Both the position numbers and the translations under genes were made by a program. A DNA stretch of 49,510 nucleotides from a virus, in the IMG/VR virus record IMGVR_UViG_3300019458_000049, positions 1-49,510 of that record; one strand, 5' to 3'. The notes beneath the pieces were generated by a model. That model did not search any database and had not been told where the DNA came from. It worked only from the letters and a program-made list of their open reading frames with translations. Below, piece by piece: positions 1-49,510 of the stretch; positions within the stretch are counted from its first letter, which is position 1; each line of letters begins with the position of its first letter.

Positions 1-136
1 CGACGATGCGCGCTGCTACGGCGCGCAAGAAAGACTCATCGTCTTCTCTGAACGATTCGCGAAGCTCCAAGTACGCCAAGTGTTCCATCGCCTCGCGGAG
101 CGTACGCCGTCGCAACTGCTTGTCCTCGGTCGCCAT
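1..136 (-). CDS. Truncated phage gene, N-terminal 45 residues only
   Basis: The reading frame opens with ATG at 136, directly after the TAG stop of the preceding small gene, and runs off the left edge of the window, so only the N-terminus is visible. The visible residues begin MATEDKQLRRRTLREAMEHL and are charged and probably helical, with no motif I recognise. A GGAGG-like ribosome site lies inside the end of the upstream gene. Its position after the primase gene suggests a small accessory replication or early gene, but this is inference from context only. No function is assigned. Confidence 0.55.
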   Translation of the reverse strand, partial: MATEDKQLRRRTLREAMEHLAYLELRESFREDDESFLRAVAARIV

Positions 137-274
137 CTACGCACCCGCCTTGCTCATTGTTCCTCCTCTCGCCGCTCTTTGGCGGCAGCCGCACCGATGG
201 GAGTCGAACCCATCCCCAGCCTGAGTTATCCAGGGCACCACGCCGTGCGAAGGACCACAAGCCGGACACTTCAT
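137..274 (-). CDS. Small zinc-ribbon-like protein (45 aa)
   Basis: The 45-residue product starts MKCPACG and later has HRCGCRQ, giving a CxxC knuckle and a second CxC/His cluster about 25 residues on, which is the arrangement of a minimal zinc ribbon. It could bind nucleic acid or protein. I chose the ATG at 274 because it overlaps the TGA of a possible 13-codon mini-ORF (ATGA coupling) and places the Cys pair at the extreme N-terminus, as in other phage ribbons. The stop abuts the next ATG. A caveat: the stretch 196-214 also reads as a textbook tRNA T-arm on the minus strand, so part of this ORF might be a tRNA remnant. No full cloverleaf can be drawn. Confidence 0.45.
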   Translation of the reverse strand: MKCPACGPSHGVVPWITQAGDGFDSHRCGCRQRAARGGTMSKAGA

Positions 275-312
275 CTCACGATGAGCCACGTCACCAACAC
301 GCTCCGTCCCAT
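271..312 (-). CDS. Possible 13-codon leader peptide
   Basis: A mini-ORF (MGRSVLVTWLIVR) begins at ATG 312, with an AGGGAGG Shine-Dalgarno at 319-325 and six bases of spacing. It ends in a TGA that overlaps the ATG of the next gene as ATGA. The strong ribosome site followed by such a short frame fits a translational-coupling leader for the zinc-ribbon gene. It could equally be an upstream extension that is simply not used. The peptide is hydrophobic in its middle. Confidence is low because of its length. Confidence 0.25.
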   Translation of the reverse strand: MGRSVLVTWLIVR

Positions 313-418
313 GGGGGACCTCCCTGGCGGCTCTCTCGCCGCTCACCAATATAGATAAGCCCGGTCGGAGATGAATTTGGCAAGATTCAGGATGCCGTAA
401 AAACGACGTTCTTACGGC
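313..418 (-). other. Gap after primase: hairpin at the stop codon and AT-rich tract
   Basis: A 7-bp inverted repeat (GCCGTAA at 394-400 and TTACGGC at 412-418) includes the primase TAA stop in one arm, so the transcript can fold right at the end of the gene. No T-run follows on the minus strand, so it is not a clear intrinsic terminator. Below it the minus strand reads TTGCCA and then an AT-rich TATCTATATT tract about 20 bases on. This is unusually AT-rich for this genome and might be a weak promoter for the leftmost genes. The spacing is longer than ideal, so I do not call it a promoter. Confidence 0.3.
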
Positions 419-1470
419 TTCAGATCACTCGCCAGAACAGGCCGGAATGGCTCCGCGTCTCGGATGACTGCCGCGTTCTGCATCGCAGTGAGCGAACCCG
501 GATCGTGCCCTTCCGGCGGCACCGCGATGAAAGTCGGCGCATACGCAGAAAGCTCCGCCGCCAGGCGCCGCGCGCACTCGTACTCTTCCTCGCCACGGTC
601 CAGATAGACCGTGTAGCGCCGCGTTCTCATGCGGCGAAGCCTCTCGATCTTCTGCGGCGCAGCAATCTTGCCGAGCAACGCCACCGCATGCACACCGACT
701 TTCATCGCATCGATCGGTCCTTCGCAGATGACGACGTGCTCTTGGTTCATCGCACGGTCATAATTGAAGATGGCGTCGCTCGCAGTCGCCTCGCCAGGCT
801 TCACGATGGGGTTCAACGTCTTGCGGTAATGCGTCTCTTCAATCCATGCCTTGCGCTCTTCCGGCGAAACCTTGGCCGGCGGATCCCACGATGCGCGGCC
901 TTGCCAGTAGACCATCCCGCCGTCCATGAAGATCGGGAAGAGGATGTACTGCCGCAAGCGCCCCATTCGACCGAACCCGAGCTTGTACGCCACCGTCTGC
1001 GATGTCTCGATGCCCCGCTTGGCAAGGTACTGCCAGCCGGCAAGATGCAGAGTGTGCATTTGAGGATGCCAGACGAGTAGGTCTACACCGTCAGGCCAAG
1101 CCATCTGCGGGAGGCGCAGCAAACGTTGCCGGTCACGAAGGACCGCTGCCTTCGTCATCGACGCAAGCTCCACAGGCGCGTCTCCACCTACATAGCCGTC
1201 TAGGATGAAGTGAATTGCGCCAAGCTCATCCGTACGTTCGAGTAGCTGTACGAGCGACATCGTGTCTCCCGTACGATGGCAGCCCCAGCAAATCCACGCA
1301 CCGGATCCCTTGCGCGCATTCCAGCGCAGACGTGAGCTCCCACAAGCCGGACACGGGAAGAGGTACTCGTACGAGCCCTCGCCGCGCGACTCCTTCCTGC
1401 CGCCGTGGCGCTTCGCGAAGACCGCCGCATCGAAATTCGCGAGCGCACGATCTAGATTCACAAACGTCAC
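412..1470 (-). CDS. DNA primase (zinc-finger and TOPRIM domains)
   Basis: This is a DnaG-type primase of about 352 residues that would make RNA primers at the phage fork. Near the N-terminus is the zinc-binding motif FPCPACGSS...WICWGCHRTGD, a CHC2-like finger. The catalytic TOPRIM begins with VVICEGPIDAMKVG, whose Glu would bind metal. The second acidic motif is VYLDRGEEEYE rather than a classic DxD, and a PEGHDPGSL tail follows. I start it at GTG 1470, which overlaps the TGA of the upstream gene as GTGA, with AAAGG ten bases before. A longer frame to 1644 exists but looks noncoding. The gene sits with DnaB-like and SF2 helicases in one minus-strand run, consistent with a replication operon. 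It could also be a primase lacking helicase-binding parts, since no C-terminal helicase domain is present. Confidence 0.88.
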   Translation of the reverse strand: MTFVNLDRALANFDAAVFAKRHGGRKESRGEGSYEYLFPCPACGSSRLRWNARKGSGAWICWGCHRTGDTMSLVQLLERTDELGAIHFILDGYVGGDAPVELASMTKAAVLRDRQRLLRLPQMAWPDGVDLLVWHPQMHTLHLAGWQYLAKRGIETSQTVAYKLGFGRMGRLRQYILFPIFMDGGMVYWQGRASWDPPAKVSPEERKAWIEETHYRKTLNPIVKPGEATASDAIFNYDRAMNQEHVVICEGPIDAMKVGVHAVALLGKIAAPQKIERLRRMRTRRYTVYLDRGEEEYECARRLAAELSAYAPTFIAVPPEGHDPGSLTAMQNAAVIRDAEPFRPVLASDLKP

Positions 1471-1700
1471 AAGGCGCGAGCCTTTCGCGGTGCAGCCGTT
1501 GTGACCGGAAGCGCACGCGCCTTGCGTGCAACGGGATGGCAACGCGGGCACGCACTGTCTTGCTTCTCTGCTTTCTCCATCGCAAGAAACGCCTGCCCAA
1601 GATTGACCGTCGCAACACAGTACCCGTGCTTGCACTTGCCGCACTCGCGCATGACGCGCGCCTCCCTGCCAGATGCAATGCAGAATACGCGGTCACTCAT
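1467..1700 (-). CDS. Small Cys-rich (zinc-ribbon) protein with RKARAL tail
   Basis: The product is 77 residues. It has an early CGKC knuckle, a second CPRC knuckle about 33 residues later, and a C-terminal tail containing ARKARALP and then PRKARAL immediately before the stop. The two CxxC pairs make a single zinc ribbon likely. The start ATG 1700 overlaps the preceding TGA as ATGA, and the end overlaps the primase GTG, so it is translationally coupled on both sides. The basic tail repeats a peptide found at the end of the previous gene and in a head protein at 34.6 kb. The function is unknown. Context suggests an accessory replication factor or regulator. Confidence 0.7.
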   Translation of the reverse strand: MSDRVFCIASGREARVMRECGKCKHGYCVATVNLGQAFLAMEKAEKQDSACPRCHPVARKARALPVTTAAPRKARAL

Positions 1701-1948
1701 AGTGCCCGTGCTTTCCGTACCGGATTCACAATCTCGGGCAACTCGCGCGCCTTGCGCGGAATCGGCGGATCGCCGGGCCAATCCAAAGCTCGCCAGCACG
1801 CAGGGCACGTTGGCGTACGCAGCTTCACGTCCGCTGGCTTCATCACGAAGAAGCCGCACACGAGTGAGATGAACGGAAGCTCCGACACGATGCGCTCCAC
1901 AGCGCATGTTCCGTCATTGTGGACGACTGTGAACACACGCTTCATCAT
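1697..1948 (-). CDS. Small Cys-containing protein with RKAREL/RKARAL tail
   Basis: This 83-residue protein starts MMKRVFTVVHNDG, coupled to the DnaB-like helicase stop through ATGATG, and could also start at the second Met. It has Cys at several positions and one clear CPAC pair near residue 48, so at most half of a metal site is visible. The C-terminal third contains IPRKARELP and ends VRKARAL. The same peptide is encoded with different synonymous codons in the next gene, which points to selection on the peptide. I do not recognise a family. The position between helicase and primase suggests a role in linking or regulating replication proteins, but that is inference. Confidence 0.65.
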   Translation of the reverse strand: MMKRVFTVVHNDGTCAVERIVSELPFISLVCGFFVMKPADVKLRTPTCPACWRALDWPGDPPIPRKARELPEIVNPVRKARAL

Positions 1949-3282
1949 GACGACGCCCCAGGCGGCTTCGCGATTTCGCTCGTAGTGATCATCCGCTGCC
2001 GCGACAAGTCGTTCGAGACGAGGAAGAGCTTGTTCACTTGCCCATCGCGGTAGCCTTCCCAGAACACGCGCATCGAGCCATTCGCCATCTCGTCATCCGT
2101 CGCGTTCAGCGAACCGTAAGCACTCACGATCCGGACCTTCGCGTAGGCATCTGCTACGTCCGACGACGTGAGGATGTGAGGCTTGTTGTTCGCGCCTTCT
2201 TTCGGTCGGCGTGCCTGCCATGCGCTCCATCCCGCAAGCCCTTCCTGATTGATGAACCGCTGAAGGTCGTGCGCGGCATTCACCTGATTCTGCGTCTCGC
2301 TGTCCACGGCATCGCGTGAACGGAGCAAGTCCATGTAGTCCACGATGAGCATTCTCGGCGCGAAGCCAAGCGTCTTCAGCTTCTTCGTTTCTGCCACGAT
2401 GTGCATGACGGAAATGTTCCAGTCGTTCATCGTGCGGATCACGAGCAAGCGTCGAAGCGACTCGTAATCTTCCTGCATCGCCTTGTAGATCGCGCTGCCA
2501 ATCTCTCCCTTCTTCACGTTCGTGTACAGTTCTTGTGAGAAGCACGCATCGTAGCGTGCTCCGATTTGATCTCCGCTCCCTTCGAGCACGATGTGCAGCG
2601 CCGGTTGCCGGTGGACACGGGTCGCATGGAATCCCTGATTCACTAGCCAGGTCGTCTTGCATCGTTTCGCGTAGGCGAACACGACCCACAACTCTCCCCG
2701 ATGCACGCCCCCTTCCGCCATCCGGTCAAGCTCGTGAATTCCGGTCATGAACGCATCGGCTTCTCCCGACACGGCTGCGCGGTAGCGGATGCGTTGCCTC
2801 TTGGGTAGCTCCTCGAAGAACCACTGGCGGTCTTCAGCGTCGAAGTCCACGTTGACGATCCGCTCTTGCGCGCGGGCCATCACGTCATACGCAGCATCGT
2901 GCTTGCCGTCGTTGAAGAGCGCGGCCGACTCACGATGCGCAACAGCGAAGATCGATCGGCGGATGAACTCGCGCAGTTCATGCCGCACGTAGTTGCTCTC
3001 GGCTACGGCTCCGAGTTGGATGATTAGCTCCACCTCGGAGCCGTAGCGCAACATCTTTTCTGGCGAAAGGCTCTTCACGAGTTGGCGCAGTGGGAGATCG
3101 GTACACCGCATGCCGTACGTTTCCCAGTAGCGTTTCATCTCGCGATAGACCCAGCCCAACGGCTCCGCCGTGAAGTGCCCTGGCTCGACGTGCTCCATGA
3201 CTTTCACGGCGAACTCTTCGTCCGTCATGCAGAGCCGCAGGATCGCGCGTTGGAACGGAACGTCGAACGTGAATGAGGACAC
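1945..3282 (-). CDS. DnaB-like replicative helicase
   Basis: The 445-residue product has the architecture of phage DnaB-family helicases: a helical N-terminal domain (about 1-140), a linker, and a RecA-type ATPase core from about 165. The core opens with FMTGIHELDRMAEGGVHRGE. The P-loop follows at 203-210, reading AYAKRCKT, and Walker B is RMLIVDYMDLL near 332-342. The residue before the catalytic Lys is Cys instead of the usual Gly, which is unusual for a P-loop. Lys and Thr are retained, so activity is plausible. The start is GTG 3282, with a GGGG-rich ribosome site. It probably unwinds the phage fork and partners with the adjacent primase. The C-terminal coupling to the small genes downstream is tight. 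Confidence 0.85.
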   Translation of the reverse strand: MSSFTFDVPFQRAILRLCMTDEEFAVKVMEHVEPGHFTAEPLGWVYREMKRYWETYGMRCTDLPLRQLVKSLSPEKMLRYGSEVELIIQLGAVAESNYVRHELREFIRRSIFAVAHRESAALFNDGKHDAAYDVMARAQERIVNVDFDAEDRQWFFEELPKRQRIRYRAAVSGEADAFMTGIHELDRMAEGGVHRGELWVVFAYAKRCKTTWLVNQGFHATRVHRQPALHIVLEGSGDQIGARYDACFSQELYTNVKKGEIGSAIYKAMQEDYESLRRLLVIRTMNDWNISVMHIVAETKKLKTLGFAPRMLIVDYMDLLRSRDAVDSETQNQVNAAHDLQRFINQEGLAGWSAWQARRPKEGANNKPHILTSSDVADAYAKVRIVSAYGSLNATDDEMANGSMRVFWEGYRDGQVNKLFLVSNDLSRQRMITTSEIAKPPGASS

Positions 3283-3302
3283 CGCCGCCCCTTACCAGAT
3301 GT

Positions 3303-3854
3303 TCAGGACGCTGCGCGAACCGAGACGAGATCGAAGCCGTGCTGCGCGTTCAGATCCTGCGCGCAACGGACTGCTTGCGGGCACGTTGGGCAAACGGATG
3401 ACTTCGGATGATAACCGCCAGAGTGCTGCGACGAAAGCCGGCAAAGCTCCGGCCTGCCAGACAGGACGTAGGTCCGCTTGTACTGCTCCTGTGCAGGTCG
3501 CGGCGGCGCGCGGAGGGAATCGAAGTGCTGCCTCGATGCCGTGCTGGCTGCTTCGCGTGTCAGCCGTGCGTCTGCCGCTTCACGATGTGCCCTGCTCTCG
3601 CCAGTCTTCCAGGCAGCGAGCAACTTCTCGCTCGCAAGATTCCGGAAACCGGGCAGGTAACCTTTCGACGCGAGCGCGACACGACGGAAACGGTCACGCA
3701 TGAAAAGGATGGGGTCTACTTCATTCGCGTCGCACCATTTCAGATAGGTCTCGACATGCTGTCTCGATGACGCTTTCAGCCCTGTCGTGATCGGTCGCCC
3801 GTACTTCCGATAAAGCGCGCAGAACTCGGTGAGCACGGCCGGGACGCGATCCAT
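3303..3854 (-). CDS. Unrecognised replication-module protein with C-terminal Cys/His cluster
   Basis: This is a 183-residue protein with an N-terminal helical part (MDRVPAVLTEFCALYRKYG...), a basic Ala/Arg-rich middle and a C-terminal cluster reading C-H-H-CPTC-C within about 30 residues (135-165). The cluster looks able to bind zinc. An AAAGG ribosome site precedes ATG 3854 by nine bases. It lies between the SF2 helicase and DnaB-like helicase genes on the same strand, the place where helicase loaders or single-strand-binding accessory factors are often found in phage operons. I see no ATPase or OB-fold signature, so no function is assigned. Confidence 0.7.
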   Translation of the reverse strand: MDRVPAVLTEFCALYRKYGRPITTGLKASSRQHVETYLKWCDANEVDPILFMRDRFRRVALASKGYLPGFRNLASEKLLAAWKTGESRAHREAADARLTREAASTASRQHFDSLRAPPRPAQEQYKRTYVLSGRPELCRLSSQHSGGYHPKSSVCPTCPQAVRCAQDLNAQHGFDLVSVRAAS

Positions 3855-3869
3855 GTTCGAGCACCTTTC

Positions 3870-5249
3870 TCACGGGACGACCACGCAGTCGCCTAGATGT
3901 TTTCGAGCGAAAACAATTCGCTCGTTCGAGTGGCGGGCCAACAACTTGTGATGAGTGTCTCGGAAGTCGTAGATGCGACCAATCTGCTTGCCAGGATGAG
4001 CGGTCAATGGGCGGAAGTACGATTGCATCATCGTCACTCCGTCCGATCCCGCTGACGCATAGATGAGCGCTCCGGCATTTGGCAGGTCCACACCCTCGCC
4101 CAGAACAGTAGTACCTACCAGAACTCGGAAGGCTCCGGCAAGAAATTCGCGCACGGCTTCGCTCGTCAGTGCGTCTTCGCCGCCCTTGACGACCACGGAG
4201 TCAGGGATCATCTGGCCAAGCGCGTCCGCGTGCGCACGATGCTTCACGAGCACAATGGTCGGGATTCCACTGCGCGCCAACGAGAGCGCGAACGTCACGA
4301 TGTGCCCGTTGCGCCGATCGCACTTGACGACGCCTGCCGTGTACGCCTCCTTCCAGTTCCTCCCTCGCACACGCATCGCCCGCGTCGGAATGAAGTACAC
4401 ACGCGGCTGGACGAGATAATCAGGCACAAGGTCGGCCAACTGAATCTTCTGGATCACCTGCGCGCACACAGCCTCCATCGCCAGCGTGTCCGTTCCTGTC
4501 CGGAAGTGCGTCCCAGTAAACATGAATCTGAAATAAGCTTCCGACGCAAGCGCCGAGAGCCGGTGGTAGGACTCCGCCGCACTGTGATGGAACTCGTCGA
4601 TGATGAGCGCCTTGCGCGTCTTGAACCAATCCGGATCCTGCTTCAGTACAGATGCAACCGTCGCAATGACGATCTGCTTCGAGGCGTCCCTCTCGTAAGA
4701 CTGTGCCTCGCCGTCCAGCCGGGCCAGCATGTCGTTCGGGTAGAACCGCTGGAAGGTCTCGTAGGTCTGCCGAACGATCGCCACGCTGGGCGCAACGTAG
4801 AGGACCGGCTGGGCTAGCTCATCTACGATGCGCACCGCCATGAGCGTCTTGCCGGAGCGAGGCGGTGCATCCACGATCCCGGTCGTTGCCCGGCAGAGCC
4901 TGTCATGAACCTCATCCTGATAGGGCCGCCAGGACGACACCACCGAACGCCACGAGTGATTGGCCGGAGGCACCACCCTGACATCTCGAACCTCGCAAGG
5001 CACCCTGTACATCCTGGCCAGCGCTTCGACGTGATACGTCAGGCCGGCAGGGACGACACTCCCGTGGAGCATCGAACCGTATGGCATGGCTTCGTGCCAG
5101 AAGATGCTCCCGAAACGAACCCCCTTCACGATGGGCTTTTTCTTGCTGCCGAGTTCCAGCTTGATCGCTAGATGCCGTGCAACGGAAGCCAGGAACTCGG
5201 CCGGAGCCTGATGCAGCTTGGAGTAGCTGTTGCCTCTCGTGATGATCAC
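3870..5249 (-). CDS. SF2 (DEAD/UvsW-like) DNA helicase
   Basis: The 459-residue protein carries the ordered superfamily 2 motifs. Motif I is DAPPRSGKTLMAVRI and motif Ia is in VLYVAPSVAIVRQT. Motif II is IIDEFHH, a DEFH box, and motif III is MFTGTHFRTG. The second lobe contains VLVGTTVLGEGVDLPNAG (motif V) and QSYFRPLTAH (a degenerate motif VI). An N-terminal region of about 110 residues precedes the core, as in UvsW-type phage helicases that remodel recombination and replication intermediates. It is the first gene downstream of the 5250-5460 control region and so is likely transcribed from there. The ribosome site before ATG 5249 is weak. GTG or ATG within a few codons could serve instead. 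Confidence 0.85.
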   Translation of the reverse strand: MIITRGNSYSKLHQAPAEFLASVARHLAIKLELGSKKKPIVKGVRFGSIFWHEAMPYGSMLHGSVVPAGLTYHVEALARMYRVPCEVRDVRVVPPANHSWRSVVSSWRPYQDEVHDRLCRATTGIVDAPPRSGKTLMAVRIVDELAQPVLYVAPSVAIVRQTYETFQRFYPNDMLARLDGEAQSYERDASKQIVIATVASVLKQDPDWFKTRKALIIDEFHHSAAESYHRLSALASEAYFRFMFTGTHFRTGTDTLAMEAVCAQVIQKIQLADLVPDYLVQPRVYFIPTRAMRVRGRNWKEAYTAGVVKCDRRNGHIVTFALSLARSGIPTIVLVKHRAHADALGQMIPDSVVVKGGEDALTSEAVREFLAGAFRVLVGTTVLGEGVDLPNAGALIYASAGSDGVTMMQSYFRPLTAHPGKQIGRIYDFRDTHHKLLARHSNERIVFARKHLGDCVVVP

Positions 5250-5460
5250 GGGTCTAAGTAGTACAAGATTTGGAATGCGCGCGGAGCGCGCCCCTCCCTG
5301 TAGCGTAGTACCTGAGCGAAGCGAAGGTACGTAGCCAGGGAGTATCGGTATGGGTACCTCTCTCTATACCATGTGTACCGGGGAGGTCAGAAGTGATCTG
5401 GGTCAAGATCAAATTTGATCTGGGTCGCAAGCATCTCAAGGCAGGTCAAAGTGATCTGGG
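5250..5460 (-). promoter_or_regulatory. Noncoding control block between initiator and helicase genes
   Basis: This 211-base stretch is the longest gene-free part of the window. From high to low coordinates on the minus strand it holds three TGATCTGGGTC repeats, a perfect 14-bp palindrome (GATCAAATTTGATC, 5407-5420), a TATAGA box at about 5361-5366 with a loosely matching CTGACC sixteen bases upstream, and then a structured leader with two hairpins before the helicase start. Such a layout suits a promoter with operator or iteron sites, controlled by the winged-helix protein encoded immediately beside it. The promoter boxes are weak matches to sigma-70 and I hold them loosely. Confidence 0.5.
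5277..5342 (-). other. Two hairpins in the leader of the SF2 helicase transcript
   Basis: On the minus strand the leader can form a long imperfect hairpin. CTCCCTG at 5336-5342 pairs with CAGGGAG at 5294-5300, and inside it GTACCT pairs with AGGTAC (5325-5330 with 5307-5312) around a CG-rich loop. A compact 5-bp GC hairpin follows (5277-5281 with 5287-5291). The helicase start is about 30 bases below. There is no T-run after either hairpin, so they look more like RNA structures affecting stability or translation than terminators. The family is unrecognised. Confidence 0.45.
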
Positions 5461-5463
5461 TCA
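5384..5463. repeat. Iteron-like direct repeats with central palindrome
   Basis: Copy 1 (5384-5405) and copy 3 (5443-5463) share AGGTCA, one optional base, then AAGTGATCTGGGTCA. Copy 2 (5416-5426) has only the core TGATCTGGGTC and overlaps the right half of the palindrome GATCAAATTTGATC (5407-5420). The last three bases of copy 3 are the stop codon of the initiator-like gene. Direct repeats placed right beside a winged-helix replication-type gene are typical of plasmid and phage origins (iterons) or of autoregulatory operators. The sequence alone does not separate these. Confidence 0.6.
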
Positions 5464-5979
5464 GCGCTTGCGCCGGAAGTACTGCGGTTCACCTCTCGTT
5501 TGAATCAAAGGATGCTTCAGGAGACCGAATCTGTTCGGTTTGCCCGGCTCAGACAAAACCAGAATCAGCTTGTGCTGGCGAAGTGCCCGAAGTGCTCTCT
5601 TGATCGTCGGCACACTCGTCCCGATTGACTTTGCAAGGTCATCCTCCGTGGCTTGTAACCAGTCAGGCGTCTTGCGGCGATTCCATCTGTGGAATAGCTC
5701 GCCATAGAGAAAAATCGCAGGCGCGGACAATTCCCCGCACTCGATCAAATCTTTCGGGATCTGCAAGAACTGGCGCAAGAACGTCCTCCCTTCCAGCAGT
5801 GGATTTGCTGAAGCAATCACACGCCGTGCTCGTCGCTCCGCGGCCCGGCGCAGCCGTTTCTCAGTCGCCGCCATGCTCCGCAGTTCTGCTTCAGCGTCTT
5901 CGACGATGTGCGGCGTGCAGAACGGAAGCGGGAGCACTTTGCCGCCAGGCTCGTTCGGGTCCAGGTCTCGTTTTCTCAC
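5461..5979 (-). CDS. Winged-helix replication initiator-like / regulator protein
   Basis: The product is 172 residues from GTG 5979, chosen because GAGGGAGG sits six bases upstream and because a longer frame would run through the divergent gene's start. The N-terminal half is basic (KRLRRAAERRARR). The C-terminal half has a helix-turn-helix reading ATEDDLAKSIGTSVPTIKRA, followed by LRQHKLILVLSEPGKPNRFG, the wing. This pattern matches the HTH_36-type fold of plasmid and phage replication initiators and related regulators. The gene ends inside a repeat of the TGATCTGGGTC family, so it probably binds those repeats, either to open an origin or to control its operon. It is divergent from the plus-strand island with only 49 bases between the two start codons. 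Confidence 0.7.
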   Translation of the reverse strand: MRKRDLDPNEPGGKVLPLPFCTPHIVEDAEAELRSMAATEKRLRRAAERRARRVIASANPLLEGRTFLRQFLQIPKDLIECGELSAPAIFLYGELFHRWNRRKTPDWLQATEDDLAKSIGTSVPTIKRALRALRQHKLILVLSEPGKPNRFGLLKHPLIQTRGEPQYFRRKR

Positions 5980-6028
5980 ACAGTTCGCCTCCCTCGCAAC
6001 CCGTGCTGCATCAGGTACTCTATCGGAT

Positions 6029-7933
6029 GTGCCGGACGAAAAGGAGAAGCAGCCCAGAGATGAAATCATAAACAAGCTGCCCTATCCCGACAAGGAGAAG
6101 ACCCGCATCGTAGAAGACCTGATTAAAGGCGAAGGGCAGCGTGGCTTGCTCATCAACAACATGCGCACGAAACCCGGCCCGTACGTGCCGCTGAAGTCGA
6201 TGGTCGGCGCGATCTATGCGCCCTTCATCGGCGGACGCAAGGTCCCAATTTATCCCATTGTCCAAGCGGAGTTCCCCAGCCGCGAAACACTCTACGCAGC
6301 CCTTCAAGCGCTTGACGACAGCGCACAGACGCTCATCGTGACCTGGCGCGATCGAGAGGACAGCCCGAAAGAGGGACGGAGGCGCATCCTCTGGATTCAC
6401 CTTCCAGACAATCCGAACTCGGCGTTCATCAGCCAGAAGGTCTCGCCAGAGCATCGGGATCTCTTCGAGCGGCTCCGCGCCAAGTGGGGTTTCTGGAATC
6501 TCGAACTCAGCGCTCCCGGCGTACAGAAGATTGGTTTGGTCGTCACGGCAGCGAATCACGTTCGCCTGAATCCAAATGGCACAGACTGGAACACAGGCAT
6601 CCGATTCGCCGCCGATCATGATGCTGAAGAAGGGCGCAAAGCGCTCTCCCAGCACTTCAAGGGAAAGCCATCTGTCCATACCAACGAACAGATGACGAAG
6701 CGCGAGTCTGCTGTGCTGGCTGCGCAGACGATTCGCACGATGGAAGAGCTTGGCGGGCCGCTTCCCTGGCGCATCATCGACGACCAACCGAAAGCGCGTG
6801 ACCACATCGTCCAGACCTACATCGCGTGCATGTCTGCCCTTCATGGCGCATCCAAAATGGAAGACTTAGAAGGCAATCCTCCGAACGAGGAAACCATGCA
6901 GCACAACCGACTCATCTGGGCAAAGATGCGTACTGCACGCATCTTCGAGATGAGTGTGAAGGCGTATGTCGCTCTGCATCATGCGGCGGACCTGTACACG
7001 ACCAAGGTCATCGCCGGTCTCGACTGGCGTCCGACTCGCGAAGAAGATTGGCAGACGAGAACACCAGGAGGCGTCACCGACGAAGAGGCGAAGCTTCATT
7101 ACCATCGTATTCGTGAAGCCGGCCGCGATGTCGCCATGCCTGAGAAGATGCCGTTCGACACCTGCTATCTCGCATGGGGTACGGGCGTTCCGATGCACGA
7201 GATCAACATCGTCGCTCGCGGCTTGCCGAAGGAACTGGCAGAAGATGGCGCGTTGCTCATGGCGACGCTGATTACCTCCGATGGGAACGTTACCGACTTC
7301 CTGTACGCCGGCATGGATGAGGACAAAGGACACAAGTTCTACACGGTGCAGCACCGCACCACGGAGCATGCCTACTGGGCGTTCGGTTACTCTCTGATGC
7401 CCTGGATCGTGAACGCCGCCATCGCAGGGATCAACGAGCACCGCGCACTCATCGAACAGCAAGCGAAGCGCTGGGAAGACGCGAAGTCGTTCAAGAGAGC
7501 CGGCACCGACATGGGCCTGCGTCATCCTATTCCACCGCCCTACTACACGGTCTACATGCACGATACGCTCATCCGAGCGTCCGCACGCAAAGAGTTCCGC
7601 CGCCAGACGAAGGTGCTGTGGAGCCATCGCTGGGACGTCCGTGGTCACGAAATCGTCCGTGTCCGGCGAGGCAAGATTCCGATTGACCCGCGCCTCGAAC
7701 GCATCCTCACGAAGCGCGAGTACAAGATTTTCGTCCCTCCGATGAGCAAGCTGGACGCCGATACGTATCGGGTACTCTTGGAGCGCGGCATGAAACCGCC
7801 CGAGCCCGACGAATGGATCGCCGTCCTGATTTCGTGGCGGAATGCGTTCATCAAGGGACCAAAAGATGCTCCGTACGTGCCGAGTGTCCGGCGCGCAACG
7901 AAGGGCGTCATCGCCGTGAAGGAGGAAGGATGA
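6029..7933 (+). CDS. Large conserved-type phage protein of unknown function
   Basis: This is about 634 residues from GTG 6029. The frame is open back to 5873, but that part is antisense to the initiator gene and reads as noncoding. No good ribosome site precedes the GTG, so the start is uncertain. The N-terminal half has MVGAIYAPFIGGRKVPIYPI. The C-terminal half has many aromatic and His-rich segments and a WSHRWDVRGHEIVRVRRGK stretch near residue 550. That resembles the VRGHWR-type signature seen in many uncharacterised actinophage and other phage proteins. No catalytic motif is recognised. It heads a plus-strand run of five genes with ATGA coupling to the next, opposite to the rest of the genome, which suggests a separately expressed accessory operon. 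Confidence 0.75.
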   Translation: MPDEKEKQPRDEIINKLPYPDKEKTRIVEDLIKGEGQRGLLINNMRTKPGPYVPLKSMVGAIYAPFIGGRKVPIYPIVQAEFPSRETLYAALQALDDSAQTLIVTWRDREDSPKEGRRRILWIHLPDNPNSAFISQKVSPEHRDLFERLRAKWGFWNLELSAPGVQKIGLVVTAANHVRLNPNGTDWNTGIRFAADHDAEEGRKALSQHFKGKPSVHTNEQMTKRESAVLAAQTIRTMEELGGPLPWRIIDDQPKARDHIVQTYIACMSALHGASKMEDLEGNPPNEETMQHNRLIWAKMRTARIFEMSVKAYVALHHAADLYTTKVIAGLDWRPTREEDWQTRTPGGVTDEEAKLHYHRIREAGRDVAMPEKMPFDTCYLAWGTGVPMHEINIVARGLPKELAEDGALLMATLITSDGNVTDFLYAGMDEDKGHKFYTVQHRTTEHAYWAFGYSLMPWIVNAAIAGINEHRALIEQQAKRWEDAKSFKRAGTDMGLRHPIPPPYYTVYMHDTLIRASARKEFRRQTKVLWSHRWDVRGHEIVRVRRGKIPIDPRLERILTKREYKIFVPPMSKLDADTYRVLLERGMKPPEPDEWIAVLISWRNAFIKGPKDAPYVPSVRRATKGVIAVKEEG

Positions 7934-8115
7934 GCGATCGTGCCACAGAAGAAATCGAACGACTGCGCAAAGAAGTCGAACGGGTACGCAATGCTCTTCG
8001 TGTGCTCGAAGCAGCCGGCGCAAATGCGCTGAACGAACTACCGATGGATGGCATCTGCGATGCTCGTGGCGTCATGCTCGCAGCGCTAGCGAAAGCGAAG
8101 GAGGTACTTGGATGA
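7930..8115 (+). CDS. Small coiled-coil protein (61 aa)
   Basis: The start ATG 7930 overlaps the previous TGA as ATGA and is preceded by GGAGGAAGG. The first 30 residues (EEIERLRKEVERVRNALRVL) form a clear heptad coiled coil, followed by a short tail with one Cys. The size and overlap at both ends suggest a small accessory or adaptor protein made together with its neighbours. The family is unrecognised, and no enzymatic motif fits in this length. Confidence 0.7.
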   Translation: MSDRATEEIERLRKEVERVRNALRVLEAAGANALNELPMDGICDARGVMLAALAKAKEVLG

Positions 8116-8312
8116 AGCACAAGCCTAGATGGATCCAAACAGGCGGCGAGAAGTTCATCTCTACCGTCCTTCAGGTCATCGAGAAAGACGAGCTTGGCCG
8201 ACCGAAGACCTTCCGGCTCTTGCGCGACGATGAAACCGTCAATCTGGAAGGCGGCGAGCAGTTCTTCGTCGTCTATGCGCCTCATGGCTTCCGTGGAGAG
8301 AACGTCTCGTGA
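8112..8312 (+). CDS. Small protein of unknown function (66 aa), possible 20-codon readthrough tail
   Basis: This starts MKHKPRWIQTGGEKF at ATG 8112, overlapping the previous stop as ATGA. It is a compact, probably beta-rich protein ending in APHGFRGENVS and TGA at 8310-8312. The same frame stays open for a further 20 codons after the TGA (SAHQVDDYMKHGELPVQYER) before TAG at 8373. That extension reads like ordinary protein, so either the TGA is a recent nonsense mutation, it is read through, or the tail is a separate mini-gene starting at the ATG inside it. The function is unknown. Confidence 0.65.
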   Translation: MKHKPRWIQTGGEKFISTVLQVIEKDELGRPKTFRLLRDDETVNLEGGEQFFVVYAPHGFRGENVS

Positions 8313-8384
8313 TCGGCTCATCAGGTAGATGACTACATGAAGCACGGTGAACTGCCGGTGCAGTACGAGCGTTAGGACCAACTG

Positions 8385-9251
8385 ATGAAGCTCGTCAACA
8401 AAACAGACTACGCGACCACCGAACTGAAGGGGCTCGCCGTTGCCTGCTTCGGTGCGCTGCGTAAATCGGAAATCCCGTCAGAGGCACAGCGAACCATCTG
8501 GGACGCATTGATCGTCATCGTCAAGCGCGGACGGAAACGATGGTCCTGGCGTACAGGGGTTGCCTTGCAAAAGGCAGCCGTCATGCTTCCGCCGGAAATC
8601 ACCTACGAGGAAGCAGCCAGAGCGTTCACGAGTGCTTTCTTGTTCAACGTCTTCGGCAACGAGTACGCAGTCTTCGGCAACGAGTACGCACGCAAGCGCG
8701 CGTACGCCACGCTCGTTGACCAAAACATCTTCCAGAAACTCAACGTCTCGCCTGCAAGCGAGTTGCCCCTTCAACCGCCGCCGGAGCCTGTCGTTTCCGA
8801 ACCGATCCAGATGCAGCGCTACAAGAAGACGTTGGCGGACATCGAGAAGTGCAAAGAATGGCTTGCCGACAACCTCGTGCTGCGCACCAAATGGACGAAG
8901 CGATTGACGAAGCTCACACAAACGAAGAAGCGCTATGAGCGCATCTTCGAGCAAGACAAGGTGCGCGCAAGTCGCGAACTGCCCGACGACAAGTTCGCTG
9001 CCAGGATGAAAGCACAACGGGAGGCCCAGCGTGCCGGACAAGAGAGTGATGCACCCGGCGATCGGACTGGTAGACCCGGACCCGACACCGGAGCCCAAGG
9101 AAGTCAAGAAGCCATCCTCGCAGATGTCACCGACGAACGCGCCCGCACAGAAATCGCAGCCCTCTTCCGCGCCAATGACGAAGCCGACTTCATCACCCGA
9201 TTCTGTGCCCGAGTTCGTGCCGGGAAGCCGGATCGGTCAGAAGTGGGGTGA
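8385..9251 (+). CDS. Phage protein of unknown function (288 aa) with tandem duplication
   Basis: ATG 8385 is preceded by AGGA at seven bases. The N-terminus MKLVNKTDYATTELKGLAVA recalls the opening of phage SprT-like proteins, but no HExxH site follows, so a protease call is not justified. Residues about 89-102 contain VFGNEYA twice in a row, from a perfect 21-bp DNA duplication. The middle is rich in Lys and Arg and probably coiled coil (KCKEWLADNLVLRTKWTKRL). The C-terminal 75 residues overlap another open frame beginning at GTG 9031. Function and partner are unknown. Confidence 0.68.
   Translation: MKLVNKTDYATTELKGLAVACFGALRKSEIPSEAQRTIWDALIVIVKRGRKRWSWRTGVALQKAAVMLPPEITYEEAARAFTSAFLFNVFGNEYAVFGNEYARKRAYATLVDQNIFQKLNVSPASELPLQPPPEPVVSEPIQMQRYKKTLADIEKCKEWLADNLVLRTKWTKRLTKLTQTKKRYERIFEQDKVRASRELPDDKFAARMKAQREAQRAGQESDAPGDRTGRPGPDTGAQGSQEAILADVTDERARTEIAALFRANDEADFITRFCARVRAGKPDRSEVG
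8649..8690 (+). repeat. Perfect 21-bp tandem duplication inside a gene
   Basis: Two identical 21-bp units (8649-8669 and 8670-8690) each encode VFGNEYA and keep the frame. Perfect identity at the DNA level, including third positions, indicates a recent slippage duplication or an assembly artefact at a short repeat. Confidence 0.9.
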
Positions 9252-9387
9252 GGCAGAGGTTGAAACAGCTTCTCCGGCTGCGCCTGCGCCTGCTGGACGC
9301 GTCCAACTCAATGGCCTGGGTCCCAGAAAGCTCTTGGCCAGGCTGCTTCGCCTAATAGCCAAACGCCTGGATTCTGAGGAGGTGTAG
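9031..9387 (+). CDS. Proline-rich small protein overlapping the previous gene out of frame
   Basis: The frame opens with GTG 9031, which has a strong GGGAGG ribosome site seven bases upstream, inside the previous gene. For 221 bases both frames are open. The remaining 136 bases are unique to this gene. The product (118 aa) is rich in Pro, Ser and Lys in its first half (DPDPTPEPKEVKKP) and ends in a basic amphipathic helix, PRKLLARLLRLIAKRLDSEEV. The helix could touch membrane or nucleic acid. It is the last gene of the plus-strand island, meeting the holin-like gene tail to tail. No family is recognised. The long overlap makes the call provisional. Confidence 0.5.
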   Translation: MPDKRVMHPAIGLVDPDPTPEPKEVKKPSSQMSPTNAPAQKSQPSSAPMTKPTSSPDSVPEFVPGSRIGQKWGEAEVETASPAAPAPAGRVQLNGLGPRKLLARLLRLIAKRLDSEEV

Positions 9388-9389
9388 GT

Positions 9390-9728
9390 CTAGGTAGGAG
9401 GAGGCGGGGTAGTCGAGCCTTCGTCCGACAGCTTGATCCCACGGCTCTTGATCCAGTGCCGGATGAAGTCGTAGACGTTGGTCGAGAGGGCACCCGCGAG
9501 CGCGAAGTAGGCCATGTGCCCAGCCGTGTTTTCGACACCCGGCGAGATCGGCATGCCGGGTATGAGCCCGAGCCCGAGCCCAGCCAGGATCGGATGCGCT
9601 GGGAGCGAACGCCGGAACCAGAACTTCCATCCTGCGTTCGAGGCAGGTACGAGCCGCTTGACGATCTTGCCGACCACGCCGAAAATGATCGCCGCTGCGA
9701 AGAACGGCCAGTGAGGCAGAATCTCCAT
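9390..9728 (-). CDS. Small multi-span membrane protein, holin candidate
   Basis: The 112-residue product has a membrane segment near the N-terminus (WPFFAAAIIFGVVGKIV, about 7-23), a glycine-rich hydrophobic stretch (LAGLGLGLIPGMPI, about 49-62) and a third moderately hydrophobic segment (TAGHMAYFALAGAL). A charged, proline-rich tail follows, ending PPPPT. The start ATG has GGAGG five bases upstream. Size, two to three spans, and a place at the end of the tail-fibre cluster all suit a phage holin that opens the inner membrane at lysis. No endolysin is adjacent, so the role remains an inference. It could be another small membrane or superinfection-exclusion protein. Confidence 0.5.
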   Translation of the reverse strand: MEILPHWPFFAAAIIFGVVGKIVKRLVPASNAGWKFWFRRSLPAHPILAGLGLGLIPGMPISPGVENTAGHMAYFALAGALSTNVYDFIRHWIKSRGIKLSDEGSTTPPPPT

Positions 9729-9740
9729 GATGCCCTCCTA

Positions 9741-12389
9741 CTAGGTATAGTCCTTCACGTTGTTGCGGTTGAACTCGTCTGCCCCACCAGCCACAGGCAC
9801 CACCGCCGGGATGCCGCTCACGGCGAGAACGCCTGATTTCTCGATCGTTGCATCGCCACCGGAGTTGCCGTAGACGCAATTGTCCGTTGCACCCGAACCC
9901 AGAGCGATGAGTGCCGGATCGCCACCACCCGCGTCCGTGAAGTCTCCGACATTCCCGATGAACGTACACTCTACGCCATCGCTCGTGATGCCAAATGGCG
10001 TATCAGAAGCTGTCGCCGTCGCGTTCTTGAAAACGTTTCCGACATACGTGCTGCGCGCCGCCTCACCAACAATCGCAGCCATGTCAATCGGTGCATAACC
10101 ACACTCGTTGAAGACGTTTCCAGCAAACGTGAAGTGTGTGTTCGGGCCAGCCGATGGGAAGATGCAACCGCCAGGAGATGACGTCACGCCAGGATCCCAG
10201 CGATGGAACGTGTTCTGATGGATCGTGCCGAACGTTGACGTTGCCATCGCGATAGCACCGCCACCCGGCCGGTCGCCTGCGTCCGTGCCATCACTCAGAC
10301 GCCCGTCGAACAGGCAATCAGAGACAACGGTATGCGCAATGCCGTTCAGAAGCAGCGCCGTCTCGATGCGCGTGCTGGGTCCCGTGCGCCAATCGCTGAA
10401 CGAACAACCGCGCACAGCATGCCCGCTCACGAGCCCAGCACCACCACCATTCAACTCGATGAGTCTGATTCGCGAGCCAGCACCGACTGCGGCTTTGAAA
10501 TCGCGGAAGGTGCAATCGATGACACGGAACCTACGTCCTTGCCGAACGAAGATGCCTCCTGAATCAATCGTGCCGTCCGAATTGCCTGCGAAAATACATC
10601 CCTCGAAGAGCACGTCCCGCATCTGATCAGTTGCATCCGTGTTGCTCGCGAAAACGCACCAACCAGTACCGAATAATCCGTTTACACCTCCGTTGACCGC
10701 ATGCACGCCACCGTTCTCGACAACGAACGTGCAGCCTCGGAAGAGCCAGTGCTCCGAAGCAACCGTGCCGGAGAGCCCTAGCCGTACGATGTCGTGATCC
10801 TCGTCATCGCTTTCAAGGCGGCAATCGATGAACCGGATGTTCGAGGCCCCACGTCCGTCGATGACTCCTTCGGTATTGTCGAAGTCGAGCCCGCTGAAAC
10901 GGCACTGCTCGAAGGTCACGTTCTGCGCGATGGCTGCCGCGCCATCCGTCAGTTCGATGCCGCAGCCGTTGAAGTTCGTGTTTTCGATGCGACCGCCCTC
11001 AGACGAAGTGGCATTGCCAGTGATGCGCACGCGCCCTTCGATGTCACAGTTCTCAATACGGAGATTGGCTGGGTTCGCCACACGGAATGCGTAGCCAGTC
11101 GTAGCGCTAGCAACGGGTCCTCGGATGTTGCAATGGAACATCCGGAAGTTCCGAGAAGTGCTGAAGAGCGTGAGATTCAGCGGCGTCGGACTGAGAACCT
11201 GGATATTCTTGAGCGTCAGCCCAGACCCGGTGCCGGAAACAGTCAGGCACGTCGTACCAGCGGCGAAATTGTCCGCGTTGATCTGAATCTGCCCTTCGTC
11301 GTTCGTTCCGTCGTTCAGCCCGCCAGTCGCGCCGATGATCTCGACATACGTGCCGGTGATGGTCCGTGCCGTTCCAGCCGCACCACCGAGGTTGAAGCTG
11401 AAGGCTGCCGTCTGGCGACTCTTCAGAACGATGACGACATGCTCAGGCAACGAAGCAGCGTTCGTGATGATGTGTGCAAGGCAATCGTCCAGCCCGTTGA
11501 CGCCAAAGAAATCCCCGAACTCCGTGATCCCATCACCCACCGTGTACGTCACGGTATCGATGCTGCGAATGCTCTTCGGGTGCGTCGCAGGCAGCGCGAT
11601 CGGATTGACGATGCGTCCAAACCAGTTGATGAAGCCGGCTTGGTCGTGGCCCTTCAGGTCTTGGATCTGCCGCGCCAAGGCCCGAACGACCTCGTAGAGC
11701 CCTTGCAGACCGATCGAGCCGTCGTCGCGCGTAGCTGTGCGCGTGAAGTCAGGCAGGCCACCCGCCGCCGCATAGGTCGTCTTCTGGAACGGGCTCTGTC
11801 CCTCGAACACATGATTCCGAGTGTCTGTGATGTCTGCCGCAATGATCGGCCCGACGCCATCCCAATCCACGGTCGCGAGATCCACCCACTCGGCAGAAGG
11901 CGCTCCGCTGAATCTCGCTTCCCACGTCGGTAGGAATCGCGTATCGGTTGCTGCGGTGAACTCCGTGTTCAGCACCGGATTCCAGAACACACGATTGTCG
12001 TTCTCGCCGTCCGCATACGTGAACCGGACTTGCACCGTGTAGATGGCAGCCGGTTGCCCGGTGAAGTCGAGCGTCGTGGTCGCGTTGCCTTCGAGTTGCC
12101 CGACCGAGTTCTTGTCTCCTGCGATGACTCCGAACTCGACGCTGCCTGTGTTCTCGCCGCCGATGAAGAATCCAAGCGGCCCACCACCGCCCGGGTCGAG
12201 CTTGATGAGCACCGTCGCATCCGGCACTGCCTGCGGCTCCACCTTGAACCCACGTCCGACGAAGTTCGATTCGCTCCCGAGAATCACCGTGCGCACGGTG
12301 CGGCGGAATTCCCCGAGCACGAGGAAACTCATCGCCGTGATGTCGGGAATATCGACGCGTTCCTGCGCATCGTATCGAACGACTCTCAT
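9741..12389 (-). CDS. Tail fibre / tailspike with right-handed beta-helix
   Basis: This 882-residue protein has an N-terminal attachment part of about 260 residues. From about 290 to 870 runs a long succession of short repeats with the pattern of parallel beta-helices, for example FRMFHCNIRGP, RIENCDIEGR, VLFEGCIFAGNSDG and RVIDCTFRDF. Each places Cys or Asn at turn positions in pectate-lyase-like coils. Such proteins form trimeric spikes or fibres that bind, and sometimes cleave, surface polysaccharide. No catalytic pair can be identified with confidence, so enzymatic action is not claimed. It is the last large structural gene in transcription order, where receptor-binding proteins usually lie, followed only by the holin-like gene. 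Confidence 0.8.
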   Translation of the reverse strand: MRVVRYDAQERVDIPDITAMSFLVLGEFRRTVRTVILGSESNFVGRGFKVEPQAVPDATVLIKLDPGGGGPLGFFIGGENTGSVEFGVIAGDKNSVGQLEGNATTTLDFTGQPAAIYTVQVRFTYADGENDNRVFWNPVLNTEFTAATDTRFLPTWEARFSGAPSAEWVDLATVDWDGVGPIIAADITDTRNHVFEGQSPFQKTTYAAAGGLPDFTRTATRDDGSIGLQGLYEVVRALARQIQDLKGHDQAGFINWFGRIVNPIALPATHPKSIRSIDTVTYTVGDGITEFGDFFGVNGLDDCLAHIITNAASLPEHVVIVLKSRQTAAFSFNLGGAAGTARTITGTYVEIIGATGGLNDGTNDEGQIQINADNFAAGTTCLTVSGTGSGLTLKNIQVLSPTPLNLTLFSTSRNFRMFHCNIRGPVASATTGYAFRVANPANLRIENCDIEGRVRITGNATSSEGGRIENTNFNGCGIELTDGAAAIAQNVTFEQCRFSGLDFDNTEGVIDGRGASNIRFIDCRLESDDEDHDIVRLGLSGTVASEHWLFRGCTFVVENGGVHAVNGGVNGLFGTGWCVFASNTDATDQMRDVLFEGCIFAGNSDGTIDSGGIFVRQGRRFRVIDCTFRDFKAAVGAGSRIRLIELNGGGAGLVSGHAVRGCSFSDWRTGPSTRIETALLLNGIAHTVVSDCLFDGRLSDGTDAGDRPGGGAIAMATSTFGTIHQNTFHRWDPGVTSSPGGCIFPSAGPNTHFTFAGNVFNECGYAPIDMAAIVGEAARSTYVGNVFKNATATASDTPFGITSDGVECTFIGNVGDFTDAGGGDPALIALGSGATDNCVYGNSGGDATIEKSGVLAVSGIPAVVPVAGGADEFNRNNVKDYT

Positions 12390-12404
12390 CGGATTCTCCT
12401 ACTC

Positions 12405-13412
12405 CTACACCTTTGCGCTCAGTTCGACCTTGATTCCCGCCGCTCGAATTTGATCAAGCAGACATCTCGCCGCGAGCAGAGGGTCGGACAAGTACGCGTA
12501 GAAATCTTCGTCATGAAGGATAGTCTCGTCGTCCGCCAGGTAGTGTGCCTCGAAAGCGCCGTAGTCCACAATCACAGGCGTACCGATGCCTCCCGGCGAA
12601 ACGGTCAGCGTGATCGTATTGCCCAGGAAAGCACCTCCGGCGAAGTAATCCGTGAAACCGTCACGGTAGCCCCGTCGCGTCTGTGGCAAGTCATCCACGA
12701 CACGGATGACATGATTGATCGGATACGCCGTATCGACCGTGAAGAGCCCAGTCGTCAGTGCCGGCTCACCGCCATTGAGGAGGAAACGCCCTCGAATGTC
12801 GGTCGAAAGCGCGACAAGAATTTCGACGAAGACCTTCCACGGGTCAGTGATGAATTCTTCGTTGAGCGTGAAGTTGCCTGCGCCTACCAGCGCTTCGAGC
12901 GCTTTGTCGAATGCGTCCCGTGTCTGTTTCGGCAAATAGGCAACCGCCTTGATGATCGCACGCCACTGCGCATCGGTGATGCCAGGACACTTCTCCAATC
13001 CCAAGTTTCGGCCAATGACATCGAGATCGGAACCAAGCGCTGTGTCTATGAGGAAGCCTCGGCGCAGATGGTCCATCCCCGACGCATTGCGAGACAGATC
13101 GAAGACGAGTGTACCGATTGAATGGTTCTTCGCCGTCGTACTGTTCTGTGCGCGTGTCAGCCCAGTGAACTTGAACGGGTCCGCAATCGTTCTGCCGGAC
13201 GCAAGTACGATTTCGCCGCCGAGCAAGAGCTTCGCGTCGTTCAAGCCATCATTGTTCTCACCGAATCCAATCGTGCTCTCGACGACCATCTCCGCAAGTT
13301 CAGTGTCAGTGAGCACCGAAAGAAGACGTGTGACTGGCTTGCCTCCGATCTGTTCATCGGAGCCGAAGACTGCATCGAGAATGGCGGAGAAGAGACCCAC
13401 ACTAGAGACCAA
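12405..13412 (-). CDS. Baseplate/tail-end structural protein
   Basis: The 335-residue protein contains IDTALGSDLDVIGRNLGLEK near residue 125 and then a helical QWRAIIKAVAYLPKQTRDAF. Both are reminiscent of baseplate wedge or tail-fibre-connecting proteins of contractile tails (the gpI/DUF2313 type). The C-terminal half is mainly beta-strand with acidic loops. It overlaps the preceding IPT-domain gene by 11 bases and lies between it and the beta-helix fibre gene, so it is probably the element that seats the fibre on the baseplate. No domain is recognised with certainty. Confidence 0.55.
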   Translation of the reverse strand: MVSSVGLFSAILDAVFGSDEQIGGKPVTRLLSVLTDTELAEMVVESTIGFGENNDGLNDAKLLLGGEIVLASGRTIADPFKFTGLTRAQNSTTAKNHSIGTLVFDLSRNASGMDHLRRGFLIDTALGSDLDVIGRNLGLEKCPGITDAQWRAIIKAVAYLPKQTRDAFDKALEALVGAGNFTLNEEFITDPWKVFVEILVALSTDIRGRFLLNGGEPALTTGLFTVDTAYPINHVIRVVDDLPQTRRGYRDGFTDYFAGGAFLGNTITLTVSPGGIGTPVIVDYGAFEAHYLADDETILHDEDFYAYLSDPLLAARCLLDQIRAAGIKVELSAKV

Positions 13413-13839
13413 TCAAGCTGTCGGTGAAGAGCCTCGGACCCGTACGCCAAGGTTGCGCGAAGCCGATGCGAACGCGCTGCACTTTCGACTCGTCCGCAAA
13501 GAGCCTGTAGTCCAGTACATCGAAGAGCGTGTTGGAATCGCCGCCTGGCGTCGTGATGCGCAGATCGTAGACGCCAGTCGGCAGCGCCGGCATGCCTGCG
13601 AAGATCCGGTTCTGCTCGACATCGAACTCGGCGTCAAACACGAAGCCGCTGGCAATCACGACGCCTGCATCGAGCACATCCACTTGCACAGGCGCGAAGA
13701 AGTTCTCGCCAAGAATCTTCAGTACCGTGCCGCCTTGCTCTGCGAGGATGGTCGGTGAAATGCCAGAGAGCACGGGCGGCGGAAATTCGACGCCAGTGCC
13801 CCATGGTGTCTCACCCCACGGTCCAGTACCCCACGGCAT
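13402..13839 (-). CDS. IPT/TIG-domain tail protein with PWG repeats
   Basis: This 145-residue protein begins with three short repeats (PWGTG, PWGET, PWGTG) and then VLSGISPTILAEQGGTVLKI. That is followed by LGENFF and a run of beta-strands ending in TTPGGDSNT, the standard signature of an IPT/TIG immunoglobulin-like fold. Such domains occur in phage tail and fibre proteins, where they may contact the host surface. The PWG-rich N-terminus is a feature of some phage tail tip proteins and may dock to the baseplate. Its ATG directly follows the stop of the upstream gene. Confidence 0.7.
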   Translation of the reverse strand: MPWGTGPWGETPWGTGVEFPPPVLSGISPTILAEQGGTVLKILGENFFAPVQVDVLDAGVVIASGFVFDAEFDVEQNRIFAGMPALPTGVYDLRITTPGGDSNTLFDVLDYRLFADESKVQRVRIGFAQPWRTGPRLFTDSLIGL

Positions 13840-14280
13840 CTAGTTCGCGCCCTCCACCTCTTCCATTTCCGTGTCCTCGCCCGGCAAGTGATAGTCACCG
13901 CTCTTGACGAGCATCAACTTGTCGATCGGCTTGCCCATCCGACGTGCGATGATGCCTCGCATGCCCACCTTCTCGATCACATCCTGAAGCAAGAAGTCCA
14001 CCATCTCACCCGTCAGGCTGATGATCGAAGGCTGCTTCGCCGCCAGGTCCGCAGCGTTCGCACCAATGATGTCGGCCTCAGTCAACGACTCCCATTCTGA
14101 GTCGTTTCCTTCGAGTGCTCCGAGAGTACGAGACGCAGCGCGAATCTTTGCCGTCGTCTGTACTTGGATGTTTCGGCAGAGCAGGATGAGAATCGCGCGT
14201 TCGATCCAATCGAACTCGACTCGTGTGGCTGCTTTCGCTTGCTCTTCCTTCGCCTTTGCCTTCTGCTTCGCGTCGCCCAT
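13840..14280 (-). CDS. Unknown tail-module protein (146 aa)
   Basis: The N-terminus is Lys/Ala-rich (MGDAKQKAKAKEEQAKAATR) and probably helical. The core is helical and mildly hydrophobic (WIERAILILLCRNIQVQ), and the tail is acidic (EDTEMEEVEGAN). An AAAGGA ribosome site precedes ATG 14280. Position between two fibre-type genes suggests a fibre chaperone or small baseplate part, but no family is recognised. Confidence 0.6.
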   Translation of the reverse strand: MGDAKQKAKAKEEQAKAATRVEFDWIERAILILLCRNIQVQTTAKIRAASRTLGALEGNDSEWESLTEADIIGANAADLAAKQPSIISLTGEMVDFLLQDVIEKVGMRGIIARRMGKPIDKLMLVKSGDYHLPGEDTEMEEVEGAN

Positions 14281-14304
14281 TCGTCCATGTCCTTTCCTTT
14301 TTGA

Positions 14305-14325
14305 ACGCGCGGAGCCATCGCGCGT
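14305..14325 (-). other. Intergenic hairpin between fibre and unknown gene
   Basis: A perfect 7-bp stem (ACGCGCG with CGCGCGT) encloses a 7-base loop in the 60-base gap between genes. On the minus strand it is followed by CAAAAAGGAAAGG rather than a T-run. It is therefore unlikely to terminate transcription, and may instead protect or process mRNA, or modulate the ribosome site that follows. Confidence 0.4.
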
Positions 14326-14340
14326 GTGCGCACTCTACAC

Positions 14341-16554
14341 CTAGACGCTCACCTGTCGCCACCGTGCCGTCGTCCCGTCATACACGAACCAGATGGTCAG
14401 ATCCGCCCCAATTGAGGCAGGTACGCTACCGGCCAGGATCAAACGGTTCGCCGCCACGGAGCCCGCATCCTCATGGTTGAACGTGATCGGAACGCTCCCG
14501 ATGTTCGCGATGATGAGGTGCTGCCCATCGCTGCCGGCGACAATGCCTGTGACCGTCGAACCAGCCGGAACCGGCGGCGTCAATCGCGCGAACGAGAAAC
14601 CGTTCGCTCCGGCATAGTCATCCTCAGTCATAGCCAACGTCGCGGGCGAAACGGACGTGTACGACATCTCGCCGCCGGCTACGAGATCGCCGCCGCCGAG
14701 CCTCCCGTTGCTCGTGACCTGAACGACCGCGCCTGACGACCCTCGTACAAAGCCTTCCGTAATCGTCGCAACTTCCTTCGAGTAGAAGATGGCCTTGTCC
14801 GCCTGCGCGGGCGGATCGCCGCTTTGCTCGTTCAAGACGAGCATACTGGGATCGATTGCGCCCGGCACATTGATCTTGCCGTCGCCTTCCACGGAGAACA
14901 ATTCCGATGCGCCATCCGTGTCCTGAATGATGAAGACCTTTTCGCCCGCTGCAAAATTCGCAGAGGCACGCAGGATGAATGGCGCAATCGCACCGGCCGG
15001 ACGGCGGCTGTAGAAGAGCGCGCCTGCTTCCGCTGCATCGGTAGCCCCGCGCAGTTCCAAGAACCTGCGTAGCGTCAGTCCGCCTGCGCGACCATGGAAC
15101 TCATGACGGAACTCGGCGGTCGCTGGCACAGCGCTCTGAATCACACCTCGGTACTCACCGTATGTGATCTGTGCAGGCGTGGTGTTGTTGCCGATGAAGC
15201 GGAAAACGCCAAGCGCTTCATCGACAGCCGGCGTAGCTCCGTCCGAAAACAAATCGACAACAACGCCGGTCGGCCCGTCCTCGCTGTTGTAGAAGCGGGC
15301 GACACTGCCAAACGTAGTCGTGCGCTGGACAAGCAGCGTCGGCCCTGTTGCGTTCCCGATATCCGAAAGTTCGAGAAGCGCAGCCGTGCGCTCAGGAACG
15401 CCGCCGCCATCTGAAATGATGAGTGCTTGGACCGCCGCACCAACTGCCGCGCCCATCGTAATACTGATTGCACCGTCAGCAATGGTCGTGATGATCGATG
15501 AACCGTTGTCGTAAGCCGATTGGAGCGTGTCACTGCCAGATCCGGAGTACGCGATCTGCCGGTCAGTCCCACCATCATCCGTGAACACGAGGACGTTCGG
15601 CGCATCGTTGCGTACCCAGATCGTGCCCTTGCCAGCCGCAGGAGCACCTCCGGGCACCGTTGCTTGCTCATCGAGTACGAGTCCAGTCGGATCGATGAGC
15701 CCGGTGACCGTCAGCTTGCCTTCGACACGCGCGTCCCCAACGACACGGAACTTCTCCGTGCCGGACATGACGGAAGCACCGATCACGGTGTCACCGTCAC
15801 CGAAGATCACGAGACCCGTGGACGGGGCTACGAGCCCGGCAGAGTAGGCGACATCGCCAGCCGCAAACACCTCGGAACGAATCGCACGGCCACCCGCCAC
15901 ACTGCGTGCCACACGCACCGTATCTGGATCCCCTGCGCCGATCACGTTGCCATCCGAGATCAACACCATCACGGCGGTACGGCCCGGATTCGCATTCGCA
16001 TCCGACAGGAACAGAAGCTCTTCAGCATCTACCGTCAGAGCACCACGGATGAAGTTGATCGAGCCCTGCGCGTCCGTCGTGATTGTCTGCCCAGTGCCAC
16101 CCGAATCGTATGCGCCCTGCAAGCCACCACCACCCGCAAGCGTGGACAGATCACGGAACATCTCTTCGACGGCTTTCGCCCAGCCAGTTGTCGGTGAGAA
16201 CTGAAGCGTCTCCGTCGCACCCGGAATGCGCCAATCGAACGGCGCGATGAACCGGATGCCGATCGCCTCGACATCCATGTCATCGAGATCCGTCGCGGCC
16301 AGATCCAGAAACGTCTTCAGTTCGATGACATACGTACCTTCGACATCTGGCGTGATCGTCGGTGACGCCACCACCGTCGAACTGAGGACTGCTGCCGAAC
16401 CGATGGGCTTGTCACGAAGGAGCCAGTTCCATGCCAGCACGCCCGTGTTGTCGAAGTTCGAGAGCGTGAAGAGCGTGGCGAGGAACGTGTTGTCCCGATC
16501 GACAGACCCTATGACCGGCCCGAACCCATCATCGATTACGATGCTTGCGCTCAT
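14341..16554 (-). CDS. Tail fibre protein with internal repeats
   Basis: The 737-residue product starts with a globular domain of about 130 residues (MSASIVIDDGFGPVIGS). It then continues as repeating beta modules. The unit LQGAYDSGGTGQTITTDAQG is echoed by LQSAYDNGSSIITTIADG, and GLIDPTGLVLDEQ is echoed by AIDPSMLVLNEQ. This is the usual build of a trimeric, fibrous phage tail fibre: N-terminal baseplate anchor, repetitive shaft, C-terminal tip. It follows baseplate J in the operon, which supports the role. No collagen-like or chaperone domain is visible. The receptor is unknown. Confidence 0.72.
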   Translation of the reverse strand: MSASIVIDDGFGPVIGSVDRDNTFLATLFTLSNFDNTGVLAWNWLLRDKPIGSAAVLSSTVVASPTITPDVEGTYVIELKTFLDLAATDLDDMDVEAIGIRFIAPFDWRIPGATETLQFSPTTGWAKAVEEMFRDLSTLAGGGGLQGAYDSGGTGQTITTDAQGSINFIRGALTVDAEELLFLSDANANPGRTAVMVLISDGNVIGAGDPDTVRVARSVAGGRAIRSEVFAAGDVAYSAGLVAPSTGLVIFGDGDTVIGASVMSGTEKFRVVGDARVEGKLTVTGLIDPTGLVLDEQATVPGGAPAAGKGTIWVRNDAPNVLVFTDDGGTDRQIAYSGSGSDTLQSAYDNGSSIITTIADGAISITMGAAVGAAVQALIISDGGGVPERTAALLELSDIGNATGPTLLVQRTTTFGSVARFYNSEDGPTGVVVDLFSDGATPAVDEALGVFRFIGNNTTPAQITYGEYRGVIQSAVPATAEFRHEFHGRAGGLTLRRFLELRGATDAAEAGALFYSRRPAGAIAPFILRASANFAAGEKVFIIQDTDGASELFSVEGDGKINVPGAIDPSMLVLNEQSGDPPAQADKAIFYSKEVATITEGFVRGSSGAVVQVTSNGRLGGGDLVAGGEMSYTSVSPATLAMTEDDYAGANGFSFARLTPPVPAGSTVTGIVAGSDGQHLIIANIGSVPITFNHEDAGSVAANRLILAGSVPASIGADLTIWFVYDGTTARWRQVSV

Positions 16555-16564
16555 CTCACGCTCC

Positions 16565-17965
16565 CTACGTCAACGTGATGCTTGCGTCGATGATACGGGC
16601 CACTTGATTGTCGAGAATGATCTGATCGGCAGCCGGCGAACTGCCCGTGAGATCGTTCAACTTGAAGTTGAACATCCCCGTCACACCCATCGCGCGTTCG
16701 ATCAACTCGGCTACGATGACATCTTCGCCAATGTCCAATGAGTTGATGTAGTCCTGAAGCGCCGAACGCACCTGATTCCCAACCACAGTCGTATCGAAAC
16801 CAGACTGCACGCTGATGGCAGCATCAATCGACTGAAGGACCGTCTGCGGAGGCAGCACAAAGACGAGAATCCCAGCCGCGCGAACACCGGGTCGTGTCAG
16901 TGGCGTAGTCGGATCGCCGTCAATCACGCGCTGCGTCTCTTGGATGAGCCCTGTGTAATAGCGATAGTTCGCCGTCACGACATCGCCAGCCGTGAGCCCG
17001 ACCGGGTAGACACCCGGATCGAGGTTGATCTGCCCGTTCGCTGGGTTCAGCACGTAGTCCACGTTGCGTGTCTGTACGATGGCGTTGATTTCGAGCGAGA
17101 AGCTTCCATCATCACGGATGGGCTTCTGTGCAGTGAAGAACTGCGTCTCGCCGCCAAGTGCAGCCGCGACGAGGGTGTCATCGGCTCCGATGAAATCACT
17201 ACTGAACTCTTCGACACTGCCCGTTCCATCGTCGATGAAAAGCTCTACCTGCCCGTTCGGAATCACAGGCTCGCGTACATGCGCGAAAAGCACGCGCCGT
17301 CCGTCCGCCAGGATCACGTTCTTCGCGAAGCCTTCGAGCGCCGTGACGGTCCCACGCGTGATGGACTGGACGAACGCCTTCAACCGCGCCCGGAAGTTCG
17401 CATCACTCTCCCGGTCACGCCCGTTGTTGAACGACAAGGCATTCGTCACGCCCGTCACGCCTGCGATACGCGTGACGAACTGGACGATTGCCCCCGCCGC
17501 AACGTTGCCACGGGAGCCACCTGCGACCGCCACGACAGATACAGGCGCAGAAGTCGTGAAGCCGGCCAGAATCGAGCCTGCGGCAGTCGTCCGGAACTTC
17601 ACCTGGCCTTCCGAGTCCTGCGCAGCAACGATGCTACCGATCGGAATCGCGACAACCCCGATGATGCCTGGACGGCTGAAGGTCACTTCTCCGAACGCAG
17701 CCAACGCTTGCCTGCGAACCACAAAAGCCGGCTGGATCTCTGCTGCCCGCTCATCGAGATCCGAGCCAGTTGCGCGATCAATCGAGAACAGATCGCGCAG
17801 CCGCGTCATCTGGAAGTAGAGTTCTGCATCCTCGTTTGCAGCGGCAGCGAGGATGTGGAAGACGGCAGAATTTCTCGTCAATCCAACGAGACGCGACCGA
17901 GCAACTACCCGTGCCACCATCTCACGGATGATTTCGACACGCGTTCTGGGCTGGAAAATCGGCAT
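16565..17965 (-). CDS. Baseplate J-like protein
   Basis: The 466-residue protein has the hallmarks of the baseplate J / gp6 wedge family of contractile tails. These are RATGSDLDERAAEI near residue 65, AAFGEVTFSRP near 90, VAVAGGSRGNVAAGAIVQFV near 150 and LSFNNGRDRESDANFRARLK near 180. They recall the family's ..G..N.. and ..G.D.E.D...R.R.. motifs. It forms the ring of wedges around the hub that triggers sheath contraction. The downstream neighbour is a tail fibre and the upstream neighbour carries a gp25-like domain, the standard wedge gene order. Confidence 0.88.
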   Translation of the reverse strand: MPIFQPRTRVEIIREMVARVVARSRLVGLTRNSAVFHILAAAANEDAELYFQMTRLRDLFSIDRATGSDLDERAAEIQPAFVVRRQALAAFGEVTFSRPGIIGVVAIPIGSIVAAQDSEGQVKFRTTAAGSILAGFTTSAPVSVVAVAGGSRGNVAAGAIVQFVTRIAGVTGVTNALSFNNGRDRESDANFRARLKAFVQSITRGTVTALEGFAKNVILADGRRVLFAHVREPVIPNGQVELFIDDGTGSVEEFSSDFIGADDTLVAAALGGETQFFTAQKPIRDDGSFSLEINAIVQTRNVDYVLNPANGQINLDPGVYPVGLTAGDVVTANYRYYTGLIQETQRVIDGDPTTPLTRPGVRAAGILVFVLPPQTVLQSIDAAISVQSGFDTTVVGNQVRSALQDYINSLDIGEDVIVAELIERAMGVTGMFNFKLNDLTGSSPAADQIILDNQVARIIDASITLT

Positions 17966-17966
17966 C

Positions 17967-19781
17967 TTAGCCTCCGCCGAGACCCGTTGCTTTGCCGAAC
18001 GGAAGGATGAGAGTTACCGCTTCCTTCTGCCCAGTCACGATCGGACTGATTTCCTGCGTCAATACGTCGCCATCGAGCACCACGGAGCTATCTTGGATGC
18101 CCTCGATCCGTGGGTCAAGAAGAATAGCCTCGCGCAGATTCAGCGCAGCGAGAAGGACGTGCTGAAGCGTGCCTCGAATGCCTACGTTGCGACGAATGCC
18201 CACCTCGGGCACATAGACCGTCGTACCGCGCTCCGTGAGAATCGTGATGGACGTGCCTTGTACGACGTTCTCCAAGCCATGGATGAGCAGTGCGTCTTGG
18301 AACGAACGCACCGTGTCTTCCAGTAGCTCGAATCGCCCCTTGTCCAACTCGACTGGATCGAGCGCGAGGTCCACACCGTAGAGTGCGTCATCGATTGTGA
18401 GGTTCTCATCCCCAGGCGCAACGCCAGCACCTGTCGGCGTCACGCCTTCACGAAGCGGGATGAGAATGAAATCACCTGGCTTAAGAATGCCAGGACCACC
18501 GCCTTCCGCGATGTACGGGAAGCGCAGATCATTGATGAGGATGATCAACTCTGCCGGCACGTCGAACTGGAACGCCAATCCTTCAATCGTAGTAGTCCGG
18601 AAGACACGGACGCGCGTGTAGCCACGATAGGCACTCAGATCGAGCCCTGCGTCTGCCTCCGAACCAACTGTGATGCGTGTCTTCGATCCAATCGACGCGC
18701 CGCCAGTTGCGTTTTCCAGGTCATCATCCGTGAGCGCAAGCTCGCGCTTGTACGCTGCCGATGTCCGCTCTCGCGTATCCGAACCAAAGCGCTGTGGATG
18801 CACAGCCAATCGGTCAATTGCCGCAGACATCCTCCGCATCGCATGCTGAATGTCAGCCGAAGTCTGCCCACGAGGCTGTCCACCCACATCTGGAATCGGA
18901 GCGAAGTCGTTGAAAGACTGCGCGAGATTATCTTGCGCACGGTCAACTGTTTCCAGCGTGGACGCTACGAGTTGAAACGGATAGGCGATGAGCGCTCCAC
19001 CGGCCTTCAGCATGTTGCCAACCGCATTGATGAGCCCTGCGGCTTGAAGCATGACGGCTTCGATGTTTCCTACCTTGCGCTTGATCGCTGCGATGTTCGC
19101 CGTGATTTCTGCGAACGCTGCGCGTGCGTCATTGAACGCGCTAGAGATGGCTTGCAGTTCGTCAGAGAAGAAGTCGAAGCCCTCGTCTGAAACGACCGGA
19201 ACGAGCGTGTTTGCTGCGTCTCCGATGACGGCAAGGGCGATACGGTAATCGTAATGCATCCGTGTCGTACGCGCATCGCGCGGTGTCTCGAAGCTTCGAG
19301 GCACCACGAGAAAGTGATCATCGTCTCGGAGCGAATGAAAGACCATCCGCGTGAACGGTGCCGTGCGTGGATCTTTCTTCAGTTCCGAATAGCACCGGAA
19401 CATCTCCCGTAGATTCGAAAAGTGCTCCGAGCCAGACACAGCGGAACCGCCGAATTGCACCCCCTCGAAGCCGGTGGCCTTCTTGTCAGACAAGCCCATC
19501 GTGCCTTCGATGATAATTTCACGAATGATGTACCCGGTTTCCTCCGCCACGACGGAGTTGTCTTCGGTCGGTGTCAACGTCACCTGGAACGGCTCCGACA
19601 ACGTGTACCGCCTCGGATTGAGTACGAGTACGTGAACTTGAAGCGGCGCAGGTTGCTGCGTGTTGCGAAGCTCGAAGACGTAACCCTTGCGAAAGCCTTC
19701 TTTGATGTCGAAGAGACTCGCCACCGCATCGATCGCGGTCGTGATCGAAAAGCTTTGCGGGCGCGGACTGGCAGCGACCAT
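17967..19781 (-). CDS. Baseplate fusion protein: LysM plus gp25-like wedge domain
   Basis: This 604-residue protein seems to join three parts. Residues about 1-200 resemble the N-terminal region of phage DNA-circularisation / tail-tube-initiator proteins (RYTLSEPFQVTLTPTEDNSV). Residues about 377-434 have a LysM-like stretch (RVFRTTTIEGLAFQFDVPAE) ending KPGDFILIP. The last 150 residues read like gp25 of the baseplate wedge, with DLALDPVELDKGRFEL early and IRRNVGIRGTLQHVLLA late. In most contractile phages gp25 and the LysM spacer protein are separate genes. The fusion would link tube base and wedge in one chain. Domain edges are by eye. Confidence 0.65.
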   Translation of the reverse strand: MVAASPRPQSFSITTAIDAVASLFDIKEGFRKGYVFELRNTQQPAPLQVHVLVLNPRRYTLSEPFQVTLTPTEDNSVVAEETGYIIREIIIEGTMGLSDKKATGFEGVQFGGSAVSGSEHFSNLREMFRCYSELKKDPRTAPFTRMVFHSLRDDDHFLVVPRSFETPRDARTTRMHYDYRIALAVIGDAANTLVPVVSDEGFDFFSDELQAISSAFNDARAAFAEITANIAAIKRKVGNIEAVMLQAAGLINAVGNMLKAGGALIAYPFQLVASTLETVDRAQDNLAQSFNDFAPIPDVGGQPRGQTSADIQHAMRRMSAAIDRLAVHPQRFGSDTRERTSAAYKRELALTDDDLENATGGASIGSKTRITVGSEADAGLDLSAYRGYTRVRVFRTTTIEGLAFQFDVPAELIILINDLRFPYIAEGGGPGILKPGDFILIPLREGVTPTGAGVAPGDENLTIDDALYGVDLALDPVELDKGRFELLEDTVRSFQDALLIHGLENVVQGTSITILTERGTTVYVPEVGIRRNVGIRGTLQHVLLAALNLREAILLDPRIEGIQDSSVVLDGDVLTQEISPIVTGQKEAVTLILPFGKATGLGGG

Positions 19782-19793
19782 GCGAACCCTATC

Positions 19794-20267
19794 CTACACC
19801 ACGAAGAAATCGGCCGGGCCTGGAAATGTCACCTTCACGAGCTTCGTATAAGCAGCCATGGCATCGCGTACTTCCGTGGCCTTCGAGTCGTGCGTACCGC
19901 CAATCACACTGAAAATCAGCGTCAGCGCCGCCGTCAGCGCCACACTGCCGGTAGGCACGGGCGGACTGATTGCACCTGCAAACGTGATGCCGGCGGTCCA
20001 GTACGCGTCCAGCGCAGCCGTGATTGCCGCTGCTACTGCGGCACCGCCTCCGCCTGCTGCAAATCCAGCACCGATCGAAGTACCCATCGTGGCGCGGGCT
20101 CCAGCCACTTCGACAGGGGACACGGCGTTCGCCGTTCCGGTCAACGCGTAATCGCCGTAGACCGTCGCCCAGTTCGGACCCGCCAATGCGGCCGTTGCTG
20201 GATAGGCAATCGTCCCATCGAGCAGATCGCGCAGATCCGTCTTCAGTGTCGGATCATCGAGTGCCAT
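19794..20267 (-). CDS. Ala/Gly-rich small structural protein, unknown
   Basis: This is a 157-residue protein with a low-complexity Ala/Gly centre (GAGFAAGGGGAAVAAAITAA) and hydrophobic stretches without charged flanks. It looks more like a packed structural protein than a membrane protein. Its ATG follows the TAA of the spike-like gene directly. Position between spike and wedge genes implies a baseplate component. Similar small proteins occur in this place in other myoviruses, but I cannot name the family. Confidence 0.6.
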   Translation of the reverse strand: MALDDPTLKTDLRDLLDGTIAYPATAALAGPNWATVYGDYALTGTANAVSPVEVAGARATMGTSIGAGFAAGGGGAAVAAAITAALDAYWTAGITFAGAISPPVPTGSVALTAALTLIFSVIGGTHDSKATEVRDAMAAYTKLVKVTFPGPADFFVV

Positions 20268-21188
20268 TTACTTGACACGATGCAAGAGTGACAGATGCGT
20301 GCCGGGCACGGCGTCCATCAGCACGGTCGGGATGCCGGTCGGTCCGATCGCGGTCCCGTGGACGTGCGCGTTGTAGAGCAATGCAAATGAATCTCCCAAC
20401 ACGATGCGCTCCGTTGCCCCTTCGCCCAGATCGATGTGGACGTTGCCAAGCCCGTCCTTCGAGACTTCGAGCACGTCCACACCGTCCATCTCGACCGTGA
20501 AGCGCTGCGAGCCCTTCACCCGGATGCGTACCTGCCCGGCTCCCGTAACCGGAAGCTCCAACACCGGGTCATCGTGAGCACCGACAGTATCGATGAGAAT
20601 GTCGCCTTTCCTGTTGATCCGAATCTCAGTGCCTTGCCAGTTCAGGTAATACTCATCCTGCATCGGCTTGCCTCGCGACGACACAAGCTCGACTTCTTGC
20701 CAACCTTCACCCGCAATCACAAGGCGCTTAGACGCTTCGTGATTCACAGCACCGACGATGATCGGCAAGTCCTTTCGTCCTTCTAGGAATTCGACCAAGA
20801 CCATATCCCCGTCAAGGTCATCGAACGAAATGACAGGCCCGATGACGGTTCCAAGCAAAGACACCGGGTTCAGATTGAGAGGCAAACCACTAGCAATCGA
20901 TCGCGTAGTCGGCTTCGGAACCCACGGCTGCGCGTTGTTCACGCCGTGATTCGGTTGCTGTACGGGTACGTTCCGGAGCAAAACGTGATTGCGAACGAGC
21001 ACCACGTCGCATTCCACCTGAAACTCGCGAAAGCTTTCCGCAGCGTCAGACGCATACGCATTGAGTACGATGCCGCGCCACTTGCCGAAGAGATTCTCCG
21101 CTGGACGTGACGTTCCACGAGCCTTTGCATCCAATCCAGATTGGATGACAGCCCCGCCCTGCGTACGAATAGGGCGAAACCGACTCAC
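20268..21188 (-). CDS. Baseplate spike protein (gpV / gp5-OB type)
   Basis: The 306-residue protein contains DGDMVLVEFLEGRKDLPIIV, the strand pattern and GxLxxPxV-like end of the OB fold found in gpV/gp5 spike proteins. A beta-rich segment with RINRKGDILIDTV follows, and the end carries HVHGTAIGPTGIP, common in spike tails that meet a PAAR cap. It would form the trimeric central spike that pierces the outer envelope after contraction. The start GTG 21188 overlaps the upstream TGA as GTGA. No lysozyme domain is present. Confidence 0.75.
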   Translation of the reverse strand: MSRFRPIRTQGGAVIQSGLDAKARGTSRPAENLFGKWRGIVLNAYASDAAESFREFQVECDVVLVRNHVLLRNVPVQQPNHGVNNAQPWVPKPTTRSIASGLPLNLNPVSLLGTVIGPVISFDDLDGDMVLVEFLEGRKDLPIIVGAVNHEASKRLVIAGEGWQEVELVSSRGKPMQDEYYLNWQGTEIRINRKGDILIDTVGAHDDPVLELPVTGAGQVRIRVKGSQRFTVEMDGVDVLEVSKDGLGNVHIDLGEGATERIVLGDSFALLYNAHVHGTAIGPTGIPTVLMDAVPGTHLSLLHRVK

Positions 21189-23113
21189 GGCAGCCCAATC
21201 TCCTCGGTGAGCCCGGCCAAGGGATCCTCGCTCAGACTTTCTGGATCAAAGCCTCCAAGTGGGTCAGGCAACGAGATCGGTTGCCCTGCTTCGAGCGCTT
21301 CCCTCGACAACGGCACTTCTTGCAAAGGTTGCGGAGGAGGCAACGCTTCAGAAGTCAGTCCGATCGCCAGAAGATCCGCTTGCTGCGTTTCGGGTGTACC
21401 AGTCGGCAGCATCCTCGGATCGGGAGGCGGAGGCGCTCCTACGCCAACGACCGCCAATTGCGCTTGCGCAAGTGCGAGCGCTTGCGCCGCATCACCTCCG
21501 GTGACGAACGTCACATCAGGCAAGCCGAACTGAAGTTCGTCACCGACAATCGGGCTAATCGACGCACCGAATCGACAACCAGCAGCAATCTTCGCCAGGT
21601 CTTCATTGCTGATGGATTCATCTAGTTGATCGGGTCTCGGCGGAGGCAGCATGTCCGTGCATTCTTCTTGTGTGATGATCGCAGGATTGTCGTACTGCGC
21701 ATAGATTCGATCGAGCAGATTGATGTCCTCATACTCACCGTGCGTCACAGTGAGCGTCGTTCGCCCTCTGCCGGGGTATTGCCAATCGTGAGCAACGCCT
21801 TCGCAGTAGTAGACGATGGTACCTTCTTGGCGAACCTCACGGATACGCGTGCCAATCCTAATCTCGGGAAAGAGGCGCGTCGTGATGAGAGATCCAGACA
21901 ACTGCAACGGCGCAACAGAATACCAATCATGGACACGCGCAAGCCAGTTGGCAGCCACGCCCAGCCAGAACTTGCCTTCGTCGGGTGAGTTGATGAGTAA
22001 GTAGTTGCTCGCACCTTCCCACATCCGCAAGCCATGGCGACGAATCGACTCCGCGTTGATGATCGGAATCGAGCCAGGCTTCCCAAAAGCCGACCCGTAA
22101 GCTTCCTGAAGCAACTTCGCAGTCGAAAACTGATTGCCCTGAAAGCCAGGCACTCCCATCGTCCAATAGTTGTAGCGATTCGCAGCACCTCCTTTTGCAA
22201 CAGCACGATGCTCCACATCCTGCGGCATCAGAGTAAATGTCGGCAACCGATCCCAATTGGCGCGCGAGCCTCGCGTCGGGAACATTCGCTCACGCAAGTA
22301 GACTCCCGGCACAAGATTGGAGACATCGCGCGGGCTGCCTCGATTCGGTACGAGGTCAATCCACATCTCATTCATGACGCCGTTCGAGTATTCCTGCATC
22401 ACGTCCCACAGACGACCCCGTTGATCCGGCGAAAGAAGCTGCGGCGCAAACGTATTGCCGTTGCCAGACGTCATCGTCTGAATCGTGGCAAGTTCGAGGA
22501 ACTCAAAGAGGGAGCTTGCGCCGAGCGACCGTGGAAGCTCCCACGGCTTCTCTGTGATCCCACGGTTGCCAATCCACACTTCGATGAGCGCACGGATGAT
22601 CTTGTCCGGCGTGCCCAAAAACGCGCCTTGCTGCTCCATCCATGTCTTGTAGGCGAGGTAGTTCCGGAAGACGGAAGGATCGTGCAGGTTGACGAAGAGT
22701 TCGGTCTGCTCGAAGACTTTGCCGAAGTCACGCCCAGTAATCGTGTACGTCTCTACCCGCGCACCCTCTCCATAACGCCCAGTGTCTTCATTGACGGAAT
22801 CTACGAGGCCGAGCATCGTATCGATGACTTGCCCATCGACGACGAACTTGATCTTCGACCAGGTGTCTTCCGGATCTGGGAAGAGGCGATGGAGTGAGCG
22901 TGCTCCCAGGAATTCTTGCGGCTTCTTGATCGTGACGCTGAACGTCCCTGACGCATCACCGAATGCCTTGTTCGTTTGGATTCCAACGATCCGCCCGATC
23001 TGAGGATGAGCACCGTTGATTACACCATCGAAGCCCTCATCGCCATGAAAAGAGACGACCGCCCGCGTATGGGTGGCGGTCTTCTGATAGACGGCTCGCG
23101 GTACATGCGTCAT
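21185..23113 (-). CDS. Baseplate hub protein (gp27/gpD-like)
   Basis: This 642-residue protein has the early segment GIQTNKAFGDASGTFSVTIK and then ETYTITGRDFGKVFEQTELF. These are typical of hub proteins, where tube-like barrels alternate with ITGRD(Y/F)-type turns. The middle is aromatic-rich. The last 130 residues are Pro/Gln-rich and low in structure (PPPPDPRMLPTG, PPPQPLQEVPL), perhaps a flexible tail binding the spike. It lies between tape measure and spike, as expected for the hub that joins tube and spike. The end overlaps the spike gene start by four bases. Confidence 0.75.
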   Translation of the reverse strand: MTHVPRAVYQKTATHTRAVVSFHGDEGFDGVINGAHPQIGRIVGIQTNKAFGDASGTFSVTIKKPQEFLGARSLHRLFPDPEDTWSKIKFVVDGQVIDTMLGLVDSVNEDTGRYGEGARVETYTITGRDFGKVFEQTELFVNLHDPSVFRNYLAYKTWMEQQGAFLGTPDKIIRALIEVWIGNRGITEKPWELPRSLGASSLFEFLELATIQTMTSGNGNTFAPQLLSPDQRGRLWDVMQEYSNGVMNEMWIDLVPNRGSPRDVSNLVPGVYLRERMFPTRGSRANWDRLPTFTLMPQDVEHRAVAKGGAANRYNYWTMGVPGFQGNQFSTAKLLQEAYGSAFGKPGSIPIINAESIRRHGLRMWEGASNYLLINSPDEGKFWLGVAANWLARVHDWYSVAPLQLSGSLITTRLFPEIRIGTRIREVRQEGTIVYYCEGVAHDWQYPGRGRTTLTVTHGEYEDINLLDRIYAQYDNPAIITQEECTDMLPPPRPDQLDESISNEDLAKIAAGCRFGASISPIVGDELQFGLPDVTFVTGGDAAQALALAQAQLAVVGVGAPPPPDPRMLPTGTPETQQADLLAIGLTSEALPPPQPLQEVPLSREALEAGQPISLPDPLGGFDPESLSEDPLAGLTEEIGLP

Positions 23114-25204
23114 CTAGCTCACCACGTCTCGATCATTCGGTCTGCGTGACCTCGCTAGCGCTTGTGCGCCTTCATGGATGAGCCGTGCCCCCTCCATGAG
23201 CAGTGCTTCCGGCTCGCCTGCTTCGCTCTCAAATGTCGGTGGCATCTGCGTACCCGCAGGCAACTGAATGCCGAGTTCGCGCATCATACGGAACATCTCG
23301 TTGATGTCCATTCCGTAGCCGCTAGGCAATTGCTGTTGCAGTTGCTGTTGGATGCGCTGCCTCTCCTCTAACGGCAGTGCTTGCCATGCGCGCGACTGCT
23401 GTTCGCGGATTTCTTCCGCACGGCCAGGAGGCAACTGTTCCAGAAGCTCATCACGAGTCCGCCCGGCCGCTGTGCTTCGGACTGCTTCGCGGATCGTGGG
23501 ATCCAAGAGCGGCGCTACTGCGCCAAGGACTGTCGCCCCGACAGGCGTTTGCGCCACATCACGGATAACCTCTGCTACAGGTTCCGGCAATTCAGCCAAC
23601 ACCTCATCCACAACGTCACCGACTACATCAAGCACTTGCGCTGATTCGCCACGTCTAACGTCCGGGTCCAACAGCGTCTCCATGGCGCGGCGCATGTAGT
23701 CCGTAGCCGAGCGAACGAATCCAGCCACGGACGGAAGAAAGTCCTGTGCCAGTTCCAATTCGAGATTTTGGATGGATTGGGCAGCCGCACGTACCTTCTC
23801 GGATCCGCCAATTGCCGCTCGCGCCAGTTCCATGCGCGCTTCGCGAGCAGGTACGGCAAACACACCCGCACGCTCCGCTTCTGCGCGCCGACTTTCGAGA
23901 AGCTCGCCCGCAGCACCTTGCTCCACAGGCATCGAAAATGCTTCTGCACCACCGCTCTGGATAGCGGCAGCAAGGTCAGTGACTTGCTCAGGCGAAAGCT
24001 GTGGAAACTGCCCTTCCAGCATCCCAGCCAAGACATCTGTCGGGACGGTTTGTGCCATCGGACCAAGCGACGCCATGAAGCCTTGCATCGCTCTGCGTGG
24101 GTCCTGAAGACGGCGCCGCGCTTCCATCAGCGTGACTCCGGGTTGCCCAAGCCCGACACCTTGCAGCGCCAAGAGATTGCGAAGCTCTTCTCCGCCGGTC
24201 TGTCGGCCAGCACCTTGAAACGTCGCAGACAGTGTTTGCGCAGCACGCATCCCTGCTGCACCTTGAAACCCACCTCCCAACCTGGCCACGCCTTGCACGA
24301 ACTGCGCAGCACTGCCCGTATCGATGAGAATGCCTTTCGTGCGCGTTTCCCTTATCCACGCGTCAAACTGACCAAAGAACTCATCCAACTCACCCCCTCT
24401 GAAGCCCATCGCCCGGCCAGCCGCTACAGCTTGCGGAATGAGCACAGACGTGTCTGGCTCGCCTCCGGCCGCTCTGGCGGCTCCAATGACTCCTGCAAGG
24501 TTCTGGAAGCCAAAAAGTTGCTGCCACTCCAAGAGACCGCCACGCCCACCGACCGCTTCCAGTAGTTCCTTCCCACGAAGTCCTGATGGGCCAGCAAACC
24601 CTCCAAGAACGCCAGGAGCCTCCGCCGGCATGATGCCAAATCGAGCCGCTTGGCCACGGAAGCCAGCCATCCCAGCACCAACGCCAGTCGGCCCGAATCC
24701 TCTCGCGCCGGCCATCTGTTGCGCGACGAAGGACTGATACATCTGCATGATGCCCTGCACCGCACCGCCCAGTAGCGAGCCGAAATAGGGCAAGCTGCCG
24801 AACATATTCTGGACGAAGCCACCGCCAGTCAGCGCCGCACCGCCAACTGCCGATGCACGGTTCGCCCAGTTCGCGAGCATCTGTCCCGCAAAGGTTCCAA
24901 CCGCCACGCCACCGATCCCAACGCCTGCACGGCCACCGCCCGGCCCAGGCCCGCCACCCGCACCGCCCGGCCCACCACCTGCACCACGCCGCCTCGCCTG
25001 TTGATCCATCCGGTCGAGCACTTGCCCAAGACGCACCTGTTGCTCGACCAAGCGACCCATCGTACGGACCACACGTTCGAGACTGCGATCGAACTGCTCG
25101 ATCATGTCGGGCGAAAAGGCCCGCTCCATCGTGCCGCCGAGCCCGCGCACCTGACGGTCATCAACGCCAATTTCGAGAACAGTTCGATGCCGCGTCTCAG
25201 CCAT
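23114..25204 (-). CDS. Tape measure protein
   Basis: The 696-residue protein follows the chaperone pair and precedes the hub, the invariant tape-measure position. It starts with a helical region (about 1-70), then a Gly-rich spacer (GAGGGPGGAGGGPGPGGG), a hydrophobic section with probable membrane-active helices (about 100-170), and long amphipathic helices with Gln-rich stretches (QQQLQQQLPSGYG). By the usual ratio of about 0.15 nm per residue the tail would be near 100 nm. The protein sets tail length and is ejected ahead of the DNA. No lytic domain is visible. Confidence 0.8.
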   Translation of the reverse strand: MAETRHRTVLEIGVDDRQVRGLGGTMERAFSPDMIEQFDRSLERVVRTMGRLVEQQVRLGQVLDRMDQQARRRGAGGGPGGAGGGPGPGGGRAGVGIGGVAVGTFAGQMLANWANRASAVGGAALTGGGFVQNMFGSLPYFGSLLGGAVQGIMQMYQSFVAQQMAGARGFGPTGVGAGMAGFRGQAARFGIMPAEAPGVLGGFAGPSGLRGKELLEAVGGRGGLLEWQQLFGFQNLAGVIGAARAAGGEPDTSVLIPQAVAAGRAMGFRGGELDEFFGQFDAWIRETRTKGILIDTGSAAQFVQGVARLGGGFQGAAGMRAAQTLSATFQGAGRQTGGEELRNLLALQGVGLGQPGVTLMEARRRLQDPRRAMQGFMASLGPMAQTVPTDVLAGMLEGQFPQLSPEQVTDLAAAIQSGGAEAFSMPVEQGAAGELLESRRAEAERAGVFAVPAREARMELARAAIGGSEKVRAAAQSIQNLELELAQDFLPSVAGFVRSATDYMRRAMETLLDPDVRRGESAQVLDVVGDVVDEVLAELPEPVAEVIRDVAQTPVGATVLGAVAPLLDPTIREAVRSTAAGRTRDELLEQLPPGRAEEIREQQSRAWQALPLEERQRIQQQLQQQLPSGYGMDINEMFRMMRELGIQLPAGTQMPPTFESEAGEPEALLMEGARLIHEGAQALARSRRPNDRDVVS

Positions 25205-25648
25205 CTAGCGTACCGCCTTCAGACGAGGACGACTCGGATCGGTTTCCGCCAACTCCACGGCGTCGAATTCCGGATCGCCGGTCAGGTGGGGAGTATCCGC
25301 GATCTCGCGCGCTTCGTCATCCGTGCGCGTGAGAACTTCTGGCGTACCCGTCTCGCGAATGGCACCCGGTGTCTGCTTGCGCGCTTCTTCCGCCTGATGC
25401 TGGCGGAGCGCGTCGATACCAATCACCTGTTCAAGAGCGTCGCGTGCCGTGAGCCGCAATAACCGTGCGTCGTTCGGCGGAAGGTGGAACTTTTCGGCCC
25501 ACAGGAGCTTGATCACCCGCTCCATCGCCTGCGGCGTCGTCGGATTTGCTATCTCCTTCCGGAACTGCGGGAGCTTTCGGAGCTTCGCCGTGAAATCGGC
25601 GCTCGTACGCGACCGCCTCCGCGTACAACGCCGAAACCGGAACGCCAT
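25205..25648 (-). CDS. Frameshifted C-terminal part of tail assembly chaperone
   Basis: This frame, offset by +1 from the upstream chaperone gene, carries TAKLRKLPQFRKEIANPTTP and then AMERVIKLLWAEKFHLPP, a helical region typical of the G-T type second chaperone product. The ATG at 25648 has no ribosome site and the first 25 codons are Arg-rich nonsense. It is therefore probably expressed only as an extension of the upstream frame by programmed frameshift at about 25592-25598. The fused product would span 25973 to 25205. It helps assemble tube subunits on the tape measure and is absent from the virion. Confidence 0.7.
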   Translation of the reverse strand: MAFRFRRCTRRRSRTSADFTAKLRKLPQFRKEIANPTTPQAMERVIKLLWAEKFHLPPNDARLLRLTARDALEQVIGIDALRQHQAEEARKQTPGAIRETGTPEVLTRTDDEAREIADTPHLTGDPEFDAVELAETDPSRPRLKAVR

Positions 25649-25973
25649 CGTAAAGCTGGAAAGGCTTCCACCAATCCGGACGTGGCTTCTGAAGCGTGAC
25701 TTCCAGGTAGCAAATCTGCTCCGTCAAGACCATCGCGTTCGGATCGGTCGGACTACCAGTCGGCAAGTACGCAGCCTTCATCCGACCGATGGCAATCTGA
25801 TCCCCAAGCGTCGGCACCTTGAAGACGAAATCGCCTTCGTAGCGCCGGCCACGCCAGCCCTGTACGTCGATGTGAATCTTCGTGATGGGCGGAAGGTCTT
25901 CTGCTTCTTCCTTCTCGTCGGAAGGCTTGAACGATTCTTCGATCTGTTCCCTGAGCTTCTCCGGTTCCAGCAT
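25431..25973 (-). CDS. Tail assembly chaperone, unshifted product
   Basis: The 180-residue frame starts MLEPEKLREQIEESFKPSDE. It contains a beta-rich core (IHIDVQGWRGRRYEGDFVFK) and the conserved-looking WWKPFQLYDGVPVSALYAEA, then becomes Ala/Gly/Asp-rich and irregular after residue about 135. That break coincides with the point where the +1 frame becomes protein-like. Placed between tube and tape measure genes, it matches the first of the two tail chaperones (lambda gpG analogue). A GAGAGGG ribosome site precedes the ATG. Confidence 0.78.
   Translation of the reverse strand: MLEPEKLREQIEESFKPSDEKEEAEDLPPITKIHIDVQGWRGRRYEGDFVFKVPTLGDQIAIGRMKAAYLPTGSPTDPNAMVLTEQICYLEVTLQKPRPDWWKPFQLYDGVPVSALYAEAVAYERRFHGEAPKAPAVPEGDSKSDDAAGDGAGDQAPVGRKVPPSAERRTVIAAHGTRRS
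25571..25598 (-). other. Candidate programmed +1 frameshift site
   Basis: On the minus strand the zero frame reads CGA UUU CAC at 25592-25598. Phe-tRNA on UUU can re-pair with UUC one base on, entering the frame TTC ACG GCG. A second slip option is CCG AAA GCT at 25571-25580, where AAA can re-pair to AAG. Both fall inside the zone where zero-frame coding quality fades and the other frame starts to look coding. No heptameric -1 site of the XXXYYYZ type is present, and the frame offset requires +1 (or -2). Confidence 0.55.
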
Positions 25974-26012
25974 TGCCCTCTCTCCCCAGCCCGGAGCCAG
26001 CGGGCTAGTCGG

Positions 26013-26447
26013 CTACGCGATTTCGCTCTCGTCCCTGATGCGGATCGCCACGAACTCCACGTCCTGAAGCACGATGCCTCGTGCTCCTACGTTCTGCGTG
26101 TAACGAACGCACTTCACACGCTCGATGTTCGCCACCGTCGAACCCGTCACGCGGTCTTCGACCGTTGCCGTCAATTCGGGGCTAGACAGGATGTCTTCGA
26201 GCCTCGGCATGATCACGACGCCATCGCGGAGCTTGATCGGGTTAGTGATGACCCGAACCATCTGCGCTGTGAAGGTCACACGGTAAGCGACCGGCACATG
26301 CTCCGCCACGTCCAGTTGGTCCAGCACTTCCACTGGATCGTGCTGGATTTCCTCGGAGTACGAGACGTTCGTCGCGTACATCACTTTCACGCCATCGATG
26401 GACAATCGCGCCCGCGCACCGGAGAGAACGAGACCACGACCCGCCAT
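26013..26447 (-). CDS. Tail tube protein
   Basis: This 144-residue protein starts MAGRGLVLSGARARLSIDGV and has the beta-barrel pattern of myovirus tube subunits. These include NVSYSEEIQHDPVEVLDQL, a long loop, and TFTAQMVRV. It lies directly after the sheath gene, the standard order. Hexamer rings of the protein stack into the channel through which the tape measure and DNA pass. The length is usual for the family. Confidence 0.82.
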   Translation of the reverse strand: MAGRGLVLSGARARLSIDGVKVMYATNVSYSEEIQHDPVEVLDQLDVAEHVPVAYRVTFTAQMVRVITNPIKLRDGVVIMPRLEDILSSPELTATVEDRVTGSTVANIERVKCVRYTQNVGARGIVLQDVEFVAIRIRDESEIA

Positions 26448-26461
26448 GTCCTACCTCCTGC

Positions 26462-28726
26462 CTACGCGGCGATGCTCACCGCCACGAGATGCACGGTGAT
26501 TGGGATGAAGTTGATCGGAAGGACCGGGGCGATTTCCACGCTGACCGGGAACACATCTCCGATCTGCTCGACTTGCAGTGCGCGGAACGCAACGATGATT
26601 TGGTCATCGATGAGCCGTGACAGCACGTCGTTGGCCAAGCCCTTGATCGCTGCAACCGTGCCGGCAAGCCCGCGCTGCCCAATCTTCTGCTCCAACGCAG
26701 TACGAAGCTCGAAGACCGCCGTGTTCGCAGCGTAGTTGGCCGACACCTCCGTGAAGACCACGTTGTCATCCGCGAGATGCGTCGTGATCGAGCGAAGCCA
26801 GCGGATGCCGATGCCGTCCACCTTTTCAAGCATCATCAGGCCAGCATCGATGAGTTCTTCGGCATCGTCTTCCGTGCTCCAAGACGAGTCGTTGCGGATG
26901 TCCGTAACGAGCGGTCGCTTGCGCGTGAGCGGCTCTCCAACCGGCGCTCCGGCCTGCATACCTGCGGCAATGGCAGCCGCATAGTAGGGCGGGTAGAACG
27001 TCGATTCGCCCGTGTCGGGATCGGAGCGCTGCACTTCCTGCGAGATGGCTGCGATGTGCCGCGAGCCTAGAGCCTGGATCTGGCTCTTGATGTTCGTCTT
27101 CGTCTCGCCAGCACCTGCAACCGTACCGATTCCGACGTAGCCGTTCGCCTCGCTGCGCAAGATCCCCGCCCGCTCCACGAGATGTGTGAGAAGCAGGGAA
27201 TGCACCGCCGGATCCCGTGAAAGCGGGACGATCTGCGTGACCCGCCGCTTGCGGAGCAACTGGAATGCCGTCGTGAACTCCGCGATGGTCGGCGTACCCT
27301 CCACTCCTCCCGTCAAGAACACAGGAGCCGCCGTATTGGCAGGCACGCGCGTTGCACCCGTTGCCCTCGCCGCCGACACGAGACCGGAACCCTGGTTGAT
27401 CGCATCGATGAAGAAGAACAGGTCTGCGAAGAAATTGCCGCCGAGTCCGAGCAGGGACACAGCCGCGATGAAGTCCATGTCGGTCATCAGGAACGTCGTT
27501 GGATTCGAGACCAACGCCGTTGCCGTGAAGCCATCGAGTGCGTTCAGACGATCCACGACGCGCTGCACCGTCGTGAACGAGCTATGGCTCGTAACCGCTG
27601 CGTTCAGCGTGATCGTGATGGTCGTAGCGCCAGGGATGTCTCCGAGTTCGATCTGCGTGATCGAGGCGAAGGTCGTCAAGCCAACAGCCAGCGCAACGCT
27701 CATGTCGAAGCGTTCTGCGATTTCCAGACCCGCCGCATTCGTACCACGCACCACGACGTCGTTGCCCGCTGCCGGTGCGCTCGATGCCACCGTGATCACG
27801 CCAGCCGCAGGCGTGTTCGTCGTGAGTACGAGACCGCGCGTGAGCGTCGCAGGCGCAAGCGAGAAGAGCGTCGTCGGGATAACCGTGTCTTCCACCGTCA
27901 CGGTGCCAATCGTCGCCGCACTCTTCCGGCATCCGGTGACTGACGCAAACGTCGTCACCCCCGTAACGACCGCGAGACCGTTCAGTGTCAGGACTTCCCT
28001 GATTGGCACGGACAGTGCCGTCAGTCCGTAGATCGTGACTGTCTGGCCGATGTCTGCCGCATTGCTGGAAAAGATGCGAACAAATCCCGGCGCAGGGATG
28101 TCAGCCGATCGTTCAGCAACGAGTCCTGCTTCTGCCTTCGTCGCGACGGCAACGAACTGCGTGGCAGAGACCACGCCCGTCATCGTATCGTAGCCCTCTG
28201 CGCCAGGCGCATAGGCCACGTTGAAGACGGCTTCGCCTCCCACGTCATCGAAGGTCTCGGTCACGTCCTCGAAAACGATGTCGATCTTCTTGCCGTTGAG
28301 CGTGCCGGTTGCAACAGAGATGTTGACCTGCGTTGTGAAGAGCCCGTAATCCAGGCTCGTGATCACGGCTGCATCGGCCGGAGTCGAATCCGGCAAGGTC
28401 ACCGTGCTCTGCGTAGCTGGATTGACCTTCACGAAGACGATGCGCTGCGCACCTTGGGGCACAGCTTCGTCAGCCGAAGGCTCAAAGCAGAAGAGCCCTG
28501 CCTTCCGAAGATCACCGCTGCGGTAGCGTTCGAGAACCTGTCCCGCTCGCGTAGCATCCGAAAACTCGGAATCTACCGTCAGAGGCTTGCCGCCCTCGGC
28601 TGTGCCGATGAGCGCAACGATGCCGACAGCCGAAGGGCTGATGGACGACAGTTGTGACGCGTCAATCTTCGAGTACGCGCCAGGAATATTGATGCGTCTG
28701 CCGTTGAAGAAGATTGCCGTGGCCAT
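26462..28726 (-). CDS. Tail sheath protein
   Basis: The 754-residue protein begins with IPGAYSKIDASQ near residue 14 and VGIVALIGTAEGGKP near 34, the hallmark of contractile tail sheath proteins. Near the end come LADDNVVFTEVSANYAANTA and an adjacent GIRWLRSITT, the conserved C-terminal domain that makes the intersubunit strand exchange. At 754 residues it is longer than many sheaths (400-660), with extra beta-rich domains inserted at about 100-450 (TTFASVTG, TTFASITQIE repeats). These would decorate the outside of the tail. GGAGG precedes the ATG. Confidence 0.9.
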   Translation of the reverse strand: MATAIFFNGRRINIPGAYSKIDASQLSSISPSAVGIVALIGTAEGGKPLTVDSEFSDATRAGQVLERYRSGDLRKAGLFCFEPSADEAVPQGAQRIVFVKVNPATQSTVTLPDSTPADAAVITSLDYGLFTTQVNISVATGTLNGKKIDIVFEDVTETFDDVGGEAVFNVAYAPGAEGYDTMTGVVSATQFVAVATKAEAGLVAERSADIPAPGFVRIFSSNAADIGQTVTIYGLTALSVPIREVLTLNGLAVVTGVTTFASVTGCRKSAATIGTVTVEDTVIPTTLFSLAPATLTRGLVLTTNTPAAGVITVASSAPAAGNDVVVRGTNAAGLEIAERFDMSVALAVGLTTFASITQIELGDIPGATTITITLNAAVTSHSSFTTVQRVVDRLNALDGFTATALVSNPTTFLMTDMDFIAAVSLLGLGGNFFADLFFFIDAINQGSGLVSAARATGATRVPANTAAPVFLTGGVEGTPTIAEFTTAFQLLRKRRVTQIVPLSRDPAVHSLLLTHLVERAGILRSEANGYVGIGTVAGAGETKTNIKSQIQALGSRHIAAISQEVQRSDPDTGESTFYPPYYAAAIAAGMQAGAPVGEPLTRKRPLVTDIRNDSSWSTEDDAEELIDAGLMMLEKVDGIGIRWLRSITTHLADDNVVFTEVSANYAANTAVFELRTALEQKIGQRGLAGTVAAIKGLANDVLSRLIDDQIIVAFRALQVEQIGDVFPVSVEIAPVLPINFIPITVHLVAVSIAA

Positions 28727-28738
28727 TTCCGCGTCCTC

Positions 28739-28966
28739 CTACCTCGGCTCCTTCAGGAACTTCTCGTACTCAGCTTGCCACTGAGCACGCGTGAGCTTGC
28801 GCGTCATGCGATTCGTGACCTTCTCGACATGCACGAACGCCTTCATGGGAGCCGCGTTGGTGCCCCGCGCAAAGACGATGGCGGTCATCTGTGCTTCCTG
28901 AATCGAGATGACCGGCGCAGCCTCGGCCGGCAACGGTGATGCGCGCCGATCCTTATCCTTCGCCAT
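28739..28966 (-). CDS. Small basic protein before the sheath (75 aa)
   Basis: The start is placed at ATG 28966, with AGGAAGAGG just upstream, rather than six codons earlier. The protein (MAKDKDRRASPLPAEAAPVI) is basic at both ends, with VTNRMTRKLTRAQWQAEYEK near the C-terminus. The first codons overlap the end of the preceding tail gene by 14 bases. The family is unrecognised. Its place suggests a neck or tail-completion accessory protein. Confidence 0.6.
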   Translation of the reverse strand: MAKDKDRRASPLPAEAAPVISIQEAQMTAIVFARGTNAAPMKAFVHVEKVTNRMTRKLTRAQWQAEYEKFLKEPR

Positions 28967-29738
28967 CCTCTTCCTCCGCTGCAAAGGGTGTCACACCTCC
29001 GCGCAGTCCGTCAACGACTACATCGTCCATGAATAGCCCTGCCAACCGGACCCGTGCCGGGTCAGGGAAGAGCAATTTCGGGATGCTCATCACGGCTTTC
29101 GCGGAGACACGCAGCACCCGTGAGTACATATGCTCCGGCACGTACATCTCCTCGGGAGAAAGCTCGCCGCCACTGAATACGGGGTCAACCAGTCCGGCCG
29201 CAAGCAAGACTTCCTTCGCACCGTAGAGCACCATCTTGGCAAACTGGTACAAATAGATGCAGACGTCAGGGTTCTCGGCATAGATATAGATGCCATAGGT
29301 ATGCTCAAAGATACCACCCTCGAACTCGGCGGCTTCTCTTGCATCTTCGCCTGGCAACGTCTGCCCTACATAATCCGCGAGCATCAAGTCGCTCTCTTCT
29401 TCCGACTCCAAGATGATCGCAAAGCAAGGGAACTCTGCCGTCGTCCGTGGATAGCCCAGTACGACAGTAGGAGGCTGATTCTGGAAGTTGCCGACAAACC
29501 CCTTCCGTTCCTTCTCTCCCGCGATGGGGTCGAAGAAGTGGCCGAAGAATCGATTCAACTCACTTTCGTCGCCCTTCAGCCGATCAATCTCTGTCCGGAG
29601 AATCGCGAGTAGAACGCGTTCTACGAGGACGATGTTCGTCCGTGCTTCCGCCAATGGCGGTCCACCAAAGAACGGCTTGATCGTCTCGGCGTGCGTGCCT
29701 CCGAGATTGCGTCTCAGCTTGCGCGCAGGGGTCGTCAT
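28953..29738 (-). CDS. Tail terminator / completion-like protein
   Basis: The 261-residue protein lies between a gp10-like neck gene and the sheath. It has an alpha/beta fold pattern: helix (IVLVERVLLAILRTEIDRLK), then strand VVLGYPRTTAEFPCFAIILE, then GGIFEHTYGIYIYAENPDVC, consistent with tail terminator and tail-completion proteins that cap the tube at the head-proximal end. The tail is acidic. It is coupled to its upstream neighbour through ATGA. Assigned by position and pattern, without a diagnostic motif. Confidence 0.55.
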   Translation of the reverse strand: MTTPARKLRRNLGGTHAETIKPFFGGPPLAEARTNIVLVERVLLAILRTEIDRLKGDESELNRFFGHFFDPIAGEKERKGFVGNFQNQPPTVVLGYPRTTAEFPCFAIILESEEESDLMLADYVGQTLPGEDAREAAEFEGGIFEHTYGIYIYAENPDVCIYLYQFAKMVLYGAKEVLLAAGLVDPVFSGGELSPEEMYVPEHMYSRVLRVSAKAVMSIPKLLFPDPARVRLAGLFMDDVVVDGLRGGVTPFAAEEEDGEG

Positions 29739-30484
29739 GCGCCAATCGTTTCCACGACGATCGTCTTGGCCATGTCAGCGATGTGACCTTGCACTGCTTT
29801 GGCGAATCGACGCGGCTTGATGCCTGGATGGAACCAATGCTTCGGGCCGCGCTTCACGCGAGAGATGCGCCTGAAGGTCATGAATTGCGATTGCTTCGCC
29901 GCCGCGTATTCCTTCTCCTCACGGATCATGCCTGTGTAGACGCTCGTGGCATGCCAAGGGCGCTCCTTCGTGAGAAGGATTCGCTTTGCTTGCTGGGTCA
30001 CGCCACGCGAACTCGTACTGAGCCGCTCACCATAAAGCGTCCCGGCACCACCAAGTGCCGTCAGCGTAGGGGTCAGCATCTTCGCCGCCCGATAGATCGA
30101 AGGTGGCATCGGACGACCTACATTGCGTCCACTCGTGCCCGGAGTTCCATGCCGGAACGGCACGGTGTTGTAAGGCCCGTTCTTTCCTAGCCTCGCGTTC
30201 GGCCCTTTCAAGAGCCACTGACGAAGGTCACCGCCAGGCCAGCCGTTCTCGATCATGTTCGGCATCATGCCTGTCAGAATGATCTGTGCCCGCTCCCCGT
30301 AGTAGCGATGCTGAAGTCCCGCCACGTAATCACGCGCAGACGAACGGAGCCCTTCCTGGGCAAGCCGCTTCCACTGCTGCATCGCACTCGCAGCAAGCTG
30401 TTTGACGATCGCCTTCGTGTCGGACTTCTTCGGAAGCACCCGAGTGACGACGGCAACGACTTGGCTGATGTCCACTTTGATCAT
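29735..30484 (-). CDS. Neck protein, HK97 gp10-like
   Basis: This 249-residue basic protein has an N-terminal helix (KAIVKQLAASAMQQWKRLAQ) and a RDYVAGLQHRYYGERAQIIL segment. The C-terminus reads RGPKHWFHPGIKPRRFAKAV, which closely fits the WxHPG.....F.......... signature of HK97-gp10 family neck and tail-completion proteins. It would sit at the head-tail joint. Start and stop overlap both neighbours as ATGA. Confidence 0.7.
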   Translation of the reverse strand: MIKVDISQVVAVVTRVLPKKSDTKAIVKQLAASAMQQWKRLAQEGLRSSARDYVAGLQHRYYGERAQIILTGMMPNMIENGWPGGDLRQWLLKGPNARLGKNGPYNTVPFRHGTPGTSGRNVGRPMPPSIYRAAKMLTPTLTALGGAGTLYGERLSTSSRGVTQQAKRILLTKERPWHATSVYTGMIREEKEYAAAKQSQFMTFRRISRVKRGPKHWFHPGIKPRRFAKAVQGHIADMAKTIVVETIGA

Positions 30485-31356
30485 GGGTTTGCCAAAGTCT
30501 TCGCAGAATTCGCATCCGTGAGCAAGTAATCTAGCCGGCAGAGCGCTTGGATCGGCAATGCGTTCACCTGATCGGGTACCGCTCCCTTGCCCTCCGGAGT
30601 CCGGCCGGATCGGTCATCACGCAGTGCGTGCGGATGCGAAATCACGATCCAGATCGGATGGAAATCGTAGAGCACGCTCAGGAACGTGCCGTCTTCGACC
30701 GTTCGATTGCCAGGCTCGCGCCATTTGATCCAGCCGTTGTCTTCGATCTCGAAGTGATAGCCCAGTTCCAACGAGACGAAGCCTCCCCCCTCTGCCTTGA
30801 ACATCAGCTTCGTGAGGTTGATGATCCGATATCGTGCGCTGTCTACACCGTCCGGTAGCTTGCTACGCCGACCACGGCGATTGTTTTTCTTGATCAACTC
30901 ACCAAAGCTCATGATGCTGTCGAGCATTTCGATGCTGTCCCAATGATGGAGCCTGTGCTGCGGAAGAACCGTGATGGATGAAGAGCCGTCGAGCCACAGA
31001 CCAAAGCGCTCGTAGATTTTTGGATTCCGATCGAAGCCCAGCATCGATGCCTGGATCTCGACAGGATCAACGTACACGTAGCCAGACCCCTCGCAGTCAA
31101 AGCAGTTCACCTCTGCCTGGCCAGTCGTCTCGTTGTGACAAGCACAGAGCATTGCCTTGCGCCAGACAACCGTCTTGCCGTGTTGCTCGATGACACGCTG
31201 AAACTCGATCGCGCGGAAGTCGGCTCTCGTCTTCGCCTTCTGAAGCGAGCCAAGCTTCGGGAACGGATCGACTTCGCCAATCGTCGCTGGAATCGCTACG
31301 AGACGGTCTGGCTTCTCGATCGGTGCCGGTGGTCGGATGCGCTTGGGATCGACCAT
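30481..31356 (-). CDS. Neck/virion protein with zinc-finger CxC...CxxC
   Basis: The 291-residue protein contains CACHNETTGQAEVNCFDCEG near residue 71, a four-Cys metal knuckle, followed by SGYVYVDPVEIQASMLG. Proteins with an N-terminal four-Cys finger of this sort occur in the neck region of several myoviruses but without an assigned role. The remainder is mixed alpha/beta. The start is ATG 31356, right after the TAA of the previous gene, with the nearest AGGA some 14 bases away. A structural role is inferred from the location between the connector and gp10-like genes. Confidence 0.6.
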   Translation of the reverse strand: MVDPKRIRPPAPIEKPDRLVAIPATIGEVDPFPKLGSLQKAKTRADFRAIEFQRVIEQHGKTVVWRKAMLCACHNETTGQAEVNCFDCEGSGYVYVDPVEIQASMLGFDRNPKIYERFGLWLDGSSSITVLPQHRLHHWDSIEMLDSIMSFGELIKKNNRRGRRSKLPDGVDSARYRIINLTKLMFKAEGGGFVSLELGYHFEIEDNGWIKWREPGNRTVEDGTFLSVLYDFHPIWIVISHPHALRDDRSGRTPEGKGAVPDQVNALPIQALCRLDYLLTDANSAKTLANP

Positions 31357-32448
31357 TTACGCAACCGCCATCCTAACCCCCTTGTAATATCTACGCAAAA
31401 GAGGGAGTTGCTCCCTGATCTGCTTTAGATACTGTATGATCCGAGCCCCGTATCCAGCATTCGTCGCACTCGAAGTAGTCCCGATCGATTGACTGAGACC
31501 ATCCATCGAAAGCGAAATCGTCGCGATGCCAGCGCCTGCAATCAAGTCACCGAAGATATTGAACGGCCCAAGGCTCGCGAACATCCCGATCAAGTCCACA
31601 ATGTTGCGGGGCACACGACCTTCCTCGAAACCCGCCGTGTAATCGAGATGGAACAGTTGTGGCAGATAGTCGAGCCCGTTGTAGATCGCTGGCAGGAAGC
31701 TCCCGCCTTGGCCCACGAGAATCTCTGAGAGCGTGCCTGCGGTCGGCACGATGTGTACTTGCCCATGGTCCTTGTGCAGCCGGAGCCATTCCTGCGGAAA
31801 CACGATGACCGTCTGACCACTCGGGTACTGCACGAGGAAACGCTCGACACTGATGAGCGGGTAGTTGTCGAGTTGGATGAAGTTGAAAGACTGATAGTCC
31901 GACCGATGGTAGTCATGTGCTTCGGCCAGAAACGTCGTGGGCAGAATCGGAATGTCGAGTTCGTGCTCGAACCAACGGATCGCACTCAGGATGTAGTGGA
32001 GAAAAACTGCATCCGAGAGCGGATTACCAGCGTCATCCGTGATGTTCACACCAAAGAAGTAGCGCTGCTTCAGTTCAGCGACCGTCAGAATGTTCCGTGT
32101 CGCGAGTCCTACACCGACGATTGCTTCGCTAGGATCTGTAACCTCAGCCGGAACCTTCGTGTCATCCACATATCGCGTACGGTACAAGAAGTCCGGGTCG
32201 CCCATTCTGTCGAAGACCGAATAGACGAGCTTGTCTTGTTCCAGCACAGGCCGTTGGGATGGCACCGTGATCTCACCGAACGAAAGGCCCCCATCCGACG
32301 ATCGCTCGACAACGAGCCGCCGGAAGCCTGCTTCGATGACGGTGTTGATGTCGTTGTCGGTAACCGAGATTTTGATGCGCGTGCCCTTCGCGGACGCGCC
32401 AATGGCAGGGATGGCATTCTCGACAGTAGGGATGGGGATGAAGCTCAT
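31357..32448 (-). CDS. Virion structural protein, head-tail connector region
   Basis: The 363-residue protein starts MSFIPIPTVENAIPAIGASA, has a beta-sandwich-like N-terminal part (residues 24-90, with VVERSSDGGLSFGEITVP, resembling a fibronectin-type strand pattern), a helical middle and the conserved-looking YNGLDYLPQLFHLDYTAGFE. Downstream genes encode neck proteins, so a connector or head-completion function is likely. I do not see a portal motif. It starts by ATGA overlap with the spanin-like gene upstream. Confidence 0.55.
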   Translation of the reverse strand: MSFIPIPTVENAIPAIGASAKGTRIKISVTDNDINTVIEAGFRRLVVERSSDGGLSFGEITVPSQRPVLEQDKLVYSVFDRMGDPDFLYRTRYVDDTKVPAEVTDPSEAIVGVGLATRNILTVAELKQRYFFGVNITDDAGNPLSDAVFLHYILSAIRWFEHELDIPILPTTFLAEAHDYHRSDYQSFNFIQLDNYPLISVERFLVQYPSGQTVIVFPQEWLRLHKDHGQVHIVPTAGTLSEILVGQGGSFLPAIYNGLDYLPQLFHLDYTAGFEEGRVPRNIVDLIGMFASLGPFNIFGDLIAGAGIATISLSMDGLSQSIGTTSSATNAGYGARIIQYLKQIREQLPLLRRYYKGVRMAVA

Positions 32449-32825
32449 CGCCGCTTCTTCTCCAAACGCTCGATCCTATTCGTCGTCTCTTGCTGCGCTT
32501 TCTCGATGTTGCCCGCCCGCTCTTCGAGCCGGCCAAGCCGCGTGTCGATCTTCACGAGAATACTACGCGACTCCCCTTGTTCACGCTGCACGTAGGACAT
32601 GTTCCGCCCCAGGTCGTCTACCTTTTCATCTTGCTGTCCGAAGTAGAAGACCGCCCCAACGATTGCCGCCCCGAATGCGACTATGAAAGCGCCTGCCTGC
32701 TTCCAGGCAGTTCGTGCGTTGTGCTGCGACAACGCATCGAGCAGGGCTTCGTTCGGATCATCCCCATTCGCCACAGCAACTCGGTAGCGTACCGCCCCAG
32801 TGCTCTGACGACCGTTAGTCGTCAC
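32445..32825 (-). CDS. Single-span membrane protein with coiled coil
   Basis: The 126-residue protein has one strong membrane segment (GAFIVAFGAAIVGAVFYFG, about 45-63) after a polar N-terminus. A long coiled coil follows (about 65-124) with heptads such as KIDTRLGRLEERAGNIEKAQ. This topology resembles an inner-membrane spanin (Rz type) or a phage haemolysin XhlA-like accessory, but it has neither an overlapping outer-membrane partner nor a lipobox neighbour. It lies inside the head/neck cluster. An alternative is a virion membrane-interaction protein. The start is GTG 32825, coupled as GTGA. Confidence 0.6.
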   Translation of the reverse strand: MTTNGRQSTGAVRYRVAVANGDDPNEALLDALSQHNARTAWKQAGAFIVAFGAAIVGAVFYFGQQDEKVDDLGRNMSYVQREQGESRSILVKIDTRLGRLEERAGNIEKAQQETTNRIERLEKKRR

Positions 32826-33067
32826 GGCACGAAACGATCTCCGTAGTTCGCTACGATCCAGGCCCCATCCGGCTGGAACTCCTCGCCGGGCGCAACCGCG
32901 AACACGCCGGTCAGCGTGCCGATGGGGATCGGCACCGGGTTCTCTGGGTCTGTATAATCAAATGCGGCGTGCCCATTGTGAATCGCGCGAGCCGACGAAG
33001 GAGGCTGACTGAGCCACCCCATGACAATCTTCTGCGGGAGGCAGACTTTGCAATAGACGACGAACAT
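32822..33067 (-). CDS. Small protein of unknown function (81 aa)
   Basis: Starts MFVVYCKVCLPQKIVMGWLS at ATG 33067, immediately after the TAG of the glycine-rich gene, with GGAGG at five bases. The CxxC pair near the N-terminus and the following aromatic, proline-rich sequence (DYTDPENPVPIPIGTLTG) suggest a compact fold, possibly metal-binding. The family is unrecognised. It may be an assembly partner of the adjacent adhesin-like gene. Confidence 0.55.
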   Translation of the reverse strand: MFVVYCKVCLPQKIVMGWLSQPPSSARAIHNGHAAFDYTDPENPVPIPIGTLTGVFAVAPGEEFQPDGAWIVANYGDRFVP

Positions 33068-33913
33068 CTACACCTCCAACTCGAATGCAGTGCCTGTGCT
33101 ACCCGCGACACCTGCAACACCTGGCGCTTGACCGGCACCCATCGCACCACCCGGTGCAGCCGGCGGATTTCCTGTCCGCGATCGACGAATGAGTACGCAA
33201 ACTCCACCGCCTCCACCACCTCCACCGCCTCCGCCAACGAGAGGAGCCGTTGCCCCCGCTCCGCCTCTCGCCTCGATTGCGCCGTTGTTCACGACGTTCT
33301 TGGCGCAGATGACAACTACTCCGGCACCTCCGCCGCCACCTCCGCCCGAGAGCGCGACACCACTCCCGCCACCGCCTCCACCTCCGGAACCACCATCCAT
33401 GGGACGGTTGACCGCAGCCGCGCTTGGGAGATACATCGTCTGCGCCGAGATCACGTCCCGAGCGCGGAAGCCGAGGTCCACGACGGTCCCTCCCGCACCG
33501 CCCGCGCCGACTCCTCCCGCGCCGCCGGCTCCTCCCGTCTGCGCCGGATTTGCATTGGGAATCGGTATGGCTGCCCCACCGCCACCGCCCGCACCGGCCC
33601 CTCCACCTGCACCACCAGCAGGAGCACTGCCATACCGAGTCGCGGCGAGCCCAGTGCCACCAACCGCTCCGACGCCCGCGTTCCCGTTCCGGTGGATCGT
33701 CCCGTTGTTGGTGAGCGTCCCACGAACCGCGACGAGAAAGCCTCCAGTGATGAGATTCACCCCTGCGTTGACTGTAAGATTGTTGGCGTACAGGTCAGAC
33801 GCCAGCGTCGTGTCGCCCGCGACGGTGACATCGCCGGCCGATCCATCACCGAACAGCATACGATCAAGCGCTGCCAAGATGGTGCCAAGTCCTGTCATGC
33901 CACGCGTCAGCAT
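33068..33913 (-). CDS. Glycine-rich adhesin-like virion protein
   Basis: The 281-residue protein is dominated by glycine runs: GGAGGGAGAGGGGGA, GSGGGGGGGSG and VGGGGGGGGGGGVCV, the last with eleven consecutive glycines. It begins with a beta-strand segment (TVAGDTTLASDLYANNLTVN) typical of fibre tips. Such polyglycine blocks form a polyglycine-II sandwich in the gp38 distal adhesins of T2-like phages, so this may be a receptor-binding tip or a capsid decoration. It is unusual to find one in the head/neck cluster, far from the tail fibre genes. The plus-strand proline-rich frame opposite it is a shadow. Confidence 0.65.
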   Translation of the reverse strand: MLTRGMTGLGTILAALDRMLFGDGSAGDVTVAGDTTLASDLYANNLTVNAGVNLITGGFLVAVRGTLTNNGTIHRNGNAGVGAVGGTGLAATRYGSAPAGGAGGGAGAGGGGGAAIPIPNANPAQTGGAGGAGGVGAGGAGGTVVDLGFRARDVISAQTMYLPSAAAVNRPMDGGSGGGGGGGSGVALSGGGGGGGAGVVVICAKNVVNNGAIEARGGAGATAPLVGGGGGGGGGGGVCVLIRRSRTGNPPAAPGGAMGAGQAPGVAGVAGSTGTAFELEV

Positions 33914-34290
33914 CAGGCCCCTCTCGACACGCGCGTGATGTATACGTCCGCCGTACCCGCCGTCGTGATCGCTGCGATGCGGTCGCTATCCCCCTTCAGG
34001 ACGTGCAGTTCAATTGCGAAGATGCCAGAAGCCGTCAAGGGCATCTTTTTCTCGCCAGGCCTAGTCGTTGCCGTCAGCACCACCCCAGTCGCGAAGGCTC
34101 CGAACTTGATCCAGACGAGAGCACTGGCATCCGTCTGATTCAGCACTTGAATCAGATAACGCCCAGGCGTCAACGGACCGCCAGCATCTGGGATCTGCGC
34201 ACTGACAACAGATGCCGCCAGCAGTCGCGTCTGCTCGACAGCCGCTGCGAAGAAGTAGATGTCATCTACGCCTCGGTGTGCAGCGCCCAT
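33913..34290 (-). CDS. Small structural protein, possible head decoration
   Basis: This is a 125-residue protein with beta-strand character (LTPGRYLIQVLNQTDASALV, FAIELHVLKGDSDRIAAITT) and no charge extremes. Its end overlaps the glycine-rich gene's ATG as TGATG. Located just after the HeH-containing head protein, it could be a decoration protein or the stalk partner of the adhesin. No family is recognised. Confidence 0.5.
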   Translation of the reverse strand: MGAAHRGVDDIYFFAAAVEQTRLLAASVVSAQIPDAGGPLTPGRYLIQVLNQTDASALVWIKFGAFATGVVLTATTRPGEKKMPLTASGIFAIELHVLKGDSDRIAAITTAGTADVYITRVSRGA

Positions 34291-34293
34291 CGG

Positions 34294-34737
34294 CTACTCC
34301 TCGGTTCCGTAGATTGCCTTGTCGAGAATCTTCCGGATCTGCGCTTTCGTCAGCGAATCATCTACTTCGATGGCGTACTCCTCGGCTGTCGTAAGCAACT
34401 CGGCTTTGGTCATCGCGTCAAGATCCGGTCCTTCTTCCAACCCTTCCGTTGGATCGGGCTGCTCAGGCTGCTCAGGTGGCTCAGGAACAGGTGCTACGGC
34501 TGGCTGTGGAGCTTCAGGAGGCGACGGCGGTGCAGGTACAGGCTTCGGAGCAGTTTCTACGGCCGGCGCAACGTCCAAGTCACGGGCTTTCTTCGGGATG
34601 CTCCAACCAGGCGTCGCGCAGAGCGCCTTGCCATCGTCATCCGACACCTCGAAGTAACCCTCTGCATCGCCCCGCACCAGGGCACCGTTACGGAGCCGGA
34701 GTGACGCTCCTGCCAAGTTCTGGTTACGCACGCGCAT
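34294..34737 (-). CDS. Head-associated protein: proline linker and C-terminal HeH/Rho-N helices
   Basis: The 147-residue protein has an N-terminal beta domain (about 1-45), then ATPGWSIPKKARDLDV. A 50-residue Pro/Glu linker follows (PAPPSPPEAPQ, PEPPEQPEQPDP), and then a C-terminal pair of helices reading LDAMTKAELLTTAEEYAIEV and KAQIRKIL. The last part is a HeH/Rho-N type domain (SAP-like), found in many phage head proteins next to the capsid gene and thought to bind nucleic acid. The IPKKARDL segment repeats a peptide seen in two replication-module proteins. Confidence 0.72.
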   Translation of the reverse strand: MRVRNQNLAGASLRLRNGALVRGDAEGYFEVSDDDGKALCATPGWSIPKKARDLDVAPAVETAPKPVPAPPSPPEAPQPAVAPVPEPPEQPEQPDPTEGLEEGPDLDAMTKAELLTTAEEYAIEVDDSLTKAQIRKILDKAIYGTEE

Positions 34738-34756
34738 GACAACCTCCCGAGACAGA

Positions 34757-34790
34757 AATGGCGAGCGAGCTACCCTGCCCGCTCGCCATT
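34757..34790 (-). terminator. Strong hairpin after the capsid gene
   Basis: A perfect 11-bp stem (AATGGCGAGCG at 34757-34767 with its complement at 34780-34790) closes a 12-base loop about 30 bases below the capsid stop. On the minus strand the stem is followed by TCTGTCTCGG, only moderately T-rich. It may be an intrinsic terminator of modest strength or an mRNA-end stabiliser that separates high capsid expression from the genes downstream. Confidence 0.65.
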
Positions 34791-34818
34791 CTACACACCG
34801 AAGCTACTCGTCGTCAGC

Positions 34819-36228
34819 CTACAGGCTGCCCAGCGCTCGTCCGATGTTCTTCACCACCACGTTCTTCGCAGGCGTGTACATCTTGATGGCACCGTAGATG
34901 ACCTGTGCCCAACGGATGGACGTGTCGATCGCCGCGAGCGGGATCCTCGTCATCGGCAGAAGCTGCGACCAAGAGAAGCTTCGCTGATTCTGCATCAGGA
35001 CGAAGCCCTTGGACGTGCCCGGCAGATCGTTGTTCCGATCCGTGATCACCTGCGTCGCGCCCGTACGAGCCACGCGGAAGGCGAAGCGTGCGGTACCAAC
35101 CGCAGCACCCGGAGCCGTCCGGTAAATCTCGTAGAACGTCGTGTCCTGGCCACCATCCGCGACGGTGAAGGTCACCGAGTCGCCAGCCGCCACGACCACC
35201 GCCGCCGAATCGACCGGCGTCGAAAGCCCGAAGCGGTTGCCCGCAACCACGCGGTAGATGTACGTGCCGGCATCCGCCGCACCGAACAACGATGCGGGAT
35301 CGGCAGCCGCCGCCGGAGCCACCGTGATGACCGGAGCGAGCGGACGACGATCCGTCTTCCCAAGGCCGGCAGCAAGCGCAAGCTGCCCTTCCGTGATGAA
35401 GACGTGATCGTGCAGGTTGATGCGCCCGTGCTGACCCTGGAACGCCGTGATCGTCGCGCCCAGAACGCCCGGTGCAGGCGCGATCTGGAACCGCTGACGG
35501 TCGTAAACCTGCTTCGCGAGATCGGCAAAGGGTCCCGTCGCGAAGTACGCGTCGGTCGCCATACCGAAGTTGTCGCGGATGCGGAGCAGGATGTCGTTCA
35601 GCGCTTCCTCCGTGAGAGGGTTGCCGCGCAGATCGACCACGTTCGCCGGAGCGCCGAGGGTGATGAGCCGCTCGATGCCGTCGAACTGCTCAGGAATGAG
35701 CGACGAATCACCGAAGAACAGGGCGTTCTCCAAATTCTTCAGAAGCTCCATCGTCTTGTTCATCGTCTCCAACGCGATCACGTTGCCGTGGGCAGCGCGA
35801 ATCGTGTTGGCAACGTGCGTGACGCGTCCGACCGTGCCCAAGTACTTGATGAGCACCGTGACGCGCTCGTACGTGGTGTCCTCTTCCTCGGGCAGATCGC
35901 CCTCGGTCATCCACCCCAGGTTGAAGCGACGCGCACCTCCCTGGCCGTACGAGATGAGACGATTGAATTCCTCGACCGTGTTCGTGGCCGGGACCTTCGG
36001 AATGGACTTGAACAGCTTGATCTCGTCCATCTCGAAGGTGAGGTTCTTGAGCGTTGCTTCCAAGCTCTCCGTTCGGAGTGGGAAGCCAACGCCAGGCGCA
36101 ACCGCCGGAGCACCGACATCTTGCCCAGCGAAGAGCGCCTTTCGCAGATCCGCGAGTTCGTCGGGCGACGAGGTTCCGAAGCCCTGGTAGTCGCGGTAGT
36201 CGCGTGCTGAAACGAACGATCCGATCAT
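34819..36228 (-). CDS. Major capsid protein with inserted Ig/FN3-like domain
   Basis: The 469-residue protein begins MIGSFVSARDYRDYQGFGTS and carries a HK97-fold pattern: N-arm, long helix region TLKNLTFEMDEIKLFKSIPK, and ATDAYFATGPFADLAKQVYD. Between about 300 and 395 lies an inserted domain (GTYIYRVVAGNRFGLSTPVD...TFYEIYRTAPG) that has the strand pattern of a fibronectin-III/Ig fold. It is probably displayed on the capsid surface. The C-terminal A-domain resumes with SWSQLLPMTRIPLAAIDTSI. The start has GGAGGAG at a suitable distance. The preceding genes are scaffold-like and protease, and the hairpin after the gene fits strong expression. Confidence 0.85.
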   Translation of the reverse strand: MIGSFVSARDYRDYQGFGTSSPDELADLRKALFAGQDVGAPAVAPGVGFPLRTESLEATLKNLTFEMDEIKLFKSIPKVPATNTVEEFNRLISYGQGGARRFNLGWMTEGDLPEEEDTTYERVTVLIKYLGTVGRVTHVANTIRAAHGNVIALETMNKTMELLKNLENALFFGDSSLIPEQFDGIERLITLGAPANVVDLRGNPLTEEALNDILLRIRDNFGMATDAYFATGPFADLAKQVYDRQRFQIAPAPGVLGATITAFQGQHGRINLHDHVFITEGQLALAAGLGKTDRRPLAPVITVAPAAAADPASLFGAADAGTYIYRVVAGNRFGLSTPVDSAAVVVAAGDSVTFTVADGGQDTTFYEIYRTAPGAAVGTARFAFRVARTGATQVITDRNNDLPGTSKGFVLMQNQRSFSWSQLLPMTRIPLAAIDTSIRWAQVIYGAIKMYTPAKNVVVKNIGRALGSL

Positions 36229-36268
36229 GTCATCTCCTCCGTTGTCTCCTCGTGCCGTCCTGCTTCAG

Positions 36269-37192
36269 CTACGCGTACGTACGCGCGGCCTTCGCCTCGT
36301 TGGGATGCGTGCGAAGGAAGCTTCGCACAGTGTCCACCGTCTCCTGCGAGATGACCGACCCACCTTCCAGCAAGCCGATCACCTCCGACGTCTTCTGCCC
36401 GTTGATCTGCCGGATGCCCTTCTCGATGTTCATGTACGAGAGCGCCGATACGACCTCGGACTTCGAGAGATCGCCGCCACCCTCGCCCACCTCACCGGGA
36501 AGTGCCTTCGCCAGCGCCTGCGCCTGCGGAGTCGAAGTCGCTCCGCGAGGCTTCTGCGGAGTCCGCTCGATGATGCCGAGACGCTGGCCAAGCTCGTTGA
36601 TGACCATCGCCTGCGACTTCACAAGCCCACCGATCTGCGCAACCGCCGCAGCGACGTGCTTGTTGATGAATGCCTGATGGCCCGCGAAGTCGTCCTGCGA
36701 CTTGCGGATGCCGTCAAGCTGGTCCGCAGTGCGCGCCGTGAGTGCCTCCAAGAACGGAGACACGTCGATTGCGTCCGCAACATCCTTGTCCGCACGGTAC
36801 GCGTCCATGGACTTCGCGGTGCCGGAGGGAGCCGGGCGACCGTGCGAGACCATGCCGTGTCCCGCCTTGCCCTCCTCTTCCTCTTCCTCCTCTTCCTCAG
36901 GCTCTTCGTTGCGCTGCTTCGCAGCCATGAAGCCCGCGAACTCGGACACCATGTCGGCAGGCAGGCCCGCCTCGATGAGCTTGCCGATCATCATGTCGTC
37001 AAGCCCGCCCATGTCGCTCGCCTCGGCTCCACCACCGGAGACCTTGCCGCGTTCGTCGCTGTGCCCGCTCCACTCGACGCTCGTACCGCCGTATGCCTTC
37101 GCGAGATCGGTGGCCTCGGCTGCCTTGACGAGATCCTGAAGGCTCGCCTCCAGACCCTCCAACGTCACTTCTCTCTGCTCGTTCTCTGCCAT
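36269..37192 (-). CDS. Scaffold-like protein with acidic run
   Basis: The 307-residue protein lies between the prohead protease and the capsid gene, as scaffolds do. The first part is polar, with a run of nine glutamates after EEPEE near residue 118. The middle (about 160-215) is helical and probably coiled coil (QLDGIRKSQDDFAGHQAFIN). The C-terminus (SEVIGLLEGGSVISQETVDT) is a small helical domain that may bind the capsid protein. Low complexity and high charge suit a protein later cleaved by the protease. Confidence 0.68.
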   Translation of the reverse strand: MAENEQREVTLEGLEASLQDLVKAAEATDLAKAYGGTSVEWSGHSDERGKVSGGGAEASDMGGLDDMMIGKLIEAGLPADMVSEFAGFMAAKQRNEEPEEEEEEEEEGKAGHGMVSHGRPAPSGTAKSMDAYRADKDVADAIDVSPFLEALTARTADQLDGIRKSQDDFAGHQAFINKHVAAAVAQIGGLVKSQAMVINELGQRLGIIERTPQKPRGATSTPQAQALAKALPGEVGEGGGDLSKSEVVSALSYMNIEKGIRQINGQKTSEVIGLLEGGSVISQETVDTVRSFLRTHPNEAKAARTYA

Positions 37193-37193
37193 C

Positions 37194-37982
37194 TCAGCCT
37201 CCGTTTTCGGGATGCCACCGAAGAGCGTAATCGGCCACGCGCTCCGCGAACTGTTGCGTCACCTTCGGGTTCAACTTCATGAGCAACTGAACAGCTTCGC
37301 TCTTCTTCATCTTCTTCTTGCGCTTCTTGCGAAGTTGATCCGTGTAGAGCAACTCGCCGCTGTGCTCCCACTCGCCGTGCTGTGGAGCCATCACAGCCAT
37401 GCCACCCATTGAGCCCGAGACCGGCGTGTTCTTCGGTGCCGGTCCCGTGCCCGCTGCCAACGACTTTGCCAGCACCTGAAGCTCCGTCTGTGTGTTGACG
37501 GGGCAACGTGTAATCGCCACTTCACGGACAACAGCCTTGCGCACTGTTCTCGGATTCTTCGGATCGCGATCGACGACTTGCCCCTCAACGCTGAATCCGA
37601 GACGCCTGTCCGTCTTCTGAAGTGCGTTCGCGAGATCCCAGAGCCGATCGGCGCGATCATGCCCCTTCAGCAAGTACCCTTCGACGTACCAGCCCTTGCG
37701 CCCATCGGGAAGTTCACGAAGCTGCGCAGCAGTCGGATATCCAACAAGAGCCTCGGTGCTCTTGTCGTGATTGTCGTTGAACCAACCACCTTTCATGAAC
37801 GGCGAGAAATCGAGCCCATCCTGAAGCAATGTCTCTTCTTGCCGATCCAGATGATCGGTAGAGACGATACCTCCGATACGGCGGTCCTTCGTGCCGTCAG
37901 GCCCCGCCTTCTCGAAGACCTCAACATCGATCTCGAAGCGGAACGGATGTCCTGTGGTCTCGGTCATCTCTCTAGAAAACAC
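37194..37982 (-). CDS. Prohead protease (HK97 U35/S78-like)
   Basis: The 262-residue protein has the herpesvirus-assemblin-type protease core. FNDNHDKS supplies the catalytic His (residue 72), and RLGFSVEGQV supplies Ser131, with REVAITRCPVNTQTELQV completing the fold. It cleaves scaffold and capsid N-arms during head maturation. The C-terminal 50 residues carry a strongly basic RKKRKKKMKKS stretch and probably act as a scaffold- or DNA-binding tail. I use GTG 37982, which has GGAG eight bases upstream in the hairpin arm. ATG 37967 is an alternative start with a weaker AGAGAG site. Confidence 0.87.
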   Translation of the reverse strand: MFSREMTETTGHPFRFEIDVEVFEKAGPDGTKDRRIGGIVSTDHLDRQEETLLQDGLDFSPFMKGGWFNDNHDKSTEALVGYPTAAQLRELPDGRKGWYVEGYLLKGHDRADRLWDLANALQKTDRRLGFSVEGQVVDRDPKNPRTVRKAVVREVAITRCPVNTQTELQVLAKSLAAGTGPAPKNTPVSGSMGGMAVMAPQHGEWEHSGELLYTDQLRKKRKKKMKKSEAVQLLMKLNPKVTQQFAERVADYALRWHPENGG

Positions 37983-38013
37983 AAAAGGCGCTCCGGATTT
38001 CTCCGAGAGCGCC
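37981..38013 (-). terminator. Intrinsic terminator before the protease gene
   Basis: On the minus strand a stem of GGCGCTC plus TCGGA pairs with TCCGGAGCGCC around a GAAA tetraloop, followed by TTTTGTGTTTT. GC-rich stem, stable tetraloop and T-run make a good rho-independent terminator. It ends transcription of the zinc-ribbon gene and sits flush against the start of the protease gene. The 3' arm carries the GGAG that would serve as ribosome site for GTG 37982, so folding could also hide or expose translation start. Confidence 0.7.
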
Positions 38014-38076
38014 CCTTCGTCGATTACCCATCGACCGGGCCTACGGTCAGGAGATTGGCGGGTTCTGAACCCGATG

Positions 38077-38301
38077 TCAAGCCTTTCTGAAAGCCGTCAA
38101 AGTAGCCGGCCGAAGCTCAAACGGCTCTGGCGTCTGCGCCAGCGGGACGAACACGCCTTTTCCGCAGATTCCGCAGTTGATTTCGACCCTGCCCTGCGCA
38201 TTGCCTGCCTTGTGCAAGACGAGGATGCTAGTCCTCGCCTTGACCTTCGTACCGTCTCCCGACTTACGAAAGACGGGATTTTGGCAGTGCGGGCAGTTCA
38301 T
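38077..38301 (-). CDS. Com-like small zinc-ribbon protein (74 aa)
   Basis: The start is ATG 38301, overlapping the TGA of the upstream gene. The product begins MNCPHCQNPVFRKSGDG and has a second pair INCGICGKG about 38 residues on, so CxxC...CxxC forms a zinc ribbon with a beta-hairpin between. This layout resembles the Com translational activator and other small phage ribbons that bind nucleic acid. A polar 25-residue tail follows. The terminator lies after the stop. Function is not certain. Confidence 0.68.
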   Translation of the reverse strand: MNCPHCQNPVFRKSGDGTKVKARTSILVLHKAGNAQGRVEINCGICGKGVFVPLAQTPEPFELRPATLTAFRKA

Positions 38302-38594
38302 TCTGGGAAGACGACACCGATTGCGCGCCCATACGGCTTCAGCTTGTCCGGAATCGGCACACCGAACATCAGACAACCGCGAAAGACCGCGCGCCACATC
38401 CTGGCAACCTCTTCAGGGTCGTGGCGCTTGCGAAGCTCGATCTCGTTCGCAGGGCGCATGATCCAGGCGAGCTTGGCTCGTGCAATGTCAGCGTTCGGAA
38501 CGCGCTCGAAGTATTCGATGTCGAGCGGTCCCTTGAACGTGATGTCGTCTGGCCCAAGAAAAGCGAGAAGCGGATTGTGATCTAGGCGAGCCAC
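38298..38594 (-). CDS. Unknown 98-aa protein
   Basis: GTG 38594 has GGAGG at seven bases and overlaps the end of the giant helicase gene by 13 bases. The product is helical, with ELRKRHDPEEVARMWRAVFR near the middle and one Cys, then a Pro-rich VPIPDKLKPYGRAIGVVF. I do not recognise it. The coupling to the helicase gene upstream and the Com-like gene downstream suggests co-expression with the polyvalent proteins. Confidence 0.6.
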   Translation of the reverse strand: MARLDHNPLLAFLGPDDITFKGPLDIEYFERVPNADIARAKLAWIMRPANEIELRKRHDPEEVARMWRAVFRGCLMFGVPIPDKLKPYGRAIGVVFPE

Positions 38595-41500
38595 GACGGC
38601 ACCTCCGTCTGCGGGCGAACGAAGAAACGCGCCATCGATTTCTCCGTCTCGGCTTCCTTCATTTCCTTGGGAAGCAACGAGAGCTTCGCAAAACTAGACG
38701 ACCTCACATCCACGAAGTCGTAGTTCGTCTTCACCGGCTGTGCCGTCTGCACCGCGTTCAAAAGGCGCTCGAAGGCCACTTGCTTGACACGTCCTCGCGC
38801 CAACTGCGAACGCTCCGCCATGACAGGCGACTCGACTGCAAACGCACCCGTGGGCCTCTTGATCTTCTTCTTCTTGCCCGTCGTCGGATCCTTATCGACG
38901 ATCGTCTCGTAGACCGGCATGTCTGCGCTCACCGTGAGCCGTTGCACGGACACGAGATAGCGGCGGCTCTTCAGAATCTCGCGGTCGAAGAGCGTGAGCC
39001 TCGTTTCCAGAATCTCATTCATCACGTCAGCGTCCGTGATGGCTTCCGGACGAACGAAATTCTCCGGACTTTCCGGCTTCAACTTGTTGGGCACTCTCCC
39101 ATGCACTTTGAGCCGCGCTGCCACTTCTTCGCGGTACTTCGCAATCTTGTCCATTGCACGCTTCGCGAACCACGCTTCGAGGATTTGGTCGGGTGCGCCG
39201 CCCGGCATCGTGTTGATGAGCGAACGCTCTGCCGACGTGAGCGCTGACTGAATGCCTTCTTTCACGATGCGCATCGCAGAATCGATGCCTTCGTACTCCT
39301 TGAAGCCGTTCTCCTTCTCGATCTTCTCGATGTAGGCACCGATCTTCTCGATCATCTTCTTGGCCGGGCCGCGCACCGCCGGAGGCAACAGTCGCGTCGC
39401 GCGGGCGATGCGCTGCCATTCCGCCATCGAAGAGAAGAGCGAGTCATACATGAAAAGCTGCGTCACGCCGGACCAATTGAGCCCGGTCTGTGCTGCGTCC
39501 GATGCAATCATGAAATCACAGTTGTTCATGATGCGCATCTGCCTATCACTCAGTGGCAGTCGATCAACCCAATAGGGTTTGAGGACGGCTTTCATCTGCG
39601 CCAAGAGTTCATCGCCCTCTTTTTCAGTCGCAGCCGCGATACGAGCTTGCTCCAATTCCTTGAAGCGCTTGCGGTCGGCCGGCTTCATCTCCGTCTCGTA
39701 GACGTAGCGCTGGACGATCTTGCCCTTGACGTCGAAGCTGCCAACACGCAAAGGCATCTCCAATCCGACACGACGACCCTTTTTGTCGGTCATCGTCTCC
39801 GACACGAAGTTCTGCGCGATCTTCTTGCGCTGCCCACGGCTCCAACCTTCGGAGATTTCCCCAGCCGCCGGAATCTCCCCAAGCTCGCCATGAAGTGCCC
39901 GTGCGACGAACATGGACAGGCCGGTATCTTTGCCGAACATATCCAGTTGGCGACGGAAAATCTCACTGTTCAAGTCACGATTGCCTTGCGTCGCTCCCGC
40001 ACCCATGTACGAGACGAAGAACTTGCGCGTCTTGTCGGCCTTCTTCTTGTCGAAGTCAGTCGAGATGTCCGCATGCCCAAGAGCCTCGTTCACATCCATG
40101 TAGCCCATGAGGCGCAGCTTCGATTCGCTCGTACGCACTGCGCTCCCGACACGGTTTCCGAAGATCACCATCTGAACGCCGTCACCACCACCGTGTACCG
40201 GATCGAGCAGCGCTTTGATCCTCTTCTCCATCTCGTCGCACTTCGCGTTGCCATGCGTCATCGTGTGATCGAACATGAAGCGCTCGCGTCGGCGCTTAGG
40301 AGAAGTCTGGATATCGAACTCCTCATGGCCCGGCTTGGGACCTTGCTTGCCACGTCCAGCAACAACAATCTTCTTCTTTTTTTCCTCGGCTTCCTTCTCT
40401 GGATCGAACTCGAAGTCCTCGTCGGTCTCCTTCTGCTCTTCCGCCGATGACTTCTCCTCTTCTTCGTCCTCTTCCTTCTCGCGCTCCGCCCGATCTTTCG
40501 ACGTATCGCCAGCTTCGCCCGTATCCGTGAAGGAACCGCGCTCGTTCCAATCATCTTGGACGTAATATTTCGCAGCAGCCTTCTGATTCGGATCGCGAAT
40601 GAATTTCATCCCAATTGGGATGGTGATCTGCTCCTTGCCATCTGGCCCGAAGAACACTTCTTCGACCGGCGTTACCTCGCCCGTCTTGTCATCGAGACGC
40701 CCTCTGGCAATCGCACCTTCAGGCCCGTATTCGGGGTTGCGGACCTTGCCCCCTTCCTTACCCCACACATCGCCAGTCGGAAGCTCCCAACCTGCTTCGA
40801 TCTTGTCGAGTGTCGCTTTGTCGATCGCTTTGCCCGCAAGAACACGGTAATCCTTGTTGAAGAGATAGGGAGCAAGCATTTCCAGAACCAAAAAGTAGTT
40901 CGGATCGTGCTCGTACTCTTCCCGCGTCGGCCACCGGCCTCCCCATCCTGCTGGACGCTTGGCTTTGATGACATCGAGTGTAGGCAGCGTGAACTGCCGT
41001 TTGACTTCTAGGACCTTCAGCTTGTTGGTTTTCTTGTCCTTCGTGATCTGCGTCGTCTCGTAGATGAGGAACTCTCTGTCGTCAGGCGGCTTGTAGCCGG
41101 GCGAGTTCCCGTAGCTCCGACCAACGGCGGTCTTCTTCCGCCCCTTTGCACTGAGCATCTTTTCTTCATCGAGACCCAATGCGCCAGACGCCGCCAGTGC
41201 CTCTTGCTCTTCGGGAGTCAGCGCCGCTTGCGAGAGCCGGTACAGACGCGCCTGTTGACCCGTCATATGCGCCGGGTTGTTCTCGTCCAACAGAACTGCC
41301 GGCATCGTCTTGCCCACCACGTCACTCGGCAACGCAACGTGGAGATAAGGCTGCAACTTCATCATGAGTTCGCCAACGGTCGCTGGATTGAGATCCGTCT
41401 TCGGGCCGTCTTTCTTGCCGGCTGCTTTCATGATGGCGGATTCGACGAGATATCGGTTCGCGAACTCTTCGTCCGAACCCAAGTCCATCGCACCGCCCGT

Positions 41501-44500
41501 CAGAATGCGCATGATGCGCGGAATCGCATCGAGCGTGTTCGTGAGCGGCGTTCCGGACATGAGAACGCGGAGGTTCATCTTCTGCATCCACTTCTCGATT
41601 TCAGCCGACAGGATGTTCTCTCTGGCGACTACCTGCGCTTCATCGAGCACAAGCCCGTCGAATTGATCGAGCAAGACCAATTCCTTCGCATGCTCACGGA
41701 AGTACGCATGATTGATGACTACGTTCTTGCTCGTGTCCGTGAACGGGTTCCAATACTTCGGGTTCTTCTCGATGAGCTTCTTCCAGGCTTCGATCGCGCG
41801 CTTGCGATATGCCTCTTGCGATTCGCCTGCCTTGTAAGGCACATGGCCCGACAGATCCGGAATCGCGAGCGCACCGGCCAACGAACTCGTGCCGAGCAGG
41901 ACAGCACGCTCCGTCGTGAACTTCTTCTGCTCTTGCATCCAATTTTCGACCGTGTTCGGCGGGCCGACGAAGATGCAGCGCTTCCGAACTGCGCGCGAGT
42001 GCAGCTTTCCAGTCGCCGGGTCTTTCAGGTTCCGGAACAACGACGCAGCCGCGATGCTTAGTGGCGTCTTTCCTGTGCCCATCGAATGGGCGAAGTATTG
42101 AACACCTCCCATCCGAGCCAGCTTCTGCAATGCATCGACACGAAACGGGATCATCTGAATGCCCTTGTCGCCAGGCACAAGCGCACGCAGTGGGCCGTCC
42201 GGATTCACGTTGCCATGCGCGTCCTGAAGATCTTCAGGAGAGATCACATCGTCCTGAAGCGCTTCAACCAGCATCCGCTCATGTTCGCCAAGCTGTTTCA
42301 GTTGTGCCTGCACCCGCGAGTCCATCATGAATCCGCCCAAGTACTCGCGAAGACGCGCAATCTCTTGCGGTGCTTCGAGCACAACGTCCTGTTCCAAACC
42401 CACACCCACACCCATCCGAAGTGCAACGCCAGGCATGCGCTTGATTTCTTCTGCGCCGATACGGCCACTCTTCGGCAATCGAATCTTAATCGTGCCTCGC
42501 GGATCGAACTCATTCGAACCTACAGGCACGTCATCCATGTACAGGAGCACGTCGTCCGTCAGCGGATCGACGAACCGCCGTTGAACATCCGGCTGCCCCG
42601 GAACCGCGGTATCGAACGTTGCCTCTACACGAGGCACGATGTACGCGCCTTGCGTGATGCCAGCACCTTGCCCTTTCACGTTCTCGACTTCGGCACTGCC
42701 ATCAGGACGCAACTTCCTGACGATGGCATGGACGCGCCGCTTCGTCTTTTGATCCAGCGCCCAAACGAGCGCGCCTGGCGCGACAGCAACCTTCTTCGGG
42801 CTACGTAGACGGATGCTTCCTGCCTTGATCTCGTCTCGGCGCGTCAGTAGCTCGTCAATCCGAATCTCCGTCTTGCCAAGCTTGCGCGCCCAGTAATCCC
42901 CAACGACCTTCGGCGGACCCAAACCATCATATTCGAGTTGCAAATGCACAATCGACGAACTGTACTGTTCCGTGGCCGGCCCACTGGGTCTCATCTGCAC
43001 CGAGAACCATCGACGAATGCCATGCTGCATCGGAAGTCCAGTAACCGGATCGGCAGAGGTCATCCGCGCCTTTGCTGCTTCGCGCATGATGTGCTGAAGA
43101 TCCGCCTCGCTCTCTATCGGTACGTCGTTCGGATTCACAAGCGATGCAAGTACAGGGTCTATGATCTGCCCGCGCGCATAGACGCCGTTCTTTTCCAGAA
43201 GTTCTTTCGCCGTCGTCTTGTACTTCCGCGCAAGCTTGATGGGATCGGCAGTGCCGGTCACCGTATCTTCACGCCATTCGCGCACACGGTGCTTCAGCCC
43301 AGCCTCATCTGTGATCTCGACTTCGACAGGCGCGATGATCTTCTCACCAATTTGGAACGGGCTCGCCGTTGCGACGACGACCTGCGCGATGGTCCCGTCC
43401 GGATTCTCTTGCTCGTAGATTTTTGATGTTACTTGCCGGACCGTCTTCTTCAGAGACGGATCGTAGACGAGTACATCCTTGCCGCCTTCTTTACGAGGCC
43501 ACACACGTTCCGACTTCTCACGCGCATAGCGAAGCTCGCCAAACGCGAACGTTCCACTCTTTTGAACGAACTCGTCGCGCGTAATCTCGACAGGAGCCCA
43601 ATCGTAACCGGCCCGATGCGGGTCCTTGCCCGCCGCGAGCGCTGCCTGCGCACGCTTACGCTCTTTCTCGCGCGTGTGCCCGCGCTCCGCGCTGTAGCCC
43701 AGCGCTTCGTACATCTTGTAGGACAGGCGATGTGTATCATCGAACTTCTTCTTCTTGCCCGTCACTGGATCTTTTTCCGTCGCCGCCTTGCGTTCACGTT
43801 CTGCGATGTACGTGAGATAATCTTCCGGCTTCTCACCGCCCAAGCGTGCATGCGCAACGGTATCTTCGTCGAACTGCCCGAGATAGAAGTACGCCTGCTT
43901 GTCCGTGAGCGGCTTACCAGTCTCGTCGTAGAATTCTTTGATGAACGCCTTGAAGCGCGGTCCTAGCTTTTCATCACGCGTCGGCAACCCTGTCTCTTCA
44001 TCGGTCGGTGAAGCCAACTTCGTCCATGTGTCTTCCGACACCGGATCCGGAGGACCGATCCGAACGTAGACCGTCTTGCCGTCCTTGTGGACCGCATAGA
44101 ATTGGTCCTTGTCGGAATGATGCGCCGCAAACGGCTGCGCCGGGTCAACCATCTTCAGGTAATTGAGGAGCCGCGTTGCTGATGTCGTCGGCGTCTTGTC
44201 CCACCACGCCAAATCGGCGTCCGGTGCCTTCAAGATTTCATCAATCGGAGGCAGCGTTGCTTTCAGAACATGCTTGCGAAGGAACTCATAACGCTTCGGG
44301 CACTTCTGCGCGAGTTGCTTCGGATAGTTGACAGCGCAACCGAACGTCTCCGCGAAATCTTCGTAGATGTTCTTACCGGCATACGGTGTAATCCGCGGCT
44401 CAGAATTATCGGCAGAGAGTGTCGCCCACTCCTCTGCCGCAGCCTTGAAGTGATCGATGAGCGAATGATGCACCGCATGCCCTGTTTCATGGGCAACGAC

Positions 44501-45199
44501 ATCTTCGAGCAACGTGAACGATCCCATGTAGCGCGGCGTCCCTTCCGGCTCACGGTACACACCCATTCCTCCGTTGATTACGACATGGTGCGTCTTCGGA
44601 TCGAAGTACCCCCCAACCTCGTTCGGGTTCATGAAATTCGACAACAACACAGGATCCATGTCGCTGGGATCTTGCATCCTGAACTCGGAGACCCCCTTCT
44701 TCTTTTCCAGAAGTTCTTTTACTTCATCAGGCAATCTCTTGACCGCATCTGCAATACGCGATGCCGGCGCAAGGCCGCGCTCCTTCGTGCCCGTCTTCTC
44801 AGCCGCGATGTATGGAAGATCGTGCGTCTTCTCGAAGATTGCCGTCTTCTTGACGACCGCTTTGCCGATCCCCAGCCAATCCTTGATCGCCTTGATCGTC
44901 GCTTCGACGACTTCCATCGCCTGCTTGGCAAGATGAGGATGCTCTTTTGCGACCTCGCTGGCAGGCAAGTGAACGACTTCTACATTCCGTCCCGCGATGA
45001 CGCGTTGCTCTTGCGCAGCCTGCCCACCACGAGACGCTTCTTCAGCCGTCCTGTACCAGTAGACGTACCGAAGCTTGCCTCCGATGATGCGTCGCTCGCG
45101 CTTCAGGTACTTGTGCCCGAGACGAGGCGCACCTTCTCGCTGGAATGCCTTCGCGAGATCGGGAGAAACCGCACGCGCAAGCGGAACGAGATGCTTCAC
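38582..45199 (-). CDS. Giant polyvalent protein: zincin metallopeptidase plus SNF2-type helicase
   Basis: About 2205 residues. I start at GTG 45199, which overlaps the upstream TGA as GTGA and has GGGAG at seven bases, rather than at GTG 45217. A GHKYLKRERRIIGG...RYVYWY linker lies near residues 28-49. A zincin follows, with VVAHETGHAVHH (HETGH at 237-241) and EDFAETFG as the third-ligand helix. A LysM-like stretch (LARKYKTTAKELLEKNG) comes later. From about 1040 there is an SF2 core: MGTGKTPLS, DEAQ (1186-1189), MSGTPLTN, then SDAAQTGLNWSG (about 1900) and EWQRIARATRLLP (about 1930). Between motifs III and V lie some 680 residues, including a strongly acidic low-complexity stretch. The combination resembles injected polyvalent/DarB-like proteins, but with a metallopeptidase instead of a methylase. 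Its role is presumably protecting or remodelling incoming DNA. Confidence 0.8.
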   Translation of the reverse strand: MKHLVPLARAVSPDLAKAFQREGAPRLGHKYLKRERRIIGGKLRYVYWYRTAEEASRGGQAAQEQRVIAGRNVEVVHLPASEVAKEHPHLAKQAMEVVEATIKAIKDWLGIGKAVVKKTAIFEKTHDLPYIAAEKTGTKERGLAPASRIADAVKRLPDEVKELLEKKKGVSEFRMQDPSDMDPVLLSNFMNPNEVGGYFDPKTHHVVINGGMGVYREPEGTPRYMGSFTLLEDVVAHETGHAVHHSLIDHFKAAAEEWATLSADNSEPRITPYAGKNIYEDFAETFGCAVNYPKQLAQKCPKRYEFLRKHVLKATLPPIDEILKAPDADLAWWDKTPTTSATRLLNYLKMVDPAQPFAAHHSDKDQFYAVHKDGKTVYVRIGPPDPVSEDTWTKLASPTDEETGLPTRDEKLGPRFKAFIKEFYDETGKPLTDKQAYFYLGQFDEDTVAHARLGGEKPEDYLTYIAERERKAATEKDPVTGKKKKFDDTHRLSYKMYEALGYSAERGHTREKERKRAQAALAAGKDPHRAGYDWAPVEITRDEFVQKSGTFAFGELRYAREKSERVWPRKEGGKDVLVYDPSLKKTVRQVTSKIYEQENPDGTIAQVVVATASPFQIGEKIIAPVEVEITDEAGLKHRVREWREDTVTGTADPIKLARKYKTTAKELLEKNGVYARGQIIDPVLASLVNPNDVPIESEADLQHIMREAAKARMTSADPVTGLPMQHGIRRWFSVQMRPSGPATEQYSSSIVHLQLEYDGLGPPKVVGDYWARKLGKTEIRIDELLTRRDEIKAGSIRLRSPKKVAVAPGALVWALDQKTKRRVHAIVRKLRPDGSAEVENVKGQGAGITQGAYIVPRVEATFDTAVPGQPDVQRRFVDPLTDDVLLYMDDVPVGSNEFDPRGTIKIRLPKSGRIGAEEIKRMPGVALRMGVGVGLEQDVVLEAPQEIARLREYLGGFMMDSRVQAQLKQLGEHERMLVEALQDDVISPEDLQDAHGNVNPDGPLRALVPGDKGIQMIPFRVDALQKLARMGGVQYFAHSMGTGKTPLSIAAASLFRNLKDPATGKLHSRAVRKRCIFVGPPNTVENWMQEQKKFTTERAVLLGTSSLAGALAIPDLSGHVPYKAGESQEAYRKRAIEAWKKLIEKNPKYWNPFTDTSKNVVINHAYFREHAKELVLLDQFDGLVLDEAQVVARENILSAEIEKWMQKMNLRVLMSGTPLTNTLDAIPRIMRILTGGAMDLGSDEEFANRYLVESAIMKAAGKKDGPKTDLNPATVGELMMKLQPYLHVALPSDVVGKTMPAVLLDENNPAHMTGQQARLYRLSQAALTPEEQEALAASGALGLDEEKMLSAKGRKKTAVGRSYGNSPGYKPPDDREFLIYETTQITKDKKTNKLKVLEVKRQFTLPTLDVIKAKRPAGWGGRWPTREEYEHDPNYFLVLEMLAPYLFNKDYRVLAGKAIDKATLDKIEAGWELPTGDVWGKEGGKVRNPEYGPEGAIARGRLDDKTGEVTPVEEVFFGPDGKEQITIPIGMKFIRDPNQKAAAKYYVQDDWNERGSFTDTGEAGDTSKDRAEREKEEDEEEEKSSAEEQKETDEDFEFDPEKEAEEKKKKIVVAGRGKQGPKPGHEEFDIQTSPKRRRERFMFDHTMTHGNAKCDEMEKRIKALLDPVHGGGDGVQMVIFGNRVGSAVRTSESKLRLMGYMDVNEALGHADISTDFDKKKADKTRKFFVSYMGAGATQGNRDLNSEIFRRQLDMFGKDTGLSMFVARALHGELGEIPAAGEISEGWSRGQRKKIAQNFVSETMTDKKGRRVGLEMPLRVGSFDVKGKIVQRYVYETEMKPADRKRFKELEQARIAAATEKEGDELLAQMKAVLKPYWVDRLPLSDRQMRIMNNCDFMIASDAAQTGLNWSGVTQLFMYDSLFSSMAEWQRIARATRLLPPAVRGPAKKMIEKIGAYIEKIEKENGFKEYEGIDSAMRIVKEGIQSALTSAERSLINTMPGGAPDQILEAWFAKRAMDKIAKYREEVAARLKVHGRVPNKLKPESPENFVRPEAITDADVMNEILETRLTLFDREILKSRRYLVSVQRLTVSADMPVYETIVDKDPTTGKKKKIKRPTGAFAVESPVMAERSQLARGRVKQVAFERLLNAVQTAQPVKTNYDFVDVRSSSFAKLSLLPKEMKEAETEKSMARFFVRPQTEVPSWLA

Positions 45200-45507
45200 T
45201 TCGCCGCTCCCATCCACGAGAACGGCGACGGTACATCATACACAGCCGTCAGGAAATGTTCGAGCGTCCCAGGTTGCTCTGTCGTCGCATAAGTAATCGA
45301 TATGCCGTCTACGAGCTTTCCTGTGATGCTTTTCGCAGGCGTTCCGAAATGAGTGAAGAGCGCTTGCTTCTCGGCATCCGTGATCTTCTCTTGCACGTTT
45401 GTAATCGCTACGCCGCCGTCATCGCGTCGCCGGATGTCGAACGCGTGCTCGACAACTCCGTTCGCACGCTTGCGCCCAATCTTCCACGCCTTCGGCAACG
45501 GCAACAT
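45196..45507 (-). CDS. Unknown 103-aa protein between the giant genes
   Basis: ATG 45507 overlaps the preceding stop as TGATG, with GGGAG at seven bases. The stop overlaps the helicase gene's GTG. The product (MLPLPKAWKIGRKRANGVVE...) has basic N-terminal and mixed beta segments (VDGISITYATTEQPG) and no Cys. A small partner or chaperone for one of the giant proteins is possible, judging only from its position and double coupling. No family is recognised. Confidence 0.6.
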   Translation of the reverse strand: MLPLPKAWKIGRKRANGVVEHAFDIRRRDDGGVAITNVQEKITDAEKQALFTHFGTPAKSITGKLVDGISITYATTEQPGTLEHFLTAVYDVPSPFSWMGAAK

Positions 45508-48500
45508 CAGAGCACTCCCAGCATCGTTTCTACGATGCGCCTGTGAATCGTTCCCGAGTCAGCCAGTTCGTCCGACGTACCGTAGAGCAATCGCATAAGT
45601 TCGGGCCATTGCGCAACTTCGCGAATCATCCCAGTCGTGAGAAGAGTACCAGCGTTTGCGTCGGATTTGTACCAGTGCCCGCCTGGAAGCATGTTCTCGC
45701 GCGTCCACGGGTCTCGCAAGTCCTTGAACGTCCGGATGCGCACGCGGCGTGACACACCTGTAGCCGGGTCCGTCATGGTCGTCACTGCCCACCCATACTC
45801 GAATCCATGGCCTTCGACTTCGACCGCCACCGTCTGCGTCGCCAACCGCCGCATCTCCGCAGTCTCAGGCGCAAGCTGACGCGCGATGCGCATTCTGACT
45901 TCGGCTTCGTCGATTCGATCTACACGATCTGCCGCCGCCCGCGTCATCCTCACCAGATCGAGTTGATGTGTCCGATCCAGGCTGTCCTCCATCGTGTCTG
46001 CACGCTCTTGGATGCGATCGGCAATGGCTGCCAAGCGCTGCTTCTCTTCGGTGCGCCATCCCGCAACGCGCTCTGCCGGCACAGCGTCGGCTCGCTTCTT
46101 CAGAATCTCACCGTACGTCGGGCCGGGTTTCGCCATCTCAGGCGGAAGCAAGCGGTCCTCGGCTTGCTCGATGATCTTCGAGCCCTTGTCGTCCAGCGTC
46201 CATCGCGCCCGATCCAAGGCACGTTCGAGGAACGTCTTCGCGACTTCTCGCGCTTGCCGTTCCGCAAGACGCTTCCATTCGCCTTCAGCCGTGCGACGGA
46301 AGACAGGCACCATCTGCGCGATGTCAGCGATGCTCATGCTCTCGTCGCTGTCGAGCCCGAGTGACAAGCGGAGGATTTCACCCGAGTCCGCCTTGTACGT
46401 CGTCTTCTTGCGCCCTTCGCCAAGCGTAATCGTGTGCTCTTTCAGAGCATCGAGCACTTTCGCCATCTGATTGTGGATGACAACCTTGTCTTCAGGCGAA
46501 AGCCCGAGCCCGATGCCGAGCCCAGGGAAGAGCGTTTCAGTCTGTTCCGTCAGGTCGCCAGGCTCTTTCGTGCCCTTCAGAAAGCGATCGTAACGCTCCG
46601 CCCATTCGATCTTGCCAGGCTGCACATCCGTATCGATGAGCTTTTCGTGTTCACGCTTTGCCTTCAGTCGGTAACTCTTCTGCGGCACGCCTTCGTTGCC
46701 CTGCGGCTTGCCTTCGAGGCCAGCATGTACGTCCTTCTTGCGAAGAATCCAGAACCGCGCAATCTGCTCCGGCGTCGGGTCTTCGACACCGAGCTTGCGC
46801 ATCGCCGTTGCTCTTGCGGCGATGAAGCCACCGAGCATGCGCGAATGCCGCTTCGACATCCCAAGCCCGCCAGAACGTTCGCGAGCCGCATGCAGCCGCG
46901 CATAATCACGCGAGATGAACTGCGCGTGCTTCGCGAAGCTCATGCCGCCTGGATAGCTGTCGATCGCCTTCAGCATGCCCTCCATCGCGGCAGATCGAAG
47001 CTCGACCATCGTGAGGTTCACCGCAGGACGCTTGTACTTGCCTTCCCAGGTCTCCCAGTTGTCTTGCAATCCGAACAGGCGCTTCGCCTTCTTCGCAACG
47101 TTCTGAATCATGCCGGCGAACTCTGCGAGCAGTTGCTGCTTCGACGCATCGTCCACTTGCAGCCGCCGCGTCATGACGAGTTCCCCGTCCGAGTGGCGCT
47201 GCCTGATGACCTTCATCACGAAGTAGCTGTTCTCGATCTTGTGGAGCGCCGTGCCCTTCTTCGCCGTGGATTCTGCGAACGCAGGAACCCGCACAGCCTT
47301 CTCGGCAACGCCAGTGACCTTCGGCGGCTTCGCCGTGGGCGTCGTCGGATCCCACGTCACTTCCTTTGCCTTCGGCACAGGTGGCCGATGGAAGACCGGG
47401 AAGACGCGATCCTCTTGAACCGACATCTCTTCGCCTGAGTTCACGTCACGCAGGCGTGCCCATCCACGCTCCGGTCGCCCAACGATCTGGTACAGCCGTT
47501 CAACGTGGCCGGCTTCCTTGACCGGATGCTTCGAGTGAATCCGAACGCCGCCTGACTCCCAGCCGATCGGCGGATGCCCTGGAACAACCTGGAACCAAGC
47601 CCAATGGGCCGGCACCTTATCGAAATCGCCAGCCGCGTACTGCTCTTCGGTCCACTTCGTCTCAGGACCGGGTGCTGCGGCTGCCCTAGCGGCTTCAGGA
47701 CGCGTCGGCTTGGGCGAAACCGCCTCCGGGTACCAATACTCCCAGCCCTTCTTCGAGCGCCGCCGGTAGCCTCCTTTCTTGCCCTTCGGGATCGGACCCC
47801 AGCCACCGCCAGGCGGCTTCGCAGCTTTCTCCAAGCTCTCATCGTGCCAAGCTTTGAGCAACGCCACGACTGTGCTCAGATGACGGATCGCCTCTTTGGC
47901 GTCATCATTCTCGATCGCATCACGAGCGCCTTGAATCGCATGCGTTGCTTCGTGCCCCTTCTCTGCACTCAGTGATTCCTTCGCCACCATCTGCCGAACC
48001 TGCTCGATGACTTGCAGGTGCTTCGCCTTCTCTTCGGCAGACATCGGCGTTGGCTTGCTACGCGTGGCAAGACGCTCTTTGAGCTTCCGAATGCCATCCG
48101 GATCGTCCGGTGCCGGCCTCTCGCGCGCTTCGCCCGGCTTCTTCCACGAAATCTTGCGCTGTGGATCGGCCCACTTGCCGCCACGCGGGCCAAGGAAAAA
48201 AGATTGCGCCTTCGCGATCACCCGCTCCCAGTCGAAAGACAGCGCAAACTTCGTGTGCGTACCGTCCGGGTGAACGATGCGCGTGTAAAAGTCTGCCGCT
48301 TCCGGCTTCTCCTCGAAGCCCTTGCCTTCGATGCGCTTGCCTGTGTGCTCGCCTGTCGTGTAGTGAAGTTCCTGCTTGCCACCTTCGGCGTAGATCACGG
48401 AGTCCTGATTGAACTCTTTGCCAATCTGCTTCACGTAATCACGTTTCGCGTCATGCACCATGACGAGGAAACTATCCTCACGCCCTTCGTAGTGACCTTC

Positions 48501-49370
48501 GACTCGGCTGAAGGCGAAACCATCTTCTACGAGACGGTCTCGGAGCTTGCCGTGCCGCGCTTTCTGCTCTGCCTCTGACATCTCCGATTCAAGGCGCGGA
48601 TTCCTGCCGGCGCTGATGAGAGCGAACTTCCCATTGCGTAGCAAGATGCGAAGCTCTTGCTTCGTGAGCCCGACTTCACGACCTTCGCCTTTTCCACGGC
48701 GCGCCACCTTCTCTTGGAGCGCGAGCAGATCCGGTGCTTTCGGGAGTGCTTTCTTCTTCTCCGGCGCTTCCGGCCTGACGCGGAAGCGGGGCTTGCGCTC
48801 CGAGTAGATGTACCGCCACGTACCAGGGATTCGGCCATGCTCACGGCGGATGTACTTATGGCCTGGCTTGGCCGTCCCTCTCTCGAACTTGCCAGTCATC
48901 TCGACAAGCCCGCTGTGCGCTTGCGTCTTCGTCGGCAACTTCGTGTCACCGCCAGCGAGCCATGCCTTGAACTCCTCCACCGACATTTCGCTGATTGACC
49001 CGAACGCCTGCGGATCGTTGCGATGTGCCAGGTAGGCGTTCTTCGCCTCCTGTGCCGAACCGAAACCAAGGAAGCACTTGTGCTCATCGAACTTCGTGTA
49101 GGACGGCTTCGCTAGCTGATTGACCACGAAGACGCGATCGGAGCTATCGACAGGCCCGATGTAGCAATCCATCTCTTCGCCGTCCGCGCCGATCGTCTTC
49201 TCGACATAGCCGTACGGATTGAGCATCTTCGTCTTGCCGGCGTTGCCTTCCTCGTCTGTCCAACGGCGCACAGAGCCGGTTCGATTTTCAATGGCAATCG
49301 GCACACCCTGGACCTCGGCCTTGCCTTGCAGCTTGGCCTTCTGAAGATCCGCGATGGTCAGGACGCTCAC
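45507..49370 (-). CDS. Polyvalent protein: pyrophosphatase-like domain plus sigma-70-like region
   Basis: 1287 residues from GTG 49370 (AAGG at five bases, GTGA overlap). Residues about 22-138 match the inorganic-pyrophosphatase-like domain of phage polyvalent proteins (NPYGYVEKTIGADGEEMDCY, then FVVNQ and FDEHKCFLGF). A GHKYIRREHGRIPG linker follows at 170-183. Residues about 248-345 form a separate domain with EGHYEGREDSFLV and NQDSVIYAEGGKQELHYTTG. More linkers are GPRGGKWADPQRKI (about 394) and GGYRRRSKKGWEYWYP (about 533). From about 748 the sequence reads as sigma-70: region 2 (VELRSAAMEGMLKAIDSYPG, with GMSFAKHAQFISRDYARLHA), region 3 (RHSRMLGGFIAARATAMRKL then DPTPEQIARF) and region 4 (GEILRLSLGLDSDESMSIAD). 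It is probably packaged and injected to redirect host RNA polymerase. Confidence 0.78.
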   Translation of the reverse strand: MSVLTIADLQKAKLQGKAEVQGVPIAIENRTGSVRRWTDEEGNAGKTKMLNPYGYVEKTIGADGEEMDCYIGPVDSSDRVFVVNQLAKPSYTKFDEHKCFLGFGSAQEAKNAYLAHRNDPQAFGSISEMSVEEFKAWLAGGDTKLPTKTQAHSGLVEMTGKFERGTAKPGHKYIRREHGRIPGTWRYIYSERKPRFRVRPEAPEKKKALPKAPDLLALQEKVARRGKGEGREVGLTKQELRILLRNGKFALISAGRNPRLESEMSEAEQKARHGKLRDRLVEDGFAFSRVEGHYEGREDSFLVMVHDAKRDYVKQIGKEFNQDSVIYAEGGKQELHYTTGEHTGKRIEGKGFEEKPEAADFYTRIVHPDGTHTKFALSFDWERVIAKAQSFFLGPRGGKWADPQRKISWKKPGEARERPAPDDPDGIRKLKERLATRSKPTPMSAEEKAKHLQVIEQVRQMVAKESLSAEKGHEATHAIQGARDAIENDDAKEAIRHLSTVVALLKAWHDESLEKAAKPPGGGWGPIPKGKKGGYRRRSKKGWEYWYPEAVSPKPTRPEAARAAAAPGPETKWTEEQYAAGDFDKVPAHWAWFQVVPGHPPIGWESGGVRIHSKHPVKEAGHVERLYQIVGRPERGWARLRDVNSGEEMSVQEDRVFPVFHRPPVPKAKEVTWDPTTPTAKPPKVTGVAEKAVRVPAFAESTAKKGTALHKIENSYFVMKVIRQRHSDGELVMTRRLQVDDASKQQLLAEFAGMIQNVAKKAKRLFGLQDNWETWEGKYKRPAVNLTMVELRSAAMEGMLKAIDSYPGGMSFAKHAQFISRDYARLHAARERSGGLGMSKRHSRMLGGFIAARATAMRKLGVEDPTPEQIARFWILRKKDVHAGLEGKPQGNEGVPQKSYRLKAKREHEKLIDTDVQPGKIEWAERYDRFLKGTKEPGDLTEQTETLFPGLGIGLGLSPEDKVVIHNQMAKVLDALKEHTITLGEGRKKTTYKADSGEILRLSLGLDSDESMSIADIAQMVPVFRRTAEGEWKRLAERQAREVAKTFLERALDRARWTLDDKGSKIIEQAEDRLLPPEMAKPGPTYGEILKKRADAVPAERVAGWRTEEKQRLAAIADRIQERADTMEDSLDRTHQLDLVRMTRAAADRVDRIDEAEVRMRIARQLAPETAEMRRLATQTVAVEVEGHGFEYGWAVTTMTDPATGVSRRVRIRTFKDLRDPWTRENMLPGGHWYKSDANAGTLLTTGMIREVAQWPELMRLLYGTSDELADSGTIHRRIVETMLGVL

Positions 49371-49510
49371 GCAGCCTTACGCTTCCAGATGTCCGAGTAC
49401 GCGCGATGCAGGAAAGCGAACTGCCTCGGGAAGCGCAGCATCAGATGTGGCCGATGGTACAAGTACAGCATCGTCACTTCGGCTGCGTTCTCGATGGGCA
49501 TCTTCTTCGC
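49367..49510 (-). CDS. C-terminal end of an upstream gene, cut by the window edge
   Basis: The frame is open from the right edge to TGA at 49367-49369, which overlaps the GTG of the giant gene. The visible 47 residues include VTMLYLYHRPHLMLRFPRQF and end in a basic IWKRKAA tail. No motif is recognised. In similar phages portal or terminase genes lie upstream of head proteins, so it may be part of one of these, but there is nothing here to prove it. Confidence 0.6.
   Translation of the reverse strand, partial: AKKMPIENAAEVTMLYLYHRPHLMLRFPRQFAFLHRAYSDIWKRKAA

Follow-up and report, generated by a model that had tools for sequence, protein, structure and literature searches.

A sigma-70-like module within a polyvalent phage protein, and a possible route for injecting a transcription initiation factor

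Phages are known to inject complete RNA polymerases, as well as enzymes by which the polymerase of the host is modified. The large polyvalent proteins of phages have been described in detail, and the transcription-initiating components among them are N4-like RNA polymerases and protein-modifying enzymes (PMC5512222); the term "sigma" does not appear in the main text of that study (Iyer et al., 2017). Phage sigma factors are known as stand-alone, expressed proteins (PMC8948821; PMC7824862), and the first of these sources describes the promoters read by gp36 of phiEco32 as a single element, tAATGTAtA, with no -35 sequence (PMC8948821). A sigma factor within a polyvalent protein appears to be undescribed. 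Our search of the openly accessible literature turned up no sigma factor that is injected or carried in the virion.

The stretch of DNA analysed here, hereafter the window, is an IMG/VR virus fragment of 49,510 bases from an uncultivated phage. On its minus strand (45507..49370) it encodes, in a single open frame with a GTG start, a protein of 1287 aa that has homologues in 10 related phage records; the sigma-like segments quoted from this reading frame in the original prediction are indeed present in it. The pyrophosphatase-like domain of polyvalent type that had been proposed for the same chain was recovered as an InPase domain (residues 15-138; 48957..49328, minus strand; Pfam PF18823, E 2.7e-38), and it is accompanied by a SAM-lyase/DUF3293-like domain (residues 262-363; 48282..48587, minus strand; PF23780, E 1e-6; PF11697, E 2.7e-5).

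The proposed position of the gene beside head genes was borne out as well, with protease, scaffold and capsid genes downstream in the window and genes for portal and minor head-like proteins upstream in the relatives. From the head end, the minus strand of the window reads polyvalent protein, a 103-aa ORF, an SNF2 megaprotein, the head maturation protease (37194..37982; phrog_1028, 2.5e-48), the head scaffolding protein (36269..37192; phrog_15087, 9.9e-5) and the major capsid protein (34819..36228; phrog_752, 3.8e-88), followed by tail sheath and baseplate; the order in relatives is portal, an ORF of 137-254 aa, minor head-like protein, sigma-bearing protein and SNF2 megaprotein. The megaprotein (2211 aa; 38582..45217, minus strand) combines an N-terminal HETGH zincin motif, read from the sequence, with an SNF2 helicase (Pfam SNF2, 4.7e-9; Helicase_C, 1.7e-5) and is likely a second polyvalent protein. 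It is kept in the module-bearing relatives at ~33-44% identity. With several unrelated effectors (InPase, SAM-lyase/DUF3293, sigma) joined in one chain, and with the gene lying among virion genes in window and relatives alike, the assignment of the 1287-aa protein as a phage polyvalent protein is well supported.

A search with the major capsid protein yielded 28 related loci, most of them with 72-84% identity. When larger records were searched with the full polyvalent protein, residues ~512-1285 proved to be conserved in 10 of them at 35-45% identity, and an alignment scan added one more partial homologue. Because two of the records (G013 and G014) give an identical module match, we count 9 independent homologues, which together with the window form the alignment A1. 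The sigma module is constant across these relatives and the N-terminal effectors swap (InPase, SAM-lyase/DUF3293, GNAT, ART), with InPase in several relatives, GNAT in L060 and ART-PolyVal in L064; fusion with InPase, GNAT and ART fits injected proteins (PMC5512222). The sigma-bearing protein of the latter relative (L064:3-4796) also carries, besides its ART-PolyVal domain, a TMEM65-like stretch (Pfam E 7e-15). Four capsid relatives (G004, G009, G010 and G012), whose records may be fragments, encode an InPase-bearing protein without the module. The capsid scan also led to one Gammaproteobacteria MAG contig, with no module match in the portion examined. When the modules of two relatives were compared by tblastn with phage records, one produced no more than a weak match (E 0.4), to the sigma factor of a Bacillus phage, and the other none; tblastn matches in Achromobacter N4-like phages and in Sphingopyxis VSN-002 were dropped, as they did not match the family profile.

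Residues ~739-1066 are almost certainly a diverged sigma-70-family module, an assignment that rests on sequence profiles, on the predicted fold and on an architecture conserved in relatives. The order of sigma-70 regions that had been read into residues ~748-1060 is thereby upheld by both profile and fold, as sigma2-sigma3-sigma4. Taken as a single sequence, the module (residues 681-1097) has no significant match in Pfam, NCBIfam or the PDB, nor does it find one among plasmids or PHROGs, and PF04542 was absent from the record in a profile search. Ordinary annotation could therefore not support the call, and relatives were needed. The best PDB matches of the A1 profile are to RpoS: four chains, with E values from 6.1e-5 to 0.016, that run colinear with it in regions 2-3 as well as in region 4. 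Aligned by hhalign with E. coli RpoD, RpoS, RpoH and FliA, the profile reached a probability of 95.4 and a score of 67.8 over RpoD 376-498 (regions 2.1-3.1), compared with 14.8+-3.1 (maximum 25.0) for column shuffles and 17.5 for the reversed alignment. Among the 10 A1 members, three match the PHROG family of RNA polymerase sigma factors, phrog_351 (best 1.5e-9), and in three relatives Pfam recognises Sigma70_r2 inside the module (E values of 4e-4 to 8e-4). The comparison with sigma structures suggested in the original prediction gave a concordant answer: among the best 50 PDB matches found by VIA-align for the AlphaFold2 model of the module (mean pLDDT 77), essentially all are sigma factors or sigma-containing complexes, and 77 residues of sigma2 superpose on region 2 of sigma28 at 1.7 A (VIA Z 9.3). 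Long multi-domain alignments have a large rmsd because the domain orientation differs, and the global Foldseek score is modest (best E 1.3e-3).

The module, like the features around it on the minus strand, can be followed domain by domain. A pre-sigma2 segment (residues 701-738; 47157..47270), predicted as a helix and beta-hairpin, is where many of the sigma fold matches begin (VIA alignments from model residue 21-23). Region 2 (residues 739-835; 46866..47156) matches sigma28 in VIA and aligns with RpoD from position 376, and region 3.0/3.1 (residues 836-885; 46716..46865) continues this alignment up to RpoD 498. The region-3 hallmarks that had been noticed in the window are shared by the family, with conserved LPxRHxR and PTPEQ sequences. 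A conserved sigma3-sigma4 linker (residues 886-956; 46503..46715), for which the alignment identified no sigma counterpart, leads to a region 4-like HTH (residues 957-1066; 46173..46502) with a beta-hairpin insert before its last helix. Support for region 4 is weaker than for regions 2-3, and the proposed region 4 holds in part: taken alone it scores above all of 60 shuffles in hhalign and has a fold match to region 4 of SigA (VIA Z 5.7, 79 residues, 3.2 A), but the score is low (20.8 versus 10.8+-2.2, maximum 19.4) and the region is diverged and carries the insert. The C-terminal part (residues 1067-1287; 45510..46172) is conserved in relatives as part of the constant block. For the C-terminal half of the protein Foldseek returned no significant match, and the VIA list for its model consists mostly of long-helix matches.

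At the positions equivalent to RpoD contacts, alignment A1 shows D403 still acidic and the hydrophobic positions of regions 2.1-2.2 kept, whereas the equivalents of Q406, E407 and N409, which bind core polymerase in RpoD, are not. W433 is lost and F419 is replaced by Tyr; F427 is Phe, Y430 is His or Tyr, and P453 is Pro, each in 9/10 sequences. Basic residues predominate at the extended -10 positions, H455 and E458. This pattern fits a sigma factor whose core contacts have changed and whose region 3.0 is strong, and the lost core-contact residues are the main warning against presuming ordinary sigma activity.

A shared promoter of non-host type, which the original prediction had suggested searching for, was found in the relatives as a one-element motif ahead of non-structural genes; its exact form is absent from the gene strand of the window. 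The motif family [C/A]ATCG[G/T]GTA (ATCGKGTA) occurs in G006, G008 and G011, the three large records that have both the module and a non-structural half. In an unbiased word count of the sequence ahead of genes, ATCGGGTA ranks first among 8-mers in G008 (7 occurrences versus 0.07 expected, P 2e-12), and the top word in G006, TCGTGTAA, belongs to the same family. Counts on the gene strand and antisense are 15/0, 15/2 and 6/0 in the three genomes. Of the 36 sites on the gene strand, 20 fall entirely in DNA that belongs to no called gene, a fraction amounting to just 6-7% of each genome. Many of the sites precede a start codon by 13-60 nt, distances that are approximate because genes were called with a simple custom script. 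All 37 sites behind the motif profile fall in non-structural regions, and in G008 a helicase and a DnaB-like helicase are among the genes that follow the motif. No conserved -35 was found beside the motif, and an enumeration of -35/-10 dyads gave nothing clear above shuffles. The motif is not above expectation in G012 and G009, two large relatives lacking the module; in G009 (L109-L112) several genes are preceded by another enriched motif, TATCCGATATA. The structural halves contain no enriched word clear enough for a late promoter. Host-type promoter-like sequences, TTGACG...CATAAC, lie near the capsid gene in the structural region of G008 (near 74829) and of G011 (oriented; near 19481).

Within the window, a more relaxed form of the motif, [C/A]ATCNGGTA, has four copies against a chance expectation of about two. 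All of them lie at 1.7-8.3 kb, in the non-structural part and upstream of ORFs. One of the four, the candidate variant promoter element CATCTGGTA (3293..3301, minus strand), is located 19 nt upstream of a DnaB-like gene, and CATGGTATAGAGAGAGG (5357..5373, minus strand) lies 124 nt upstream of a helicase gene; in a relative, CATCGGGTAT is found 137 nt upstream of the matching helicase gene. As promoters these variant elements are only suggestive, the pattern having been noticed after the fact. Also upstream of the helicase gene (5384-5462) are three direct repeats of ~21 nt that end in GTGATCTGGGTC or TTGATCTGGGTC, possibly binding sites or origin iterons.

The three motif-bearing genomes each also encode a small sigma factor, recognised by Pfam in region 2 (best E 6e-7), which carries a canonical DLxQEA and has a more canonical region 2 than the polyvalent module. 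Sharing these genomes with the motif, the small sigma factor could be its reader. It consists of region 2 and a region 4-like tail (G008:20500-20667, L081; G011:5059-5238, L084; G006:103761-103937, L083), and in G008 and G011 a ATCGTGTA element lies in-frame just past it, ahead of an internal ATG. A search for phages with the small sigma factor and without the module returned, apart from weak matches, just a near-copy of G011. A 104-kb relative without the polyvalent sigma module encodes a 181-aa ECF-like sigma factor (G012:58675-59124; L070, L082).

These data lend themselves to a model of an injected sigma factor firing the ATCGKGTA promoters, to which we assign a probability of about one half or slightly less (0.48). 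The polyvalent protein would be made together with the head genes, enter the capsid and be injected alongside the DNA; delivery by the virion is probable, and an injected role of the sigma module is likely. After entry, the constant C-terminal half with sigma2-sigma3-sigma4 would bind the core RNA polymerase of the host and direct it, mainly via regions 2.4/3.0 and without a -35, to the one-element promoters, so that genes for replication and takeover would be switched on before any phage protein is synthesized. The N-terminal enzymes (InPase, SAM-lyase-like) might act alongside, for instance by clearing pyrophosphate or countering restriction. Core binding, the pairing of module and motif, and the timing are steps that we infer. 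Seven records, which may be fragments, yielded no RpoB-type subunit, and the control was matched in 14/14 genomes; for want of such a subunit, the core enzyme that partners the module is most probably that of the host. More tentatively, the injected sigma factor and host core would fire the early ATCGKGTA promoters and the expressed small sigma factor would continue the programme, a cascade that would be undescribed.

Several other readings have to be weighed against the injected initiation factor. That the similarity to sigma factors is a chance matter of helices is extremely improbable: the matchless single sequence and the modest global Foldseek score might be quoted for it, but the profile, control and fold tests contradict it. 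It is unlikely, though to be reckoned with, that the module is a sigma homologue, delivered or made late, that serves as a decoy or in host shut-off by competing for or modifying the host polymerase, and that the small sigma factor owns the ATCGKGTA promoters. The altered core-contact residues of the module favour such a role, and the small sigma factor keeps DLxQEA, is directly recognised by Pfam and is present in exactly the three genomes with the motif; a pure decoy, however, would have no need of a sigma3 with a basic LPxRHxR or of a region 4, both kept in at least nine divergent phages.

Location of the gene in the head operon implies a late-made protein, and the module might accordingly be a late sigma factor of the producing cell, or a passive passenger in the particle, with no injected initiation role. 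We regard this as distinctly unlikely, given that the structural halves lack the phage-type motif, that structural regions carry the host-type TTGACG...CATAAC-like sequences and that the fusions with InPase, GNAT and ART resemble those of injected proteins (PMC5512222). Very unlikely, too, is a sigma fold repurposed for DNA binding or scaffolding inside the capsid without a role in initiation; diverged core contacts, the HTH insert of region 4 and the head-gene context speak for it, yet the order and spacing of sigma2-3, the acidic D403, F427, P453 and the basic residues of region 3.0 are conserved.

Should the injected initiation factor prove true, delivery of the specificity subunit alone would be a third and cheaper route to seizing transcription at entry. 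The sigma module adds a domain class to the polyvalent proteins, diverged phage sigma factors escape annotation from single sequences, and a conserved module and a conserved promoter-like motif make the prediction concrete.

When set beside known systems, the protein resembles described polyvalent proteins (PMC5512222) in being large and multidomain, in its polyvalent InPase, in its swapping effectors and in adjoining head genes and a zincin/SNF2 megaprotein, and differs from them in carrying a sigma-70 module. It shares with bacterial RpoS, RpoD and FliA the fold and the sigma2-sigma3-sigma4 order, and departs from them in its ~19% identity, lost core-contact residues, long 3-4 linker, region 4 HTH insert and embedding in a polyvalent chain. 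The highly diverged sigma-like specificity proteins AR9 gp226 and phiKZ gp68 (PMC9209446; PMC13282480) offer a parallel to this divergence, but they sit in phage non-virion multi-subunit polymerases. gp36 of phiEco32 and gp47 of 7-11 redirect the host RNA polymerase, as we propose for the module, and the phiEco32 promoters are a precedent for a one-element motif; both proteins stand alone, however, the accessible part of that source describes no virion role for them, and gp36 is there a middle-gene product serving middle and late genes (PMC8948821). The virion RNA polymerase of N4 (PMC4496689), finally, is transcription machinery delivered with the DNA for early genes, as is proposed here, with the difference that N4 delivers a single-subunit polymerase and the phages studied here would deliver a specificity factor for the enzyme of their host.
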